Shown here piece by piece: positions 1-64,000 of a stretch of 64,000 nucleotides of DNA. The notes beneath the pieces are model-generated. The model saw only the letters and a program-made list of their open reading frames with translations. It was not told where the DNA came from and ran no database searches. A program made the translations under genes and the position numbers. Source of the stretch: Crocinitomicaceae bacterium (lineage in GTDB: Bacteria > Bacteroidota > Bacteroidia > Flavobacteriales_D > Crocinitomicaceae); the NCBI GenBank assembly GCA_002709305.1, contig PAQM01000024.1, forward strand, positions 62,001 through 126,000, given 5' to 3'. Positions within the stretch are counted from its first letter, which is position 1; each line of letters begins with the position of its first letter.

Positions 1-854
1 GGGTTGAGGAAAGAGTTAGTAAATTTCAAAAACGAAGTTTAAAAAGAGAAACGAAGTTAATGGGCCTGAGGATGGCTTTAAGTATGATTGATTTAACTAC
101 ATTAGAAGGAAAAGATACTATACAAAAAGTTAAACAAATGTGTTATAAGGCTCAACATTTACATGATGTATTTCCGAATCTTCCAAAAGTAGCTGCAGTT
201 TGTGTCTATCCTTCAATGGTTCGTGTTGCCTCTAAATTACTTGATCAATCAGAAGTTAAAGTTGCTTCTGTATCTACTTCTTTTCCTAGTGGACAATCGC
301 CATTAAAGGTAAAATTAATGGAAACTAAATTTGCTATTTCTGAAGGTGCTGATGAAATTGATATGGTAATTTCTCGAGGCAAGTTTTTAGCAGGAGAATA
401 TAATTTTGTTTTTGATGAAATTGCTAGAATTAAAGAAGTTTGCGGTAATGTTAGGTTAAAAGTTATTTTAGAGACAGGTGAATTAATTACATTGGATAAT
501 GTTAGACGTGCTAGTGAAATAGCTATGTATGCAGGAGCTGATTTTATAAAAACTTCTACCGGTAAAATTCAACCAGCAGCTTCAATGCAAGTTACTTATG
601 TTATGTTAGAAGCAATACGTGACTTTATGGATAAAACTGGTATTAAAGTTGGCATGAAACCTGCGGGTGGTATTTCAAATTCTAAATTAGCATTACATAA
701 TTTAGTTATGGTAAATGAAGTTTTAGGTAATGGGTGGTTGAGCAATGAGTGGTTTCGATTTGGTGCTAGTAGTCTAGCAAATGATTTGCTTATGCAGATT
801 ATTAAATCTGAGACAGGTATTTATCAGTCATCAGATTATTTTTCAATAGATTAA
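1..854 (+). CDS. deoC: Deoxyribose-phosphate aldolase, 5' end outside window
   Basis: Class I aldolase that splits 2-deoxyribose-5-phosphate into glyceraldehyde-3-phosphate and acetaldehyde, the last step of deoxynucleoside breakdown. The reading frame is open from base 3 to the stop at 852-854. Residues before the first internal ATG (position 60) still look like DeoC (VSKFQKRSLKRETKLMGL), so the true start lies upstream of the window and ATG 60 is internal. Recognisable motifs are SMIDLTTLEGKDT near the start, VCVYPSMV, GADEIDMVIS and the Schiff-base lysine region GADFIKTSTGK. The gene sits 15 nt before an aldehyde dehydrogenase that could oxidise the acetaldehyde it releases, which suggests one deoxyribose-catabolic operon. 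Confidence 0.95.
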   Translation, partial: VEERVSKFQKRSLKRETKLMGLRMALSMIDLTTLEGKDTIQKVKQMCYKAQHLHDVFPNLPKVAAVCVYPSMVRVASKLLDQSEVKVASVSTSFPSGQSPLKVKLMETKFAISEGADEIDMVISRGKFLAGEYNFVFDEIARIKEVCGNVRLKVILETGELITLDNVRRASEIAMYAGADFIKTSTGKIQPAASMQVTYVMLEAIRDFMDKTGIKVGMKPAGGISNSKLALHNLVMVNEVLGNGWLSNEWFRFGASSLANDLLMQIIKSETGIYQSSDYFSID

Positions 855-869
855 TTATTAAATTTAAAG

Positions 870-2327
870 GTGGATAAGAATAAGGAAAAAAAAACATGGG
901 ATTATGTTTCTGCTTTATAGCAAAAGTCTTCAATAAATCTTAAAGAAAAATATAATTTATTTATTGGTGGTAAATTTGTTAAGCCTTCATCGGGAAAGTA
1001 TTATGATACAATTAATCCTGCTACAGAAGAAAGAATTTCTAAGATAGCTTATGGTAATAATATTGATATTGACCTTGCAGTAAAATCGGCAAGAAATGCT
1101 TATTTGAATATTTGGTCAAAAGTTTCTCCATCTGAAAAATCAAAATACATTTATCGTATTGCTAGATTGATGCAAGAGCGTGCTCGTGAATTAGCAATTA
1201 TAGAGACGTTAGATTCAGGTAAAGTAATTCGAGAATCTAGAGATATTGATATTCCATTAGCGTGTAATCATTTTTTTTATTACGCAGGTTGGACTGATAA
1301 ATTACAGTATGCTTTTCCTAATAAAAAAGTATCTCCATTGGGAGTAGTAGGACAGATTATCCCTTGGAACTTCCCTTTATTAATGGCTGCTTGGAAAATA
1401 GCACCTGCCTTAGCGGCAGGGAATACAGTGGTTCTAAAACCAGCTGAGACAACATCGCTTACTGCATTAAAATTAGCTGAGATTATTAGAGACTCTGGTT
1501 TGCCTGATGGTGTTGTTAATATAGTTACAGGATATGGTGATACTGGTGCTGAATTAGTAAATCACTATGATATAAATAAAATTGCATTTACTGGTTCAAC
1601 GACAGTTGGAAAAATAATACAAAAATCAATTTCAGGATCTGATAAAAAAGTAACATTAGAATTAGGTGGTAAATCAGCAAATATTATTCTAGAAGATGCT
1701 CCAATTGATCAAGCTGTTGAAGGAATAATTAATGGGATATTTTTTAATCAAGGTCATGTATGTTGTGCTGGTTCTAGATTATTCGTTCAAGAGAGTATTT
1801 ATGATATAATTATTAAAAAATTAAAGCGTAGAATAGATAAACTGATTATAGGAGATCCATTAGATAAAAATACTGATATAGGTGCTATTAATTCAAAAGA
1901 ACAGTTAAATACAATAAATAATTATATTAACATTGGTAAGTCTGAAGGGTCTAAAATTTTTCAAAGTTCATATAAGCTTCCTAATAAAGGATATTATTGT
2001 GCACCTACAATTTTTACTGATGTTTCTCAGTCAAATAGAATTTTTCAAGAAGAAATCTTTGGTCCAGTACTTACAATTCAAACATTTAGAACAATTGATG
2101 AAGTAATAAAAAAGGCAAATAATTCTCCATATGGTTTAGCCGCTGGTGTCTGGTCAGATAAGGGATCACGTGTCTTTAATTTATCTTCTAAATTAAGAGC
2201 TGGTGTTGTTTGGGCTAATACTTATAATAAGTTTGACCCTACATCTCCTTTTGGTGGATATAAAGAAAGTGGTTTTGGTCGTGAAGGAGGCCTTCATGGA
2301 CTAAGCCCTTATATTAATTTAAAATAA
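870..2327 (+). CDS. Aldehyde dehydrogenase, ALDH16-like catalytic half, with in-frame TAG
   Basis: NAD(P)-dependent aldehyde dehydrogenase of about 486 codons if read from GTG 870. Family-like sequence begins right after that GTG (TWDYVSAL), meets a TAG at 918-920, and continues in the same frame (KYNLFIGGKFV, then TINPATEE). The longest uninterrupted frame with a standard start begins at TTG 1104, which would drop about 78 residues including the first core strands. The catalytic residues are intact: Glu of ELGGKS (about residue 264 from GTG 870) and Cys of GHVCCAGSR (about residue 298), plus the cofactor motif FTGSTTVGK and the C-terminal SGFGREGG. The next gene is a degenerate second ALDH domain, the arrangement of ALDH16 proteins. 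Either the TAG breaks the gene, or translation starts downstream at an unusual codon, or it is a sequencing error. Confidence 0.8.
918..920 (+). other. In-frame TAG inside the aldehyde dehydrogenase N-terminus
   Basis: Codon 17 counted from GTG 870 is TAG. The codons on both sides encode family-like sequence in one frame (WDYVSAL before it, then KYNLFIGGKFV), so a frameshift is not needed to explain the break. No ATG occurs in frame between this stop and TTG 1104. Confidence 0.8.
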
Positions 2328-2336
2328 TTATCAATT

Positions 2337-3218
2337 ATGGAAAGGTTGAAAATTTTAAAGACGTATAAGATATATATTGGTGGTAGTTTTCCAAGAACTG
2401 AATCAGGAAGATATTATCAACCTGTAAATCATAAAGGAGATAAACTTGGAAATATTTGTCAATCTTCAAGGAAAGATATTAGAAATTCTGTTGTAGAGGC
2501 TAGAAAGGCATTTTCTGTTTGGTCGGAAAAATCAAACTTTAATAGGGGGCAAATTCTTTATCGTATTGCAGAAATGTTAGAGGGAAGAAAATCTCAGTTT
2601 GTAGATGAATTAATTTTTCAGTCTCTTTCTAAATCAAATGCAGAAAAGGAGGTAAATCTTTCTATTGATCGCTTAATATATTATGCTGGTTGGTGTGATA
2701 AATATTCTCAAGTATTAGACTCTGTAAACCCTGTCGCTAGTTCTCATTTTAACTTTTCGATTAATGAACCAACTGGAGTAGTTGGATTGATTGCGGATCA
2801 GAATACGTCATTAATTGGTCTCGTCTCTTTGTTAGCTCCTATAATAGTTGGAGGTAACACATGTGTTGTGATAGCATCAGAGAATCTCCCACTATCTGCT
2901 ATTACATTTGCTGAAGTTTTAAATTCATCAGATGTACCAGCTGGAGTTGTCAATATTATAACTGGTTTTCTAGATGAATTAATAAAACCTTTAACAACTC
3001 ACATGGACATAAACTCAATTGCTTACAGTGGCAAATCAGAAAAGATAAAAAAACAATTAAAAGAAAGCTCAGCATTAAATTTAAAAAGAATAAATGTCTA
3101 TTCAAGGGATTGGATTAAACCAGTTAGTCAAGATTTATATCTCATTTCTGATTTTCAAGAAATTAAGACAACATGGCACCCAATTGAAAATATTGGAGGG
3201 TCTTCTTCTCAATATTGA
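2337..3218 (+). CDS. Degenerate aldehyde dehydrogenase domain, ALDH16 C-terminal half
   Basis: 293-residue protein that follows the catalytic aldehyde dehydrogenase after 9 nt. It resembles the N-terminal part of an ALDH: IYIGGSFPRTESGRYY, then EPTGVVGLIADQNTSL, PIIVGGNTCVVIASEN and PAGVVNIITGF. It ends shortly after the Rossmann region and has no ELGGKS glutamate and no GQxC cysteine, so it should be inactive as a dehydrogenase. ALDH16 proteins carry exactly such a non-catalytic second domain, and 486 plus 293 residues matches the usual full-length size of about 780-800. A structural or oligomerisation role beside the first subunit is inferred. It could also be a simple decayed paralogue. 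Confidence 0.75.
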   Translation: MERLKILKTYKIYIGGSFPRTESGRYYQPVNHKGDKLGNICQSSRKDIRNSVVEARKAFSVWSEKSNFNRGQILYRIAEMLEGRKSQFVDELIFQSLSKSNAEKEVNLSIDRLIYYAGWCDKYSQVLDSVNPVASSHFNFSINEPTGVVGLIADQNTSLIGLVSLLAPIIVGGNTCVVIASENLPLSAITFAEVLNSSDVPAGVVNIITGFLDELIKPLTTHMDINSIAYSGKSEKIKKQLKESSALNLKRINVYSRDWIKPVSQDLYLISDFQEIKTTWHPIENIGGSSSQY

Positions 3219-3269
3219 TATTCCTTATATATTATTATTTTTACAATAAATTACTTAAAATAAAATAAC

Positions 3270-3890
3270 ATGAAAAACATTACAATTTTAATTTTTACAC
3301 TTCTATTGTTTAATTCAATAAGTCAGACTACTTACACAGTTAATACGGGAAGTTTTTATTATAACCCTTCCAATTTAACTATTGATGTTGGTGATTCAGT
3401 TGTTTGGATTAATGATGGTGGTACTCATGATGTTAATGGTGATATAAATTCAATTACCGGTTTACCATATAATAATCCTGAAACATTTGATTCACCTGCA
3501 ACTAATATACCAAACGCAGTTATTTATAGTCATAAATTTACTATACCAGGCACATATGCATATGATTGTTCTGTTGGAGCTCATGCAGCAAGTGGAATGA
3601 TAGGATCTATTGTTGTAAATCCATCTACTGGGGCTGGAATAATAGATGTTGAAAATGAGAATATTTACATTTACCCTTCTCCATCCGAAGACATTTTAAA
3701 CATACATGGATTTGATTTACTTAATAACATAAAATCTATGTCGATCTTTTCTTTAGATGGAAAGAGATTAATTGATTTTAAATCAATAAATAAATCATTT
3801 GATATTTCTTCTTTAGATAAGGGAATTTATTTTTTGATAATAGAATACGGTAAACTAAATAGAAAATCAATTAAGTTTTCAGTAAGATAG
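3270..3890 (+). CDS. Secreted plastocyanin-like cupredoxin with T9SS sorting domain
   Basis: 206-residue exported protein. A signal peptide occupies about residues 1-19 (cleavage near SISQ). Residues 20-118 form a small blue copper domain with all four type 1 copper ligands in the classic order: His53 (GTHDV), Cys100 (AYDCSV), His105 and Met110 (C-x4-H-x4-M). Residues about 130-206 are a T9SS C-terminal sorting domain (IYPSPSEDILNIHG, then SIFSLDGKRL and LDKGIYFLII), which would send it through the outer membrane to the cell surface. It probably shuttles electrons, but no redox partner gene lies nearby. A strong terminator follows at 3918-3951. Confidence 0.88.
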   Translation: MKNITILIFTLLLFNSISQTTYTVNTGSFYYNPSNLTIDVGDSVVWINDGGTHDVNGDINSITGLPYNNPETFDSPATNIPNAVIYSHKFTIPGTYAYDCSVGAHAASGMIGSIVVNPSTGAGIIDVENENIYIYPSPSEDILNIHGFDLLNNIKSMSIFSLDGKRLIDFKSINKSFDISSLDKGIYFLIIEYGKLNRKSIKFSVR

Positions 3891-3917
3891 TTTCCTAATT
3901 TTATAACCTTTTATGAT

Positions 3918-3951
3918 AAGAGGATAAACCTAATACGTTTATCCTTTTTTT
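3918..3951 (+). terminator. Rho-independent terminator after the cupredoxin gene
   Basis: A perfect 9-bp inverted repeat AGGATAAAC (3921-3929) and GTTTATCCT (3937-3945) with a 7-nt loop, extended by A-T pairs and followed by a run of seven T (3945-3951). It lies 27 nt after the cupredoxin stop codon. Confidence 0.85.
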
Positions 3952-3969
3952 ACTTTATTTTAAATTGAA

Positions 3970-4533
3970 ATGAAGATATATCTGACTAATCAAAATCTAA
4001 AATTTATCAAACATCTTGAATATTTCAAGAATCAAAGTGTTATGAAATATGAAAAGTCTAAACTTGATGAAAAGATTTCTTCTCAAGACATTGATTTTGA
4101 ATTTTCAAAAATTAATTTTGATTTCTTCTATAACTATCAAATTTTTCCAGAAAATATAATAGAATCATACTGTCAATGGAATCATGAAAATAGAAATATG
4201 CAAATTGGTGACACAATTGTTCAACAAGTATTCTTACCTCCTCACAAAACCCTTTCTCAAAAAGTCATTTTTGCTGTGAGAATTAACAAAATAATTGATC
4301 AACGAAAAAGAAAGGGTTTTAGTTATGAAACGATTGAAGGACATGTCGAAAAAGGAGTTTCAATGTTTACGATTGAAAAAAACACACAAAAGACAATCTT
4401 TAAAATTCACACATTTTCTAAACCAGGTAACTTATTGACAAGTTTAGCTGGTCCAATATTTTCTCTTCCATATCAATCTTTTTGCACTAAAAAGGCACTG
4501 AATAATGTTAAAGAGATAATTGAACAAAAATAA
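3970..4533 (+). CDS. DUF1990 family protein
   Basis: 187-residue cytoplasmic-looking protein with no signal peptide. The second half fits DUF1990: QIGDTIVQQVFLPP, then FAVRINKII and a GFSYETIEGHVEKG stretch typical of the family's conserved Gly-x-x-Gly-His-x-x-x-Gly turn. The biochemical function of DUF1990 is not established. It lies between a terminator and a convergent TonB-like gene, so it is probably transcribed alone. The family call rests on motif resemblance; the first 70 residues carry nothing recognisable. Confidence 0.6.
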   Translation: MKIYLTNQNLKFIKHLEYFKNQSVMKYEKSKLDEKISSQDIDFEFSKINFDFFYNYQIFPENIIESYCQWNHENRNMQIGDTIVQQVFLPPHKTLSQKVIFAVRINKIIDQRKRKGFSYETIEGHVEKGVSMFTIEKNTQKTIFKIHTFSKPGNLLTSLAGPIFSLPYQSFCTKKALNNVKEIIEQK

Positions 4534-4555
4534 TGGTCTCCAAAAAGGTGGATAT

Positions 4556-5215
4556 TTAATTTAATGTGAAATTGATAGGAAGTCTACATCTTGTTCTCAC
4601 CCTACGTCCAGAAGATTCACCAGCTAACCATTTAGGCATTTTACGTAATAAACGCTTTGCTTCTTTATCTAAATCTGAGCTAACTCCTCTTTCTATTTTA
4701 ATGTTACTAATTTTTCCATCTTTTTCTACAACGAAAGAAAGATATACTCTACCTTGTTCATTCATTTCAATAGAAGTCTGAGGATATTGTACGTTTTCTC
4801 CAATCCATTTTTGCATAGCAGCTGCTCCTCCAGGGAAACTTGCTTCAACATCAGGGAAGTCAATTATTTCTGATTCAACTACAACTTCTTCTTCGCCCAT
4901 ATCAACTGGAGGAGGGGGAGTAACAGCTGCAACAGGTTCTTCTTCTGTATTTTCCTCCTCAATAATTTCTTCTGTGACTGGTGGTGGTGCATCTACTACA
5001 GGTGGAGGTGGAGGTGGAGTTTCGATATCTTGTGTTTCTTGCATAAATTCTATGTCTGCTGAATTTTCTTCAACCCCTGAATTTGCTTCACGCTCTATTC
5101 CTTCTTGGTAAGAAAAGGATGCTAAAACGATACTACCAACAAACAATAAACCCATAAGAGTTATAGGGACACGTAATTTGTCAATATTTGCTTGATCACT
5201 TTTTTTTAATTCCAT
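4556..5215 (-). CDS. tonB: TonB family energy transducer
   Basis: 219-residue inner-membrane protein that would link the proton motive force to outer-membrane TonB-dependent receptors. It has a short cytoplasmic start, one membrane helix at about residues 16-35 (VPITLMGLLFVGSIVLASFS), an acidic and proline-rich periplasmic linker with several PPPPP runs (about 60-115), and a C-terminal TonB domain (about 125-219) with VYLSFVVEKDGKISNIKI and KMPKWLAGES. No ExbB or ExbD gene is adjacent. The start ATG is the only reasonable one. It lies 59 nt after gcvH on the same strand and may share its transcript. Confidence 0.85.
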   Translation of the reverse strand: MELKKSDQANIDKLRVPITLMGLLFVGSIVLASFSYQEGIEREANSGVEENSADIEFMQETQDIETPPPPPPVVDAPPPVTEEIIEEENTEEEPVAAVTPPPPVDMGEEEVVVESEIIDFPDVEASFPGGAAAMQKWIGENVQYPQTSIEMNEQGRVYLSFVVEKDGKISNIKIERGVSSDLDKEAKRLLRKMPKWLAGESSGRRVRTRCRLPINFTLN

Positions 5216-5274
5216 AGCTAATTAATTATGTAGTAAATATATTAATTTAAGTATCAAATTCTATACCATAAATT

Positions 5275-5652
5275 TTATTTAATCAATAGATGATATGCAT
5301 TAGAATCTAGAAGATTATTAATTTCTTCTGTATTTGAAATTTTGATTTTTATCATCCAACCATCATTGTATGGGTCTGAATTCACTAGTTCAGGATTTGC
5401 TTCTAAATTCTCATTAAAAGCGATTATCTCTCCCGATAATGGCATAAATAAGTCGGATACTGTTTTAACGGCCTCAACTGAACCAAATACTTCTTCCATA
5501 TCTAATGTTTCACCTTCTGTTTCAATTTCAACAAAAACAATATCTCCAAGTTCATTTTGAGCAAAATCAGTAATTCCAATGGTTGCTATATCGCTATCAA
5601 TTGATACCCATTCATGGTCCTTTGTATATTTGAGATTTTCAGGAATATTCAT
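5275..5652 (-). CDS. gcvH: Glycine cleavage system H protein
   Basis: 125-residue lipoyl carrier protein that moves the aminomethyl group between the P, T and L proteins of glycine cleavage. Length is normal for the family. The lipoylated lysine is Lys63 in FGSVEAVKTVSDL, and the start KYTKDHEWV and the GITDFAQNELGDIVFVE segment are characteristic. The other glycine cleavage genes are not in the window. A -7 box (TAAATTTG) lies 18 nt before the start codon. Confidence 0.95.
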   Translation of the reverse strand: MNIPENLKYTKDHEWVSIDSDIATIGITDFAQNELGDIVFVEIETEGETLDMEEVFGSVEAVKTVSDLFMPLSGEIIAFNENLEANPELVNSDPYNDGWMIKIKISNTEEINNLLDSNAYHLLIK

Positions 5653-5670
5653 TTTTATTTATTTTATTAG

Positions 5671-5678
5671 CAAATTTA
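5671..5678 (-). promoter_or_regulatory. -7 promoter box for gcvH
   Basis: The minus strand reads TAAATTTG, an exact match to the Bacteroidota -7 consensus TAnnTTTG, 18 nt before the gcvH ATG. No clear TTTG -33 box lies at the expected spacing. Confidence 0.5.
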
Positions 5679-5745
5679 AAATTTTTAGTTACTATTTTTC
5701 ATTCTTTTAACTTTTTGTTCTTAACAAATTTGTAATCTTTTTAAC

Positions 5746-5753
5746 TATGTTTG
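5746..5753 (+). promoter_or_regulatory. -7 promoter box abutting prfB
   Basis: TATGTTTG matches TAnnTTTG exactly and ends only 7 nt before the prfB ATG. If used, transcription would begin at or within a few nucleotides of the start codon, giving a nearly leaderless message. A TTTG lies 13 nt upstream, shorter than the usual 17-23 nt spacing. Confidence 0.45.
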
Positions 5754-5760
5754 TTTTAAT

Positions 5761-6849
5761 ATGATAAATCAAGATCAAATAAAATCAATTCGTGATCGGA
5801 TAGAAAAGATAGATAAATACTTAAAGATTAGTGAAAAAAGAATTATTTATAAAGAAGAAGAATTAAAATCACAAGATCCAGATTTTTGGAGTGATTCAAA
5901 AAAAGCAGAAATACAAATTAAAAAAATACGCTCAATTAAATATTTTTTAGAAGCTTTTGATAATCTGGAGGAGTTATATAATGATCTCGAAGTATTATTT
6001 GAATTTGTTAAGGAAGGTGAGGCTACCCAAGAAGAGGTTGATAAGCATGCTGAGAGACTTTTGAATTTTATTGAAGAGTTGGAGTTAAAAAACATGCTTT
6101 CAAATGAAGAAGATAGTTTAAATGCTATTTTGCAAATTACTGCAGGAGCAGGTGGTACTGAAAGTTGTGATTGGGCTTCAATGTTAATGAGGATGTACTC
6201 GATGTGGGGACAGAAAAATGGTTATAAAATTAATCAATTAAATTTTCAAGATGGAGATGTTGCAGGAGTTAAAACAGTTACTCTAGAGTTTTCAGGAGAC
6301 TTTGCTTTTGGTTATTTAAAAGGAGAGAATGGTGTCCATAGATTGGTTAGGATTTCTCCATTTGATTCGAACGCAAAACGTCACACATCATTTGCTTCTG
6401 TATATGTATATCCATTAGTTGATGACTCAATAGAAATTAATGTGAATCCTTCAGATATTTCTTGGGAAACTTTTAGATCAGGCGGAGCAGGTGGACAGAA
6501 TGTCAATAAAGTTGAAACTGCTGTCAGATTGCGTCATGCTCCTTCTGGTATAATAATTGAGAACTCTGAATCGAGATCACAATTGGATAATAAAGAAAAA
6601 GCAATGCAACTTTTAAAATCTCAATTATATGAGATTGAATATAGATCTAGGATGGAAGCAAGAGATGAGATTGAATCTAATAAAAAGAAAATAGAATGGG
6701 GATCACAAATTCGTAATTATGTTATGCATCCCTATAAGTTAGTTAAAGATGTGCGAACTGGTCACGAAACAGGAAATGTAGATGCTGTAATGGACGGTGA
6801 TTTAAATGATTTTTTAAAAGCTTCTTTAATGACATTTGGAAATAAATAA
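5761..6849 (+). CDS. prfB: Peptide chain release factor 2
   Basis: 362-residue translation termination factor for UGA and UAA codons. It shows the anticodon-like tripeptide SPF in [12 protein letters not shown] (about residues 197-210), which is the RF2 form, and the universal GGQ loop in [15 protein letters not shown] (about 240). The frame is continuous from ATG 5761, so the autoregulatory +1 frameshift found in many prfB genes is absent here. Length is normal. The gene is followed closely by an ArsC-like gene. Confidence 0.95.
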
Positions 6850-6859
6850 CAATAATTTT

Positions 6860-7210
6860 ATGTCAGAAAAATATATAGTTTATCATAATCCTCGTTGTTC
6901 GAAAAGTAGAATGGCAATTAATTATTTAAATGAGAATAATAAATCTTTTGAGGTAAAAGAATATTTAAAAGTACCTCTTAAAAGAAATGATTTAATAAAA
7001 GTTTTAAGGACAATAGGTAGATCTGCAGAATCAATAATTCGAAAGAATGAAAAGGATTATAAAGAAAATTTTAAAGGAAAAAAACTAGATGAAGATCAGT
7101 GGATTGATGCGATGATAAAGTTTCCTAAGTTGATGCAACGTCCTATAGTCATAAAAGCTAATAAAGGTATAGTTGCTAGACCAGCCGAATTAATTGACAC
7201 ATTAGATTAA
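6860..7210 (+). CDS. arsC: ArsC/Spx-family glutaredoxin-like reductase
   Basis: 116-residue protein of the thioredoxin-fold ArsC family. The motif YHNPRCSKSR near the start contains the catalytic cysteine, and MQRPIVIKANKGIVARP near the end matches the family's substrate-binding arginines. ATG 6860, 11 nt after the prfB stop, is preferred; the in-frame ATG at 6836 lies inside prfB and adds residues not shared by the family. Proteins of this type are annotated as arsenate reductases, but no arsenite pump or ArsR regulator is adjacent, so arsenate as the real substrate is uncertain. A YfgD-like reductase role is possible. Confidence 0.82.
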   Translation: MSEKYIVYHNPRCSKSRMAINYLNENNKSFEVKEYLKVPLKRNDLIKVLRTIGRSAESIIRKNEKDYKENFKGKKLDEDQWIDAMIKFPKLMQRPIVIKANKGIVARPAELIDTLD

Positions 7211-7247
7211 TAGGATAATAAATATATATTAGAGACAATTTTCTTGG

Positions 7248-7255
7248 TAATTTTG
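7248..7255 (+). promoter_or_regulatory. -7 promoter box for porG
   Basis: TAATTTTG matches TAnnTTTG exactly and lies 19 nt before the porG ATG. No good -33 TTTG is visible. Confidence 0.45.
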
Positions 7256-7274
7256 CGTTTTATGTCTATTTGAA

Positions 7275-8093
7275 ATGAAAAATATAATAACAATATTCTT
7301 TTTAAACATTATAACTTTTTCTTCTGCTCAGTATCACACGAATGCGTCAAAATCTGAGTTTGGATTTTTAGTTGGAGGAACTTATTATTTGGGCGATTTA
7401 AATCAATTTAATCAGTTTAAGAACACCCATTTAGCCGGTGGTTTGATTTATCGTTATAATATACATTCACGTTTGAGTTTTAGAGGTAATCTTATATATG
7501 GAAAATTAAGTGCTTCAGATGCAATGTCTAATATAGAGTCTCATAAGGCACGTAATTTAAGCTTTTACTCAGATATCTATGAATTAGGATTAGGACTAGA
7601 ATTCAATTATTTCCCATTTCAACTTGGGCATGAACGTTATAAAGGAACAGCCTATTTATTAGCCGAAATAGGTGTTTTTAGAATGAATCCAAAGACAGTT
7701 TATGAAGGAATTGAAGTTGAATTAAGAGATCTCGGAACAGAAGGTCAAGGAACTTCTTTAAGTTCTAAGTCATATTATAATTTAACTCAGCTATGTATAC
7801 CTATAGGGATTGGTGCTAAACTTTCCTTAGGACATAAAGTAAGTCTTAATTTTGAGATAGGTATTCGTAAAACATTTACTGATTATATAGATGATATTGG
7901 TGCAAATACATATGTTGACCCAACAATTTTAGCTTCTGAAAATGGTCCATTATCTGCTAATCTTTCAAATTTATCAGATGATCAATATGGACAAAGAGGA
8001 AATAGTTTAACCAAAGATTGGTATGTATTTACTGGAGCTATGCTTACTTTTAGATTAGGCAAACATTCAAAATGTTTTCATCAAGAATACTAA
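7275..8093 (+). CDS. porG: Type IX secretion system protein PorG, DUF6089 beta-barrel
   Basis: 272-residue outer-membrane protein with a signal peptide (about residues 1-18, ending SSAQ). The order [17 protein letters not shown], then [25 protein letters not shown] and [20 protein letters not shown] is the conserved core of the DUF6089/PorG family, an 8-stranded barrel linked to the PorK/PorN ring of the T9SS. The presence of T9SS cargo elsewhere in the window agrees. The last three bases overlap the convergent immunophilin gene, leaving no room for a terminator. Confidence 0.85.
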
Positions 8094-9223
8094 TGCTCAT
8101 GCTCATGCTCATGCTCATGTGGTTCTTTTATTTCTAAAGCCTTAAAGTCAACAATTTCAATTTCAAAAATTAAATCAGAGTATGGAGGTATTGCACTTCT
8201 ACCTTGACTACCATAAGCTAAGTAATAAGGGATAAATATTTTTGCTTTACTCCCTTTATCTAATAGCGAAATTCCTTCTTCAAAGCCCGGAATCATTCTT
8301 TGTTCTAAAAATTTAAAACTCATTGGTTTACCTCTGTCCAAAGAGGAATCAAATTTTTCTTTAGATTTTCTAAAAGTTCCTGTATAATGAACAGATAGTT
8401 GATCCCCTTTTTTAGGTTTTATTCCATTATTTGTCTTTTCTATTAAATAGACTAAACCGGATTCCGATATTTGTGCTTTAGGAAAGTCTTTTTTTATTTC
8501 TTCATACATTAACTTGCTATATTGATCTTGAGTCATATTAGCTATTTTATCATATTCAGCAACCTTAGATTCTTCTTTTTCTTTATATATATTTCTAGCA
8601 ACATTAAATTCTTTCGAACAGTTCCATCTTCTAGCTATTTTACCTTTGCGAATTATTGAAATTCTGTATATTATATCATTTTGTTCAATAGCATTTACGA
8701 CATCTTGTCCAGTAGTTACATGACCAAAAACAGTGTGTTTACCATCTAACCAAGGAGTAGCTTTGTGTGTTATAAAAAACTGACTTCCATTCGTGTTTGG
8801 ACCTGAGTTAGCCATTGATAGAATTCCAGAGTTATTGTGTTTTAAATCTGGGTGAATTTCATCAAAAAAACTATATCCTGGCCCACCAGATCCCGTTCCA
8901 TCTGGATCACCACCTTGAATCATAAAATCTTTAATTACACGATGAAATTTTAATCCATTATAGAATGGGGAATTAATTTTAATGCTATCAACCGTTAAAT
9001 TTCCTTCAGATAGACCTACAAAATTTGAAACCGTCATAGGAGTTTTTTGGTAATCAAGTTTAAGTAGTATATTTCCTTTACTAGTTATTAATTGAGCATA
9101 AATACCATTCTCTAATTTAAATTTGTTTATTTTATAATAAACAGGTTTTATTATTTCATTTGTTTGTGAATATGATTTTGATAAACAAATCAAACAAATT
9201 ATTGTTAAAATTCTTTTGTACAT
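8090..9223 (-). CDS. Cyclophilin-FKBP dual peptidyl-prolyl isomerase
   Basis: 377-residue exported fusion of two unrelated prolyl isomerase families. A signal peptide covers about residues 1-20. A cyclophilin domain spans about 35-195 ([19 protein letters not shown], then [11 protein letters not shown] and [11 protein letters not shown]). After a charged linker, an FKBP domain spans about 255-362 ([54 protein letters not shown]). The C-terminus is a His-Glu tail ([10 protein letters not shown]) that could bind metal ions. It likely helps fold exported proteins in the periplasm. It is encoded after nadK on the same strand and its 3' end overlaps convergent porG by 4 nt. Confidence 0.9.
8093..8119 (-). 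repeat. Hexanucleotide tandem repeat encoding a His-Glu tail
   Basis: Four tandem copies of GCTCAT on the plus strand (8095-8118), plus a partial copy, read on the minus strand as alternating CAT GAG codons for His and Glu just before the stop codon of the immunophilin gene. Repeat copy number could change by slippage and would alter only tail length. Confidence 0.85.
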
Positions 9224-9246
9224 ATTTTTTTATTTAAAATTATTAA

Positions 9247-10131
9247 TTAATTACGTTTATCTTCTCCCCAATTCATTTTATTTCGAATTGTATCTAAAAA
9301 ATTATTGTCATTAAATTTTATAACATTAATCATATAGTCAGCTTTTTGAATAATAACTTCATCGTCTTGTTTAATACTATGTGATTTTCCATCTAAACTA
9401 ATTAAATGGGATCTATTTCTTCCTTCTATTTTTAACTTGATATTCATATGGTCAGGGACAACTATAGGTCTTACATTTAAGTTGTGAGGTGCTATTGGAG
9501 TTAATATATGGACTTGACAACCAGGAGTGATAATAGGCCCACCACAACTTAAATTATATGCTGTTGAGCCAGAAGGTGTTGATACTATAACTCCATCTGC
9601 CCAATATGAATTTAAGTATTTTTCTCCCAATGATGCATGAACTGTTATCATTGAAGAACTGTCTTTTTTTTGGAGTGTTATTTCATTTATTGCAAAATTG
9701 TCTTCCCCAAAAATATTATTTGTTGTATCTACTTTAATTAACGATCTTTTTTGGTGTGTATATTTTTTATCTTTAATTAAGTCTATTGATTCATCAATTC
9801 TATTTTTTGAAGTATTAGATAAAAAACCGAGTCTTCCTGTATTAATTCCAAGAATAGGTACTTGAGAATCACGAATAAATTTAACATTCTCTATGAAAGT
9901 ACCATCACCACCAATACTTAAGCTTAAATCTATTCCAGATTGCAAATCTTTATAATGATTAAATTCATCTGTTTTTTCATCGAGAATTTTCTTTTTAATT
10001 AAATTTTTTTTTAAATCGGAATATACAACAGGATTCCAATTATTTTTTTTTAAGATTTTGAATAGGTTGATATAATATTCTATATTATTCGAATTAATTT
10101 TTTGACTATATATTGAAACATTTATACTCAT
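9247..10131 (-). CDS. nadK: NAD kinase
   Basis: 294-residue enzyme that phosphorylates NAD to NADP. The nucleotide-binding motif GGDGT appears in SLSIGGDGTFIENV (about residue 73), followed by GINTGRLGFLSN and the conserved TPSGSTAYNLSCGGPI (about 185-200). Length is normal. Its start overlaps the end of the upstream CBS gene by 4 nt, so the two are translationally coupled. The nadK-porG neighbourhood is common in Bacteroidota, here with the immunophilin gene between them. Confidence 0.95.
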   Translation of the reverse strand: MSINVSIYSQKINSNNIEYYINLFKILKKNNWNPVVYSDLKKNLIKKKILDEKTDEFNHYKDLQSGIDLSLSIGGDGTFIENVKFIRDSQVPILGINTGRLGFLSNTSKNRIDESIDLIKDKKYTHQKRSLIKVDTTNNIFGEDNFAINEITLQKKDSSSMITVHASLGEKYLNSYWADGVIVSTPSGSTAYNLSCGGPIITPGCQVHILTPIAPHNLNVRPIVVPDHMNIKLKIEGRNRSHLISLDGKSHSIKQDDEVIIQKADYMINVIKFNDNNFLDTIRNKMNWGEDKRN

Positions 10132-10790
10132 AATTTTAAATAATTCATTAGTGCATCAAACTTTAGTTGCATATCATCTTCAAAAATACCTTTTTGGTAA
10201 GAAGCTTTTATAACATAATCGTATCTTTCAAATGTTCTAATTATTCTTTCAAGTTCTAAAGTGTTAATTTTTAGAGTTATCTCAATATTTGTTGAGTCTT
10301 GAGATGACATCATATAAGAACTTAGAATTTTAGCATCATTACTTTCAATAATTTGACCTATCTCAGCCATTGAATAATCAGATGATGACATTTCTAAAAC
10401 CAAAATACCACCATTTTCTTTTATACTACCTGTATTTGCAATATGAAGCATTAAATGTTGCATAGGTATACAACCTAAATAATTTTCATTAGCATCTAGA
10501 ACTGGTATAACAGTTAATTTTAATTCGGAAATTCTAGAAATTACTTGGTAAATATGATCTGAATCAAGTACGTATGGTCTTGGTAAGTGTTGAAATAATT
10601 CATCTAATGTTTTATCAGGATCCATTTTGTCTAAGATGTCAGACTCAGAAACAACTCCTACAAATTTGCCATATTTTAAAACGGGTAAATGTGATACTTT
10701 AAACTCTTCCATCCAGTTTAAAGTTTTTTCACCTGAATCAGAATGAGTTAAAGGTGGTACTTCTTCTGTAATTAGATTTATAGCTCGCAT
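10128..10790 (-). CDS. CBS domain protein
   Basis: 220-residue cytoplasmic protein with two CBS motifs in the first 125 residues (VSHLPVLKYGKFVGVVSESDILDKM is the first, ELKLTVIPVLDANENYLGCIP the second), a fold that often binds adenine nucleotides. Residues about 137-210 look like an ACT-type regulatory region (GILVLEMSSSDYSMAEIGQIIE). It overlaps nadK by 4 nt, so it could sense a nucleotide related to NAD metabolism; that link is inference from position only. Confidence 0.8.
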   Translation of the reverse strand: MRAINLITEEVPPLTHSDSGEKTLNWMEEFKVSHLPVLKYGKFVGVVSESDILDKMDPDKTLDELFQHLPRPYVLDSDHIYQVISRISELKLTVIPVLDANENYLGCIPMQHLMLHIANTGSIKENGGILVLEMSSSDYSMAEIGQIIESNDAKILSSYMMSSQDSTNIEITLKINTLELERIIRTFERYDYVIKASYQKGIFEDDMQLKFDALMNYLKL

Positions 10791-10835
10791 TATATTTGCT
10801 AATGTAGTATAATACTTATTAAGTTCTTACATTTA

Positions 10836-10843
10836 CAAAAATA
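10836..10843 (-). promoter_or_regulatory. Candidate -7 box for the CBS-nadK operon
   Basis: The minus strand reads TATTTTTG, an exact TAnnTTTG match, 45 nt before the CBS gene ATG and inside the short divergent region shared with pdxJ. On the plus strand TATATTTG at 10791-10798 may serve pdxJ, 56 nt from its ATG. Confidence 0.35.
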
Positions 10844-10854
10844 AATTATAATTA

Positions 10855-11571
10855 ATGAGTACAAAATTAAGTCTTAATGTTAACAAAATAGCAACTTTAA
10901 GAAACTCAAGAGGTCAGAATAGACCTAATGTAGTTGATGTAGCTTTGGATTGTGAAAAATTTGGTGCTGATGGTATTACAGTTCACCCAAGACCTGATGA
11001 GAGACACATAAAGTTTCAAGACGTATATGATTTATCGTCTATTATTAAAACCGAACTAAATATTGAAGGATATCCAAATAGTAAATTTATGTCCTTAATT
11101 TCTGATATAAAACCTTCTCAAGTTACATTTGTCCCGGATGAACCAGGTGTTTTAACTTCCAATTCTGGTTGGAATACACAGTTGCATCAATCTATGTTGA
11201 CTGAGTTAAATTCTGAATTAAGGTTACATGGAGTACGTTCTTCGATATTTGTTGATACAGATTTAAAGAATATTGAATACGCTGCAATGTGTGGAGCTGA
11301 TCGTATAGAGCTTTATACTGGGCCATTCGCTTTGAATTATAGCAGAGACAAAGAAGATGCGGTAAAAAATTATATTAATGCTTCAAAATTAGCTTTAGAA
11401 TTGGGTTTAGGGGTTAATGCAGGACATGATTTGTGCTTAGAAAATTTAAAATTTTTTGCGTCTAAAATAGAAGGGTTGTTAGAAGTTTCAATAGGGCATG
11501 CATTAATTTGTGATGCAATATATTATGGATTACAAAAGACTATTCAAATGTATCAAGAATTATTAAAATAG
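10855..11571 (+). CDS. pdxJ: Pyridoxine 5'-phosphate synthase
   Basis: 238-residue TIM-barrel enzyme that condenses 1-deoxyxylulose-5-phosphate with 3-amino-1-hydroxyacetone phosphate in vitamin B6 synthesis. Motifs include LSLNVNKIATLRNSRG at the start, GADGITVHPRPDERHI, VTFVPDEPG, GADRIELYTGPFA and LGLGVNAGHDL, with the C-terminal EVSIGHALI. Length is normal. It is transcribed alone and its stop codon directly abuts that of convergent dnaG. Confidence 0.96.
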   Translation: MSTKLSLNVNKIATLRNSRGQNRPNVVDVALDCEKFGADGITVHPRPDERHIKFQDVYDLSSIIKTELNIEGYPNSKFMSLISDIKPSQVTFVPDEPGVLTSNSGWNTQLHQSMLTELNSELRLHGVRSSIFVDTDLKNIEYAAMCGADRIELYTGPFALNYSRDKEDAVKNYINASKLALELGLGVNAGHDLCLENLKFFASKIEGLLEVSIGHALICDAIYYGLQKTIQMYQELLK

Positions 11572-13557
11572 TTAGTGAATAATGATCCTTCCTAAATGAT
11601 TAGAAATTGTTTTTTTAATCTCCTCAAGTGCAACTTGTTCTGAAAGCAATTCAATTAACTCTGAATTTTTCGTTGAATCTAGTTTTGTAATTTTTTCTTG
11701 AATTGCTTTTATTCTTTTTTCAACTTTTGAAGATTTAAAAGAATATACCGAACCAATAACAGCTTGCTTTAATTTATCCTTTTCCGAATTTGTGAATATA
11801 TTTTTTTTATTAATCCAATTTTCACTTAATTCGTGTTTATTTAATTCAATCTCTGAAATAAATTGTACAATTTTTTGATCAGATTGATTTTTAAAAAAGC
11901 TAAGTTTTAAAAAAGTGTTTTCTTTCAAAGAATTGTTAACTAATTCGTAGATTTTCACGAAAGTTTTATCGCTGAACCTTAATTCATCTTCATTTATTGA
12001 GTTACATATATATTCAGCGACACTTATTTCTATAGTTGCTTTTTCTTTTCTATCATCAATATTTTTAAAATTTAGATTCATAGGACCATATAAAACTAAT
12101 ATTCGAATTAGGTCATACTCATTGAAATATTCAGGATCCTTGACATTTGAGTTAGCAATATAATCGTTTTCTTCTGATTCTTTTTTTACAGTATTATTAA
12201 AATTTGAATTAGGTTTAAATTTCCTATTACTGTTTATTTTATTAATAGTTTGATTTCTAGATTTATTTACTTCCTCCCAAATGACATCCTCTGTGATGTT
12301 AAATCTCCTTGCAAGCTCTGGTATAAAAACATTACGTGTTATTTGATCAGGTATAAGTGCAACACTATTGGCTAAATCTTTAATTAAAGAAGCCTTTTTA
12401 AGTGGATCTTTTTTTTCAGTTTCTAATAAAATATTTGCCTTAAAAGAAATAAAATCTTGTTGATTTTCCGTGATGTATTCCTGAAGTTCCTCATAGCTAA
12501 TCTTTTTAGAATATGAATCAGGGTCTTCTCCTTCAGGAAAAAGTACAACTTTAACGTTTAATCCCTCTTCAAGGATTAAGTCAATACCTCTAAAAGATGC
12601 TTTAATCCCAGCAGTATCTCCATCGTACAGTATAGTAATATTATTTGTATATCGTTTTATTAATCTAATCTGTTCTTTAGTTAGTGAAGTTCCAGAAGAT
12701 GAAACCACATTTTTTATCCCAGATTGGTACATGCTAATCACATCTGTATATCCTTCACATAGCAAACAATTATCTTGTTTTATAATATCACTTTTTGAAA
12801 AATATAGCCCATATAGTATTTCGCTTTTATTATAAATGATACTTTCTGGTGAATTAAAATATTTTGCGATTTTTTTATTTGTGAATAGGGTTCTTCCACC
12901 AAAACCAAGAATTCTTCCACTAACAGAATGAATAGGAAACATTATTCTTCCGCGAAAGAAATCAAAACTTTTTTTATCTTTTATTTTTGAGATTCCAGTT
13001 TTTTGTAGATAATTTAATTTGTATCCTTTTTTTAGAGCAATAGAGGTAAAATAATCTTTTTCATTAACACTATATCCTAATTCAAATTTTTTAATTATTT
13101 CATCTGTGTATCCTCGTTCAATTAGATAGGTATGCCCAATATTTTTCCCTTCTTCATTTTTATATATGTTATTCTTGAAGTGTTCTTTTGCAAATTCATT
13201 AATTATATAAAGGCTTTCACGTTCTGAAATTTCTGCTATCTCCTCCGCAGTTTTAGGTTTATCTTCAGGAATTTGAATCCCGTATTTTTCAGCTAACCAT
13301 CTTAGTGCTTCTGGGTATGAATAATGTTCTTTTTCCATCAGAAAGCTAACTACTGTGCCACCTTTACCTGAGGAGAAACATTTAAAAATTTGTTTTGCTG
13401 GTGAAACTACGAAAGAGGGAGTTTTTTCATCTGTAAAGGGACTCAATCCTTTTAAGTTTGAACCAGATTTTTTTAATTGAACAAACTCTCCAATTACTTC
13501 TTCAATTCGAGAGTTTTGCATGATGTCATCGACAATATGAGGAGGAATAATTGCCAT
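11572..13557 (-). CDS. dnaG: DNA primase with degenerate zinc-binding domain
   Basis: 661-residue replicative primase. The N-terminal zinc-binding domain (about residues 1-100) keeps its overall sequence (SPFTDEKTPSF, KCFSSGKGG), but three of four expected ligands are changed: Ser39 for Cys, Thr42 for His and Ser63 for Cys, with only Cys60 kept. The RNA polymerase core is intact (GRIMFPI, GFGGRTL) and the TOPRIM motifs are present (LCEGYTDVISMYQSG, ILYDGDTAGIKA, PEGEDPDSY). The C-terminal half, which contacts the helicase, is poorly conserved and rich in Asn and Lys. Loss of these ligands appears to be shared across Flavobacteriia by my recollection, so the protein is probably functional. Confidence 0.95.
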   Translation of the reverse strand: MAIIPPHIVDDIMQNSRIEEVIGEFVQLKKSGSNLKGLSPFTDEKTPSFVVSPAKQIFKCFSSGKGGTVVSFLMEKEHYSYPEALRWLAEKYGIQIPEDKPKTAEEIAEISERESLYIINEFAKEHFKNNIYKNEEGKNIGHTYLIERGYTDEIIKKFELGYSVNEKDYFTSIALKKGYKLNYLQKTGISKIKDKKSFDFFRGRIMFPIHSVSGRILGFGGRTLFTNKKIAKYFNSPESIIYNKSEILYGLYFSKSDIIKQDNCLLCEGYTDVISMYQSGIKNVVSSSGTSLTKEQIRLIKRYTNNITILYDGDTAGIKASFRGIDLILEEGLNVKVVLFPEGEDPDSYSKKISYEELQEYITENQQDFISFKANILLETEKKDPLKKASLIKDLANSVALIPDQITRNVFIPELARRFNITEDVIWEEVNKSRNQTINKINSNRKFKPNSNFNNTVKKESEENDYIANSNVKDPEYFNEYDLIRILVLYGPMNLNFKNIDDRKEKATIEISVAEYICNSINEDELRFSDKTFVKIYELVNNSLKENTFLKLSFFKNQSDQKIVQFISEIELNKHELSENWINKKNIFTNSEKDKLKQAVIGSVYSFKSSKVEKRIKAIQEKITKLDSTKNSELIELLSEQVALEEIKKTISNHLGRIIIH

Positions 13558-13558
13558 C

Positions 13559-14011
13559 TTATAGATTGTTATAATCGATTTCAGTAATTAATTCTCCTTG
13601 AATAGAATATGTTTTCCAAAGCCCAATTTTTTTACCGTTTTTATATTCTCCACTATAATGAAGGTTTCCATTTGGATATTTTACAATAGAATGGCCATGC
13701 TTTTCTCCATGTTGGTACATTGTCATAGATAGTTCAATACCGTTTTCAGAAAAATATTGCCATTTACCGTGACGTTTGCCTTTTTTATCTTGTTGCCCTT
13801 GAAACTTAATTGTTTTTTTATTTGGATAAAATTCTATGAATTTACCTTGTTTTATTTCTATTAAATCTTTTTTATTAATAATTATTTTCTTTTCCTCTTT
13901 ATTAATAATGGAGTTTTTAGTAGATTTTTTTTTCTCTTTGTTTTTAACGTCAACTTTACATGAAGTTAAATAGAATAAAGAGATTAATAATAGTAAGATT
14001 TTGAATATCAT
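13559..14011 (-). CDS. MORN-repeat lipoprotein
   Basis: 150-residue small lipoprotein. The signal peptide ends in a lipobox (LTSC, Cys18), followed by a lysine-rich stretch (about 22-55). Residues about 60-145 hold repeats of the MORN/YwqK type (GKRHGKWQYFSENG, GEKHGHSIVKYPNGN, GKKIGLWKTYSIQGE). Database names link this family to a supposed antitoxin, but no toxin partner is present. Its ATG overlaps the upstream prenyl synthase stop (ATGA) and its own stop is just before dnaG, so it sits inside an operon of housekeeping genes. Function unknown. Confidence 0.75.
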   Translation of the reverse strand: MIFKILLLLISLFYLTSCKVDVKNKEKKKSTKNSIINKEEKKIIINKKDLIEIKQGKFIEFYPNKKTIKFQGQQDKKGKRHGKWQYFSENGIELSMTMYQHGEKHGHSIVKYPNGNLHYSGEYKNGKKIGLWKTYSIQGELITEIDYNNL

Positions 14012-14979
14012 TTTTTTCTTGTTGTTGTATATTCTACTAATTCAATAATTGATTCTTTTGCCTCTGAGTTTGGAAGATCCTTAATTAAATTTAATGCTTT
14101 TTCTTTATACTCAATCATTTTACTATATGTATATTCTATACCGCCATGTTCAATCACTAAATTAATTGCATTTTTCACCCTATTTGGATTCTCATTATGA
14201 TTTTTAATTATATTAATTAATTCTCTCTTGATTTTTTTTGGAGCATTATTTAATACATAAATTAAAGGGAGTGTTATTTTTTGTTCACGGATATCTATGC
14301 CTGTAGGTTTACCTATTTCATCAGGTTTTCCGTAATCAAAAATATCATCTTTTAATTGAAATGCAATTCCAATTAACTCACCGAACTTACTCATATTAGC
14401 GTGTTCATCAATTCTATTTACACTTAAAGCACCTAGCTCACAACATGTAGATATTAGAGAGCCTGTTTTTTGTCTTATTATATCAAAGTATATTTCTTCA
14501 TTAATATCTAGTTTTCGTGCTTTCTCAATTTGAAGCAATTCTCCTTCAGACATTTCTTTAACTGTTTTAGCAATAACTTTAAGAAGTTCTTGGTTGTCTT
14601 TTTCTAATGATAGAAGAAGTACTTTTGAGAGCATATAATCTCCTACTAAAACTGCTATTTTGTTTTTCCATAAAGCGTTAGTCGAAAAGAATCCACGACG
14701 TTCGTTAGCGTCATCTACTATATCATCATGGATTAAGGATGCAGTGTGTAATAATTCTACTAGTATAGCACTATCGTATGTTTTATCATTAATGTTTCCT
14801 AACATTTTTGCTGTAAGTAAAATAAAGATTGGCCTTAATTGTTTTCCTTTTCTTTTAATTATGTAATGTGTTATTTTATCTAGCATTGGTACTTTAGATT
14901 TCATACTAGAATGAAAACGAACCTCAAATTCTTTAATTTCAGAATTAATGGGTGAAATTATTTTTTTTGTAGATGTCAT
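14008..14979 (-). CDS. Polyprenyl diphosphate synthase
   Basis: 323-residue trans-isoprenyl diphosphate synthase that builds the long side chain, probably of menaquinone in this group. It has both aspartate-rich motifs: HDDIVDDANERRG (first) and FQLKDDIFDYGKP (second), and the KGKQLRP substrate-binding sequence. ATG 14979 (MTSTKKI) was chosen over an in-frame ATG at 15024, because the longer form adds a hydrophobic tail of 15 residues that the family lacks and runs toward the upstream terminator. It is close to octaprenyl or solanesyl synthases; exact chain length cannot be read from sequence. Confidence 0.88.
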   Translation of the reverse strand: MTSTKKIISPINSEIKEFEVRFHSSMKSKVPMLDKITHYIIKRKGKQLRPIFILLTAKMLGNINDKTYDSAILVELLHTASLIHDDIVDDANERRGFFSTNALWKNKIAVLVGDYMLSKVLLLSLEKDNQELLKVIAKTVKEMSEGELLQIEKARKLDINEEIYFDIIRQKTGSLISTCCELGALSVNRIDEHANMSKFGELIGIAFQLKDDIFDYGKPDEIGKPTGIDIREQKITLPLIYVLNNAPKKIKRELINIIKNHNENPNRVKNAINLVIEHGGIEYTYSKMIEYKEKALNLIKDLPNSEAKESIIELVEYTTTRKK

Positions 14980-15017
14980 ATCAACAAAGATAATAGGAAT
15001 GATACTAATTAAAATTA

Positions 15018-15058
15018 GAAACAAAAGAAAAAGTGCTTATTGATTCAATAAGCACTTT
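15018..15058 (-). terminator. Rho-independent terminator of the T9SS protein gene
   Basis: A perfect 13-bp inverted repeat, AAAGTGCTTATTG (15030-15042) and CAATAAGCACTTT (15046-15058), with a 3-nt loop. Read on the minus strand it is followed by a T-rich tail (TTCTTTTG type, 15019-15029). It separates the gene at 15082-17040 from the prenyl synthase downstream. Confidence 0.9.
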
Positions 15059-15081
15059 GTAAAATATTGATTATGGTTTAA

Positions 15082-17040
15082 TTATCTAACCACTTGTAAA
15101 AATCCTTGTCCTTCTATACCTGATTCTTCTGTTATACCAGTGATAATATATCTATAAAAATAAGTTCCTGCCTCTGCTTCATTACCATTAGGAGTAGTAC
15201 CATCCCATCTTGGATTATTACCAATAGCGTGGTACATTACATTTCCCCATCTATTTAATATTGTTAATTCAACGTTTTCTGCATTAGTAACAGTTAACTC
15301 AAAAAAGTCATTTTTCCCATTTCCATCTGGTGTAATAACATTCGGAGCCATTACAGTAGCAATTGGAATAATACAGCTTCCATCATCTAAAGTAGCATTA
15401 GGATTATAATTTGTTGCATTAGGGTTAGTACATCCACATATAGCAATACTTATCGTCAAATATGCTGTATCTGCACAATCTGGATCAGTTGAAGCTATAA
15501 GCATTACGGTTGAAGTATTCGTAAATGTTTGATTTTGACTATCTAGATTATTTACAGTGTAAGCATTTCCATTATTAAAATCCCAATAATGTATTGTTGT
15601 ATTTTCACTGTTATTTGTGAACACTACATCAACGGGACTGCATCCAGAATTAACTGACGCACTAAAGTCAGCAATTGGAGGATCATTTTCTTCTACAAAA
15701 ACGCTATCATAAGCAGTACAAACATCGTCTGTTACAGTAAAATAATACCATCCTGATGGTAATATTGGTTGTGTTGCTGTTCCATCAAAGCTAAATGGTC
15801 CATTTTGTCCAGGTCCTGTCCAATTAAAGTATGGTTGGTTAAGATCATCTGTTACTCCACTTATAGGATAGGCTACAACTGCACCATTAGTATCACAAGC
15901 ACTAGTAGGATAAGAGAATACACTATCAATTGATAATAATTGATTTGTGACCATTATAACAGAATCATTACTTATATATCCACATCCATCAATAACATTA
16001 ATAAAATAAGTTATTATGTTCTGCTGTTCAGTTCCACTAGACAACATTTCTAGGGAATTAGTTCCCCCACTTGACCAACTAAAAGAATATGGTGTTGTAC
16101 CATCTTGAAGATTTAATACTTCTGCAGGAAAGGAATCATTAGGGCAAGAGGCAAAAATAGTATCAATTAAATCATATGTCATATTATTTGGATGAACTGA
16201 AATTATAGTCGGAACAGATTCACATTGGTATATGCCAAGTGTGTCGTATACAGAAGCGATTAGAGTATCAGTAGTTGTAGGTGCAACGATAAATGTTGTA
16301 GTGTCGGTTAATCCGTTATTCCAATTTACAATTGCTGATCCACATGGTGTTCCACTAGAGTTGATTACAATGTTATCTAATCCCCAATTATCACAACATG
16401 TACCTGAATTTTGTTGTTGAGTCCATTTAAAAGCAGTGCTTGTTGTCATTGCGGCTAAAGGAATTGGAACTGTAAATGTATTCCAAGTTGTATAAGCTGT
16501 TCCTGCTGTTGTAGCTACTTGATTATTAACATTAGGATTGGTTGGTAATTCATAACCTCCAGGGCTATAATAAACAATAGGAATCCAATTAATTCCACCA
16601 TCTATACTGTATTGAAGTTCTACTCCTTCATCTGCTAAATCAGGTCCTTCACAAGGCATATTTTCACTTTGAATTGCATAAACCATATCAAATACGATAT
16701 AACCACCACAACTAACATCAAATGCGGAAGTTGTAATTCCAGGAAAGGTACCTGCAACTGCAGTAGATGCCCAATAATAAGGGTCATTAGTTAAACTAGG
16801 CATACATGGTGTACTAAATGTATTACCTCCAACTGCATTCCATCCAGTTGGTATAACACCTGCGTTAAAATTAAAAGATTGTCCATCTGGAATTAGATTA
16901 GCAATCGCGGTAATTTCTACTGAATCACCGGGACAAATTAAGGTATCCTCAGGAGTTACAGTTACAAAACATGTTATTTGACCTATAGTATATTGGCTTA
17001 AGGTAAAGAACATTAATAGGGTTAATAAAGTATATTTCAT
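15082..17040 (-). CDS. T9SS-secreted surface protein with gliding-motility C-terminal domain
   Basis: 652-residue secreted protein. Signal peptide at about 1-20. Residues about 45-230 resemble a reelin-type or jelly-roll domain (VELQYSIDGGINWIPI, NWGLDNIVI). A PKD-like domain lies at about 455-530 (ADFSASVNSGCSPVDVVF, HYWDFNNGN). A calcium-binding-like turn GCTNPNATNYNPNATLDDGS follows. The last 85 residues are a type B sorting domain (NVITPDGNGKNDFFE, ILNRWGNVMYH, GTYFYRYIITG, GFLQVVR) that directs export by the T9SS. It is probably an adhesin or cell-surface structural protein. It starts 1 nt after the stop of a small secreted protein gene, so both share one transcript. Confidence 0.88.
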   Translation of the reverse strand: MKYTLLTLLMFFTLSQYTIGQITCFVTVTPEDTLICPGDSVEITAIANLIPDGQSFNFNAGVIPTGWNAVGGNTFSTPCMPSLTNDPYYWASTAVAGTFPGITTSAFDVSCGGYIVFDMVYAIQSENMPCEGPDLADEGVELQYSIDGGINWIPIVYYSPGGYELPTNPNVNNQVATTAGTAYTTWNTFTVPIPLAAMTTSTAFKWTQQQNSGTCCDNWGLDNIVINSSGTPCGSAIVNWNNGLTDTTTFIVAPTTTDTLIASVYDTLGIYQCESVPTIISVHPNNMTYDLIDTIFASCPNDSFPAEVLNLQDGTTPYSFSWSSGGTNSLEMLSSGTEQQNIITYFINVIDGCGYISNDSVIMVTNQLLSIDSVFSYPTSACDTNGAVVAYPISGVTDDLNQPYFNWTGPGQNGPFSFDGTATQPILPSGWYYFTVTDDVCTAYDSVFVEENDPPIADFSASVNSGCSPVDVVFTNNSENTTIHYWDFNNGNAYTVNNLDSQNQTFTNTSTVMLIASTDPDCADTAYLTISIAICGCTNPNATNYNPNATLDDGSCIIPIATVMAPNVITPDGNGKNDFFELTVTNAENVELTILNRWGNVMYHAIGNNPRWDGTTPNGNEAEAGTYFYRYIITGITEESGIEGQGFLQVVR

Positions 17041-17041
17041 T

Positions 17042-17515
17042 TTAATCGATTTTAATATCTAGTAATTTGACAGCCTTAAATTCTCTTACATCAGGGTAAT
17101 TAGGATTTGTAATCAACGATGATAATGTACCATTTGAGAATGAGCAATCACATTCTTCACTGCTATTTTTTGAAACAAAAACACTTTTTTTATTTTCCTC
17201 AGTAGAATTATATTGGGTAATTTGTTCATTATCTGTAGGATTAGAATCGTATCTTAAAGCAGGAGAGAAATAAATGTTTCTGTTAGTTGAAGTTGTGTTT
17301 TCAATTTTATAAAACAGATATTTTAAGGCTTTTTCTTGTGGGCCTACTTTACATAAATCTTTTTTCACATAAATTTTTATCCCATCACTTTCTTCAATCA
17401 GAGACCAGTCTTTAATAAGAAGATTTTCACTTAAAATTTCTTTTTGAGCATGTAAAGAATTGCTGAAAAGCATTGTGAAAATGATTAATAATGGAGTTAT
17501 TATTATTTTTTTCAT
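17042..17515 (-). CDS. Small secreted protein of unknown function
   Basis: 157-residue exported protein not recognised as a known family. ATG 17515 gives a clean signal peptide (MKKIIITPLLIIFTMLFSN, ending LHAQ); an in-frame ATG at 17560 would put 15 polar residues before it and is rejected. The mature part is polar, with a Cys pair near the end (EECDCSF) and no repeats. It directly precedes the T9SS surface protein gene, so it may assist or decorate that protein; this is inferred from position only. Confidence 0.6.
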   Translation of the reverse strand: MKKIIITPLLIIFTMLFSNSLHAQKEILSENLLIKDWSLIEESDGIKIYVKKDLCKVGPQEKALKYLFYKIENTTSTNRNIYFSPALRYDSNPTDNEQITQYNSTEENKKSVFVSKNSSEECDCSFSNGTLSSLITNPNYPDVREFKAVKLLDIKID

Positions 17516-17606
17516 TTTATTTTTATTGAATAGTTCATGTATATAGACTCCCACGATCAAATTAAGGTTGCATGGAAATTAAATTTTATATAAAATTACA
17601 AAATGT

Positions 17607-17630
17607 TATTTAATTATTTGTAATTAAATA
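17607..17630 (-). other. AT-only inverted repeat after rlmN
   Basis: Perfect 10-bp inverted repeat TATTTAATTA / TAATTAAATA with a 4-nt loop, 30 nt after the rlmN stop on the minus strand and before the small secreted protein gene. It could be a weak terminator or a dyad binding site. It contains no G-C pair and no long T run follows, so either role is uncertain. Confidence 0.35.
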
Positions 17631-17660
17631 GACCACATTTTCTCTTTTATATTTTCTTAG

Positions 17661-18716
17661 TTATACTTTATTTTTATTAGCTAATTGACCACATGCTGCA
17701 TCAATATCTTTCCCTCTACTTCTTCTTATATTAACTATCATATTCTTTTGTTTTAAATAATTAGCAAAATCATCTACTTTTTTTGAATCAGCTTGTTTAA
17801 AATTTCCCTCATCAATTGAATTATATTCAATGATATTAATTTTACATGGTACACATCTCGCAAATTTCGCTAATTCTTCTGCATCTTCTATTGTGTCATT
17901 GAAATTTTTAAAGATTATATACTCGAATGTTATTCGAGACTTTGTTTTTTCATAAAAATATTTTAATGACTCTCTTAATGAATTTAGATTATTAGAGTTG
18001 TTAATTTCCATGATTAGACTTCTTTTTTTATCATTTGCTGCATGGAGGGAGAGGGCTAGATTGAATTTGACTAGATCGTCACCTAATTTTTTTATCATTT
18101 TTGCAATTCCTGCGGTGGATACTGTAATTCTTTTTGGTGACATTCCTAGACCATCTTTAGAACATATTAATTCTATAGAACGTAACATGTTTTTATAGTT
18201 TAACAATGGTTCACCCATTCCCATGTAAACAATATTATTTAAAGTTTTATTGTATATTTTTTCGGCCTCGTTTTTAAGGTATACAACTTGATCAAAAATT
18301 TCTCCAGGGCTAAGGTTTCTTATTAGCTTTAATCTACCTGTAGCACAGAATTTACAAGCTAAACTACATCCGGCTTGAGACGAAATACATGCCGTAGTTC
18401 TTGATTTTGTTGGAATTAAAACACCCTCAATTATTTCTCCTCCATTAATTTTAAATGCACATTTAATTGTTTTATCTAAACTAATTTGTTGGTCTTTTAG
18501 CTCTATATTATCAATAAAGTAAGACATATTTAATTTATCTCGGAGTGATTTTGATAGGTTTGTCATTTCTTCGAAAGATTGAGCATTTTTTTTCCATAAC
18601 CATTCGAAAATTTGTTCTCCACGGAAAAGTTGTTCACCCATTTTTTCTAGAGCAGATTTAATTTCTTCTAATTTTAGAATACGTATGTTTATTTTTCCAT
18701 CCACGATAATTGTCAA
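17661..18716 (-). CDS. rlmN: 23S rRNA A2503 and tRNA A37 C2-methyltransferase RlmN
   Basis: 351-residue radical SAM enzyme that methylates C2 of adenine in 23S rRNA and some tRNAs. The iron-sulfur motif CxxxCxxC is CSLACKFCATG (about residue 117). YMGMGEPLLNY is the SAM-binding segment, and SRITFEYIIF and the C-terminal CGQL cysteine region fit the family. No ATG is available at the right place: the frame opens with TTG 18716, and GTG 18704 four codons later is an equally good start. It follows purK on the same strand after 54 nt. Confidence 0.93.
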   Translation of the reverse strand: MTIIVDGKINIRILKLEEIKSALEKMGEQLFRGEQIFEWLWKKNAQSFEEMTNLSKSLRDKLNMSYFIDNIELKDQQISLDKTIKCAFKINGGEIIEGVLIPTKSRTTACISSQAGCSLACKFCATGRLKLIRNLSPGEIFDQVVYLKNEAEKIYNKTLNNIVYMGMGEPLLNYKNMLRSIELICSKDGLGMSPKRITVSTAGIAKMIKKLGDDLVKFNLALSLHAANDKKRSLIMEINNSNNLNSLRESLKYFYEKTKSRITFEYIIFKNFNDTIEDAEELAKFARCVPCKINIIEYNSIDEGNFKQADSKKVDDFANYLKQKNMIVNIRRSRGKDIDAACGQLANKNKV

Positions 18717-18770
18717 TCTATTTATTAATAAATAGTATATGTAGTTTAAAATGTAGTTATGATAATTCAG

Positions 18771-19916
18771 TTATTCTGAAATTACTATTAGTTTTTGTTT
18801 AATATCTTTTGCCTTTTTTATAGCCTTTTCAAGAGATTTGTCGGTAACTGTAATATGTCCCATTTTACGGTGCGGTTTTGTTATTTTTTTTCCATATATG
18901 TGCACATGCACACCATCTATTGCAGTAACATTGAATAACCCTTTATAAATGGCTTTACCATTAAATCCTTCACTACCAAGTAAATTTATCATTACACCAC
19001 ACTGGGTCATTTCAGTCGCGCCAAGTGGCATATTTAATATTGAACGAAGATGTTGTTCAAATTGTGAGGTGATATTACATTCTATTGTATGATGACCACT
19101 ATTATGAGGTCTAGGAGCAATCTCATTGACTAGAATTTCTCCATTTTCACAAAGGAATAGTTCTACAGCTAGAATACCAACCATATCTAGTTTATTAATT
19201 ATATCAATAGCAATTTTGGTTGCTTTTTCTTCAATTTCTTTTGAAATTTGAGCAGGAGAAAAAAGAAATTCCACTAAATTGACCTTATTAAATTGACATT
19301 CTACGGTTGGGTATACAGCAGTTTGGCCCGCTTTATTTCTAGCTACTATGACTGAAAGTTCTTTTACAAATGGTACAATTTTTTCAATTATTGAAGGTTC
19401 AAGAAAAACATTTTTTAAATCCTTTTTGGACTTAATTAATTCAACACCTCTTCCATCATAACCTCCAGTTCTTAATTTTTGAACAAAGGGTATTTTTTCT
19501 TCTAAAATGCTTTTTTTAGTGTTGGAAGAAAGTAGTTCAAATTCTGATGTTGGTATGTTATTTTCCTTGTAAAATTCTTTTTGTAATCCTTTATCTTTTA
19601 TTATTTCTAAAACACGAGGTTGTGGGAATATTTGAACTCCATTTTTCTCTAAATAGTATAGAGCATCAATATTTACATTTTCAATTTCAACAGTTAAAGT
19701 ATTTAACTTTTCGCCAAACATAACCACATCATCATAGTTTTTTATATCACCATTAGTATAGCTCTTTGCTATTGAGGCGCAAGGGGAATTTTCATCCTTA
19801 TCCATAATATGGATGTCAATATTATAGTTTATTGCTTCTTGAATAATCATCCTGCCTAGTTGACCACCACCTAAAATTCCAAGTCGATATTGACTGCCAA
19901 TTACATTTTCATTCAT
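18771..19916 (-). CDS. purK: N5-carboxyaminoimidazole ribonucleotide synthase
   Basis: 381-residue ATP-grasp enzyme of purine synthesis that carboxylates aminoimidazole ribonucleotide using bicarbonate and ATP. The start RLGILGGGQLGRMIIQEA is the family signature. QKLRTGGYDGRGVEL is the ATP-binding loop and NEIAPRPHNSGHHTIE the catalytic region. Length is normal. It is divergent from the purine-salvage gene hpt with a 109-bp gap. A -7 box lies only 4 nt before its start codon. Confidence 0.95.
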   Translation of the reverse strand: MNENVIGSQYRLGILGGGQLGRMIIQEAINYNIDIHIMDKDENSPCASIAKSYTNGDIKNYDDVVMFGEKLNTLTVEIENVNIDALYYLEKNGVQIFPQPRVLEIIKDKGLQKEFYKENNIPTSEFELLSSNTKKSILEEKIPFVQKLRTGGYDGRGVELIKSKKDLKNVFLEPSIIEKIVPFVKELSVIVARNKAGQTAVYPTVECQFNKVNLVEFLFSPAQISKEIEEKATKIAIDIINKLDMVGILAVELFLCENGEILVNEIAPRPHNSGHHTIECNITSQFEQHLRSILNMPLGATEMTQCGVMINLLGSEGFNGKAIYKGLFNVTAIDGVHVHIYGKKITKPHRKMGHITVTDKSLEKAIKKAKDIKQKLIVISE

Positions 19917-19920
19917 AGTA

Positions 19921-19928
19921 CAAAGATA
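19921..19928 (-). promoter_or_regulatory. -7 promoter box abutting purK
   Basis: The minus strand reads TATCTTTG, an exact TAnnTTTG match, with 4 nt to the purK ATG. If used, the message would be leaderless. No TTTG -33 box is seen at normal spacing. Confidence 0.4.
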
Positions 19929-20025
19929 ATGTTCATTTATATTTTTTTAAGCTTTTATATAGACTAAATTGTAACAGTTATTTATAATAATTGTAATTTT
20001 GATTAATCAAAAATTTTATATTTTG

Positions 20026-20559
20026 ATGAAATTATTAGATAAAAGTTTTGAGGTTTTTATTAGTAGGGATAAAATACAAGATAAAGTATTAAACCTAGCT
20101 GATAAGATTAATTCTGATTTTTTTGGAAAAGATGTTCTTTTCATATCTGTGCTAAATGGTTCGTTTATGTTTACTGCTGATTTAATGAAAAATATCTCAA
20201 TAGATTCAGAAATTACTTTTGTTAAAATGAGCTCATATGTTGGTACTTCTAGTTTAGGTAATGTAGATCAATTAATAGGCTTGAACCATAAGTTAAAGGA
20301 TAAATCTATCATTATAATTGAAGATATTATTGATACCGGTATTACTATTGATAAAATTATGAATTTACTTTCCATAGAAGGAGCTAAAGAAATTAAAGTT
20401 TGTTCTTTGTTATTTAAACCAAATTCATTTAAAGGAAAGTATAAACCTGATTATATAGGATTTTCTATTCCAAATGCTTTTGTAGTAGGATATGGATTAG
20501 ATTATAATCAAAAAGGCAGGAATTTAGATTCTATATATAAAATAAATGAATTATGTTAA
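20026..20559 (+). CDS. hpt: Hypoxanthine phosphoribosyltransferase
   Basis: 177-residue purine salvage enzyme that makes IMP (and GMP) from the free base and PRPP. The PRPP-binding loop is IIIEDIIDTGITIDKI (about residues 90-105), and the flexible loop contains KMSSYVGT. ATG 20026 is chosen over a TTG at 19999 because the preceding 9 residues are not family-like. It is the first gene of an operon with adk, obgE, a PAP2 gene and crcB, and its end overlaps the adk start by 7 nt. Confidence 0.93.
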   Translation: MKLLDKSFEVFISRDKIQDKVLNLADKINSDFFGKDVLFISVLNGSFMFTADLMKNISIDSEITFVKMSSYVGTSSLGNVDQLIGLNHKLKDKSIIIIEDIIDTGITIDKIMNLLSIEGAKEIKVCSLLFKPNSFKGKYKPDYIGFSIPNAFVVGYGLDYNQKGRNLDSIYKINELC

Positions 20560-21128
20560 ATGTTGTTCTATTTGGCCCTCCAGGAGCAGGGAAAGGCACA
20601 CAGTCTGAAAGATTAAAGAAAAAATATGAATTAGTTCATATTTCAACAGGTGATGTCTTTAGATCATTAGATCCTAACTCCAATTTAGCTAAATTAGCTA
20701 ACAGTTATTCTGCTAAAGGTAATTTAGTGCCAGATGATATTACTATTCAAATCCTAGAAGAAGAAGTGTCTAAGTTTCCTCAAGCTAATGGCGTTATTTA
20801 TGATGGTTTCCCTAGGACTGAAGCCCAGGCAAAAGCCCTTGATGAATTTTTAAAAGCTAAGGGTACTAAGGTAACAATGATGATTTCTTTGGTGGTTCCA
20901 GAAGAAGAGCTGAAAAGAAGGTTAATTTTAAGAGCAGAATCCTCTGGTAGAAAAGACGATGCAGACATAAATATCATTCAGAATAGAATAAATACTTATA
21001 ATAATAGCACTGCTCCTGTTGCTGATTTTTACAAAAAACAAGGCAAATTAATTGAAATTAATGGTGTTGGAGGTATAGATGATATAACAACGCGTATTTT
21101 TAATGAGATAGATTTACTGAAAAATTAA
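20553..21128 (+). CDS. adk: Adenylate kinase
   Basis: 191-residue enzyme that interconverts AMP and ATP with two ADP. The P-loop is FGPPGAGKGTQ at residues 7-17. ISTGDVFR binds AMP, and YDGFPRTEAQAKAL is the conserved catalytic segment. The length shows the short form without a zinc-binding lid (RAESSGRKDDAD marks the short lid). Its start lies inside the end of hpt, so the two genes are coupled. Confidence 0.96.
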   Translation: MLNVVLFGPPGAGKGTQSERLKKKYELVHISTGDVFRSLDPNSNLAKLANSYSAKGNLVPDDITIQILEEEVSKFPQANGVIYDGFPRTEAQAKALDEFLKAKGTKVTMMISLVVPEEELKRRLILRAESSGRKDDADINIIQNRINTYNNSTAPVADFYKKQGKLIEINGVGGIDDITTRIFNEIDLLKN

Positions 21129-21165
21129 TTGTTTATAAGGTTTTTATAGCTAAATATTAGCTGGA

Positions 21166-22161
21166 ATGGCATCAGATAATTTTGTTGATTATGTTAAGAT
21201 TCATACAACTTCTGGCAATGGAGGTAAGGGGTCTACGCATTTTAGAAGGGAGAAATATATTCCTAAAGGTGGGCCTGATGGGGGTAATGGTGGACGAGGC
21301 GGCCATGTTATCTTACGTGGGAACAAACAATTATGGACATTATTGCATTTAAAATATCAACGTCATGTAAAGGCTGGGCATGGTTCGGATGGATCAGGGA
21401 ATTTAAAAACTGGAGCTGAAGGAAGAGATATTTATATTGATGTCCCATTAGGCACTGTTGTTAAAAAATCCGACACAGGTGAAAAAATATTTGAAATAAC
21501 ACATCATGGCGAAGAAAAAATAATTGAACAAGGTGGTCGAGGGGGCCTAGGTAATACAAATTTTAAGTCACCGACTAATCAAACACCTCGATATGCACAG
21601 CCAGGAGAGGAAGGAAATGAAGGATGGAAAACACTAGAATTAAAAATCTTAGCTGATGTTGGTTTAGTAGGTCTCCCAAATTCAGGTAAAAGTACACTCT
21701 TGTCTGTTGTTTCAGCCGCAAAACCAGAAATAGCCGATTATCCATTTACAACTCTAAGACCTAATCTTGGTATGGTGAAATATCGTGATTTTAAATCATT
21801 TGTAATGGCAGATATTCCAGGTATTATTGAAAACGCACATAAGGGCAAGGGTTTAGGACTTCGTTTTTTACGTCACATAGAAAGAAATTCTATATTATTA
21901 TTTATGATTCCTTCCGATAGTGAAGACATCAAAAAGGAATATGATATTTTAATAAATGAATTAAATTTATATAACTCTGAGCTTCTTCATAAAGATAAGA
22001 TACTTGCTATAACAAAAAGTGATATGTTGGATAATGAATTAATAGAAGAAATTCGTGATCAACTTCCAAAAGGAATACCTTATGTTTTTATTTCATCGAT
22101 AGCTGAAATAGGACTAATTGAATTAAAAGATAAAATTTGGAATTTATTAAATGATTTTTGA
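21166..22161 (+). CDS. obgE: Obg family ribosome-associated GTPase
   Basis: 331-residue essential GTPase that acts in 50S ribosome maturation. The glycine-rich Obg fold covers residues 1-158 ([20 protein letters not shown] is the start of it), followed by the G domain: GLPNSGKST (G1), a switch region with [18 protein letters not shown] (G3) and TKSD (G4). Residues after about 325 are minimal, so the extended C-terminal domain of some Obg proteins is absent. Its 3' end overlaps the next gene by 11 nt. Confidence 0.95.
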
Positions 22162-22741
22162 TTATATAGATATAATTGATAGAATAATCGTCCAAACTAT
22201 TAATAGTTGTAATAATCCATTTTTAGATGAATTGATGTGGATTGTCTCAGTTAAGTATACTTGGATTCCATTCTATATACTTTTGATTTTTTTTTACTAT
22301 AAGAAAACCAATTTAAAAGAGTCATTTTTGTTTTTATTTTTCGTATTAATATCTGTTGGTTTTTCTGATCAAATATCTGTTAATTTTTTTAAAGAATTTT
22401 TTCAAAGACTTAGACCTTCTCATAATACTTTATTGAAGGAACAATTGCATCTTCATGTTTTTGCAAATGGAGATTTATACAGAGGAGGTTCATATGGGTT
22501 TGTTTCATCTCATGCTGCTAATTTTTTTGCTGTACTTACATTTGCTTATCTAGTTATGAAAAAGTATTATTCAAACTTATTTATACCATTTTTAATTTTA
22601 GGTTTAATAGTTGGGTATAGTCGTATTTATTTAGGTGTACATTATTTAACAGATGTAATAGCAGGTGCTATTTTAGGTGTTTTTATTGCTGTACTTTTTT
22701 ATCGTTTTTTATTTATTTTTATTGTCAATAAAATCAAATAG
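22151..22741 (+). CDS. PAP2 family membrane phosphatase
   Basis: 196-residue inner-membrane protein with about five to six hydrophobic helices. The three acid phosphatase motifs are present: KEFFQRLRP (KxxxxxxRP), [10 protein letters not shown] (normally PSGH, here SSHA) and [13 protein letters not shown] (SRxxxxxHxxxD). Such enzymes remove phosphate from phosphatidic acid or undecaprenyl pyrophosphate; the exact lipid cannot be told. It overlaps obgE by 11 nt and is followed after 4 nt by crcB. Confidence 0.88.
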
Positions 22742-22745
22742 TCTA

Positions 22746-23108
22746 ATGTTTTATTTGTATATTTTTGTTGGTGGTGGTTTAGGATCTTTGTTAAGATACA
22801 TAATAACTAAAATTTCAGATCAAACATTGTTGGTAAATTTTCCAACAGGAACTTTTATAAGCAATATGTTAGCCTGTTTAATGCTTGCAATTTTGGTTGT
22901 TTATTTTAGTGCTAAAAGCATCCATTATTCATGGATTGAGCCCCTGTTAATTATAGGTTTTTGTGGTGGGTTCAGTACGTTTAGTACATTTAGTAATGAA
23001 AACTTCAAGTTGTTTGATGAAGGCTATATAATTTTGCCTATTGTTAATATGTTAATATCGGTTACTGTTGGATTTTTATTAATTTATTTTATTCGTTCAA
23101 AATCATGA
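22746..23108 (+). CDS. crcB: Fluoride channel Fluc/CrcB
   Basis: 120-residue membrane protein with four helices that exports fluoride ions as an antiparallel dimer. The family signatures are GGGLGSLLRYII near the start, TGTFISNMLACLMLA (the conserved Asn), and GFCGGFSTFSTFSNE in the third helix. ATG 22746 was chosen; an open frame reaching back to 22677 overlaps the PAP2 gene and would add an unrelated segment. No fluoride riboswitch is possible here because the gene lies inside an operon. It overlaps the convergent acyltransferase by 6 nt. Confidence 0.92.
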   Translation: MFYLYIFVGGGLGSLLRYIITKISDQTLLVNFPTGTFISNMLACLMLAILVVYFSAKSIHYSWIEPLLIIGFCGGFSTFSTFSNENFKLFDEGYIILPIVNMLISVTVGFLLIYFIRSKS

Positions 23109-24425
23109 AATTGGTACTTTCAAATCTATTATCTTTTTTAATTCATCGCGCCTTTTAATTGCCTCACTTAAATTAGTTTTTTTAATTTTTCCTTTTAAGA
23201 CAAAATCTTTAAGGTTCTTTATGAAAAGGTATGCACAAAGACCAGTAATCCCAATTGTTAGGTAGTAAAAAAAAGATAAAATCCAATTAGGAAAAATGAA
23301 GTAGTAGAAAAAGAAAATTATTGGAATATTTATGATGCCTATTGTCATAGCTCCAAGAATCATTTTTACTGATGCCCAAAACACTTTTCTTCTGAATGAA
23401 TTTTCAACAAATCTTTTTACAATTATATAAGGAAGTCCACAATGAATAATTCCTAAAATTGCAAATGGAAAGAAAAAAATCATTGATTTTATTTCTTTAA
23501 ATCTACTTCCATTTTGATTTTCTTTTTTCCAAAAAACAAACTGATCATTAATTTTAATTTTTTTAAGAAGGTTAAAGTATAAATCAGATTTTTCTTTCAT
23601 TTCTTTTAAATCTAGATTAGCTTCAATATTTTCTTTATTTAACCAGAAAGCAAGTTTTCGTGAGTAATCCCAACGTTTTTCCAATGGAATATTTTTGTCA
23701 TAGCTATATGCATTTAATCCCTTTCTTGAAATTTGCATTATATTTTCATGAAGTGTAGCTAGCTCTTTATTTTCAACATGAGTTATTTGTTCTTGCATTA
23801 ATTTCTCAATGTTTTTAGTTATTTGATTGATTACTTTGTTTGGGTTTTCTTCATATTCTTTTTGGTAATCATTAAGACAAATTTTATCTGAAAGTGACAA
23901 AATTAGTTCACTCCCTAATTTATTAGGATTTGAATAGTTAATTCCTGCAGCAGCTATGCTTATTTTTTGATTCCAATTTATGTTTTCTAATGTTTGAAAT
24001 CCAATTCTAATAGCGCCTTTTTTTACTGGTTTTAGTCTTCGGATAAATATATCATCAGTAAATCCTTCACCGAAGATTAATAAGTTCTTCTTTTTTCTTA
24101 AAATTTTTGAGCAATAATGGAAAACTTTTTCATTTTTTTCTCTTGTATCTTCTCCGTCTTGCTTACGATATATTGGTAGCATTTGCAACCCTCTTAGAAA
24201 AGGGTTTGTTAGCTTTGTGAAAACATCTGACCTTGTCATAAAGTAGACAATTCTACCGCTAATCGATGCAAAGACTAAAGGATCCATAAATGATGCTGCG
24301 TGATTACAAACATATATGGTACTACCTTTATTTCCTTTTATTTTATTGTATATTTTTCTTTTAGGGTAATATATTCTTAAAGTGTACTTTAGTACTAAAT
24401 ATGTTATAAAATATAGTGGTTTCAT
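23103..24425 (-). CDS. PlsC-like acyltransferase with C-terminal membrane region
   Basis: 440-residue lysophospholipid-type acyltransferase. The catalytic HxxxxD motif is CNHAASFMDPL (about residues 40-50), with MTRSDVF and LLIFGEGFTDD further on fitting the LPLAT superfamily. Two to four hydrophobic helices lie at about 320-410, anchoring it in the inner membrane. It may acylate glycerol-phosphate or another lipid, and the long C-terminal part distinguishes it from standard PlsC, so the substrate is unknown. A -7 box (TATATTTG) lies 17 nt before the ATG. Confidence 0.82.
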   Translation of the reverse strand: MKPLYFITYLVLKYTLRIYYPKRKIYNKIKGNKGSTIYVCNHAASFMDPLVFASISGRIVYFMTRSDVFTKLTNPFLRGLQMLPIYRKQDGEDTREKNEKVFHYCSKILRKKKNLLIFGEGFTDDIFIRRLKPVKKGAIRIGFQTLENINWNQKISIAAAGINYSNPNKLGSELILSLSDKICLNDYQKEYEENPNKVINQITKNIEKLMQEQITHVENKELATLHENIMQISRKGLNAYSYDKNIPLEKRWDYSRKLAFWLNKENIEANLDLKEMKEKSDLYFNLLKKIKINDQFVFWKKENQNGSRFKEIKSMIFFFPFAILGIIHCGLPYIIVKRFVENSFRRKVFWASVKMILGAMTIGIINIPIIFFFYYFIFPNWILSFFYYLTIGITGLCAYLFIKNLKDFVLKGKIKKTNLSEAIKRRDELKKIIDLKVPIS

Positions 24426-24442
24426 ATCTATTTTTATAAAAG

Positions 24443-24450
24443 CAAATATA
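24443..24450 (-). promoter_or_regulatory. -7 promoter box for the acyltransferase gene
   Basis: The minus strand reads TATATTTG, an exact TAnnTTTG match, 17 nt before the ATG at 24425. Confidence 0.5.
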
Positions 24451-24555
24451 ATTTAAACATTTAATTATCTAAAAATAGGTTAATAATCGAAGAAATTAAC
24501 ATATAAAATGCTAATAACTTTATCTAATAGATATAGAATGAGATTTTGGTGATAT

Positions 24556-24563
24556 TATATTTG
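24556..24563 (+). promoter_or_regulatory. -7 promoter box before a 30-residue membrane peptide gene
   Basis: TATATTTG matches TAnnTTTG exactly and ends 12 nt before an ATG that opens a 30-codon frame. It supports expression of that small gene. Confidence 0.45.
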
Positions 24564-24575
24564 AAAAAAAATATA

Positions 24576-24668
24576 ATGAAACGAATTTTTCTTACAGTTG
24601 CTGCAATTACATCATTAGCGCTTACTATTTTAATTACTTTCGAAGTAAATAACTTATACATGGTTTAA
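24576..24668 (+). CDS. Putative 30-residue single-helix membrane peptide
   Basis: Short frame starting MKRIFLTVAAITSLALTIL: a basic start, then about 19 hydrophobic residues, and a short polar end (FEVNNLYMV). It looks like either a tiny inner-membrane protein or a signal peptide remnant. The frame fills part of the 320-bp gap between the acyltransferase and ddl and has an exact -7 promoter box 12 nt upstream. No family is recognised, and at this length chance cannot be excluded. Confidence 0.45.
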   Translation: MKRIFLTVAAITSLALTILITFEVNNLYMV

Positions 24669-24745
24669 CTTAGATAAGTTTTTTCTTTTTTAAGAAAACT
24701 TGAAATAAGGTTGAATTAGTTAAAAGTTTTTTATCTCAAAGTATT

Positions 24746-25717
24746 ATGAGAAATGTAGGTATAATATGTGGTGGTTTTTCTTCTGAGTTTGATATTTCAG
24801 TTAAGAGCGCTACGAATATATTTAATAATTTTCCGTCTAACTATCGCCCTTTTTTGATTATACTTAATAAAGATGGTTGGTTTCTCAAAAATAAAGATGG
24901 AACATTTGTGAAAATTGACTCTCGTGAGTTTTCATTTGAAATAGATAAAGAAGTTATTAAGATTGACTTAGCAATAGTTTTTATTCATGGAGATCCTGGT
25001 GAAAATGGTAAAGTTCAATCTTATCTCGAAATGATAGGCATACCTTATTTAAATTCAAAGCCACTTGCTTCTCAATTATCTTTTAATAAGTGGTATTGTA
25101 ATCAGTTCCTTCGAGGATTTGGTTTTAATGTTGCTAAATCAATATATCTAAAGAATTCATCATCTAAAATTGATTTAGATAAAATAATTAAAGATTTGGG
25201 TCTACCTCTTTTTGTTAAGCCCTCAGATTCAGGATCAAGTTTTGGGATATACAAAGTCAATAAAATTGATGATTTAAATAATGCTATAAAAAATGCTTTT
25301 AATGAGAGTAGTAATATCGTTATAGAAAGTTTTTTAGATGGTGTCGAAGTTACATGTGGAGTATATCAAGAGAATAATGAAGTTAAAACTTTACCATTGA
25401 CCGAAATTATTTCTAATAATGAATTTTTTGATTATGAAGCAAAATATAAAGGTTTATCAGAAGAGATTACACCTGCAAGAATAAGTAGTCAATTAACAAA
25501 GAAAATACAAGAAATAACTTCAGAAATTTATAATTTGATGCAACTCCGTTTATTTGCTCGAGTTGATTTTATAATTGTTGATGGTAATCCATATGTGATT
25601 GAAGTAAATAGTATCCCAGGTTTTTCAGATGAGAGTATCTTTCCTAAGATGCTTGATGTGGAAGGTATTTCAATAAAGAATTTTTTAGATTCAGTAATAA
25701 AACAAAATCTTAATTAG
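24746..25717 (+). CDS. ddl: D-alanine--D-alanine ligase
   Basis: 323-residue ATP-grasp enzyme that joins two D-alanines for peptidoglycan. Motifs: IICGGFSSEFDISVKSA at the start, IHGDPGENGKVQSYLEM with the conserved Gly-Glu-Asp/Asn-Gly turn, PLFVKPSDSGSSFG (ATP-binding loop), and the C-terminal YVIEVNSIPGF. Length is normal for Bacteroidota. Its 3' end overlaps by 8 nt with a convergent D-Ala-D-Ala carboxypeptidase gene, so both ends of D-Ala metabolism sit side by side. Confidence 0.94.
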   Translation: MRNVGIICGGFSSEFDISVKSATNIFNNFPSNYRPFLIILNKDGWFLKNKDGTFVKIDSREFSFEIDKEVIKIDLAIVFIHGDPGENGKVQSYLEMIGIPYLNSKPLASQLSFNKWYCNQFLRGFGFNVAKSIYLKNSSSKIDLDKIIKDLGLPLFVKPSDSGSSFGIYKVNKIDDLNNAIKNAFNESSNIVIESFLDGVEVTCGVYQENNEVKTLPLTEIISNNEFFDYEAKYKGLSEEITPARISSQLTKKIQEITSEIYNLMQLRLFARVDFIIVDGNPYVIEVNSIPGFSDESIFPKMLDVEGISIKNFLDSVIKQNLN

Positions 25718-27176
25718 TTGCTAGTATATTAAATAGGGATTCTATTTTTTGTTTTAGTAATTTTGAATTACATGTGTGATTATTAATAATTAATGCAAAG
25801 GCGTATTCTTTTCCAATTTTTGAGTTAATATAGCCCGCATAACTTTTAATACGAGACATTGAACCACTTTTAGCTCGTATTCTATTATGCGCAGCTTGAT
25901 TTTTACATATATATTTTAGTGTACCGTTAACCCCAGTAATTGGAAGTGAAGATTTGTACTCACTATTATATTTACTTGTATTCATATAAATTAATAATCT
26001 GGTTAAATGTTTTGCTGAAATAGCATTAGAACGGGATAATCCACTTCCATCTTTTAGACACAAACCTTTTGTGCTAAATTTTGAGCTCCAAAATTTATTC
26101 ATTATTTGTATTCCATTATTAGTGTTTCCATTTTTGTTTACTTGGTAACCAAGTAATGAAATGAGATGTTCTGCAAATAGGTTTACACTATTTCTATTCG
26201 TATAATTTATAATATTAATTAAGGATTCTCCCTGATGAGTATAAATTAGATTTTTATCATTATAAATTTTATCTGAGGTAGTATTTTCAATACTGAATCT
26301 AGTAGACTTGTAATCTGATAAAACACTAATATTATTATTCTCTAGAATTTTCTCAAATTCATATGCAAATTGAATTTCAGGATTAGGAAGACTAGCTTTT
26401 ACTAAAAAATCTTTTCTATTAATAGGCAAAGTGCCTGATGCAAATATTGTTTTCGAATATGGTCCTCCGTAGAAATACACGTTATCACCTTTTCTATTTG
26501 ATGAATTTATATCGCTAAAAATTTTAAGACCGGGAGGATAGGGTTCGATTGAGCTAATTGAAACGGGAACATCTACCTTATTAGAGGTGTTGAATTTAAA
26601 ATTTAATATGTTGTCAAAAATTGTGAGTCCCGAGGGACCTGCTCCATAATAGTTGCCTAAATCTGACCAATTCCAACCATCTGGTGCACCTTTATAACCG
26701 AATTCGGAAGCATCCGCAATAATTGATCCCGAGATAGTATTAATTCCTAATTGGCTAATTTCATCTTTCCATCTATGCAGAAACTGTTTTTCATTAGTTT
26801 TACTAACAAAATATTTTGAACCTAAGCTTGGATCTCCTCCTCCTCTAATCCATATGTTTCCTGTTAATTTTCCGGTAGAATCAATATGACCCTCTTTGTA
26901 TATTCTTGTTTTAGGTCTAAAATTAGGTCCAAGAATTTCTAAAGCTGTCGCTGTAGAGAATAATTTTGCTGTAGAGGCACTTGGCAATGATTTATTTGGA
27001 TTATGAGAAGCAATTGTTTTATTGGTTTTAAGATTAACTACCTCTATACTTATAGATGCATACTTAAATGCTTCATCACTGCAAAATTTATTTACTGCAT
27101 CTTGAATTGTACTCTGAGCGAATAAAAAATTTAATGAGATACAGATGGAACATATAATGATACTTATTATCTTCAT
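25710..27176 (-). CDS. dacB: D-Ala-D-Ala carboxypeptidase/endopeptidase, PBP4 type
   Basis: 488-residue periplasmic penicillin-binding protein of the S13 family that trims peptidoglycan cross-links. Signal peptide at about 1-20 (ending LFAQ). The active-site serine is in SASTAKLFST (SxxK, about residue 68), the second motif is in KDGSGLSRSNA, and the third is AKSGSM, with KSG in place of the common KTG. The large inserted domain between the first two motifs (GGGDPSLGS, ADASEFGY) is typical of PBP4. Promoter elements are visible upstream. Confidence 0.93.
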   Translation of the reverse strand: MKIISIIICSICISLNFLFAQSTIQDAVNKFCSDEAFKYASISIEVVNLKTNKTIASHNPNKSLPSASTAKLFSTATALEILGPNFRPKTRIYKEGHIDSTGKLTGNIWIRGGGDPSLGSKYFVSKTNEKQFLHRWKDEISQLGINTISGSIIADASEFGYKGAPDGWNWSDLGNYYGAGPSGLTIFDNILNFKFNTSNKVDVPVSISSIEPYPPGLKIFSDINSSNRKGDNVYFYGGPYSKTIFASGTLPINRKDFLVKASLPNPEIQFAYEFEKILENNNISVLSDYKSTRFSIENTTSDKIYNDKNLIYTHQGESLINIINYTNRNSVNLFAEHLISLLGYQVNKNGNTNNGIQIMNKFWSSKFSTKGLCLKDGSGLSRSNAISAKHLTRLLIYMNTSKYNSEYKSSLPITGVNGTLKYICKNQAAHNRIRAKSGSMSRIKSYAGYINSKIGKEYAFALIINNHTCNSKLLKQKIESLFNILATN

Positions 27177-27202
27177 TTTATAATTATATTATTTTATAGT
27201 AA

Positions 27203-27234
27203 AAAAAGTAATTAGAATTTTACTTTTTGTCAAA
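27203..27234 (-). promoter_or_regulatory. Promoter for dacB
   Basis: On the minus strand TTTG (27231-27234) is followed after 20 nt by TACTTTTT (27203-27210), a 7 of 8 match to TAnnTTTG, 26 nt before the dacB ATG. Both boxes and their spacing fit the Bacteroidota -33/-7 pattern. Confidence 0.55.
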
Positions 27235-27287
27235 AGTAATAAGTTTAATTATAGTATTTGAGTTTAATTGCTACATAGAAATTTATA

Positions 27288-30095
27288 ATGAAAAAAAAAT
27301 CTTTTATAATTATTTCCGGCGCTAGAACTCATAATTTAAAAAATTTTGATTTAAAAATACCACGAAATCAGTTAGTTGTTTTTACTGGGCTTAGTGGCTC
27401 CGGTAAATCTTCACTTGCATTTGACACTATTTTTGCTGAAGGTCAAAGAAGATATATTGAAACTTTTTCATCTTATGCAAGACAATTTTTAGGTGGCCTA
27501 GAACGACCAGATGTTGATAAAATTGAGGGTTTAAGCCCTGTTATATCAATAGAACAAAAAACTCTATCTAAATCACCTAGGTCAACAGTAGGGACAATAA
27601 CGGAAGTTTATGATCTTATGCGTTTGTTATTTTCAAGAGTTTCTACTGCATATTCTTATAATACAGGTGAAGCAATGATAAAATATTCTGATAATAAGAT
27701 AGTAGATCTAATTATTGATAATTATTTCGGTAAGAAAGTGATTATTTTATCTCCTAAAATCAATGCTAGGAAGGGGCATTATAGAGAATTATTTGAACAA
27801 ATTTTAAAAAATGGTTTTACTAAAGTTTTTGTTGATGGAGATTTTAGAGATATAGTTAAAGATATGAAATTAGATCGCTATAAAATTCATGATATTGATA
27901 TTGTAATTGACCGTTTACAAATTGATAATAAATATAGGAAACGTATTTATCAAAGTGTCGTTACCGCTATGAAACATGGTGATAAGTCATTAAAAATATT
28001 TGATGTTGAATCAGGTGATTTTCGTCATTTTAGTCGTTCATTAATGTGTCCTTCAACAGGTATTAGTTATCCTGACCCTGAACCAAATTTATTCTCTTTT
28101 AATTCACCATATGGAGCATGTAAATTATGTAGTGGAATTGGTGAAATATCAGAAGTCGATCTTAATAAAATTGTGCCAGATTTCTCAAAATCAATTAAAG
28201 AAGGAGGGTTGCTCCCATTAGGACAATATAAGAAAACATGGATATTTGATCAATTAGAAAAATATTTAACTAGACAAGGCTTATCTATAGAAACACCAAT
28301 ATCTGAAATTAGCAGTGAAGTTTTGAATGTAATATTAAATGGAAACGATGGAATAGAGCGTTCATTAAAGGATGACACTTTTATTTTTGAGGGTATTATT
28401 AATTTTATTTTAAGACATTCTGAAGGAAATTCTATTCGTATAAAACGTTGGGCGAATAGTTTTCTTAACAGAAAAAAATGCTCAAGTTGTCAAGGTTATA
28501 GAATAAAAAAAGAAGCTCTTCACTTTAAAATAGGAGATAAACATATAGGTAATTTATCTCAAATGGATATCTCTGATTTAGAAAAATGGTTCGATAAAAT
28601 TGAAAATTATTTAGATGATACTAATCAAATAATAGCTGTTGATATTTTAAAAGAAATAAAAGTTAGATTATCTTTTATTATTGAAGTTGGATTGACTTAT
28701 TTATCTCTAAATCGTTCTGCTAAAACTTTATCTGGAGGTGAATCTCAAAGAATTCGATTAGTGACACAAATAGGAGGTGAATTAATGAACGTTCTCTACA
28801 TAATGGATGAACCTTCTATTGGATTGCATCCAAGAGATAATATTCGTTTAATTAATTCATTAAAGCGTATACGAGACATTGGGAATTCGGTTATTGTAGT
28901 AGAGCATGATAAAGAAATGATTGAATCAGCTGATTTTCTAGTTGACCTAGGACCAGGAGCAGGTGTTAATGGTGGTTATATTGTAAATGCATCTAAAAAT
29001 TTTAAGGCAAACAATGGAAGGTCATTAACAAGTCAATATTTAACTGGAAAGAAATCAATAAACATACCTAAAAAAAGACGTAAGGGAAGTGGTAATAAAT
29101 TAATCCTCAAAGGCGCTTGTGGCAGGAATTTACGTTCAGTTGATTTATCAATTCCACTAGGAACAATTACTTGTATAACTGGTGTTTCTGGGAGTGGAAA
29201 ATCTTCTCTTATTAACCATACATTATATCCTATTTTATTACAAGAAATATATAATGGTGTTAAAAAACCATTACCATTTAAATCAATTTCAGGAATACAA
29301 TACTTAGATAAAGTGATTGAAATTGATCAAAGTCCAATTGGTAGGACACCAAGATCTAATCCTGCTACATATACCAAACTGTTTGATGAAATTAGATTAT
29401 TATTTTCCAATTTACCAACATCTAAAATTAGAGGTTATAAACCAGGTAGATTTTCATTTAACATTAAAGGAGGTAGATGTGAAATTTGCAAGGGTGCAGG
29501 TGTGAAAATAATTGAGATGCATTTGTTGCCAGATGTTACAGTAGAGTGTGAAACTTGTAATGGTAAAAGATATAATAATGAAACAAATGAGATTTTGTAT
29601 AAAGATAAGTCTATTAGTGATGTTCTAGACATGACGATTTCAGATGCTGCCGTTTTTTTTAATAATAATCCTAAAATTTCTTTTATACTTGAAACACTTA
29701 TTTCTGTTGGTTTAGGGTATATTAAATTAGGTCAGTCATCTACCACATTATCTGGAGGTGAAGCACAGCGAATTAAACTTTCTTCAGAACTATCTAAAAA
29801 AGCTACAGGAAATACAATGTATATTTTGGATGAACCTTCTACAGGACTTCATTTTGAAGATATTAAAATGTTATTAATCTTATTAAATAAATTAGTTGAA
29901 GAAGGTAATACTATTTTAATTATTGAGCATAATCTAGATATTATCAAAGTTGCTGATCATATTATTGATTTAGGTCCAGAAGGTGGTAAAAATGGCGGGA
30001 ATATTATTTGTAGTGGAACTCCTGAGTTTATTGTCAATAATTTTAAAAAAACATCTTATACGGCAATGTATTTAGAGCAAGAGTTAAAAAATTAA
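27288..30095 (+). CDS. uvrA: Excinuclease ABC subunit A
   Basis: 935-residue DNA damage sensor of nucleotide excision repair, with two ABC ATPase modules. First Walker A: TGLSGSGKSSLAFD (about residues 33-46); second: TGVSGSGKSSLINH (about 634-647). ABC signatures are LSGGESQRIRL and LSGGEAQRIKL. Zinc motifs include CSSCQGYR and the second large finger GGRCEICKGAG with CETCNGKRY. The first finger reads CPSTG and then ACKLC, so one expected cysteine is Thr. Length is normal. It stands alone and its stop overlaps convergent fabF by 4 nt. Confidence 0.96.
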   Translation: MKKKSFIIISGARTHNLKNFDLKIPRNQLVVFTGLSGSGKSSLAFDTIFAEGQRRYIETFSSYARQFLGGLERPDVDKIEGLSPVISIEQKTLSKSPRSTVGTITEVYDLMRLLFSRVSTAYSYNTGEAMIKYSDNKIVDLIIDNYFGKKVIILSPKINARKGHYRELFEQILKNGFTKVFVDGDFRDIVKDMKLDRYKIHDIDIVIDRLQIDNKYRKRIYQSVVTAMKHGDKSLKIFDVESGDFRHFSRSLMCPSTGISYPDPEPNLFSFNSPYGACKLCSGIGEISEVDLNKIVPDFSKSIKEGGLLPLGQYKKTWIFDQLEKYLTRQGLSIETPISEISSEVLNVILNGNDGIERSLKDDTFIFEGIINFILRHSEGNSIRIKRWANSFLNRKKCSSCQGYRIKKEALHFKIGDKHIGNLSQMDISDLEKWFDKIENYLDDTNQIIAVDILKEIKVRLSFIIEVGLTYLSLNRSAKTLSGGESQRIRLVTQIGGELMNVLYIMDEPSIGLHPRDNIRLINSLKRIRDIGNSVIVVEHDKEMIESADFLVDLGPGAGVNGGYIVNASKNFKANNGRSLTSQYLTGKKSINIPKKRRKGSGNKLILKGACGRNLRSVDLSIPLGTITCITGVSGSGKSSLINHTLYPILLQEIYNGVKKPLPFKSISGIQYLDKVIEIDQSPIGRTPRSNPATYTKLFDEIRLLFSNLPTSKIRGYKPGRFSFNIKGGRCEICKGAGVKIIEMHLLPDVTVECETCNGKRYNNETNEILYKDKSISDVLDMTISDAAVFFNNNPKISFILETLISVGLGYIKLGQSSTTLSGGEAQRIKLSSELSKKATGNTMYILDEPSTGLHFEDIKMLLILLNKLVEEGNTILIIEHNLDIIKVADHIIDLGPEGGKNGGNIICSGTPEFIVNNFKKTSYTAMYLEQELKN

Positions 30096-31333
30096 TTTAT
30101 TTTTTTAAAAATAATTGTAGAAATGTGACCACCAAAGCCGAAAGTATTACTCATTGCATATTTTATATTTTTTTTATGTCCTTTTTTTAGTGGAAAATGA
30201 TAATGGTTTTTATAGTCTGGTTCTATATTAATTGTATTTATTGTAGGAGGAACGACATTATTTTTTAAAGCCATTAAACTAATAATTCCTTCAATTGCTC
30301 CTGCGGCTCCGAGTAAATGACCTGTCATTGATTTTGTGCCAGATATTGAAAGTGATTTTCGTTTTCCAAAAACACGGTGTATAGCAGATAATTCACTTAA
30401 ATCTCCTTGTATAGTTGATGTTGCATGCATATTAATATAATCAATATCTGACCTTTTAATTTTAGCTTCTTTCATTGCTTCAAGCATTCCTAAAACCGCA
30501 CCTTCACCAGAAGGATTTGTGCCTGTTAGATGATATGCATCAGCAGCTTGTCCACCCCCAATTACTTCTCCAAATATTTTAGCGTTGCGATTTTTGGCAT
30601 GATTATATTCTTCAAAAACTAGTGCCCCTGCACCTTCTCCCATAACAAATCCATCTCTTGATACATCAAAAGGTTTTGAAGCTAATTGAGGAGAATTATT
30701 ATTTGTAGATAATGCTTTTGCAGATTCAAATCCACCAATTGTAGATTCTGTAATTGCAGCTTCAGAACCACCTGTAATTATCATATCTGCTTTATCCCAT
30801 TTAATATGATTGAATGCTTCAATCATAGCAGTATTAGATGTCGCACAGGCAGAAACGGGACAGAAGTTTACCCCTTTTAAGCCATATTTGATTGATATAA
30901 TTCCTGAAGCAATATCAACTAATATTCTTGGTATAAAAAAAGGAGAAAAACGAGGTGTATATTCATTCTCAAAATATTCTTTTATTTGATTTTCAAATGT
31001 TTGAATTCCTCCATTAGCAGATCCCCATATAACACCAACTCTGTTTTTATTTAATGATTCAATATCAATTTTCCCATTTGATAATGCCTCCTCAACAGCA
31101 ATTAATGCATATTGTGAAAACAAATCGTATTTTTTTATCTCTTTAGTATCAAAATAAATTTTTGGATCATAATTTTTAATTTCACATGCAAATTTTACTT
31201 TATGTTTTTTTGTGTCAAATTTTGAGATGTATCCAGCGCCACTTTGACCATTCACAATATTTGTCCAAAATTCATTTAGATTATTACCGATTGGAGTTAA
31301 TGCTCCTATTCCTGTTATAACAACTCTTCTCAT
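30092..31333 (-). CDS. fabF: Beta-ketoacyl-ACP synthase II
   Basis: 413-residue condensing enzyme of fatty acid elongation. The catalytic triad Cys-His-His is visible: VSACATSNTAM (Cys), NMHATSTIQGD (first His, with Ala where FabF usually has Gly), and GTKSMTGHLLGAAG (second His). The start RRVVITGIGALTPIG and end SNTFGFGGH are family signatures. It is the last gene of the sufS-sufE-DUF59-fabF cluster, 8 nt after the DUF59 stop. It could act in ordinary or specialised lipid synthesis. Confidence 0.92.
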   Translation of the reverse strand: MRRVVITGIGALTPIGNNLNEFWTNIVNGQSGAGYISKFDTKKHKVKFACEIKNYDPKIYFDTKEIKKYDLFSQYALIAVEEALSNGKIDIESLNKNRVGVIWGSANGGIQTFENQIKEYFENEYTPRFSPFFIPRILVDIASGIISIKYGLKGVNFCPVSACATSNTAMIEAFNHIKWDKADMIITGGSEAAITESTIGGFESAKALSTNNNSPQLASKPFDVSRDGFVMGEGAGALVFEEYNHAKNRNAKIFGEVIGGGQAADAYHLTGTNPSGEGAVLGMLEAMKEAKIKRSDIDYINMHATSTIQGDLSELSAIHRVFGKRKSLSISGTKSMTGHLLGAAGAIEGIISLMALKNNVVPPTINTINIEPDYKNHYHFPLKKGHKKNIKYAMSNTFGFGGHISTIIFKKIN

Positions 31334-31341
31334 ATTATTAA

Positions 31342-31656
31342 TTATAAAAATCCGAGTTCTAAAAGAGCTTCTTCACTCATCATGTCTTTACTCCATGGTG
31401 GATCAAAAACAATATTTACTTTACACGAATTGAATTTTGGATAATTTGCAATTTTTGTTTCAATTTCCTTAGGCATTGATTCTGCTACAGGACAGTTTGG
31501 AGAAGTAAGAGTCATTATAATTTCAATGTTTGCTTTTGAATCTATTTTTACTTCATATATAAGTCCTAGTTCAAAAACATCAACCGGAATTTCAGGGTCA
31601 TAAATTGTCTTAAGTATTTCAATTACTTTATTTTCTAATTCTGAGGTACTTTCCAT
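31342..31656 (-). CDS. MIP18/DUF59 family Fe-S assembly factor (SufT-like)
   Basis: 104-residue small protein of the DUF59 family, which helps mature Fe-S proteins. The conserved parts are LKTIYDPEIPVDVFELGLIYEV, then TLTSPNCPVAESMP with the reactive cysteine, and the C-terminal FDPPWSKDMMSEEALLELG. It lies 10 nt after sufE and 8 nt before fabF on the same strand. In Bacteroidota this gene normally accompanies suf genes, which supports the role. Confidence 0.9.
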   Translation of the reverse strand: MESTSELENKVIEILKTIYDPEIPVDVFELGLIYEVKIDSKANIEIIMTLTSPNCPVAESMPKEIETKIANYPKFNSCKVNIVFDPPWSKDMMSEEALLELGFL

Positions 31657-31666
31657 AATAAATGGA

Positions 31667-32083
31667 TTATTCTGTTATTATTTTAATAGCATATAATTTT
31701 ATTTGTTTAACCATATTTGCTAAACCATTTGCTCTTGTAGGAGATAAATGTTCCTGTAGACCAATTTCATTTAAAAATCTTAAGTCATTTTTAGCAATTA
31801 CTTCTGCATCTTCATTGTTCATGACACGGATAAGTAATCCAATTATCCCTTTTGTAATTATAGCATCTGAATCAGCAGTAAAAGAAATTTTACCATTAAT
31901 AAGTTCCATATGTAACCAAACTTTTGATTGACAACCTTCAATAAGTCGTTCATTTGTTTTATTTTTTTTTGAAATTATTGGTATACTTTTACCAATTTCG
32001 ATGATGTGTTCATATTTATCCATCCAATCCTCAAAGACTTCAAATTCATCGATAATTTCTTGTTGTTTTTGTTCTATAGTCAT
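31667..32083 (-). CDS. sufE: Cysteine desulfuration protein SufE
   Basis: 138-residue sulfur acceptor that takes persulfide from SufS and passes it to the Fe-S scaffold. The acceptor cysteine is in ERLIEGCQSKVWLH (about residue 51), and LSPTRANGLANM near the end is the family signature. It sits 5 nt after sufS in the same operon. Confidence 0.94.
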   Translation of the reverse strand: MTIEQKQQEIIDEFEVFEDWMDKYEHIIEIGKSIPIISKKNKTNERLIEGCQSKVWLHMELINGKISFTADSDAIITKGIIGLLIRVMNNEDAEVIAKNDLRFLNEIGLQEHLSPTRANGLANMVKQIKLYAIKIITE

Positions 32084-32088
32084 GTTTC

Positions 32089-33327
32089 TTAAGCTAAAAT
32101 TTTTATAGATTTTTTTAACGCTAAAATGAAACTATCGATTTCTTTTTTTGTGTTGTAAAAAGCAAATGATACTCGAATTGTTCCGGGTATTTTAAAGTAA
32201 TCCATTAATGGTTGTGTACAATGATGTCCTGTTCTAACTGCAATGCCCTGTTTGTCTAGTAATGTCCCAATATCAGATGGATGTATATTATTAATAACAA
32301 AAGAAATAACACTTGATTTTTTTTTAGCTTCTCCAATAATGCGAATATCCTTTATTTTTTTTAGTTCTTTTGTTGCATAAGTAGTTAATTCATTTTCATA
32401 ATATTCACTTTTATTTAGATTTATTTTATTTAAATAATCAACAGCAAATCCCAATCCTATTGTTCCCGAAATGTTCGGGGTTCCAGCTTCAAATTTATGC
32501 GGTAATGTATTGTATGTTGTTTTCTTAAAACTTACTTTTTCAATCATATCACCCCCACCTTGATATGGTGGCATTTGATTTAATAGGTTTTTTTTTCCAT
32601 AAAGAACCCCAATTCCAGTAGGACCAAAAATTTTATGACCAGAGAAAACATAAAAATCACAGTCTAATTTTTTGACATCGATTTTCATATGCTGAAGACT
32701 TTGAGCTCCATCAATTAAAACTTTAGCACCAATTTTATGTGCAGAATCAATTATATATTTAATTGGATTAATTGTTCCCAATGTATTCGATATGTGTGAA
32801 ACAGAGACTAATTTTGTTTTTTTATTTAATAAGTTATTAAATTCTGACAGGATTAATTCACCGTTATTATTTATTGGAATAATTTTTAGTTTACAACCTA
32901 TTCTTTTACAAAGCATTTGCCAAGGTACTATGTTTGAATGATGTTCCATCTCAGAAATAATAATTTCATCTTCTTTCGAAATTAATTCTCCAAATGAATA
33001 AGCAATGGTGTTAATTGCATCTGTAGTTCCTTTTGTAAAGATTATCTCTTCAGAAAAACTAGCATTTATATATTCTTTAATTTTTGTTCTAGTTTTTTCG
33101 AACTGATCTGTTGATTCTTGACTTAAGAAGTGAACTCCTCGGTGTATGTTTGAGTTATAAGAAGAGTAATATCTTTTTATCCCATTAATTACCACTTTTG
33201 GTTTTTGAGATGTTGAAGCATTATCAAAATAGATTAAAGGTTTTTCATAAACTTTTGTATGAAGAATAGGAAAATCATTTCTAATTGCCTCGACATCAAA
33301 ACCTTTATATTTCTTATTTATTTTCAT
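32089..33327 (-). CDS. sufS: Cysteine desulfurase SufS
   Basis: 412-residue PLP enzyme that removes sulfur from cysteine for Fe-S cluster assembly. The PLP lysine is in VFSGHKIFGPTGIGV (about residue 230), and the catalytic cysteine is in VRTGHHCTQPLM (about 370). YFDNASTSQKP near the start and EMEHHSNIVPWQ are typical. It heads the operon sufS-sufE-DUF59-fabF; sufB, sufC and sufD are not in the window. A -7 box lies 16 nt before its ATG. Confidence 0.95.
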   Translation of the reverse strand: MKINKKYKGFDVEAIRNDFPILHTKVYEKPLIYFDNASTSQKPKVVINGIKRYYSSYNSNIHRGVHFLSQESTDQFEKTRTKIKEYINASFSEEIIFTKGTTDAINTIAYSFGELISKEDEIIISEMEHHSNIVPWQMLCKRIGCKLKIIPINNNGELILSEFNNLLNKKTKLVSVSHISNTLGTINPIKYIIDSAHKIGAKVLIDGAQSLQHMKIDVKKLDCDFYVFSGHKIFGPTGIGVLYGKKNLLNQMPPYQGGGDMIEKVSFKKTTYNTLPHKFEAGTPNISGTIGLGFAVDYLNKINLNKSEYYENELTTYATKELKKIKDIRIIGEAKKKSSVISFVINNIHPSDIGTLLDKQGIAVRTGHHCTQPLMDYFKIPGTIRVSFAFYNTKKEIDSFILALKKSIKILA

Positions 33328-33343
33328 TTAAAAAGAATAAGTA

Positions 33344-33351
33344 CAAAAATA
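33344..33351 (-). promoter_or_regulatory. -7 promoter box for the sufS operon
   Basis: The minus strand reads TATTTTTG, an exact TAnnTTTG match, 16 nt before the sufS ATG in the 171-bp divergent region. Confidence 0.45.
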
Positions 33352-33474
33352 CAAAATATTGAACTTTCATTTAAGGTTAGTATTCCCAAAAAAAGAAATA
33401 TTTATAGATATTACAATTAAACTCAAGTAAATTATTTTCTGATTATTTTTTATGAATAGTTTTATTATTCATTC

Positions 33475-33482
33475 TATATTTG
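33475..33482 (+). promoter_or_regulatory. -7 promoter box for the pterin synthase gene
   Basis: TATATTTG matches TAnnTTTG exactly and ends 16 nt before TTG 33499. It supports that TTG as the real start codon of the downstream gene. Confidence 0.45.
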
Positions 33483-33498
33483 TTTATAAATTTTAAGA

Positions 33499-33930
33499 TT
33501 GGAAACTGTATATATAACTCGAAGAGAAAGATTTAATTCAGCTCATAAGCTTTTTAGAGAAGATTGGTCTATAAAAAAAAACAATGAGGTTTTTGGGAAA
33601 TGTAGCAACCAAAATTGGCATGGACATAATTATATATTGTTCGTTACCGTAAAAGGAGTTCCAAATCCAGAAACTGGTTTTATAATTAATTTGAAGACTT
33701 TAAGCAAAATTATCAATAAAGAAATAATTGAAGAATTAGATCATAGAAATATGAATTTAGATGTTCCTTTTTTAAAAGGTGTAATTCCATCTACAGAAAA
33801 TGTCGTTATAAAGATTTGGAATAGAATTGTAGGTCCTATATCAGATGCTGGAGGTGATTTAGCTAAAATTAAATTATTTGAAACAGAAAATAATTTTGTA
33901 GAATATTTTGGAGGAAGAGAACCATTTTAA
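33499..33930 (+). CDS. 6-pyruvoyl-tetrahydropterin synthase family, PTPS-II type
   Basis: 143-residue zinc enzyme acting on dihydroneopterin triphosphate. Zinc ligands are His in FNSAHKL and both His in WHGHNY. The catalytic cysteine is spaced C-x5-HGH ([13 protein letters not shown]), as in the animal enzymes of tetrahydrobiopterin synthesis; queuosine-pathway QueD has C-x3-HGH. The rest also follows the animal type ([28 protein letters not shown]). The start is TTG 33499; no ATG exists near it, and family sequence begins at once. The following gene is folE, which makes its substrate. A biopterin role is favoured, but queuosine cannot be excluded. Confidence 0.85.
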
Positions 33931-33940
33931 TTTATATAAA

Positions 33941-34534
33941 ATGAAAGAAGAAATTATATATGATGATGAAACAACTAAAGTTTTATCCGATAATTATAAA
34001 ACTATACTTACTCAAATTGGTGAAGATATAAGTCGTGAAGGTTTAAAAAAGACTCCAGAGCGAATGGCTAAAGCTATGCAATATTTAACAAGTGGTAATA
34101 GTATTGTGCCAGATAATATAATTAATCAAGCTATTTTTCATGAAGAATATTCTGAGATGGTAATTGTAAAAGATATTGAAGTTTATTCAATGTGTGAGCA
34201 TCATTTGTTGCCATTTTTTGGGAAAGCTCATGTTGCATACATTCCTAATGGAAAAATAGTTGGCCTAAGTAAAATACCTCGTGTAGTAGATGCATATTCA
34301 AGGAGATTGCAGGTGCAAGAGAGATTGACAATTGAAATTAGAGATTGTATCCATAGAACACTTAACCCAAGGGGAGTTGCAGTTGTTATTGAGGCATCAC
34401 ATATGTGTATGCAAATGAGAGGTGTTCAAAAACAGAATTCAGTAACCACATCAAGTGCTTTTACAGGAATATTTTTAAACAATGAAGCAACTAGAAAAGA
34501 ATTTATTAATTTAACACAAGCAAAATTACATTAA
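33941..34534 (+). CDS. folE: GTP cyclohydrolase I
   Basis: 197-residue enzyme that turns GTP into dihydroneopterin triphosphate, the entry to folate and biopterin. Zinc and active-site motifs: [20 protein letters not shown] (about residues 83-102), [20 protein letters not shown] and a late [12 protein letters not shown] 33941 was chosen, because a longer frame from 33908 starts within the preceding gene. It lies 10 nt after the pterin synthase gene and 2 nt before a BI-1 family gene, so the three form one operon. Confidence 0.95.
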
Positions 34535-34536
34535 TT

Positions 34537-35253
34537 ATGAGTAGTATTTTTAATCAAGAAAATGTAGGTTATTCAAAATCGATAACACGTGAATTTTTCA
34601 AGAATGTTTATGCGTATATGTTTGCAGCGCTATCAGTTTCTGGAATAGTAGCATATTACACTGGTACTCCTGATTTTTTTTCTAAGTATTTTTTTAATTC
34701 AGCTGGCACAGGATTGTCACCTCTTTTTTGGGTAGTTTCTTTTGCACCTGTTGGTTTAGGATTATTAATCCAAATGGCTTATCAAAGATTGTCATTATTA
34801 AGTTTATTAATATTGTTTTTCATCTTCTCTGCTCTAATGGGGTTAAGTTTGAGTAGTGTAATGTTAATTTATTCAATTAATGAAATTGCTTTAACATTTT
34901 TTGTTGCTGCTGGTGCATTTGGAGGAATGGCAATTTTAGGTTATACAACGAAGACAGATTTGACAAAATTTGGAAGCTTAATGTATATGGGTTTCATCGG
35001 TATATTTATTGCTGGGATTACTAATATTTGGTTTCAAAGTGATATGATGAGTTTAATTATAGCTGTTATTGGTGTGTTTGTTTTTACTGGTTTAACAGCA
35101 TACTACATGCAGTCTTTAAAAAGTGTCGCCCAAAATCAAATGATGTCGGAAATAGATCGCGCTAAACTATCTTTGATAGGCGGTCTACAATTATATATTT
35201 TATTTATTAATTTGTTTTTGTCATTATTAAGAATTTTGGGTGGTAGAGACTAA
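34537..35253 (+). CDS. Bax inhibitor-1/YccA family membrane protein
   Basis: 238-residue inner-membrane protein with about seven hydrophobic helices. The family pattern is seen in REFFKNVYAYMFAALSVSGI near the start, FFVAAGAFGGMAILGYTTKTDLTKFGS in the middle, and the end with GGLQLYILFINLFLSLLRILG. BI-1 homologues form calcium-leak or protease-modulating membrane proteins, but the bacterial role is not clear. It starts 2 nt after folE. The following 206 bp carry only weak promoter-like sequence. Confidence 0.88.
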   Translation: MSSIFNQENVGYSKSITREFFKNVYAYMFAALSVSGIVAYYTGTPDFFSKYFFNSAGTGLSPLFWVVSFAPVGLGLLIQMAYQRLSLLSLLILFFIFSALMGLSLSSVMLIYSINEIALTFFVAAGAFGGMAILGYTTKTDLTKFGSLMYMGFIGIFIAGITNIWFQSDMMSLIIAVIGVFVFTGLTAYYMQSLKSVAQNQMMSEIDRAKLSLIGGLQLYILFINLFLSLLRILGGRD

Positions 35254-35410
35254 TTTTTCTATACTCTTTTTTATTAATCAAAAATAATTCTTTCCTAATT
35301 AATTTTAATCTTTTTTTTCTTCTATGTGTCTGATTTAATTGACTTTATATAGTTATCAACTATCGATGTTGAAAAGCCATTTAGATTTTATTTCAAATCA
35401 TTTATAATAA

Positions 35411-35437
35411 CTTGTAAATTCGTCTATCCTACTTTAA
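35411..35437 (+). promoter_or_regulatory. Weak promoter candidate for nrdB-nrdA
   Basis: CTTG (35411-35414) and TACTTTAA (35430-35437), the latter 6 of 8 to TAnnTTTG, 22 nt before the nrdB ATG. The spacing of 15 nt is short. This is the best candidate in the 206-bp gap. Confidence 0.25.
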
Positions 35438-35459
35438 AGGTTTCAAATTTTATGTAATT

Positions 35460-36749
35460 ATGAGTGCAACTGGGAATATAATTCAACGTGTTTTAAAAAG
35501 AGATTCTTCAACTGAATATTTTGATTTACAGAAGATTACAAATGCTATACTGAAGGCAATGACCTCTGTTAATAATGGTGATGTAATTGATGCTGGATGC
35601 GTATCTCAGAGTGTACATGAAACATTGTTAGAGCGTAATCAAAAAATAACAAATTACATCCCAAGTATTGAGGAGATTCAAGATGTTGTGGAACAAAAAC
35701 TAATGCAAAGTGAATTTTTAGATGTAGCTAAAGCATATATCCTTTATAGAAATAATCAGCAACAAAAAAGAAAGAGAAATATTTTTGAAAAAAGAATTAC
35801 TTTGAAACCATATGAATACCCTGAGCTATATGATTATGTTGATGCTATAAGACATTCGTATTGGATTCATTCAGAGTTTAATTTTACTAGTGATATTCAG
35901 GATTTTAAAGCTAAGCTTACAGATGTTGAACGTTCTGCTATTAAGAACACAATGTTAGCTATTTCTCAGATAGAGGTAGCCGTAAAAAGTTTTTGGGGGG
36001 ATATTTATCAAAAAATACCTAAACCAGAGGTTGGATCTGTAGGTGCAACTTTTGGCGAGAGTGAAGTAAGACATGCAGATGCATATTCTCATCTTCTTGA
36101 GATTCTAGGATTGAATAAAGAGTTTCAAACACTTAAGAAGAAGCCTGTTATAATGCGTCGAGTTCAATACCTTGAAACAGCATTGTCAAAATCTAAAAGT
36201 GATGATATACAAGAATATTCTGAATCAGTTTTGCTTTTTTCACTTTTTATAGAGCATGTTTCATTATTTTCTCAATTTTTAATTATTATGGCATTTAATA
36301 AGCATAGGAATATGCTTAAAGGTGTGTCTAATGTGGTTGAAGCAACTTCAAAAGAAGAACAAATTCATGGTGACTTTGGGATTGACTTAATTAAGATTAT
36401 TAAGTTAGAAAACCCAACTTGGTTTGGTGAAAAATATATATCAAGAATACAAGATATGTGTATCAAAGCATTTAAAGCAGAAAGTGAAATAGTTGATTGG
36501 ATCTTTGAGAAAGGAGAATTAGATTTTTTACCTAAAAATCAAGTTATTGAATTTATTAAAGATAGATTTAATCGTTCACTTGATAGTATTGGTGTGGAAA
36601 GTATTTTTGAAACTAATCAAGACTTGTTAAATAAAACTGAGTGGTTTAATGATGAAATTATTGGCACAAAACATGGAGATTTCTTTGTTAAGAGATCAAT
36701 TAATTATAGCAAAAGAACACAGAGTATAACAGCAGATGATCTTTTTTAA
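35460..36749 (+). CDS. nrdB: Ribonucleotide reductase class I small subunit with N-terminal ATP-cone
   Basis: 429-residue radical-generating subunit. Residues 1 to about 100 are an ATP-cone (VLKRDSSTEYFDLQKITNAI, LDVAKAYILYRNNQ), a nucleotide sensor normally found on the large subunit. The R2 core keeps all six metal ligands: Glu172, Glu202, His205, Glu265, Glu300 and His303, and a tyrosine at the radical position (Tyr209). In Leeuwenhoekiella blandensis, NrdB of this design is switched by ATP and dATP through change of oligomer state and uses a manganese centre; that is known for the group and only inferred here. nrdA follows after 1 nt. Confidence 0.92.
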   Translation: MSATGNIIQRVLKRDSSTEYFDLQKITNAILKAMTSVNNGDVIDAGCVSQSVHETLLERNQKITNYIPSIEEIQDVVEQKLMQSEFLDVAKAYILYRNNQQQKRKRNIFEKRITLKPYEYPELYDYVDAIRHSYWIHSEFNFTSDIQDFKAKLTDVERSAIKNTMLAISQIEVAVKSFWGDIYQKIPKPEVGSVGATFGESEVRHADAYSHLLEILGLNKEFQTLKKKPVIMRRVQYLETALSKSKSDDIQEYSESVLLFSLFIEHVSLFSQFLIIMAFNKHRNMLKGVSNVVEATSKEEQIHGDFGIDLIKIIKLENPTWFGEKYISRIQDMCIKAFKAESEIVDWIFEKGELDFLPKNQVIEFIKDRFNRSLDSIGVESIFETNQDLLNKTEWFNDEIIGTKHGDFFVKRSINYSKRTQSITADDLF

Positions 36750-36750
36750 A

Positions 36751-38538
36751 ATGAATGAAACGATAAAAAACATAGACAAAAATAAAGATTTAATTCTCAA
36801 AGAGGATCTTTTAGTAAAAGCCCGAACGGAAAGTTTAAAAGAGCAAAGAGAAAAAGAAAATGACTCTTTTCATTGGTTGACAGACCATAGTAGGCATTTT
36901 TTATCCGCAGGTTATTTACAACCTGGAATTAAGGCTGAAGAAAGGATTCGTGAAATAGGAGATAGGGCAGAAGAGCTTCTAGGTATTAAGGGATATAGTA
37001 ATAAATTTTATAAATATATGTCTGAGGGCTTTTTCTCTTTAGCTTCACCCGTGTGGTCTAATTTTGGTAAGGAGAGAGGTTTACCTATAAGTTGTTTTGG
37101 GTCTAATCTTTCTGATGATATGGGGAATATTTTGTATACTCAATCAGAGGTAGGGATGATGTCAAAACTTGGAGGTGGAACTTCTGGTTATTTCGGAAAT
37201 ATAAGACATAGAGGGGCAGCCGTAAAAAATAATGGTAAAGCATCAGGAGCAGTACATGTTATGCAACTTTTTGAGACTATGGTTGATGTTGTAAGTCAGG
37301 GCTCTGTTCGTCGTGGACGTTTTTCACCATATCTACCTGTTGAACATAATGATATTTCAGAATTTTTAGATATAGGTACAGAAGGTAATCCAATACAAGA
37401 ATTAACACACGGAGTAACCGTAACTGATAATTGGATGGATGATATGATAGCGGGAGATGAAGATAAGAGAAAAATATGGGCAAAAGTTATTCAAAGAAGA
37501 GGGGAAATAGGTTATCCATATATTTTTTTCACAGGTAATGCAAATAGTGGATCTCCTGATGTGTATAAAGATCAAAATCACAAAATTTATGCTAGTAATC
37601 TTTGTACTGAGATAATGCTTCCATCTAATGATAAATGGTCTTTTGTTTGTGTATTATCATCTTTAAATCTATTGCATTATGATAAATGGAAAGATACAGA
37701 TGCAGTAGAAACAATGGTGTATTTTTTAGATGCTGTGATTACTGAATTTTTAACTAAGTTAGAAGTATATAGAGATTCTATTGATCGAGAAGATCAACAA
37801 GTCTTCTTGTTTATGGAACGTGCGTATAATTTTGCGAAAGAAAATCGTTCCTTAGGTTTAGGTGTTCTTGGTTGGCATTCTCTACTACAATCTAAAATGT
37901 TACCTTTTAATAGTCAAGAATCTTATAATTTGAACACAGAAATTTTCAAGTTCATAAAAAATCGTTCTTATAAAGCTTCTGAAGAACTAGCTGAAAAATT
38001 TGGAGAGCCAAATGTTTTAAAAGGTTATGGTAGAAGAAATGCTACTTTAAATGCTATTGCTCCTACAACTTCTTCTGCTTTTATTTTAGGACAAGTTTCA
38101 CAAGGTATTGAACCTATTTGGTCAAATATATATGTTAAAGATATAGCAAAGATTAAGACAACAATTAAGAATCCATTTTTATTAGAATTGCTAGAACAAA
38201 AAGGTCAAAATAATGTTGATGTTTGGCATTCTATAAGAGATCGAGACGGATCTGTTCAACATTTAGATTTTCTTTCAGAAAACGAAAAAAATGTTTTTAA
38301 AACATATTCAGAAATTGATCAAATGGATATTATTTATCAAGCAGGAAATAGGCAAGAATATATTGATCAGGGTCAGTCAGTTAACATTATTGTTCATCCT
38401 GACATGCCAGCTAAAGAAATCAATAAGTTATATATTACAGCTTGGAAATTAGGCTTAAAATCTTTGTATTATCAACATAGTATGAATGCAGCTCAGAAAT
38501 TTAAGCAAAAAAAAGATTGTGTAATGTGTGAGGCATAG
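36751..38538 (+). CDS. nrdA: Ribonucleotide reductase class I large subunit lacking ATP-cone
   Basis: 595-residue catalytic subunit that reduces ribonucleotides. It begins almost directly with the core (HWLTDHSRHFLSAGYLQPG) and has no N-terminal ATP-cone, so it is shorter than the usual 750 or so residues. Redox cysteines are visible in PISCFGSN and SNLCTEIML, the tyrosine pair in LKSLYYQHSM, and the C-terminal thiol shuttle in CVMCEA. ATG 36751 was chosen because it follows the nrdB stop by 1 nt; an in-frame ATG at 36736 lies within nrdB. Activity control would have to come through the ATP-cone on NrdB. Confidence 0.93.
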   Translation: MNETIKNIDKNKDLILKEDLLVKARTESLKEQREKENDSFHWLTDHSRHFLSAGYLQPGIKAEERIREIGDRAEELLGIKGYSNKFYKYMSEGFFSLASPVWSNFGKERGLPISCFGSNLSDDMGNILYTQSEVGMMSKLGGGTSGYFGNIRHRGAAVKNNGKASGAVHVMQLFETMVDVVSQGSVRRGRFSPYLPVEHNDISEFLDIGTEGNPIQELTHGVTVTDNWMDDMIAGDEDKRKIWAKVIQRRGEIGYPYIFFTGNANSGSPDVYKDQNHKIYASNLCTEIMLPSNDKWSFVCVLSSLNLLHYDKWKDTDAVETMVYFLDAVITEFLTKLEVYRDSIDREDQQVFLFMERAYNFAKENRSLGLGVLGWHSLLQSKMLPFNSQESYNLNTEIFKFIKNRSYKASEELAEKFGEPNVLKGYGRRNATLNAIAPTTSSAFILGQVSQGIEPIWSNIYVKDIAKIKTTIKNPFLLELLEQKGQNNVDVWHSIRDRDGSVQHLDFLSENEKNVFKTYSEIDQMDIIYQAGNRQEYIDQGQSVNIIVHPDMPAKEINKLYITAWKLGLKSLYYQHSMNAAQKFKQKKDCVMCEA

Positions 38539-38598
38539 TATGAAAATTTGCTATTAAAATTCCTACTTGTTTTAGACTTTTTTGATTATTTTTTCAGT

Positions 38599-38626
38599 TT
38601 TGTATATTAAATAATCATTACTTTTG
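38599..38626 (+). promoter_or_regulatory. Promoter for a 32-residue membrane peptide gene
   Basis: TTTG (38599-38602), 16 nt, then TACTTTTG (38619-38626), an exact TAnnTTTG, 22 nt before the ATG at 38649. Spacing is one short of the usual range. Confidence 0.5.
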
Positions 38627-38648
38627 CCATAGTAAAATTAGCATAGTT

Positions 38649-38747
38649 ATGTCTGACAATTATTTTGAAAAATCAACGGTAGTATTGGGTACAATTGTAA
38701 CAGTTGTTTTGATTACTATTGTAGTATCAATTGTAATGTTTGGTTAG
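38649..38747 (+). CDS. Putative 32-residue single-helix membrane peptide
   Basis: Short frame beginning MSDNYFEKSTVVLGTIVTVV: a polar and acidic start of about 8 residues followed by about 22 strongly hydrophobic residues to the stop (ending IVVSIVMFG). It reads as a tiny tail-anchored inner-membrane protein. It has its own -33/-7 promoter with an exact -7 box 22 nt upstream, between nrdA and the GH3 gene. No family is recognised; confidence is limited by length. Confidence 0.5.
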   Translation: MSDNYFEKSTVVLGTIVTVVLITIVVSIVMFG

Positions 38748-38812
38748 CATTTTTTGATTACCAATATTGTAATTTTTTTGATTCAATTTCTTTTAATTAA
38801 ATAAAACAATTG

Positions 38813-40339
38813 ATGCCATTTAATTCATTTTTCGCTTGGATGATGAATAAAAGAATTCATCAGATTAAACTTTTTTGTAAATATCCAAGTGAAGTTCAAA
38901 ATGATGTATTTCAGAATTTAATTACTAGTGGAAGTAAAACTGAATTTGGTAGATTACATAGTTTTAAATTAATTAAAAATCATAGAGATTTTAAACAGAT
39001 TCCTTTACAGACTTATGAGTCAATTAAACCATGGATAGATCGATCTATAATTGGAGAAAAAAGTATACTATGGCCAACAGCTACAAAATGGTTTGCTAAG
39101 TCTTCTGGCACAACAACTGGAAGAAGTAAATTAATTCCAGTGACGAAAGAATCTCTTGAAGAATGTCATTATAAAGGAGGGAAAGATTTACTAGCGTTAT
39201 ATTATAATAATTATCCTAACAGAAAATTATATAAAGGGAAGCATTTAATTATAGGAGGAAGCTCAAAAATAAATCAACTTTCAGTGGATTCTTATTTTGG
39301 TGATTTGTCAGCAATTATAGTTAAGAATTTACCTTGGTGGGCTGAAATAAGAAGGACTCCTTCTCGAGATATTACTTTAATGAGTAATTGGAATGAAAAG
39401 ATTCAACGTATGGCAGAGTCAACTATTAATGAAGATGTTTATATTATTGCAGGTGTACCTAGTTGGACCATGGTACTTATGCATAAGGTACTTGAAATTT
39501 CTGGCAGAAAAAATCTGAAAGAAGTTTGGCCAAATCTTGAATTATTTATGCATGGAGGAGTTAGTTTTGAACCATATCGAGATCAATTTAAACGATTAAT
39601 TCCAGATTTAAATATGAACTACGTTGAAACATATAATGCATCAGAAGGTTTCTTTGGAATACAGGATCAAATAAATTCAGATGAAATGTTATTAATGTTG
39701 GATTATGGTATATATTTTGAATTTATTCCAATGGAATCGTTCAATGATGTTAAATCTAATGAAGTTATTTCATTGAAAAATATTGAGTTAGATCAAAATT
39801 ATGCAGTTGTTATATCTACTAATGGTGGACTTTGGAGATATATTCTTGGCGATACAATTCGTTTTACAAGTAGAAGACCTTATAGATTTAAAATAACAGG
39901 TAGAACAAAAAGCTATATTAATTGTTTTGGTGAAGAGTTAATTATTGAAAACACAGAATCAGCAATTGCAAGTGCTTGTCTTAAAACAGGTGCAGAGATT
40001 AATGAATATACTGTAGCACCTATATTTATGGAATCTTCTAATAATGGCGCACATGAGTGGGTTATTGAATTTAAAAAACTACCTAAGGAAATAGAAAGAT
40101 TTATTTTAATTTTAGATGAAACTTTAAGAGAATTAAATTCTGATTATGATGCAAAAAGATACAATAATTTGGTGTTATCTAAACCTGTTGTTAATTCTGT
40201 TTCAAAGGGAACGTTTAATATATGGTTAAAATCAATTGATAAGCTTGGTGGTCAAAATAAAGTTCCACGTTTATCTAATGATCGTTTTTTTTTAGAACAA
40301 ATTGTAAAATTATCAAGAAATAATAATTTATATAGATGA
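38813..40339 (+). CDS. GH3 family acyl-adenylate-forming enzyme
   Basis: 508-residue protein of the GH3 family, known in plants for joining amino acids to auxin and jasmonate. The ATP-binding P-loop-like motif is AKSSGTTTGRSKLIPVT (about residues 100-116), the second motif is NYVETYNASEGFFG (about 275-290), and the hinge follows in WRYILGDTIRF and FKITGRTKSYINCFGEEL. ATG 38813 is preferred over a TTG at 38810. Bacterial GH3 proteins have unknown substrates. Its last four bases overlap the next gene. Confidence 0.9.
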   Translation: MPFNSFFAWMMNKRIHQIKLFCKYPSEVQNDVFQNLITSGSKTEFGRLHSFKLIKNHRDFKQIPLQTYESIKPWIDRSIIGEKSILWPTATKWFAKSSGTTTGRSKLIPVTKESLEECHYKGGKDLLALYYNNYPNRKLYKGKHLIIGGSSKINQLSVDSYFGDLSAIIVKNLPWWAEIRRTPSRDITLMSNWNEKIQRMAESTINEDVYIIAGVPSWTMVLMHKVLEISGRKNLKEVWPNLELFMHGGVSFEPYRDQFKRLIPDLNMNYVETYNASEGFFGIQDQINSDEMLLMLDYGIYFEFIPMESFNDVKSNEVISLKNIELDQNYAVVISTNGGLWRYILGDTIRFTSRRPYRFKITGRTKSYINCFGEELIIENTESAIASACLKTGAEINEYTVAPIFMESSNNGAHEWVIEFKKLPKEIERFILILDETLRELNSDYDAKRYNNLVLSKPVVNSVSKGTFNIWLKSIDKLGGQNKVPRLSNDRFFLEQIVKLSRNNNLYR

Positions 40340-41154
40340 TAAATAAGTTTTTCTTTTTCATATTATTATTCAATTTGAATTGTGTTATTTCTCAGCAAGA
40401 TTCATATTCATGGGAGAAGGTTAATTCATATAAAATAAATAGTGGTGAAACATGGGCTGTTGATTTATTAGAGAACATTTATATATCAAATGGTGAGATG
40501 ATTCATAAATATGATTCAATTGGGACTAGAATATTTTCACAAAGTATCAAGTCTTTAGGAAATGCAACAACTATTATCCCAATTAATACAATGAAGCTTT
40601 TACATTTTTCAGAAGAACAACAAACATTGTGTTATTTTGATAATACTTTATCTTTCCTTGATGATTGTATAGATTTATCTTTAGAAGGGATTATTAGTGC
40701 AGAGCTCATTTGTACTTCTAATCAACCGAATAAGGTTTGGTTGGTCGATAATTTAAACTTAACATTACATTTATTGTCTTTAAATAATAAACAACAAAGT
40801 CAGGTAGTTCGAAATTTAAGAGGTGTTCTTGATATTAATAATATTACGCAAATATTAGAACGTGAAAACAAATTATTTCTTCTTGATATTACAAAAGGTA
40901 TATATGTCCTTGATCTATATGCAAGCTTAATTGAATTTATTGATCAAAAAAACATTTTACATATAGATGTTAATGAAGCTACAATATTTACATTATCCGA
41001 TACAAATTTATTTGTTAAGAACTATTTTACAGGCGAACAATTATCTATTGACTTACCAATCGGTGGTATTTTTGAGTTAAAATATAAAAATGATTTTTTT
41101 TATTTTAGAGTAAATGAGAATGTTTATAAATATAGGCTTCAATTATATAAATAA
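40336..41154 (+). CDS. Secreted protein of unknown function, possible beta-propeller
   Basis: 272-residue protein with a signal peptide (about 1-19, ending CVISQ). The mature part has repeated short strands of the type seen in propellers (WAVDLLENIYISNGEMIHKY, NKVWLVDNLNLTLHL, LFLLDITKGIYVLDLY), each centred on an Asp-aliphatic pattern. No catalytic motif is recognised. Its ATG overlaps the stop of the GH3 gene by 4 nt, so the two are coupled. That one is a cytoplasmic enzyme and the other an exported protein is unexplained. Confidence 0.6.
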   Translation: MINKFFFFILLFNLNCVISQQDSYSWEKVNSYKINSGETWAVDLLENIYISNGEMIHKYDSIGTRIFSQSIKSLGNATTIIPINTMKLLHFSEEQQTLCYFDNTLSFLDDCIDLSLEGIISAELICTSNQPNKVWLVDNLNLTLHLLSLNNKQQSQVVRNLRGVLDINNITQILERENKLFLLDITKGIYVLDLYASLIEFIDQKNILHIDVNEATIFTLSDTNLFVKNYFTGEQLSIDLPIGGIFELKYKNDFFYFRVNENVYKYRLQLYK

Positions 41155-41157
41155 ATC

Positions 41158-41187
41158 TTGATTCTTTACTTAAAATTTGTAATTTAG
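41158..41187 (+). promoter_or_regulatory. Promoter for the deoxynucleoside kinase gene
   Basis: TTG (41158-41160), 19 nt, then TAATTTAG (41180-41187), 7 of 8 to TAnnTTTG, 18 nt before the ATG at 41206. Confidence 0.45.
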
Positions 41188-41205
41188 AACGTTCAAATAG
41201 ATTAT

Positions 41206-41820
41206 ATGCATATTGCAATAGCAGGTAATATAGGTTCAGGGAAAACCACATTGACTAGAATGTTAGCTAAACATTTTGGTTGGGATACTCATTTTGAAGA
41301 TGTTGAACAAAATCCATATTTGAATGATTTTTATGATGATATGCAACGTTGGTCATTTAATCTTCAAATCTATTATTTAAATAGTAGATTTACTCAAGTA
41401 CAAGAAATTCAGAAAGCAGAAAAAAATGTGATTCAAGATAGAACGATTTATGAAGATGCTTTTATTTTTGCCCCTAATCTTCATTCTATGGGATTAATGA
41501 CAACACGTGATTTTGAAAATTATTTTTCTTTATTTAATTTGATGGACTCATTTGTTTCTCCACCAGATTTATTGATTTATTTAAGAGCTACTGTACCTAC
41601 TCTAGTTAATCAAATTCAGCAAAGAGGAAGAGACTATGAAGAAAGTATTCGTTTAGATTATTTGAAGCGTTTAAATGAAAGATATGAGGCATGGATATCT
41701 ACTTATGATAAAGGAAAGTTACTTATTATTGATGTTGATGAAAATAATTTTCCCGAAAATCAGGAAGATCTTGGTCAAATTATCAATTCTATTGATGCAG
41801 AAATTAATGGATTGTTCTAG
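41206..41820 (+). CDS. Deoxynucleoside kinase
   Basis: 204-residue salvage kinase of the dCK/dGK type. The P-loop is AIAGNIGSGKTTLTR (residues 3-17), with the ERS-like DRTIYED motif (about 82-88) and a YEESIRLDYLKRLNERYEAW segment containing the lid arginines near 145. It phosphorylates deoxynucleosides; the specific base cannot be told. The location fits with the ribonucleotide reductase genes 2.7 kb upstream, both feeding dNTP pools. The heptose epimerase gene starts 16 nt later. Confidence 0.9.
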   Translation: MHIAIAGNIGSGKTTLTRMLAKHFGWDTHFEDVEQNPYLNDFYDDMQRWSFNLQIYYLNSRFTQVQEIQKAEKNVIQDRTIYEDAFIFAPNLHSMGLMTTRDFENYFSLFNLMDSFVSPPDLLIYLRATVPTLVNQIQQRGRDYEESIRLDYLKRLNERYEAWISTYDKGKLLIIDVDENNFPENQEDLGQIINSIDAEINGLF

Positions 41821-41836
41821 ATAAAACCCTAAAATT

Positions 41837-42802
41837 ATGATAGTAGTTACTGGAGCAGCTGGATTTATAGGCAGTTGTTTAGTCTCTCATTTGAATATGT
41901 TGGGTTATGAAGATATTATAGTGGTTGATGATTTTTCTAAAACCATTAAATATCAAAATTTAGTAGATAAGAAGTTTAAATCTAAAATTCGAAGACAAGA
42001 CTTTTTTCAATGGATAAAAGGTTCTGGTCAAGATGTTGAGTTTATTTTTCATATTGGAGCAAGAACAGATACTACAGAATTTGATCTTTCTATCTTGAAA
42101 GAGTTGAACTATAACTTTTCCAAACAAGTATGGCATAATTGTGTTAAATTTTCTATACCATTAGTATATGCAAGTTCTGCTGCTACATATGGTATAGGTG
42201 AATATGGGTATAATGACAATCATTCTATAATACCTAGTCTAAAACCTTTGAATCCATATGGAAACTCTAAGAATGATTTTGATAAATGGGTAATTAATCA
42301 AATAGAAACACCTCCATTTTGGTCAGGGTTAAAATTCTTTAATGTATACGGACCTAATGAATTTCATAAGGGTAGAATGGCTTCAGTAATTTTTCATGCA
42401 TTTAATCAGATAAAAAGCACAGGGAAAATGAAGTTATTTAGATCTCACAATTCAAAATATAAAGATGGATGTCAATTAAGGGATTTTATTTATGTTAAAG
42501 ACATTATTCAGGTTTGTAGTTACATGATGCATTCACCACCTAGCTCAGGTATTTATAATTTGGGTTCTGGAAAAGCTAGAACTTTTATTGATTTAGCTAA
42601 AATTACTTTTAAAGCTATGCATAAACAAGAGAATATTACTTTTATTGATACGCCAATTGATATAAGAGATAAATATCAATATTATACTCAAGCAAATATG
42701 ATTAAACTGATTGAGTCTGGATACAATAGGGATTTTATTTCTTTAGAAGAAGGGATAGCTGATTATGTAACTAATTATTTAGACCATAATTTATACTATT
42801 AA
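41837..42802 (+). CDS. hldD: ADP-glyceromanno-heptose 6-epimerase
   Basis: 321-residue NAD(P)-binding sugar epimerase that makes ADP-L-glycero-D-manno-heptose for LPS core. The cofactor motif GAAGFIGSC is at residues 6-14, the catalytic residues are in SSAATYG and PYGNSKNDFD (YxxxK), and FIFHIGARTDTTE is characteristic of HldD. FFNVYGPNEFHKGRMASVI is also family-specific. Whether its sugar goes to LPS or another glycan cannot be told. Its stop is directly next to the stop of the convergent gene. Confidence 0.9.
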   Translation: MIVVTGAAGFIGSCLVSHLNMLGYEDIIVVDDFSKTIKYQNLVDKKFKSKIRRQDFFQWIKGSGQDVEFIFHIGARTDTTEFDLSILKELNYNFSKQVWHNCVKFSIPLVYASSAATYGIGEYGYNDNHSIIPSLKPLNPYGNSKNDFDKWVINQIETPPFWSGLKFFNVYGPNEFHKGRMASVIFHAFNQIKSTGKMKLFRSHNSKYKDGCQLRDFIYVKDIIQVCSYMMHSPPSSGIYNLGSGKARTFIDLAKITFKAMHKQENITFIDTPIDIRDKYQYYTQANMIKLIESGYNRDFISLEEGIADYVTNYLDHNLYY

Positions 42803-43411
42803 TTAAAAAAGATTTTGAAAAACTTTCGATATAGAAGAGCTTTTCAAGTCGTCTATGTTGTCAATATCGTTTAAAAGAGTCAATTTATCCAAGCTATATC
42901 CTTTTTGTAAGATTTCTTGTGTAGTTATCTTTAATAAATTATTTGTGCTCCAAGGTTTATTTTGAAATATAAATGGCATAAATTTTTTCATTCCGATAAG
43001 ATAATACCCTCCATCATTAGAAGGACCCAAAACAGTATCTGATTTTTCTAATTTTTTTATTGCTAAATCCAATAATTTAGCTTTTAAATCTGGCAAATCA
43101 GAACCTATACCAATAATGCGTTTATAACCTTTTTTGAATCCAAATTCAAAAGCGTTCATCATACGTTCACCTAAATCGTTACCGCTTTGGATAAATTTTT
43201 CTTTTTTTGGCCAGACAGATTCAATTATTTTATCTGAAAAATAAATGTGTAAATCACTATTTTTAACTTTTAGTGATTCACTTTCGGTAATATTAAATAA
43301 GTGCTGATAAACATTAAATGCCTCATAATCACCAATAGCTTTCGCTAATCGTGTTTTAACTTTCCCTAGAGTAGCATTTTTAACGAAAACAATAATTAAA
43401 TTTTCAGACAT
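42803..43411 (-). CDS. TIGR04282/DUF2064 family glycosyltransferase-like protein
   Basis: 202-residue protein of the nucleotidyl- or glycosyl-transferase-A fold called TIGR04282, sometimes labelled arsenosugar biosynthesis glycosyltransferase. Signatures: VFVKNATLGKVKTRLAKAIG at the start, GNDLGERMMNAFEFGF, IGIGSDLPDL and GPSNDGGYYLIG. No arsenosugar partner genes are near, so that name should not be taken as function. It follows a rhodanese gene on the same strand after 10 nt, a pairing that suggests sulfur or redox chemistry by context only. Confidence 0.82.
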   Translation of the reverse strand: MSENLIIVFVKNATLGKVKTRLAKAIGDYEAFNVYQHLFNITESESLKVKNSDLHIYFSDKIIESVWPKKEKFIQSGNDLGERMMNAFEFGFKKGYKRIIGIGSDLPDLKAKLLDLAIKKLEKSDTVLGPSNDGGYYLIGMKKFMPFIFQNKPWSTNNLLKITTQEILQKGYSLDKLTLLNDIDNIDDLKSSSISKVFQNLF

Positions 43412-43421
43412 ATTTTAACTT

Positions 43422-43943
43422 TTAGTAGATAATATTTCCATTTATAATCCATTTAGACCATTCTTTAGAATACCCATGTATATTTATAGTTTTTTCGCCT
43501 TTATTGTTGACTAGAGGAAAATTAATATTAATCCAATTAAAAAGACCTCCATAAAGATTTTTTACATTTTGATAGCCTAGTTTTTTAAGTTTCTCTCCGA
43601 TTTTAACACTTCTGCTACCAATACTGCAATAAACGATTATTTCATTATGTTTTGATATAGAATCCATTGATCCTAAATCAAATTTATTGTATTCAATTAA
43701 AATAGCATTTTTTATATGGCTAATATTATATTCTTTTGTTGATCTTGTATCTAAAAAAAGAGTTTTATTATCATCTATTTTTTTTCTTGCATCATATGAA
43801 GATATTTGAGGAAATTGTTTGTTAATTTTCTTTAATAGTATTTCATAATTTTCATTTTCAATAGTAATAGAATCTATTTGAGATAGTGAAGTTGTTGTTT
43901 TAATTAAAATAAATAATAATAATTTTATTCTGATAAAAATCAT
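43422..43943 (-). CDS. Exported rhodanese-like protein
   Basis: 173-residue protein with an N-terminal hydrophobic signal (about 1-21) and a single rhodanese domain (about 45-150). LFLDTRSTKEYNISHIKNA is the start of the domain and VYCSIGSRSVKIGEKL holds the catalytic cysteine. ATG 43943 is chosen; a longer frame to 44018 would overlap the DUF4249 gene upstream. It would carry sulfur as persulfide in the periplasm; the acceptor is unknown. It lies downstream of two DUF4249 genes on the same strand. Confidence 0.85.
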   Translation of the reverse strand: MIFIRIKLLLFILIKTTTSLSQIDSITIENENYEILLKKINKQFPQISSYDARKKIDDNKTLFLDTRSTKEYNISHIKNAILIEYNKFDLGSMDSISKHNEIIVYCSIGSRSVKIGEKLKKLGYQNVKNLYGGLFNWININFPLVNNKGEKTINIHGYSKEWSKWIINGNIIY

Positions 43944-43950
43944 AAGTTGA

Positions 43951-44901
43951 CTATGGATAACAATATAAGGTATCATATACTGGACTATAACCTGCCCATA
44001 TTCCAAGCGCACCTCCATTCATATTAGAGGGTACATTTATTGGAGTGCTAAAAGGACTTCCTACAGTTGTTAATTGTGTATTTTTTTTCTCTAAAAATTC
44101 ATATACTGATTGATCTATTTTTGAGAATTTAACAACAACAGTATCACCTAATCTATAATATCTTCTAAACTCTTTTAGATGTGTGGTGTCTTTTCTTTTT
44201 AAAGGATTTTTAAAAGAGAACTCAAAGGTAAGACCATCAGAATATTTATCATCAAAGAACCATCCTCTCGCTGATTTAAATATATTATCTATTGGTATTC
44301 CTTCTGAATTTAAATTAGTTCGTTTGACTTCCCATTTATATGCATCAAATTGATTTGATGGATCGCTTAATTGTGCCCAACCATATCCATAATTATTATT
44401 TTCTAGTTCACCTTTCCAATATAATAAGTCTAGTGGTATTGGCTCTCCTATTTTAGTTTCTCCACTGTAGTATTTTTGATTATGTTTTATAATGAGTTCA
44501 TAAGTTTGATTAATGTTTCCTTTAATGTCGTTAGAGCTATATACCATTAAAGGAGGGAGAAATTGTAGTTCATCTATGTCTTTTAATCTAAGCATTTCCG
44601 CAAGTTTTTTTTGGGATTCAGTAGGAAGGTCAGATATTGTATATAGATTTAATGTTGTTGTATCTTGATTGCAAACAACTTTCACTTCTGCATCTAAAAT
44701 AAAATTTGATAAATATGTGTCGATATCTGTTGAGGAATAAATATCAGCTGATTTTGATATTAGTACAATAGGATGTCTATCTGTTTCAATAGTTCCATCT
44801 ACAACAATATCAGGATTATGTTGAGGTAAATTTATTTCAATCTCCTTAGTACATGAGATGAGAAAGCTTATAGAAGGTATAAATATTAAGACAAAACGCA
44901 T
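43951..44901 (-). CDS. DUF4249 lipoprotein, second copy
   Basis: 316-residue lipoprotein. The signal ends in a lipobox at LISC, and the mature protein begins TKEIEINLPQHNPDIVVDG. The C-terminal block GGALGIWAGYSPVYDTLYC is almost identical to the end of the neighbouring copy, so the two are tandem paralogues. ATG 44901 is preferred; an in-frame ATG at 44925 overlaps the copy before it. DUF4249 proteins accompany TonB-dependent receptors in Bacteroidota and probably bind the receptor's cargo at the outer surface; that is inference. Confidence 0.85.
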   Translation of the reverse strand: MRFVLIFIPSISFLISCTKEIEINLPQHNPDIVVDGTIETDRHPIVLISKSADIYSSTDIDTYLSNFILDAEVKVVCNQDTTTLNLYTISDLPTESQKKLAEMLRLKDIDELQFLPPLMVYSSNDIKGNINQTYELIIKHNQKYYSGETKIGEPIPLDLLYWKGELENNNYGYGWAQLSDPSNQFDAYKWEVKRTNLNSEGIPIDNIFKSARGWFFDDKYSDGLTFEFSFKNPLKRKDTTHLKEFRRYYRLGDTVVVKFSKIDQSVYEFLEKKNTQLTTVGSPFSTPINVPSNMNGGALGIWAGYSPVYDTLYCYP

Positions 44902-44912
44902 GATATTATTAA

Positions 44913-45863
44913 TTAGGGATAACAATATAAGGTATCATAAGTTGGACTATATCCAGCCCATACTCCAAGTGCTCCTCCAATAATATTAGATGGAATATTA
45001 GTTGGTGTAGCAAATGGGTTTCCTGATGTAGCTATTTGTACATATTTTTTTTCCATAAATTCATAGACATCTCTATCAATTTTTGAAAATTTTATTACTA
45101 ATGTATCTCCTTTTGGATATAAACCCGTGGTTTCATCAATGATATCATCTTCATAACCTTGAGGATTATCATAAAAGAAATCAAAAGTAAGTCCATCAAA
45201 GAAGTCATCATTAAATACAGGACTAAAAGGGGCTATAAAATTTGGATCTAAAGTTAATCCATTAGAGTCTAAATTAATACGTTTAACTTCCCATTTGTAT
45301 GCATCGAATTGTCCTGGAGGATCTGAAATTGTAGCCCATGCATATCCATAATCTAATAAGTTTCCATCAACCTTCCAATAAAGATTTGTAAGCGGAGTAG
45401 GAGCTTTTATTTGGGTTTGTGCAGTAAATGTTTTGTCTTCTAGCTCTACTTTTAATGAGTATGTTTTGCCAACCTGACCAAATATAGATGGATCTAAAGA
45501 AGTATATCCGCAAATGTTAAAGTTTGCTAATTCATCTTCTGAAACACCTAATAAGTTGGAGACAATTGATTCGGTTCCAGGGGGTAAATTATTCGAGCAA
45601 AACTCTTCTAAAACTACTGTTGTTGTACCATCTGAAACCGTTATATTAGCTCCTGATACAAATCCATTTATAAAAGTATTTATATCAGTAGGAGAATAGA
45701 TATTTTGAGATTTTGAAATTAATATAAATGGGGGTTCATTAGTTTCAATTCTTCCATCAATTACAATATCTTCATTATATTCTGGTATATCTATTTCTAC
45801 TTCTTTGGTACATGATAATGTAGTTAGAGATAAAAGAAATAATAAATAAACTAATTGTTTCAT
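44913..45863 (-). CDS. DUF4249 lipoprotein, first copy
   Basis: 316-residue lipoprotein with a lipobox LSC at the end of its signal (about Cys18), then TKEVEIDIPEYNEDIVIDG. It has the same overall layout as the copy 11 nt downstream (APTPLTNLYWKVDGN, FDAYKWEVKR, GGALGVWAGYSPTYDTLYC), though its middle part differs. It starts 2 nt after the TonB receptor gene, so it is made with that receptor. Confidence 0.87.
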   Translation of the reverse strand: MKQLVYLLFLLSLTTLSCTKEVEIDIPEYNEDIVIDGRIETNEPPFILISKSQNIYSPTDINTFINGFVSGANITVSDGTTTVVLEEFCSNNLPPGTESIVSNLLGVSEDELANFNICGYTSLDPSIFGQVGKTYSLKVELEDKTFTAQTQIKAPTPLTNLYWKVDGNLLDYGYAWATISDPPGQFDAYKWEVKRINLDSNGLTLDPNFIAPFSPVFNDDFFDGLTFDFFYDNPQGYEDDIIDETTGLYPKGDTLVIKFSKIDRDVYEFMEKKYVQIATSGNPFATPTNIPSNIIGGALGVWAGYSPTYDTLYCYP

Positions 45864-45865
45864 AA

Positions 45866-48262
45866 TTAAAATTCAAAATTCCATGTTACACTAGGTAAAA
45901 TAGGGAACAGGGTGACTTGTTTTACTGTTATTTCAAAATCTCCCGCAAGAAAGTCGCCATCGTTATCTACATACAAGAAGTATGGGTTAGCCCTATTGTA
46001 TATGTTATATATTGATATAGCAACATTAGTTCGAAGTTTCTTTTTTACTTTAATTATTTTCCCTGTTTCAATATCTATTTTGTCTTTATACTCTTTTCCA
46101 TACCATGTCGCAGAGATATCTAATCGATGATAAGGAGCCATTCTTGTTGAGTTTCTTTGGCCATAATTAAAAAGTAATGACTGGTTTTGAACATACCAAG
46201 ATGTTGGAAGTGTTAATGTATTTCCAGTAGCATATATAAAGGATCCACTAATAGTCCAACGATTATTTATCTTATATGAGGTCACTATGGATAGGTCATG
46301 TCTTCGATCATATTTTGCAGGGAATGGTTCACCATTGTTTAAATCTTCAAACTTTCTTTCTGTTTTACTCCATGTATATCCAAACCAGCCTGTAAATTTA
46401 CCTACTCTTTTTTTTATAAAGAACTCGGAACCATAGCTCCAACCATTTCCAAAGACTAATAAATTGTCTGTATTATCTTGAATATTATCTCCTGGTAGTG
46501 CACCTTCTTTATATTCAATAAGGTTTTGCATTGTTTTATAGTATAGTTCAATAGATGCTTCAATTCGATTTTCAAGGAAGTTTTTAAAGTATCCAATGGA
46601 TGCTTGCCAACCTCTTTGTGGTTTTGCTTTATCGGTTGTTGGGTACCAAATGTCTGTAGGTAGTGATACAGCACTTAGAGATGTCAAATGAACGTACTGG
46701 TAATTGTATGAATATCCGGCTTTAATAGAACTTTTACCTGGAAGAAGCCACCTTAAGGAAATTCTTGGCTCAAGGCCATGATAAAATTTTATAATTTCTC
46801 TTTTTCCATAGTCAATTGTTGAATCAGGTGTACTAATATCTCCCTTTATGTATCTTGTAAATGGACCAACATGTTGAAATGTGCTATATCTCAATCCCCC
46901 ATTTAATCTTATATTTTCATTTATGTCAAATTCATCTAGAAAATATATTGCAGATTCATGACTAAATAATTTTTGCGCTAGGCCTGTATCAAAAGTTGTA
47001 TTACCACTCTCAGCAGAAACACTTACTGGAGTAAATGTGTGGTATATATAATCGGCTCCAAATTTCACTTTGTGTCTTGCATTAGGAAAGTAGGTGAAAC
47101 CTATTTTTGCACCGTAGTCACGAATCCCTGAGTTTAATGAAAAACGAAATTCATCTTGTGAAGATCCAAAACTGAAATTATAGTCAGACAGTGTTGTATT
47201 AAGGTTCATAAATAGCTTACTTGAAAATATATGATTCCATCTTAGACTCGCTATTCCATTACCCCAAGGCATGTCTACTTGAAAATTATCATTTATATTA
47301 CCAAAACTAAAATCATCTTTACCATAATAGCTAGTAAAAAAAATCTTATCTTTTTTTGTGACTTCATAATCTAGCTTTAGGTTAAGATCATAAAAATAGT
47401 AGCTAGATCCTGAAAAAGGTGACGAATCAGGAATTGCAGCTTTCATAATAAGATCAAGATAAGTCCTTCTTCCAGAGACAATAAATGAACCTTTATTTTT
47501 TTTTAATGGTCCTTCAATAGTTATTCTAGAAGATATTGCTCCTATTCCACCTTTAACACCTATTTTTTTTTTATTACCATCATTTGTATTAACTTCTAGA
47601 ACAGCTGACATTCTACCTCCAAAATTTGCTGGCATACCACCTTTAATTAAGTTAACATTTTTCACGGCATCAGCATTAAACACAGAAAAAAAACCAAATA
47701 AGTGAGCAGCATTATATACAACTGCTTCATCTAATAAAACAAGGTTTTGATCTGGACCCCCACCTCTAACATAAAAACCTTGCCCACCTTCTGAGGCAGA
47801 AGAAACTCCTGGTAATAGTTGAATTGTTTTTATAACATCCACTTCCCCCATAAATGCAGGGAGTGTTTTTATTTCATTAATATCAAGTTTTAATTGTCCT
47901 AACTTAGTACTCTTAATGTTATCTTCAGCATTTGCATTAACAATAACTTCCTCTATATTTTGAAGATTTTTTTCAATTTCTAAATCTAATCTAACATCAG
48001 TTGTAAGGTTGATATTTTTCTTTGTTGTTTTCATTCCAAAGGAACGAAATTCAACTAAATAATTTCCTCTGGGAACAGTAAGTGAGTAAAATCCGTAGGT
48101 GTTTGTTACTGTCCCTTTTTTTAATTTGGGGATATATATTTTTCCACCTATTATTATTTCACCACTGCTAATATCTTTTAGATAACCACTCAGTGTACTA
48201 TTCTCTTGACTTAATATTTGAAATACAAATAAAAATGTAATTAGAGTTATAGTAGTTTTCAT
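45866..48262 (-). CDS. TonB-dependent outer-membrane receptor
   Basis: 798-residue outer-membrane transporter. Signal peptide about 1-19 (ending ILSQ), a carboxypeptidase-regulatory-like domain at about 20-100 (TLSGYLKDISSGEIIIGGKI), a plug domain at about 110-220 (PAFMGEVDVIKTIQLLPGV, FYVRGGGPDQNLVLLDE), then a 22-strand-type barrel ending in an aromatic residue (SVTWNFEF). ATG 48262 starts a clean signal; an in-frame ATG at 48283 adds a hydrophobic non-signal start. It leads the operon with two DUF4249 lipoproteins. The ligand cannot be read from sequence. Confidence 0.93.
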   Translation of the reverse strand: MKTTITLITFLFVFQILSQENSTLSGYLKDISSGEIIIGGKIYIPKLKKGTVTNTYGFYSLTVPRGNYLVEFRSFGMKTTKKNINLTTDVRLDLEIEKNLQNIEEVIVNANAEDNIKSTKLGQLKLDINEIKTLPAFMGEVDVIKTIQLLPGVSSASEGGQGFYVRGGGPDQNLVLLDEAVVYNAAHLFGFFSVFNADAVKNVNLIKGGMPANFGGRMSAVLEVNTNDGNKKKIGVKGGIGAISSRITIEGPLKKNKGSFIVSGRRTYLDLIMKAAIPDSSPFSGSSYYFYDLNLKLDYEVTKKDKIFFTSYYGKDDFSFGNINDNFQVDMPWGNGIASLRWNHIFSSKLFMNLNTTLSDYNFSFGSSQDEFRFSLNSGIRDYGAKIGFTYFPNARHKVKFGADYIYHTFTPVSVSAESGNTTFDTGLAQKLFSHESAIYFLDEFDINENIRLNGGLRYSTFQHVGPFTRYIKGDISTPDSTIDYGKREIIKFYHGLEPRISLRWLLPGKSSIKAGYSYNYQYVHLTSLSAVSLPTDIWYPTTDKAKPQRGWQASIGYFKNFLENRIEASIELYYKTMQNLIEYKEGALPGDNIQDNTDNLLVFGNGWSYGSEFFIKKRVGKFTGWFGYTWSKTERKFEDLNNGEPFPAKYDRRHDLSIVTSYKINNRWTISGSFIYATGNTLTLPTSWYVQNQSLLFNYGQRNSTRMAPYHRLDISATWYGKEYKDKIDIETGKIIKVKKKLRTNVAISIYNIYNRANPYFLYVDNDGDFLAGDFEITVKQVTLFPILPSVTWNFEF

Positions 48263-48280
48263 GTTTTTCAAAAATAGATA

Positions 48281-48288
48281 CAAATTTA
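48281..48288 (-). promoter_or_regulatory. -7 promoter box for the TonB receptor operon
   Basis: The minus strand reads TAAATTTG, an exact TAnnTTTG match, 18 nt before ATG 48262. A second exact match, TATTTTTG at 48269-48276, lies 6 nt before the ATG. Confidence 0.45.
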
Positions 48289-48403
48289 CTTATAAATTAG
48301 AATTTAACTTAAGTAAAATATATCAACTTAGAAATAATACAATTACTTTAATTTTATATCTATTTGACAATTCATGTAACTTTATATTCTAGTTAGATTT
48401 TGG

Positions 48404-48411
48404 TATTTTTG
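48404..48411 (+). promoter_or_regulatory. -7 promoter box for pheT-bioD-bioA
   Basis: TATTTTTG matches TAnnTTTG exactly, 26 nt before the pheT ATG. Confidence 0.45.
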
Positions 48412-48437
48412 TTTTCTAACAAATTTTCAAATAAATC

Positions 48438-50870
48438 ATGAAGATTTCATATAATTGGCTAAAAAAATATATTGACACTGATTTATCTCCAATAGAAATT
48501 AGTGAGATTTTGACAAATACTGGTCTAGAAGTTGAGGGAGTTCATAAAGTTGAGTCAATAAAAGGTGGTTTAGAAGGAATTTTCGTTGGTGAGATAATAT
48601 CTACAAAACAACATCCTAATGCCGATCGTTTAAAACTTACTAATGTATCTATTGGAAATGAAACACTTCAAATTGTATGTGGAGCAAATAATGCAAGATC
48701 TGGCATTAAAGTTATTGTTGCAACCGTAGGTTCAACTTTATGGCCTACTCCCGAAAAACCTTTTAAAATAAAGAAATCGAAAATAAGAGGTGTTGAATCA
48801 TTTGGAATGCTTTGTGCAGAAGATGAAATTGGTATAGGTACTAGTCATGAAGGTATTTTGGAGTTGGATAAATCTGTTAAAGTTGGTATTCCTGCATCAA
48901 ATTACTTTGATTTAGAAGATGATTATCAAATTGAAATTGGTCTGACCCCAAATCGATCAGATGCGATGGGGCATATAGGTGTAGCAAGAGATTTAATTGC
49001 TTATTTGAATGTTCATAATAAATTAGATTTATCTTTAAATATTCCTCCTTTAGAGAATTTTGAAGTTGAAAAAAATAATCTTAATGTTGATGTATCTATT
49101 CAAGATAAAGAGAATTGTCCACATTATATGGGAGTGACAATTTCAGGTGTAACAATTAAATCTTCTCCTTCTTGGTTAAAAAATAGCTTAAAATCTATTG
49201 GTATTTCTCCTATCAATAATGTTGTTGACGTTACTAATTATGTTATGCATGAATTAGGCTCTCCTTTACATGTTTTTGATGCTTCAAAATTAAATGGTAA
49301 AATAGTTGTAAAGAATGCCAAAAATGGAGATGAATTTAAAACTTTAGATGGAGTAAATCGTAAGTTAAAGGATTCAAATTTGATGATTACAAATGGCATT
49401 GACAATTTATGTATTGCGGGTGTTATTGGGGGAGAAGATTCTAGTGTTAAAGATGAAACAACAAATATTTTTTTAGAGTCTGCGTATTTTAATCCTATTT
49501 CTATAAGAAAGACTGCCAAAATGTTTGGATTGAACACCGACGCTTCATTTCGTTTCGAAAGAGGCGTGGATCCAAATACAGTAGATTATGCATTAAAACG
49601 AGCGGCACTTTTAATTCAGGAATTAGCAGGTGGACACGTAAGTATGGATGTTGTTGATCTTAATAATAATACTTTTAAAAATCATGTTGTAGTATTTAAT
49701 TATGAAAGGTGTAATAAGCTTATTGGTGTTAACTTATCTATTCAAGTGGTTGATGATATTCTCGAGAATTTAGGCATTAAAATTCTTTCAAAAAATGCAT
49801 CAGAAGTTAAATTAGAAATTCCATCTTATCGTATTGATGTTACACGTGAAGTTGATGTAATTGAAGAGGTCCTTCGTATTTATGGTTTCAATAATATTCC
49901 AATTTTAAAGAAATTAAATTCTTCCATAAATAAATCGATAAAACTTAATTTAGAAAAAGTCCAACATGTTGTTTCTGAAATGCTTGTTGGTATGGGGTTC
50001 TCGGAGATAATAAATAATTCTTTAACAAAATCAGAATATTATGATAGGTTTGGGAATCAAATTTTCAACTCTGATTTTAATGTTGAAATGTTAAATCCAT
50101 TAAGTAAAGACCTTGATATAATGAGGCAATCATTATTGTTTAACCTTCTAGAGACAATTACTTATAATCAAAATCGTCAAAATCCAAATTTGATGTTATA
50201 TGAGTATGGTAAAGTCTATCAAAAAAACCAAAACAATTATTCTGAAAATAATCGTTTAATGATTTGTTTAACAGGCTTAAAGGGTAAAGAAAGTTGGAAC
50301 TCTTTAAAAGAGAATTATACTTATTATTCAATAAAAGGAATTGTTCTATCAATATTTAAACGTATTGGTATAAATACTCTTGTAAAAGAAAAAGAACATA
50401 GTGAATCTTTATTATATGATGGAGTGTCTCTATTTGTTTTAGATAATAAAATTGGTGATATAGGTTGGGTTTCACCTGATATGAAGGATTATTTTGGTCT
50501 TAAAAATGATGTTTTTATTGCGGATTTAAATTGGGATCAAATTATAGAGAGTATAAAGTTCAATAAAATAAAGTATACTGAGCTACCAAAAACATTTGCA
50601 GTTAGGAGAGATTTTTCATTATTACTTAATTCATCTATTAATTTCTCTGAAATAGAAAATATCGCTAAAAAATGCGATAAAAAAATTCTAAAGGAAGTCA
50701 GTTTGTTTGATGTTTATGAAGGAGACAATCTAGATAAAGGTAAAAAGTCTTATACTGTTTCCTTTATGTTTCAAGATTCCGAAAGAACATTGAAAGATAG
50801 TCAAGTTGATCATATTATGGATAAAATAAGAATCCAACTTGAATCTAAATTGAATGCTCAATTGAGATAA
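48438..50870 (+). CDS. pheT: Phenylalanyl-tRNA synthetase beta subunit
   Basis: 810-residue subunit that, with PheS, charges tRNA-Phe. Domains: an N-terminal start SYNWLKKYIDTDLSP, an EMAP-like tRNA-binding region (about 43-155, VGEIISTKQHPNADRLKL), the B3/B4 editing region (NVVDVTNYVMHELGSPLHVFDA), B5 (about 400-475), the core (about 490-680), and an FDX-ACB anticodon-binding domain at the end (about 715-810, FAVRRDFSLLLN). pheS is not adjacent. Its stop is directly followed by the bioD start. Confidence 0.95.
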   Translation: MKISYNWLKKYIDTDLSPIEISEILTNTGLEVEGVHKVESIKGGLEGIFVGEIISTKQHPNADRLKLTNVSIGNETLQIVCGANNARSGIKVIVATVGSTLWPTPEKPFKIKKSKIRGVESFGMLCAEDEIGIGTSHEGILELDKSVKVGIPASNYFDLEDDYQIEIGLTPNRSDAMGHIGVARDLIAYLNVHNKLDLSLNIPPLENFEVEKNNLNVDVSIQDKENCPHYMGVTISGVTIKSSPSWLKNSLKSIGISPINNVVDVTNYVMHELGSPLHVFDASKLNGKIVVKNAKNGDEFKTLDGVNRKLKDSNLMITNGIDNLCIAGVIGGEDSSVKDETTNIFLESAYFNPISIRKTAKMFGLNTDASFRFERGVDPNTVDYALKRAALLIQELAGGHVSMDVVDLNNNTFKNHVVVFNYERCNKLIGVNLSIQVVDDILENLGIKILSKNASEVKLEIPSYRIDVTREVDVIEEVLRIYGFNNIPILKKLNSSINKSIKLNLEKVQHVVSEMLVGMGFSEIINNSLTKSEYYDRFGNQIFNSDFNVEMLNPLSKDLDIMRQSLLFNLLETITYNQNRQNPNLMLYEYGKVYQKNQNNYSENNRLMICLTGLKGKESWNSLKENYTYYSIKGIVLSIFKRIGINTLVKEKEHSESLLYDGVSLFVLDNKIGDIGWVSPDMKDYFGLKNDVFIADLNWDQIIESIKFNKIKYTELPKTFAVRRDFSLLLNSSINFSEIENIAKKCDKKILKEVSLFDVYEGDNLDKGKKSYTVSFMFQDSERTLKDSQVDHIMDKIRIQLESKLNAQLR

Positions 50871-51485
50871 ATGAATAAGCAGTTTGTAATTACTGGTATT
50901 GGTACTGATGTTGGGAAAACAGTTGTCAGCTCTATAATAGCTGAATCATTAAAAGCAGTATATTGGAAACCAATACAAGCTGGCGATTTAAATAATTCTG
51001 ACTCACAAAAAGTTGCAAGATACACTTCTAATGTAACCATATTGAGGGAAGCATATAGTTTGTCAACACCAATTTCACCTCATGCAGCTGCTGACATTGA
51101 TGGTCTTGCTATCTCATCTTCTAAATTAAAATTACCTGTTGTAAAATCTAATTTTATTATTGAAGGAGCAGGAGGGCTAATGGTTCCTTTAAATAAAGAT
51201 GGTTTGAATATTTTAGATTTAATAGCTCTATGGGATTTAGAGACAATTATAGTTTCACGTCATTATTTAGGTAGTATAAATCATAGTCTATTAACCGCTG
51301 AAATATTAAAACATAGAGGAATTAAAATTGCAGGATTTATTTTTGTTGGTAATGAAAAAAAATCAACAGAGTCTATTATTTTAAATACTTCAGGTTTGAA
51401 GATGATAGCTCGCATACCAATTGTGAAAAAAATAGATAAATCTTTTATTTTAAATCAATCAGAAAAGATAAAATCAAAATTATGA
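50871..51485 (+). CDS. bioD: Dethiobiotin synthetase
   Basis: 204-residue biotin synthesis enzyme that closes the ureido ring using CO2 and ATP. The P-loop is GIGTDVGKTVVSSI (about residues 8-21), YWKPIQAGD is the substrate-binding motif, and FIIEGAGGLMVPLN is the conserved third motif. It begins directly after the pheT stop codon and overlaps bioA by 4 nt. Confidence 0.95.
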   Translation: MNKQFVITGIGTDVGKTVVSSIIAESLKAVYWKPIQAGDLNNSDSQKVARYTSNVTILREAYSLSTPISPHAAADIDGLAISSSKLKLPVVKSNFIIEGAGGLMVPLNKDGLNILDLIALWDLETIIVSRHYLGSINHSLLTAEILKHRGIKIAGFIFVGNEKKSTESIILNTSGLKMIARIPIVKKIDKSFILNQSEKIKSKL

Positions 51486-52759
51486 GCTCTATTTTAGAAA
51501 AGGATAAAAAATATGTTTGGCATCCTTTCACTCAACATTTTAATTCAGAAGAACTTCTCGAAATAGTTAAAGCAGAGGGCGTTTTTTTATATGACAGTAG
51601 TGGCAAGAAATATATAGATGCTAATTCATCATGGTGGGTAAATATTCACGGTCATGGCAACAAATATATTGGAGAAGCAATTGTGGAACAATTTAATAAA
51701 ATTGATCATATTGTTTTTGCTGGATTAACTCACTTAAAAGCTGTAGAATTAGCTAAGAGAATTACTAAAATATTGCCTACAGAAATGGAAAAAGTTTTCT
51801 TTTCAGATAATGGTTCAACATCAGTTGAAATCGGTTTAAAGATGATTATTCAATATTGGCATAATAAAGGAATTAAGAAAAATCGATTTTTAGCAATGAG
51901 AGGTTCATATCATGGAGACACATTTGGTGCGATGTCAATTGGTCAGCGTGGTTATTTTAATGTGCCATTTGAGCCATTTTTTTTTGATGTTGATTATATT
52001 GATTTTCCAAATAAATTTAATGAGGATTCAATTTTATCACACTCAAAGTCATTATTTGAAACAGGTGATTTTGCAGGTATGATATTAGAACCTTTAGTTC
52101 AAGGAGCATCTGGAATGCGCATGTATTCTCCTTTATTTTTGGATAGACTAGCAACATTAGCAAAAGATAATGATGTTTTAATAATATATGATGAGGTTAT
52201 GACGGGATTTGGTAGGACTGGAAAAATGTTTGCTACAGACTATTGTCAAGTAAAACCTGATATTATAACCCTATCAAAAGGTTTGACAGCTGGGGTAATG
52301 CCTTTAGGATTAACAGTAACGTCGAATAGAATTTATAATGCCTTTTTAGGTGAAGAAACCACAAAAGCTTTGTTACATGGTCATTCTTTTACTGCCAATC
52401 CAATTGCTTGTGCTGTTGCTTGTGCTAATTTAGATTTATTTGAACAACCAATTACCATTCAGTGCATTCAGAATCTTGAATTATGGAATCAAGAATTTAA
52501 ACTAGAACTAGAAAAAATTGAATGTGTTAACAATATTCGTCAACAAGGTACTATTATTGCTTTTGATGTTTTGTCTGAGGAAGGAAATACATATTTCTCA
52601 GATATTAAAACAAAAGCATATAAATATTTCTTGAGTCAAGGAGTTTTACTTAGGCCTTTAGGAAATGTGATTTTTATAAATCCTCCATTAATAATTTCGA
52701 AAGAGGAGTATAATAAAATCACAAAAGCGATTTTAAGATTTTTGAAAGACAGAAATTAG
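51482..52759 (+). CDS. bioA: Adenosylmethionine-8-amino-7-oxononanoate aminotransferase
   Basis: 425-residue PLP enzyme that makes 7,8-diaminopelargonic acid, the substrate of BioD. Family signs are the start KYVWHPFTQHF, YIDANSSWWVNIHGHGNKYI, RGSYHGDTFGAMSIG and the PLP lysine in ITLSKGLTAGVMPLG. Gene pairing with bioD makes the assignment safe against other class III aminotransferases. bioB, bioF and bioC are not in the window. Confidence 0.95.
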   Translation: MSSILEKDKKYVWHPFTQHFNSEELLEIVKAEGVFLYDSSGKKYIDANSSWWVNIHGHGNKYIGEAIVEQFNKIDHIVFAGLTHLKAVELAKRITKILPTEMEKVFFSDNGSTSVEIGLKMIIQYWHNKGIKKNRFLAMRGSYHGDTFGAMSIGQRGYFNVPFEPFFFDVDYIDFPNKFNEDSILSHSKSLFETGDFAGMILEPLVQGASGMRMYSPLFLDRLATLAKDNDVLIIYDEVMTGFGRTGKMFATDYCQVKPDIITLSKGLTAGVMPLGLTVTSNRIYNAFLGEETTKALLHGHSFTANPIACAVACANLDLFEQPITIQCIQNLELWNQEFKLELEKIECVNNIRQQGTIIAFDVLSEEGNTYFSDIKTKAYKYFLSQGVLLRPLGNVIFINPPLIISKEEYNKITKAILRFLKDRN

Positions 52760-52768
52760 TTTATTTTT

Positions 52769-53644
52769 CTATAACTTAGCACCTGCACTTAGACTAAAAG
52801 AATTGATTATTCCTTTTCTATTAGGATAATTAATAGCTGTATTTATTCTAGTATAATCAATTCCTACTGCTAGTCTTTTACGTCTATATTTAATTTCTAA
52901 GCCATATGAAATTCCAGTTTCGATTTCATCAGGATCTAAAGGAGGTGGAGCTGTATTTCCGAACGTTAGACCTCCAATAATATTTGTTTCAATAGCATTA
53001 TTTTGATTAATCATAAATAGATTATTACAGCCAATGTTAAATGGAGATATATAGAAGTATGTATTATAATCCCAAGGATCAATTATTGTTGCAATTTTAG
53101 CCCACTGAATTTGAAAGCCTGGTTTATATTTTGTGTTTTCTCCAAAATACCATTTGTGTCCAATTCTAAAACCAATTGTTGTAAATGCGAACGCAGAAGT
53201 CTCTGTGTTTTCATACGGCACGTAAATATTGTTTCCAGTTACAGGGTCATAAACGAATGAATAGTCCATAATGACATCTTGAGTTGAACCAATACCACCT
53301 CCTATTAAGCCATCTATATATAATCCTTGTTTAAAAAAGGAAAATTCTTTTCTTGTGTTATTTTGAAATATATTTCTTGGAGAATTTGTGTTTGAAGCTT
53401 CTTTTTCGTTTTGTTCAAATTTTTCCCATTCACCATTTTCATATATGATTTCATCAACATCAGAGATATTAATATTTCTTATTGGACCATCATCTTGCTC
53501 GAATTTTTTATATTTTATTGTTTCTGAGGTAATTTCAATTACGTTAGCCTGTATTTTATTTCCGTCTCTTTTAATAATGACATCTTGAGAAAACACAATT
53601 ATTGAAAGAGTAAAGAAAATAAAAAAGAGTGTTATTTTTTTCAT
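52769..53644 (-). CDS. Outer-membrane beta-barrel protein of unknown function
   Basis: 291-residue exported protein. Signal peptide about 1-19 (ending VFSQ). Residues about 20-80 follow a common Bacteroidota pattern (DVIIKRDGNKIQANVIEI, TIKYKKFEQDDGP, DEIIYENGEWEKF), a small all-beta domain. After a polar linker, residues about 105-291 alternate hydrophobic and polar positions with Gly-rich strands (LYIDGLIGGGIGS, FRIGHKWYFGE, LSAGAKL) as in outer-membrane barrels. Function is unknown. It has its own -7 box. Confidence 0.7.
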   Translation of the reverse strand: MKKITLFFIFFTLSIIVFSQDVIIKRDGNKIQANVIEITSETIKYKKFEQDDGPIRNINISDVDEIIYENGEWEKFEQNEKEASNTNSPRNIFQNNTRKEFSFFKQGLYIDGLIGGGIGSTQDVIMDYSFVYDPVTGNNIYVPYENTETSAFAFTTIGFRIGHKWYFGENTKYKPGFQIQWAKIATIIDPWDYNTYFYISPFNIGCNNLFMINQNNAIETNIIGGLTFGNTAPPPLDPDEIETGISYGLEIKYRRKRLAVGIDYTRINTAINYPNRKGIINSFSLSAGAKL

Positions 53645-53670
53645 GGCTCTAGCTATTAAATAATTTAATA

Positions 53671-53678
53671 CAAAGTTA
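53671..53678 (-). promoter_or_regulatory. -7 promoter box for the outer-membrane protein gene
   Basis: The minus strand reads TAACTTTG, an exact TAnnTTTG match, 26 nt before the ATG at 53644 and just after the aminotransferase stop. Confidence 0.45.
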
Positions 53679-53688
53679 TAAATCTTTT

Positions 53689-54876
53689 TTATTTTGTTTC
53701 TTTTATAGAAGATAATATAATATCTGCTGCTTTTCGAATTTCATTTTCAGTAATATTTAGTGGTGGGGAAAGTCGAAAACTGTTGGGATGAGATAGGAAC
53801 CAGAAACTAATTAATCCTTTTTCAAGGCATTTTTTCACAACTTTTTGAACTCTTTCAGCTGATGTCATATCAAAGGCAAACATCATTCCTATTCGACGAG
53901 TTTGAATAATTTCTACTTCATGTTTTAACAGTGATTCTAGTAAAGAAGCTAATTTTTCAACTTCATTAAAATCGATTTCTTCATTTAATACATTTAAGCA
54001 TGCATTAGCAGCCGCACAAACAACTGGATGACCTCCAAAGGTTGTTATATGACCAAGCGTAGGATTATATGAAAATTTCTGGAGTATTTTTTTTGAAGAT
54101 ACCACTGCACCGATGGGCATTCCACCACCTAATGCTTTGCCTAAAGTTAAAATATCTGGAATAATATTAAAATGTTCAAAGGCAAAAAGTTTTCCTGTTC
54201 TTCCCATTCCGCATTGAATTTCATCAAAAATTAGTTTAGCACCAACTTTTGAGCATCTATCTCTTAATGCTATCATAAATTCAATATTAGGTATTCTAAC
54301 TCCTGCGTCACCTTGAATTGTCTCAATAATAACACCAGCCGTTTTTTTTGTTATTTGAGATAGTTCATTAATTGAATTAAAAGGAAGTATTTTTATATCA
54401 CCTAAAAGGGGTTCAAAGGCAGTTTTCTTTTTTTTATTTCCTGAAACGCTTAATGATCCATGCGTACTTCCATGGTAGGATCCCGTAAATGAAACGATTT
54501 GAGCTCTACCTGTTTCTCTTTTAATCAATTTTAAGGCTGCTTCATTTGCCTCAGTACCAGAATTTACTGTGTAAACACAATTGAGTTCTTTAGGTAAAAG
54601 TGAAGTGATTTTTTTACTAAAATTTAATTGTTCATCTTGGATAAATTCACCGTAAACCATTACATGTAAATGACGATCAATCTGTTTTTTTAAAGCTTTA
54701 ATTACTTTAGGGTGTTTATGTCCAATATTGTTAACAGCAACACCGGCAATCATATCCATGTAATCTTTCCCCGATTTATCAAAGATATATATACCATCAG
54801 CATAATCTATATCTATTAGATAGGGCGATTTATTTGTTTGTCCTTGAAAGGATAGGAAGTCTTCTTTTTTAGTCAT
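53689..54876 (-). CDS. Class III PLP aminotransferase
   Basis: 395-residue aminotransferase of the ornithine/acetylornithine class. VNSGTEANEAALKL, FTGSYHGSTHGSLSVSG, LIFDEIQCGMGRTGKLFAFEH and LGKALGGGMPIGAV (PLP lysine about residue 248) are all present. The substrate cannot be fixed: acetylornithine, ornithine or a related omega-amino acid are possible, and no arginine genes are adjacent. It follows the transketolase C-terminal gene after 3 nt. Confidence 0.88.
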   Translation of the reverse strand: MTKKEDFLSFQGQTNKSPYLIDIDYADGIYIFDKSGKDYMDMIAGVAVNNIGHKHPKVIKALKKQIDRHLHVMVYGEFIQDEQLNFSKKITSLLPKELNCVYTVNSGTEANEAALKLIKRETGRAQIVSFTGSYHGSTHGSLSVSGNKKKKTAFEPLLGDIKILPFNSINELSQITKKTAGVIIETIQGDAGVRIPNIEFMIALRDRCSKVGAKLIFDEIQCGMGRTGKLFAFEHFNIIPDILTLGKALGGGMPIGAVVSSKKILQKFSYNPTLGHITTFGGHPVVCAAANACLNVLNEEIDFNEVEKLASLLESLLKHEVEIIQTRRIGMMFAFDMTSAERVQKVVKKCLEKGLISFWFLSHPNSFRLSPPLNITENEIRKAADIILSSIKETK

Positions 54877-54879
54877 CGT

Positions 54880-55842
54880 TTACTTACGTTGAATTACTTT
54901 CAGCGCAGCTTCAATAATATTAGGGGTATCAATTTTATATTTACTCATTAAGTCTGCAGGTTTACCACTTTCTCCAAAGGTATCGTCAACAGCAACATAT
55001 TCTTGAGGTACACAGTGATTTCGAGAAATTAATTGAGCAATAGAGTCGCCAAGACCTCCATTCATCATATGTTCTTCAGCAGTAACAATACACTTAGTTT
55101 TGGCTATACTATCTAATACAGATTTATTGTCTAATGGTTTAATTGTGTGCATATTTATTACTTCAGCCGAAATACCTTTTTTCTCCAGTTCTCTTGCTGC
55201 TTCAATTGATTTCCAAACCAAATGTCCACATGCGACAATTGTAACATCTGTTCCTTCAATTATAGTATCTGCTTTACCAATGATAAATTTACTGTCTGGT
55301 TTAACAAAAATAGGCACTGAAGGTCTACCAAATCTTAGATAAACTGGTCCATTATGTTTTGCAATAGCGATTGTTGCTTGTTTTGTTTGATTAAAGTCGC
55401 AAGGAACAATAACAGTCATATTTGGTAACATCTTCATCATACCAATATCTTCTAATACTTGGTGAGTAGCTCCATCCTCTCCGAGAGTTAATCCTGCATG
55501 AGAAGCACAAATTTTGACATTTTTATTAGAGTAGGCTATAGATTGTCTGACTTGATCATAAACTCGGCTTGTAGAAAAGTTAGCGAAAGTTCCAGTGTAA
55601 GGTATTCTACCACCAATTGTCATTCCTGCAGCTATTCCCATCATATTGGCTTCAGCAATTCCTACTTGAAAAAAACGATCAGGAAACTCGTTTTCAAAAG
55701 CATTCATTTTTAGTGAACCTGTCAAATCAGCACATAATGCAACTACATTATCATTAACCTTTCCTATTTCTAAGAGACCTTCACCAAAACCAGATCTAGT
55801 ATCTTTTTCACCTAATAATTCTATATTATTTTTTTTAATCAT
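54880..55842 (-). CDS. Transketolase C-terminal subunit
   Basis: 320-residue protein equal to the pyrimidine-binding and C-terminal parts of transketolase. Signs are [32 protein letters not shown] (with the catalytic Glu of the thiamine site), [15 protein letters not shown] and [12 protein letters not shown]. It pairs with the N-terminal subunit encoded at 57190-58032, but a vWA gene lies between them and overlaps this gene by 4 nt. Both halves are needed for transfer of two-carbon units in the pentose phosphate pathway. Confidence 0.93.
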
Positions 55843-57188
55843 AATCTTAATGATGTTGTTTTATTTGAATTAATTCTAAAGTTTTTCTCTAAAGTATAAG
55901 TTGAAGATTTTAATTTTTTTTGTCTATAAATTATTTTATATGTGCCTGGTTGGAGTTGCCAAAATCCTGATTTAGATCCATGTTTTAGTGTACAGACCCA
56001 ATCCCATGAGCCACTATTTTTAGTGAATATTTGACCAACTATAGGATTACCTGATGAGTATCGTATCATTCCGGGAGCTTGAATATCAATATACGTTGTT
56101 ACACTTTGATTCACATCAGTAGTAATATAAATTCTAGGGAGTGTAAGTATTTCTAGATTATATTTTCCAACTAAATATTTGTCTGACTCACCAATTTTTT
56201 GTGTGTTTAGTGTTGTTTGACTTGCATTTTCTGTTATTCTAACTTCAAACTGATAAGGTTTAGCCGCATTTAAGAACCTTACTTTTAAAAATCCTTGTGG
56301 ACTATCAACGTTTATTATATTATGAGTATTATTTTTAATTTCGATATTATATTTATATACTCTAGGTGTTGTGTTAACCACTAAGTCATACTTTTCTAAA
56401 GGGTTTAAAATTAAAGTGTCTGGATAACCTAATTGATTTAATGTATGAATAAAGGTATATTTTAGTTCACTTGTTCCTGCTTTGTACAAAAACATTGTTA
56501 CGTCAGTTTCAGAAGGCTGACCTTTTATGTCATTTAAGTTAATTTGAGCAGTTGTATTTAATAGTGCTTTTGAAACAACTGTCTTGAGCGCTTGTTCGAA
56601 TGCATCTTTAGTTTCAGCATCTGCGTAATTACCAATACAATTAAATTTTTCTAAGTAAGATAAATCCATTCCTAATCCAATGACAAATGGAGTAACTTTT
56701 ACATCTTTATCTTTTAGTTTTTTAGCAATCACACAAGGATCATTATCACAAGCTTCTAATCCATCAGTAATGAGAATAATAACATTTCTAGATTCATTGT
56801 TAGGGAAGTCTGCTGCAGCTGCTTCTAAAGATCTAGCAATAGGTGTTGTACCTTTTGCATAAATAGATTTAATTCTGTTTTTAACTTCATTAAAATTATT
56901 TTTACCAAAAGGAACTTCTAATTTAGTGTCGTTACAATCTTCAAATGTTGCTGTAACAGGTGATTGGTGTCCATATACACGAAGTCCAATTTCTAGATTT
57001 TCTACATTATATAAGTCATCTACTGTTTTTGAAAGTAATTCTTTTGCTGCATCAATTCTAGTTTGTGTCCCCAATTTTAAATTCATACTATTGGAGGCAT
57101 CTAGAATAAAAAGGATTCGTGTTAAATCTTCTTGCCCTAAACTAATCGAACTAATAAAACAAAATATTATGTATAGAAAGGTTCTCAA
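55839..57188 (-). CDS. Exported von Willebrand factor A domain protein
   Basis: 449-residue exported protein. A TTG start at 57188 opens a good signal peptide (ending ISLGQ); no ATG is in place. A vWA domain spans about 20-200 with the metal site complete: FILDASNSM (DxSxS), [10 protein letters not shown] (Thr) and [10 protein letters not shown] (Asp). Residues about 210-449 are a beta-rich tail with no named family. It sits between the two transketolase halves, 1 nt after the first and overlapping the second by 4 nt. A surface binding role is likely, but its link to transketolase is unexplained. Confidence 0.82.
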
Positions 57189-57189
57189 T

Positions 57190-58032
57190 TTAGTAGTCTC
57201 CTAATGTTTCTTCAAGTTGTTCTAAAGCATTATTGAGCTGTTCAATGTTTGGTGCAGAACCATGCCATTTATGTGTACCCATCATATAGTCAACTCCCTG
57301 GCCCATTTCAGTTTTCATTATAATTACAATTGGTTTTCCTTTACCAATATAACTATTAGCTTTATTTAATCCTGATTTAATGTCTTCTATGTTATGTCCA
57401 TCCATTTTAATTACTTCCCATCCAAAAGCTTGCCATTTTTCATCAAGGTTTCCTAGTGAGAGAACATTATCACAATCTCCATCAATTTGTCTACCATTAT
57501 AGTCTATTGTAGCAATAATATTATCAACTTTTTTAGCCGATGCATACATTGCTGCTTCCCATATTTGACCTTCTTGTAATTCTCCATCTCCATGAAGTGA
57601 ATATACAATACAAGTATCGTTATTCAGTTTTTTTGTTTCAGCAGTCCCAATAGCGCACGATAGACCTTGACCTAAAGACCCAGAAGCCATACGTATTCCC
57701 GGAAGACCTTTATCAATAGATGGATGTCCTTGTAAGCGACTTGATATTTTTCTAAAGCTACTTAGCTCAGTAATTGGAAAATATCCAGAACGAGCCAATA
57801 TACTATACCAAACAGGTGAAATGTGTCCATTTGATAAATAGAAGACATCTTCATTTATTCCATCCATGTTAAAGTTTGTTGGGTTATGTTTCATTTGATG
57901 GAAATAAAGTACAGTTAAAAAATCAGCGCATCCTAGAGACCCGCCAGGATGTCCTGAGCTGACAGCAGAAACCATTCTTACTATATCTCGCCTAACTTGA
58001 GATGCTATATTTTTTAATTCTTTGTTTTCCAT
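57190..58032 (-). CDS. Transketolase N-terminal subunit
   Basis: 280-residue protein equal to the thiamine diphosphate-binding part of transketolase. The diphosphate motif is YSLHGDGELQEGQIWEA, with SGHPGGSLGCADFLTVLYF and GRQIDG also present. ATG 58032 (MENKELK) fits the family start; an in-frame ATG at 58062 adds ten unrelated residues. It is the first gene of an operon with the vWA gene, the transketolase C-terminal gene and an aminotransferase. Confidence 0.93.
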   Translation of the reverse strand: MENKELKNIASQVRRDIVRMVSAVSSGHPGGSLGCADFLTVLYFHQMKHNPTNFNMDGINEDVFYLSNGHISPVWYSILARSGYFPITELSSFRKISSRLQGHPSIDKGLPGIRMASGSLGQGLSCAIGTAETKKLNNDTCIVYSLHGDGELQEGQIWEAAMYASAKKVDNIIATIDYNGRQIDGDCDNVLSLGNLDEKWQAFGWEVIKMDGHNIEDIKSGLNKANSYIGKGKPIVIIMKTEMGQGVDYMMGTHKWHGSAPNIEQLNNALEQLEETLGDY

Positions 58033-58364
58033 GTAATGTCTTATAATCTTTTTACTAAACATGACTAAATTAAGTTTATTATTGAAAATAGATGTTGATT
58101 TTCTATTTACATTTTACACGATTTATTCACAATTTATGAATGAGTATATTTTCACAATTAATTACATCAAATAATATTATGGTTAATCCCTAATTAAACT
58201 TAAGTAATAAAAAATGATTGTATGAATTAATAGACTGATTAAGTGTTAAGAAGATTTATTGTATTTTTGATGTTTAAAATAATTTTAGTTTAAAATAAAC
58301 AGATAGATGTGCAACTGTTTTTAACTAATTTACGTCTGTTTTTTGTGTTATTAAATTTTTATAT
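58033..58364. other. 332-bp divergent intergenic region
   Basis: AT-rich gap between the divergent transketolase operon and a T9SS protein operon. No gene, tRNA or terminator is visible. It holds an exact plus-strand -7 box TATTTTTG (58262-58269), 95 nt before the ATG at 58365, and two copies of GTTTAAAATAA (58272-58282 and 58288-58298) at a 16-bp period just after it. Confidence 0.6.
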
Positions 58365-58736
58365 ATGAAGTTTTTCCTAATTGTGTTATTATCTATTATT
58401 TCTGTTACAACTTTTTCTCAGGAAATAGATTTGAGATTGCTTAGTCGATATAGTCAAGAAGATTTAATAGAAATGAGAAATAACAATATTGAAGAATATG
58501 AATTTTTAATCTATGCTTTAGATCATTCTATTTATACAACAAAGATATCAGATGAAAAGTATGATGGTTTAGATATTAAATTAATTGATATTACAAACAA
58601 AGATTTAAATTTTATCGCTTTAGATATTCAGATATTGGATGCTACTAATCAATATTACAAAATTGTAGGAGATAATAAACTATTAGTAGTCAAGTCTCGT
58701 TACGTATTAAATCAAGAAATTAAACAAAAAAAATAA
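58365..58736 (+). CDS. Small secreted protein of unknown function
   Basis: 123-residue exported protein with a signal peptide (about 1-18, ending TFSQ). The mature part is acidic and mostly alpha/beta (DLRLLSRYSQEDLIEMRNNN, then YEFLIYALDHSIY). I know of similar small proteins placed before gliding-motility C-terminal domain proteins in related bacteria, but no function is established. Its stop overlaps the next ATG by 1 nt (TAATG), so the two are translationally coupled. Confidence 0.7.
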   Translation: MKFFLIVLLSIISVTTFSQEIDLRLLSRYSQEDLIEMRNNNIEEYEFLIYALDHSIYTTKISDEKYDGLDIKLIDITNKDLNFIALDIQILDATNQYYKIVGDNKLLVVKSRYVLNQEIKQKK

Positions 58737-61264
58737 TGAGAAAATTTATTAGTTCAACATTTTTAATTTTAGGTGCTTTAGTCTTTTCAACCTTTGTTTT
58801 TGGACAAAATGTTAATATGGGAGATATCGGTTATCCTCAATCATCTCCAGCAAACTGTAACACATTTGGTACTGCAGGTAATAATTTTTTTGATGATGGT
58901 GGTTCGGGAGCAAATTATTCTTCAAACTTTAATGATACAACTTTCTTTTGTCCTGATCTGAACTTAGGAACAAAAATGACGCTTACATTTGCAATTAATG
59001 CTGGTTTTGAATTTAATGTTGATGGCTCAGATTCCATATATGTATTTGATGGACCAGATGTTAATTCTCCTTTACTAGGTGTTCATAATTCTGTTACAGA
59101 TCCAAACGGTTTTGCTTATACTGCTTCTTGGAATAATCCAAGTGGGTGCTTGACTGTTGTATTTATTTCTGATGGAGCAAATGAAGGAACAGGTTGGATT
59201 GCTAACGCTCAATGTGGTAACCAAGCACAGCCATTTGAACCTCATATTCAAGCATTTATTAATGGTCAGGGATCAGATGCATTAAATCCTGCAGATACTG
59301 GTTTTGTTGATGTTTGTTTTGGTGATAGTATTTTATTTGTTGCTTCGCCTATTTTTCCAAATTCATTTGAAAATACAGGCTATGGTTATTCTCAAGATGT
59401 TAATTCTAATATTGATTTTGATTGGTATATTACTGATGGTGGGACATATCCTAATAATGATTCTATTTGGTTTACACCACCTACCCGAAGTGGTTATTTA
59501 GTTGATCTTAAAACGGAAGATCAGTTTCCTCAAGCCAATAGAGTTGTGTGTAAAGTAAGGGTGTCTCAACTTCCTTTATTTCAAGGTGTTGGACCAATTG
59601 AAGACACAGTTTGTCTAGGAGAAAATGCTACATTAATAGGTGGTGTTACCCAATCGGATACAGTCGGTATTAACATTCCTTCTGGAAATTTTGAATTAGG
59701 AGGTTCATTTGCTGGTTTAACATATTTGCCTGATGGTTCAGGAGCACAGTATCAAGCTCCAATTGATATTGGAGGTTTTCCACCAGGCTCTCAAATTTCA
59801 AATTCCCAAGATTTAAATCAGGTATGTATTACAATGGAGCATTCATATCTAGGAGATCTTGAGATAGCATTACAGTGTCCTAATGGAACACAAGTTACAC
59901 TTTTGAATTCTTATAATCCAGGTTTTATACCTGGAGGTGTTAGTGGAGGATCAACTTATATGGGAGATCCTATAGATGATGTTGGAGGAGGAGGCCCTGG
60001 TGAAGGATGGGAATATTGTTTTAGCTCCGTCTTCAACACTTTTGGTGATTGGCCTTCAGAAACAGGTAACACTATTCCTGCACCAAATTTTGGTGGTGGT
60101 GGACCATCATTGAATCCAAACGGTGTTTATCTACCAGAACAAGATTTTTCTTCTTTTGCTGGATGTCCTGTGAATGGTCAGTGGACTATTATAGTTCAAG
60201 ATAATCTGGGAATTGATGATGGCTATATTTTTGAATGGGGATTATTTTTTGATCCTTCGTTTTTTCTTGGTATTAATTCATATCAAAATTCTGTATCCTC
60301 TGAAGAATGGTTGCCACATTCAACAATTATGTCAGGTGAATTAGATACAGCAATAGTCGTTCAACCAGATACAGAAGGATTTACATTTTATACATATCAA
60401 ATTACAGATGATTTTGGTTGTAATTATGACACGACTGTTTCTGTTTACGCTCTCCCTCTTCCAACAATATTTAATGATACAATAGGATGTGAATGGGGTG
60501 TTCAAGTTGGCGTTTCAGCTTTACCTACAACAGAATCTTTTAATGGTGGTGTTTGGTCATCTAATGATCCTTCAATTTCATTTATTGTTCCTGGTAGTAA
60601 TATTCCAGGTCCACCTATTATAGATAATACTATTGACAATCCAGAAATAATTTCATCTAATACAACAGGCCCAGGTGGTATATCTACAGTAACTTATACA
60701 GATAATGCATGTAATACTTCAGTGAGTGCTGAAATTGAATTTATACCATGGCCTTTCACTTACCTCACAGATTCTTCTCTTTGTAGTGGTGTTATCTATA
60801 ATTTGATTGCACCTAATGATAACATGTACCCTACAAGTTATCTATGGTCTGATGGAACTATTGGAGAATCAATTAATATAGATAGTCCTGGTACATATAC
60901 AGTAGTATTGACAAGCGATCTTTGCCCAACTCATATTGCTCAAGATACTGTAAATATTGATTTTGAGATTTGTGGACTTGAAGCACCTAACGTTGTCTCT
61001 TTAGCTCCAGGTTCTCCAAATTCACTTTGGTTTGTTGATGCATCAGGTGATTTTTCGTCTTTTAATCTTTTGATTACTAATAGATGGGGTAATGTAGTTT
61101 TTGAATGTAATAACTCGGATTTTCCTAGTAATTGTAAATGGGATGGAACAAACAAAGGAGGAGAAAAAGTAGAAGATGGGACTTACTTTTATGTTATTGA
61201 TGCTGTTATTGAAGGTGGAGAACAGGTTCAAAAACATGGATTTATTCAAGTTGTTGGAAATTAA
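58736..61264 (+). CDS. T9SS-secreted protein with CUB-like and P domains
   Basis: 842-residue secreted protein. Signal peptide about 1-23 (ending VFGQ). A CUB-like domain follows at about 25-160 (GDIGYPQSSPANCNTFG, SDSIYVFDGPD, TVVFISDGANEGTGW). A proprotein-convertase P domain lies at about 330-510 (VCITMEHSYLGDLEIALQCP, GQWTIIVQDNLGIDDGYIF). The end is a type B T9SS sorting domain (LLITNRWGNVVFE, DGTYFYVIDAVIEGG, KHGFIQVVGN). It is probably a surface adhesin or matrix protein. A terminator follows. Confidence 0.9.
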   Translation: MRKFISSTFLILGALVFSTFVFGQNVNMGDIGYPQSSPANCNTFGTAGNNFFDDGGSGANYSSNFNDTTFFCPDLNLGTKMTLTFAINAGFEFNVDGSDSIYVFDGPDVNSPLLGVHNSVTDPNGFAYTASWNNPSGCLTVVFISDGANEGTGWIANAQCGNQAQPFEPHIQAFINGQGSDALNPADTGFVDVCFGDSILFVASPIFPNSFENTGYGYSQDVNSNIDFDWYITDGGTYPNNDSIWFTPPTRSGYLVDLKTEDQFPQANRVVCKVRVSQLPLFQGVGPIEDTVCLGENATLIGGVTQSDTVGINIPSGNFELGGSFAGLTYLPDGSGAQYQAPIDIGGFPPGSQISNSQDLNQVCITMEHSYLGDLEIALQCPNGTQVTLLNSYNPGFIPGGVSGGSTYMGDPIDDVGGGGPGEGWEYCFSSVFNTFGDWPSETGNTIPAPNFGGGGPSLNPNGVYLPEQDFSSFAGCPVNGQWTIIVQDNLGIDDGYIFEWGLFFDPSFFLGINSYQNSVSSEEWLPHSTIMSGELDTAIVVQPDTEGFTFYTYQITDDFGCNYDTTVSVYALPLPTIFNDTIGCEWGVQVGVSALPTTESFNGGVWSSNDPSISFIVPGSNIPGPPIIDNTIDNPEIISSNTTGPGGISTVTYTDNACNTSVSAEIEFIPWPFTYLTDSSLCSGVIYNLIAPNDNMYPTSYLWSDGTIGESINIDSPGTYTVVLTSDLCPTHIAQDTVNIDFEICGLEAPNVVSLAPGSPNSLWFVDASGDFSSFNLLITNRWGNVVFECNNSDFPSNCKWDGTNKGGEKVEDGTYFYVIDAVIEGGEQVQKHGFIQVVGN

Positions 61265-61286
61265 ATAGTTTGAATCAAATAATGAG

Positions 61287-61315
61287 AAAGGGGTAACCAA
61301 TTGGTTGCCCTTTTT
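61287..61315 (+). terminator. Rho-independent terminator of the T9SS adhesin gene
   Basis: A 12-bp stem (AAAGGGGTAACC / GGTTGCCCTTTT, with two G-T pairs) and a 4-nt AATT loop, followed by T residues. It starts 23 nt after the stop of the adhesin gene and ends where the promoter box of gapA begins. Confidence 0.82.
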
Positions 61316-61322
61316 ATATTTG
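61315..61322 (+). promoter_or_regulatory. -7 promoter box for gapA
   Basis: TATATTTG matches TAnnTTTG exactly, 22 nt before the gapA ATG. Its first T is the last T of the upstream terminator tract, so the terminator stem would lie in the -33 spacer region. Confidence 0.5.
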
Positions 61323-61344
61323 AAAAAATTAATCATTATAAAAA

Positions 61345-62334
61345 ATGAAGAAAATTGGTGTTAATGGTTTTGGTCGAATAGGAAGGTATTTTACTAGAAT
61401 TTCTATAGAAAATCCTAATATTGATGTTGCAGTTGTTAATGATATCTTTGATATTAAGACACTCTTTCATTTATTTAAATACGATAGTGTTCATGGAAAA
61501 TTAGAGAAGGAAATATCTTTAAGAGGCAATAAGATTATTTTATCAAATGGTAAAGAAATTGAATTTATTTCTGTTAAAGATCCAGAAAAAATTAAATGGT
61601 CAGATTATGGTGTTGACATTGTATTAGAGTCAACAGGTAAATTTAGAACAAAAGAAGAAGTCTCTAAACATTTGATAGGTGGAGCAAAAAAGATTATTTT
61701 ATCCTCACCTGCTAAGGATAGTTCTTTAAAGACTATTGTTTTAGGAATTAATGATGAAAAAATTTCAGAGGATGATATTTTTCTTTCAAATGCTTCCTGT
61801 ACAACTAATTCTGCAGCACCTATGATTAAGGTGATGAAAGAATTATGTGAAATTAAAAGTGCTTTTATAACAACTATTCATAGTTATACTACAGATCAAC
61901 AATTACATGATGCACCGCATGAAGATCTTAGAAGAGCTAGGGCTGCAGGTGAATCAATTGTGCCTACAACAACTGGAGCGGCAAAAGCTTTAACAAAAAT
62001 TTTTCCAGAATTAAATTATCATATTGGTGGTTGTGGAATAAGAGTTCCTGTTCCTAATGGATCTATGACAGATTTAACCTTTGTTGTAAGTAACCCCCCA
62101 AGTGAATATGAAATTAATCAAGCTATGAAATTTGCTTCTGAAAATGATCTCAAGGATATTTTAGCATATACTAGCGACCCAATTGTTTCAATTGATATTG
62201 TTGGCGAGTCATATAGCTGTATTTTTGATTCTTTATTAACAAGTGTGATTGGAAATATGGTTAAGGTTGTTGGTTGGTATGACAATGAATCTGGATATTC
62301 TAATCGATTAATTGAGTTAGCAGAAAAAATATAG
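61345..62334 (+). CDS. gapA: Glyceraldehyde-3-phosphate dehydrogenase
   Basis: 329-residue glycolytic enzyme. GVNGFGRIGRYFTRI is the NAD-binding start. The catalytic cysteine is in SNASCTTNSAAPMIK (about residue 153), the active histidine in TIHSYTTDQQLHD, and the end has WYDNESGYSNRLIELA. The run of SxRAAGESIVPTTTGAAKAL is complete. Length is normal. It has its own promoter box and is followed by a convergent metallo-hydrolase gene 5 nt away. Confidence 0.96.
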   Translation: MKKIGVNGFGRIGRYFTRISIENPNIDVAVVNDIFDIKTLFHLFKYDSVHGKLEKEISLRGNKIILSNGKEIEFISVKDPEKIKWSDYGVDIVLESTGKFRTKEEVSKHLIGGAKKIILSSPAKDSSLKTIVLGINDEKISEDDIFLSNASCTTNSAAPMIKVMKELCEIKSAFITTIHSYTTDQQLHDAPHEDLRRARAAGESIVPTTTGAAKALTKIFPELNYHIGGCGIRVPVPNGSMTDLTFVVSNPPSEYEINQAMKFASENDLKDILAYTSDPIVSIDIVGESYSCIFDSLLTSVIGNMVKVVGWYDNESGYSNRLIELAEKI

Positions 62335-62339
62335 AGAAT

Positions 62340-63194
62340 TTAAAATAGCTCTGAGAAGTTAAACGCATTTTGAAGCCTTACTCCTCTTTCTGTTTTTCTT
62401 AATGTACAACATTCATTTATATAATCATGCTCAAAAAATAATATGTAATCCTCTTCAACAGCTAAGTTTAAAAACTTTTCTTTTTCAGATAAAGTTAATA
62501 AAGGTCTTGTGTCATATCCCATAACATATGGGATGGGTAGATGACCAACACTTGGAAGTAAATCTGCCATAAATACTATTGTTTTACCTTTATAATATAT
62601 GTGAGGTATCATCATGCTCTCTGTGTGCCCATCAACAAAAAGTACGTCAAAATTTTTGAAAACATTTCTTGTGAAATTTTCCTTGCGATTTATAAATTTT
62701 AATTGTCCACTTTCTTCAATTGGAATAATATTTTCAGATAAAAAAGAAGCTTTTTCTCTATTATTTGGTTTTGTAGCCCATTCCCAATGTTTATCATTAC
62801 TCCAATAAATAGCATTTTTAAATACGGGTTCAAATCCTTTTCTATCCTTATTCCATTTTATAGCACCTCCACAATGATCAAAATGTAAGTGTGTTAAAAA
62901 AACATCTGTAATATCATCGATTGAAAAACCAATATTATTCAAGTTCGGCTCTAAGCTATTTTCATCAGAAAGATAATAATGGGAGAAGAATTTTTCAGAT
63001 TGTTTATCACCAATTCCAGTATCTATTAAAATTAAGCGGTTACCATCTTCAATTAGAAGGGATCTCATAGACCAATCACACATATTGTTTAAATCTGCCG
63101 GGTTTGTTCTAGACCATAATGATTTAGGTACTACTCCAAACATTGCTCCCCCATCAAGTTTAAAATTTCCAGTATTAATTGGATAAATAGTCAT
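62340..63194 (-). CDS. Metallo-beta-lactamase fold hydrolase
   Basis: 284-residue cytoplasmic metal hydrolase. The metal-binding motif HxHxDH is in FLTHLHFDHCGGAIKW (about residue 105), with a later FVDGHTESMMIPH histidine and MADLLPS aspartate. The start GGAMFGVVPKSLWSR resembles lactonase-type members that act on acyl-homoserine lactones or other esters, though the substrate here is unknown. It is followed on the same strand by an EamA transporter gene 12 nt away in the direction opposite to transcription. Confidence 0.85.
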   Translation of the reverse strand: MTIYPINTGNFKLDGGAMFGVVPKSLWSRTNPADLNNMCDWSMRSLLIEDGNRLILIDTGIGDKQSEKFFSHYYLSDENSLEPNLNNIGFSIDDITDVFLTHLHFDHCGGAIKWNKDRKGFEPVFKNAIYWSNDKHWEWATKPNNREKASFLSENIIPIEESGQLKFINRKENFTRNVFKNFDVLFVDGHTESMMIPHIYYKGKTIVFMADLLPSVGHLPIPYVMGYDTRPLLTLSEKEKFLNLAVEEDYILFFEHDYINECCTLRKTERGVRLQNAFNFSELF

Positions 63195-63206
63195 AGTTAA
63201 ATAGTT

Positions 63207-64000
63207 TTAGTTTTCAAAACATAAAGTTATAATTGCCAAAATTGCAGCTAGTAAACCGATTATTTTTTTATTTGTTTTTCTTTCTTTAAATACTATAAAA
63301 CCTATCATAGCAGAACATATAATTACAGAAACATTTGTAATTGCAAGAACTGTTGAATCTTCCCAATGAGTAGAACGATATGATAATAGCAATAAATATA
63401 TAGAGAAGTAATTAGGTATTCCTAAAATTATACCTGCCAAAATATTTTTTAATTTAATTTTCATGCTTCTTTTAGCTCCTTGTTTTATAAGTATAAAGCA
63501 TCCTATAATTCCAGCAGTACCAAGACTTATAGATGTAAAAATGGAAAGGTCCATTGAATGTAGAATATTTTTTTGAATAAAGTTTAATGTAAAGTCAAGT
63601 AAGCCACTTCCTATGAATAGTACAATTAACATCCATTTTGCTTTATTTTCTTGTTTTTTTGCATTAGGTAATGATATTAATAGAATGCCTATAAATGCTA
63701 AGGAAATTCCAACAACTTTGAAAACAGACAGTTTTTCTAGGTAGATTAAAATCATTAGAGTTATTGGAATTACTAGACTCATTTTAACAGATATAGATGT
63801 TGATGCAATACCATTTATTTGAGAACTTTTACCGATTAAAAAGAATAGTCCTATAAATAATAGTGCGCACATTATTACTGCAGGTAGCCAATAAAGATCA
63901 TTTGTTAAATTTATTTGAGTTGGCTTTAAGTAAAATGCAAATCCAATTACTGATGCAGTGAAATAATTAAAAACAATTGCTTGAAATGTATTAATATTTA
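63207..64000 (-). CDS. EamA/DMT family transporter, 5' end outside window
   Basis: At least 264 residues of a membrane transporter with about eight or more hydrophobic helices. The frame is open upstream of the ATG at 63872 to the window edge, and that extra part (NYFTASVIGFAFYL, then LYWLPAVIMCALLF) continues the pattern of an EamA repeat, so the real start is beyond base 64000. The second repeat ends with AMIGFIVFKERKTNKKIIG, the typical EamA terminal motif. Such proteins move metabolites, often amino acids or sugars; the substrate is unknown. It is 12 nt upstream of the metallo-hydrolase gene and could share a transcript. Confidence 0.85.
   Translation of the reverse strand, partial: NINTFQAIVFNYFTASVIGFAFYLKPTQINLTNDLYWLPAVIMCALLFIGLFFLIGKSSQINGIASTSISVKMSLVIPITLMILIYLEKLSVFKVVGISLAFIGILLISLPNAKKQENKAKWMLIVLFIGSGLLDFTLNFIQKNILHSMDLSIFTSISLGTAGIIGCFILIKQGAKRSMKIKLKNILAGIILGIPNYFSIYLLLLSYRSTHWEDSTVLAITNVSVIICSAMIGFIVFKERKTNKKIIGLLAAILAIITLCFEN

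Follow-up and report, generated by a model that had tools for sequence, protein, structure and literature searches.

The nrdB-nrdA locus reported here very probably encodes a class Id dimanganese ribonucleotide reductase of the Leeuwenhoekiella blandensis type (NrdAi/NrdBi), in which dATP bound to an ATP-cone on NrdB would lead to inactive beta4 and alpha4beta4 complexes. The initial annotation of the window (the whole 64,000-nucleotide stretch that was analysed), which was made from the letters alone, had the coordinates and the description of the locus right. The finding stands and was interpreted rightly; the arrangement is an unusual but known one. The features concerned are the following.

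35460..36749, + strand: nrdB, probable class Id (NrdBi) radical-generating subunit with an N-terminal ATP-cone, 429 aa (ORF; PF03477 and PF00268; phmmer match to 5OLK, E 1.2e-201)
35487..35762, + strand: ATP-cone domain of NrdB, residues 10-101 (PF03477, E 1.6e-19, 70.7 bits against a cut-off of 25.8)
35793..36617, + strand: R2 ferritin-like core of NrdB with the dimetal site (PF00268, residues 112-386; residue mapping from L. blandensis)
36751..38538, + strand: nrdA, catalytic subunit (NrdE-prime model), 595 aa, no ATP-cone (PF02867; TIGR02510; match to 6DQX, E 3.4e-216)

The uncommon distribution of the cone, which the initial annotation placed ahead of the R2 core of NrdB and found wanting on NrdA, is borne out on both subunits. 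The N-terminal domain of NrdB does match the ATP-cone profile, well over its cut-off, and is followed by the R2 domain (E 2.1e-61), with scores in Pfam that rule out chance as the source of either assignment. A frame error or a mis-joined cone is likewise ruled out, a single open ORF aligning with 5OLK from residue 7 to the end. No N-terminal glutaredoxin domain was found in this NrdB with Pfam. The two genes lie on the same strand in the order nrdB to nrdA, the ATG of nrdA at 36751 sitting just past the nrdB stop (an alternative start, the first ATG, at 36736, would give a 600-aa protein overlapping the end of nrdB). NrdA has the barrel domain (PF02867, E 9.1e-95) and a PF00317 match that stays under the cut-off, and Pfam gives no PF03477 match on it. 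Since the match of its 595-aa form to 6DQX begins at residue 38, which leaves about 37 residues ahead of the core, and a cone takes about 88 positions, there is no room for one. NrdA also exceeds the NCBIfam cut-off for NrdE-prime (TIGR02510, 742.7 bits against 602.25), and its top PDB matches are 6DQX and 6DQW, which we take to be class Id catalytic subunits, just as we take 6CWO, 6CWP and 6CWQ to be the class Id NrdB of Flavobacterium johnsoniae. Counted against our reading is that the NCBIfam beta-subunit models listed for NrdB are all under their curated cut-offs, the best being NF007186 (160.6 bits against 237).

The likeness to L. blandensis that was claimed at the outset is well founded, NrdB (residues 7-429) being 70% identical without gaps to the L. 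blandensis protein (296/423) in 5OLK, its best PDB match (6SF4 and 6SF5, which have the same core letters in the PDB search, were grouped with it). This identity is unevenly spread, 48/96 (50%) in the cone vs 248/327 (76%) in the rest, and the lower conservation of the cone was also counted against our reading.

In the mechanism that we propose, NrdB would carry a dimanganese site, which superoxide or peroxide would, by analogy, oxidise to Mn(III)Mn(IV) with neither an NrdI activase nor a tyrosyl radical. The radical would be passed from NrdB to NrdA, which would reduce ribonucleotides under the control of the specificity site. Activity as a whole would be switched on and off by the N-terminal ATP-cone of NrdB. 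With ATP on the cone, NrdB would form beta2 and an active alpha2beta2; two dATP per cone would link two dimers through their cones into beta4 (and alpha4beta4), blocking the productive complex. The L. blandensis cone is described as holding two nucleotides (PMC5794259), and inhibition is proposed to come about when the cone collides with NrdA and so stands in the way of the asymmetric alpha2beta2 complex (PMC8350387). We infer metal identity, nucleotide binding, oligomers and inhibition from solved relatives, and the dATP-driven NrdB tetramers by homology.

How far the cone itself can be expected to behave as in L. blandensis depends on the residues at the cone-cone contact of the dATP tetramer, for which Asp73, Asp76, Met80, Lys89, Ile92, Ile93 and Arg95 have been named (PMC5794259, excerpt). 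The corresponding positions here are D75, E78, M82, K91, I94, L95 and R97, of which five are identical (D75, M82, K91, I94 and R97). One residue that differs (Ile93, which is Leu95 here) and one that is ambiguous (the 'Asp76' of the paper is a Glu in the solved L. blandensis chain, as is Glu78 here) again count against our reading. Across cone-bearing genome rows, K13, R14, D75, E78, M82, K91, I94 and R97 are invariant in 91/91 (79 loci from the 80 of a named-genome scan, 11 of 20 further loci and the window itself; four rows, with contigs of equal length, appear to be repeats), which points to purifying selection on these eight residues. There is an alternative, which we consider unlikely, in which the cone binds nucleotides but with another stoichiometry or oligomeric outcome than in L. 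blandensis, such as a single ATP on each cone. It draws on the mere half of cone positions shared with L. blandensis and on Facklamia ignava, whose cone has the same position and seems to bind one ATP instead of two (PMC6187632, excerpt), so that details can vary among relatives. Set against it are the five identical contact residues of the seven named and F. ignava NrdB itself, which nevertheless forms beta4 with dATP according to the same excerpt.

The metal site has the residue marks of class Id. Ligands were assigned from the E/D and E-x-x-H pattern in excerpts of the literature together with Glu170, which is named in the L. blandensis papers, and E172, E202, H205, E265, E300 and H303 are all present, as is Y209, in agreement with the initial annotation. 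The positions map onto L. blandensis throughout (Glu170 to E172, Lys174 to K176, Trp177 to W179, Tyr207 to Y209, Glu263 to E265 and Thr294 to T296), with the E-x-x-H motifs at 200 and 298 there and at 202 and 300 here. According to an excerpt of PMC6754362, NrdBi proteins are marked by Glu rather than Asp as first ligand and by a conserved Trp, and the studied NrdBi subgroup by a Lys three residues upstream of that Trp. This NrdB has the Glu as first N-terminal ligand (E172, the equivalent of Glu170), and it has W179 and K176, which are the same in 91/91 of the cone-bearing genome rows. Its partner is a minimal catalytic subunit with no PF03477 match and a TIGR02510 score above cut-off, as in class Id. 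The features of class Ib (NrdE/NrdF) are not seen, with no NrdI found and TIGR04171 (NrdF) at 47.1 bits on NrdB against a cut-off of 355. NrdI (PF07972) has 0 matches in the window's own genome, the control registering in 3 of 14 genomes (Escherichia coli, Bacillus subtilis and Lactococcus lactis), and NrdR also has 0, the control registering in 9 of 14. A missing NrdI gene is compatible with NrdI independence, of which it is no proof.

The initial annotation called the metal centre of interest, as all ligands and a tyrosine at the radical position are kept. A Tyr at that position does not imply a Tyr radical, being no radical carrier in the relatives that have been studied, and the metal centre is no puzzle. 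The competing view is that of class Ia and Ib, with a tyrosyl radical on Tyr209 beside two iron or two manganese ions. In its favour, the Tyr follows the first E-x-x-H motif at its canonical position. This view seems very improbable in the face of the signature residues E172, K176 and W179 and of the lack of a detectable NrdI in the genome. Moreover, the counterparts of Tyr209 and Thr296 in L. blandensis form a pair that keeps the Tyr away from the metals, the excerpts placing the Tyr hydroxyl about 6 A from the ligand Glu170 (PMC5794259) and the Tyr, bonded to Thr, 7.6 A from Mn1 (PMC6754362). EPR of F. ignava NrdB found Mn2(IV,III) and no tyrosyl radical (PMC6754362, excerpt). With the Tyr far from the metals in L. 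blandensis and no radical on it in F. ignava, Tyr209 should not be a radical site and would be normal for the subclass, as it is no radical site in its studied members. That the cone is vestigial, degenerate and devoid of regulation, is hardly credible, since a conservation that is lower than in the core and a second, cone-bearing class I enzyme in the genome are set against 70.7 bits, far over the family cut-off, and eight cone residues that are the same in every row checked.

That second enzyme is found on contig C22 (L002, L003 and L129), where a cone-bearing NrdA frame of 788 aa (cone, 57.7 bits) adjoins a 324-aa NrdB. The genome therefore has two class I enzymes with cones on opposite subunits, the window NrdB and the C22 NrdA. 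The C22 layout is also present in 3/4 of the other genomes of the genus (G149, G153 and G187), so it looks like the inherited enzyme. The NrdB cone is no recent copy of its cone, the match between the two being faint (22 residues at 50% identity, E 0.016 with 11 sequences in the set). Contig C9 (L004) carries a third NrdB, in DNA of 61-62% GC against 29-31% in the window; this NrdB is eukaryote-like by our own reading and probably a bin contaminant.

Among 199 genomes of the order, 16 have a cone-covering NrdB match, the window's own included and the other 15 at 69-80% identity (one of the 16, G034, has a stop inside nrdB). Cone-less NrdB occurs in 8 of the 199, at 41-47% identity (with stops inside in G026). 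These eight (L133-L140) all have the Glu, Lys and Trp marks and group together in trees, as six sequences in a quick tree (60 of 124 rows) and as five in a careful tree (35 rows). Within the genus, none of the 4 other genomes has NrdBi, so the locus is patchy, either lost in them or gained here. That the window contig is foreign to its genome was considered and is not supported, as judged from one neighbouring ORF (32089-33327), an aminotransferase-like frame that by our own reading is a putative SufS-like cysteine desulfurase. Its three best matches outside its own genome are from the same genus (68, 66 and 65%), followed by another genus of the family (65%) and then the fourth genus member (66%). 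In the family, 55 of 60 genomes have a cone match, in an NrdB-size frame (425-443 aa) in 4 genomes, in a 179-aa frame in a fifth and for the most part otherwise in frames of 775-825 aa, the size of NrdA. A further kind of match, of 21.5-35.5 bits, was seen in family genomes (G136, G106, G175, G118 and others) in frames of 278-301 aa, which are too small for a reductase large subunit; no such small, low-scoring cone frame was found in the window's own genome. In the named-genome scan, which confirmed 456 stretches, the matches of the best 80 begin at query residue 11 or earlier without exception (80/80), and so include the cone. As a separate observation, NrdB and NrdA share one 1042-aa frame at L044:4860-7985, where the NrdB tail is garbled and homopolymers differ at the junction, which points to a sequencing frameshift and no real fusion.

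Among 43 viral loci, the 24 of sufficient completeness were scored: 4 have a cone (L086, L091, L092 and L106) and 20 have none (L087-L090, L093-L105, L107, L108 and L111). Two of the cone-less ones, L087 and L089, are 70-71% identical. The quick tree puts them next to the cone-bearing clade of bacteria (SH-aLRT 90); the careful tree gives them no resolved position. Helicase and Holliday-resolvase phage families are found on L087, and a terminase on L090, a 71% relative. As to whether viruses lost the cone or gained it separately, each tree needs 3 changes of cone state, a single clade of all cone-bearing rows is not rejected in the careful tree (AU p 0.093), and both trees are weakened by long branches (L140, L141 and L092 in the quick one, L092 and L139 in the careful one). 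One might tentatively picture the cone as a mobile switch that phages of these bacteria keep or drop, with two host class I reductases under one dATP signal. Were that so, (i) cone-less phage NrdBi close to the host form (~70%) could escape dATP shut-off, (ii) other phages would retain a divergent cone and (iii) the two host reductases, one with its cone on NrdA and the other on NrdB, would operate in parallel.

Several viral NrdB (L114:4977-6719, L118:3720-5693 and L122:1183-2904, with their relatives L112 and L117) have an insert just before the first E-x-x-H metal motif, which starts with Cys and ends with Asn followed by Ser, exists in short and longer forms and, by eye, reads as intein-like. 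In L112 and L117 there is a stop within it. A group I intron was considered for these nrdB genes and set aside, with no Rfam match in the 5 loci. Elsewhere, a viral NrdA of 889 aa (L086:6274-8943) has by eye an intein-like insert immediately ahead of the Cys in its N-x-C-x-E motif, and the viral contig L109 has inverted nrdB-nrdA copies, one per strand, likely an assembly artefact.

With this locus, a documented architecture in which an allosteric domain has moved between two non-homologous subunits of one enzyme gains a further genome. The chief use of the locus is for annotation, in that a cone-bearing NrdB should not be named class Ia. The viral NrdB, some with and some without the cone and some with an insertion like an intein at the metal site, would form a natural series for the value of the cone to a virus.

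Set beside known systems, the locus is closest to L. blandensis NrdAi/NrdBi (5OLK; PMC5794259), which in the excerpt has the same N-terminal cone on NrdB and likewise lacks one on NrdA. Shared too are the positions of the ligand, Lys, Trp, Tyr and Thr and five of the seven named cone-cone contact residues, the differences being the half-identical cone and the one Ile to Leu exchange. A further difference is that L. blandensis has a class II enzyme besides, according to the excerpt, whereas the other enzyme found here is class I with its cone on NrdA. F. ignava NrdBi (PMC6187632, excerpt), for which Mn(III)Mn(IV) is reported, shares the cone on NrdB and an nrdA downstream of nrdB, but has an N-terminal glutaredoxin domain. 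The class Id NrdB of F. johnsoniae has the same R2 core match and class Id signatures, but no added domains as far as the excerpt of PMC6754362 goes. Meiothermus NrdF also bears a cone on the radical-generating subunit, but in subclass Ib and at the opposite, C-terminal end (PMC5794259, excerpt). The same 2018 eLife paper counts 93 RefSeq NrdBi with cones, 70 of them from Flavobacteriales, and notes viral ones. Architecture, structure and dATP mechanism are already in the literature for a protein of 70% identity, and the cofactor has been described both for that protein and for a homologue.
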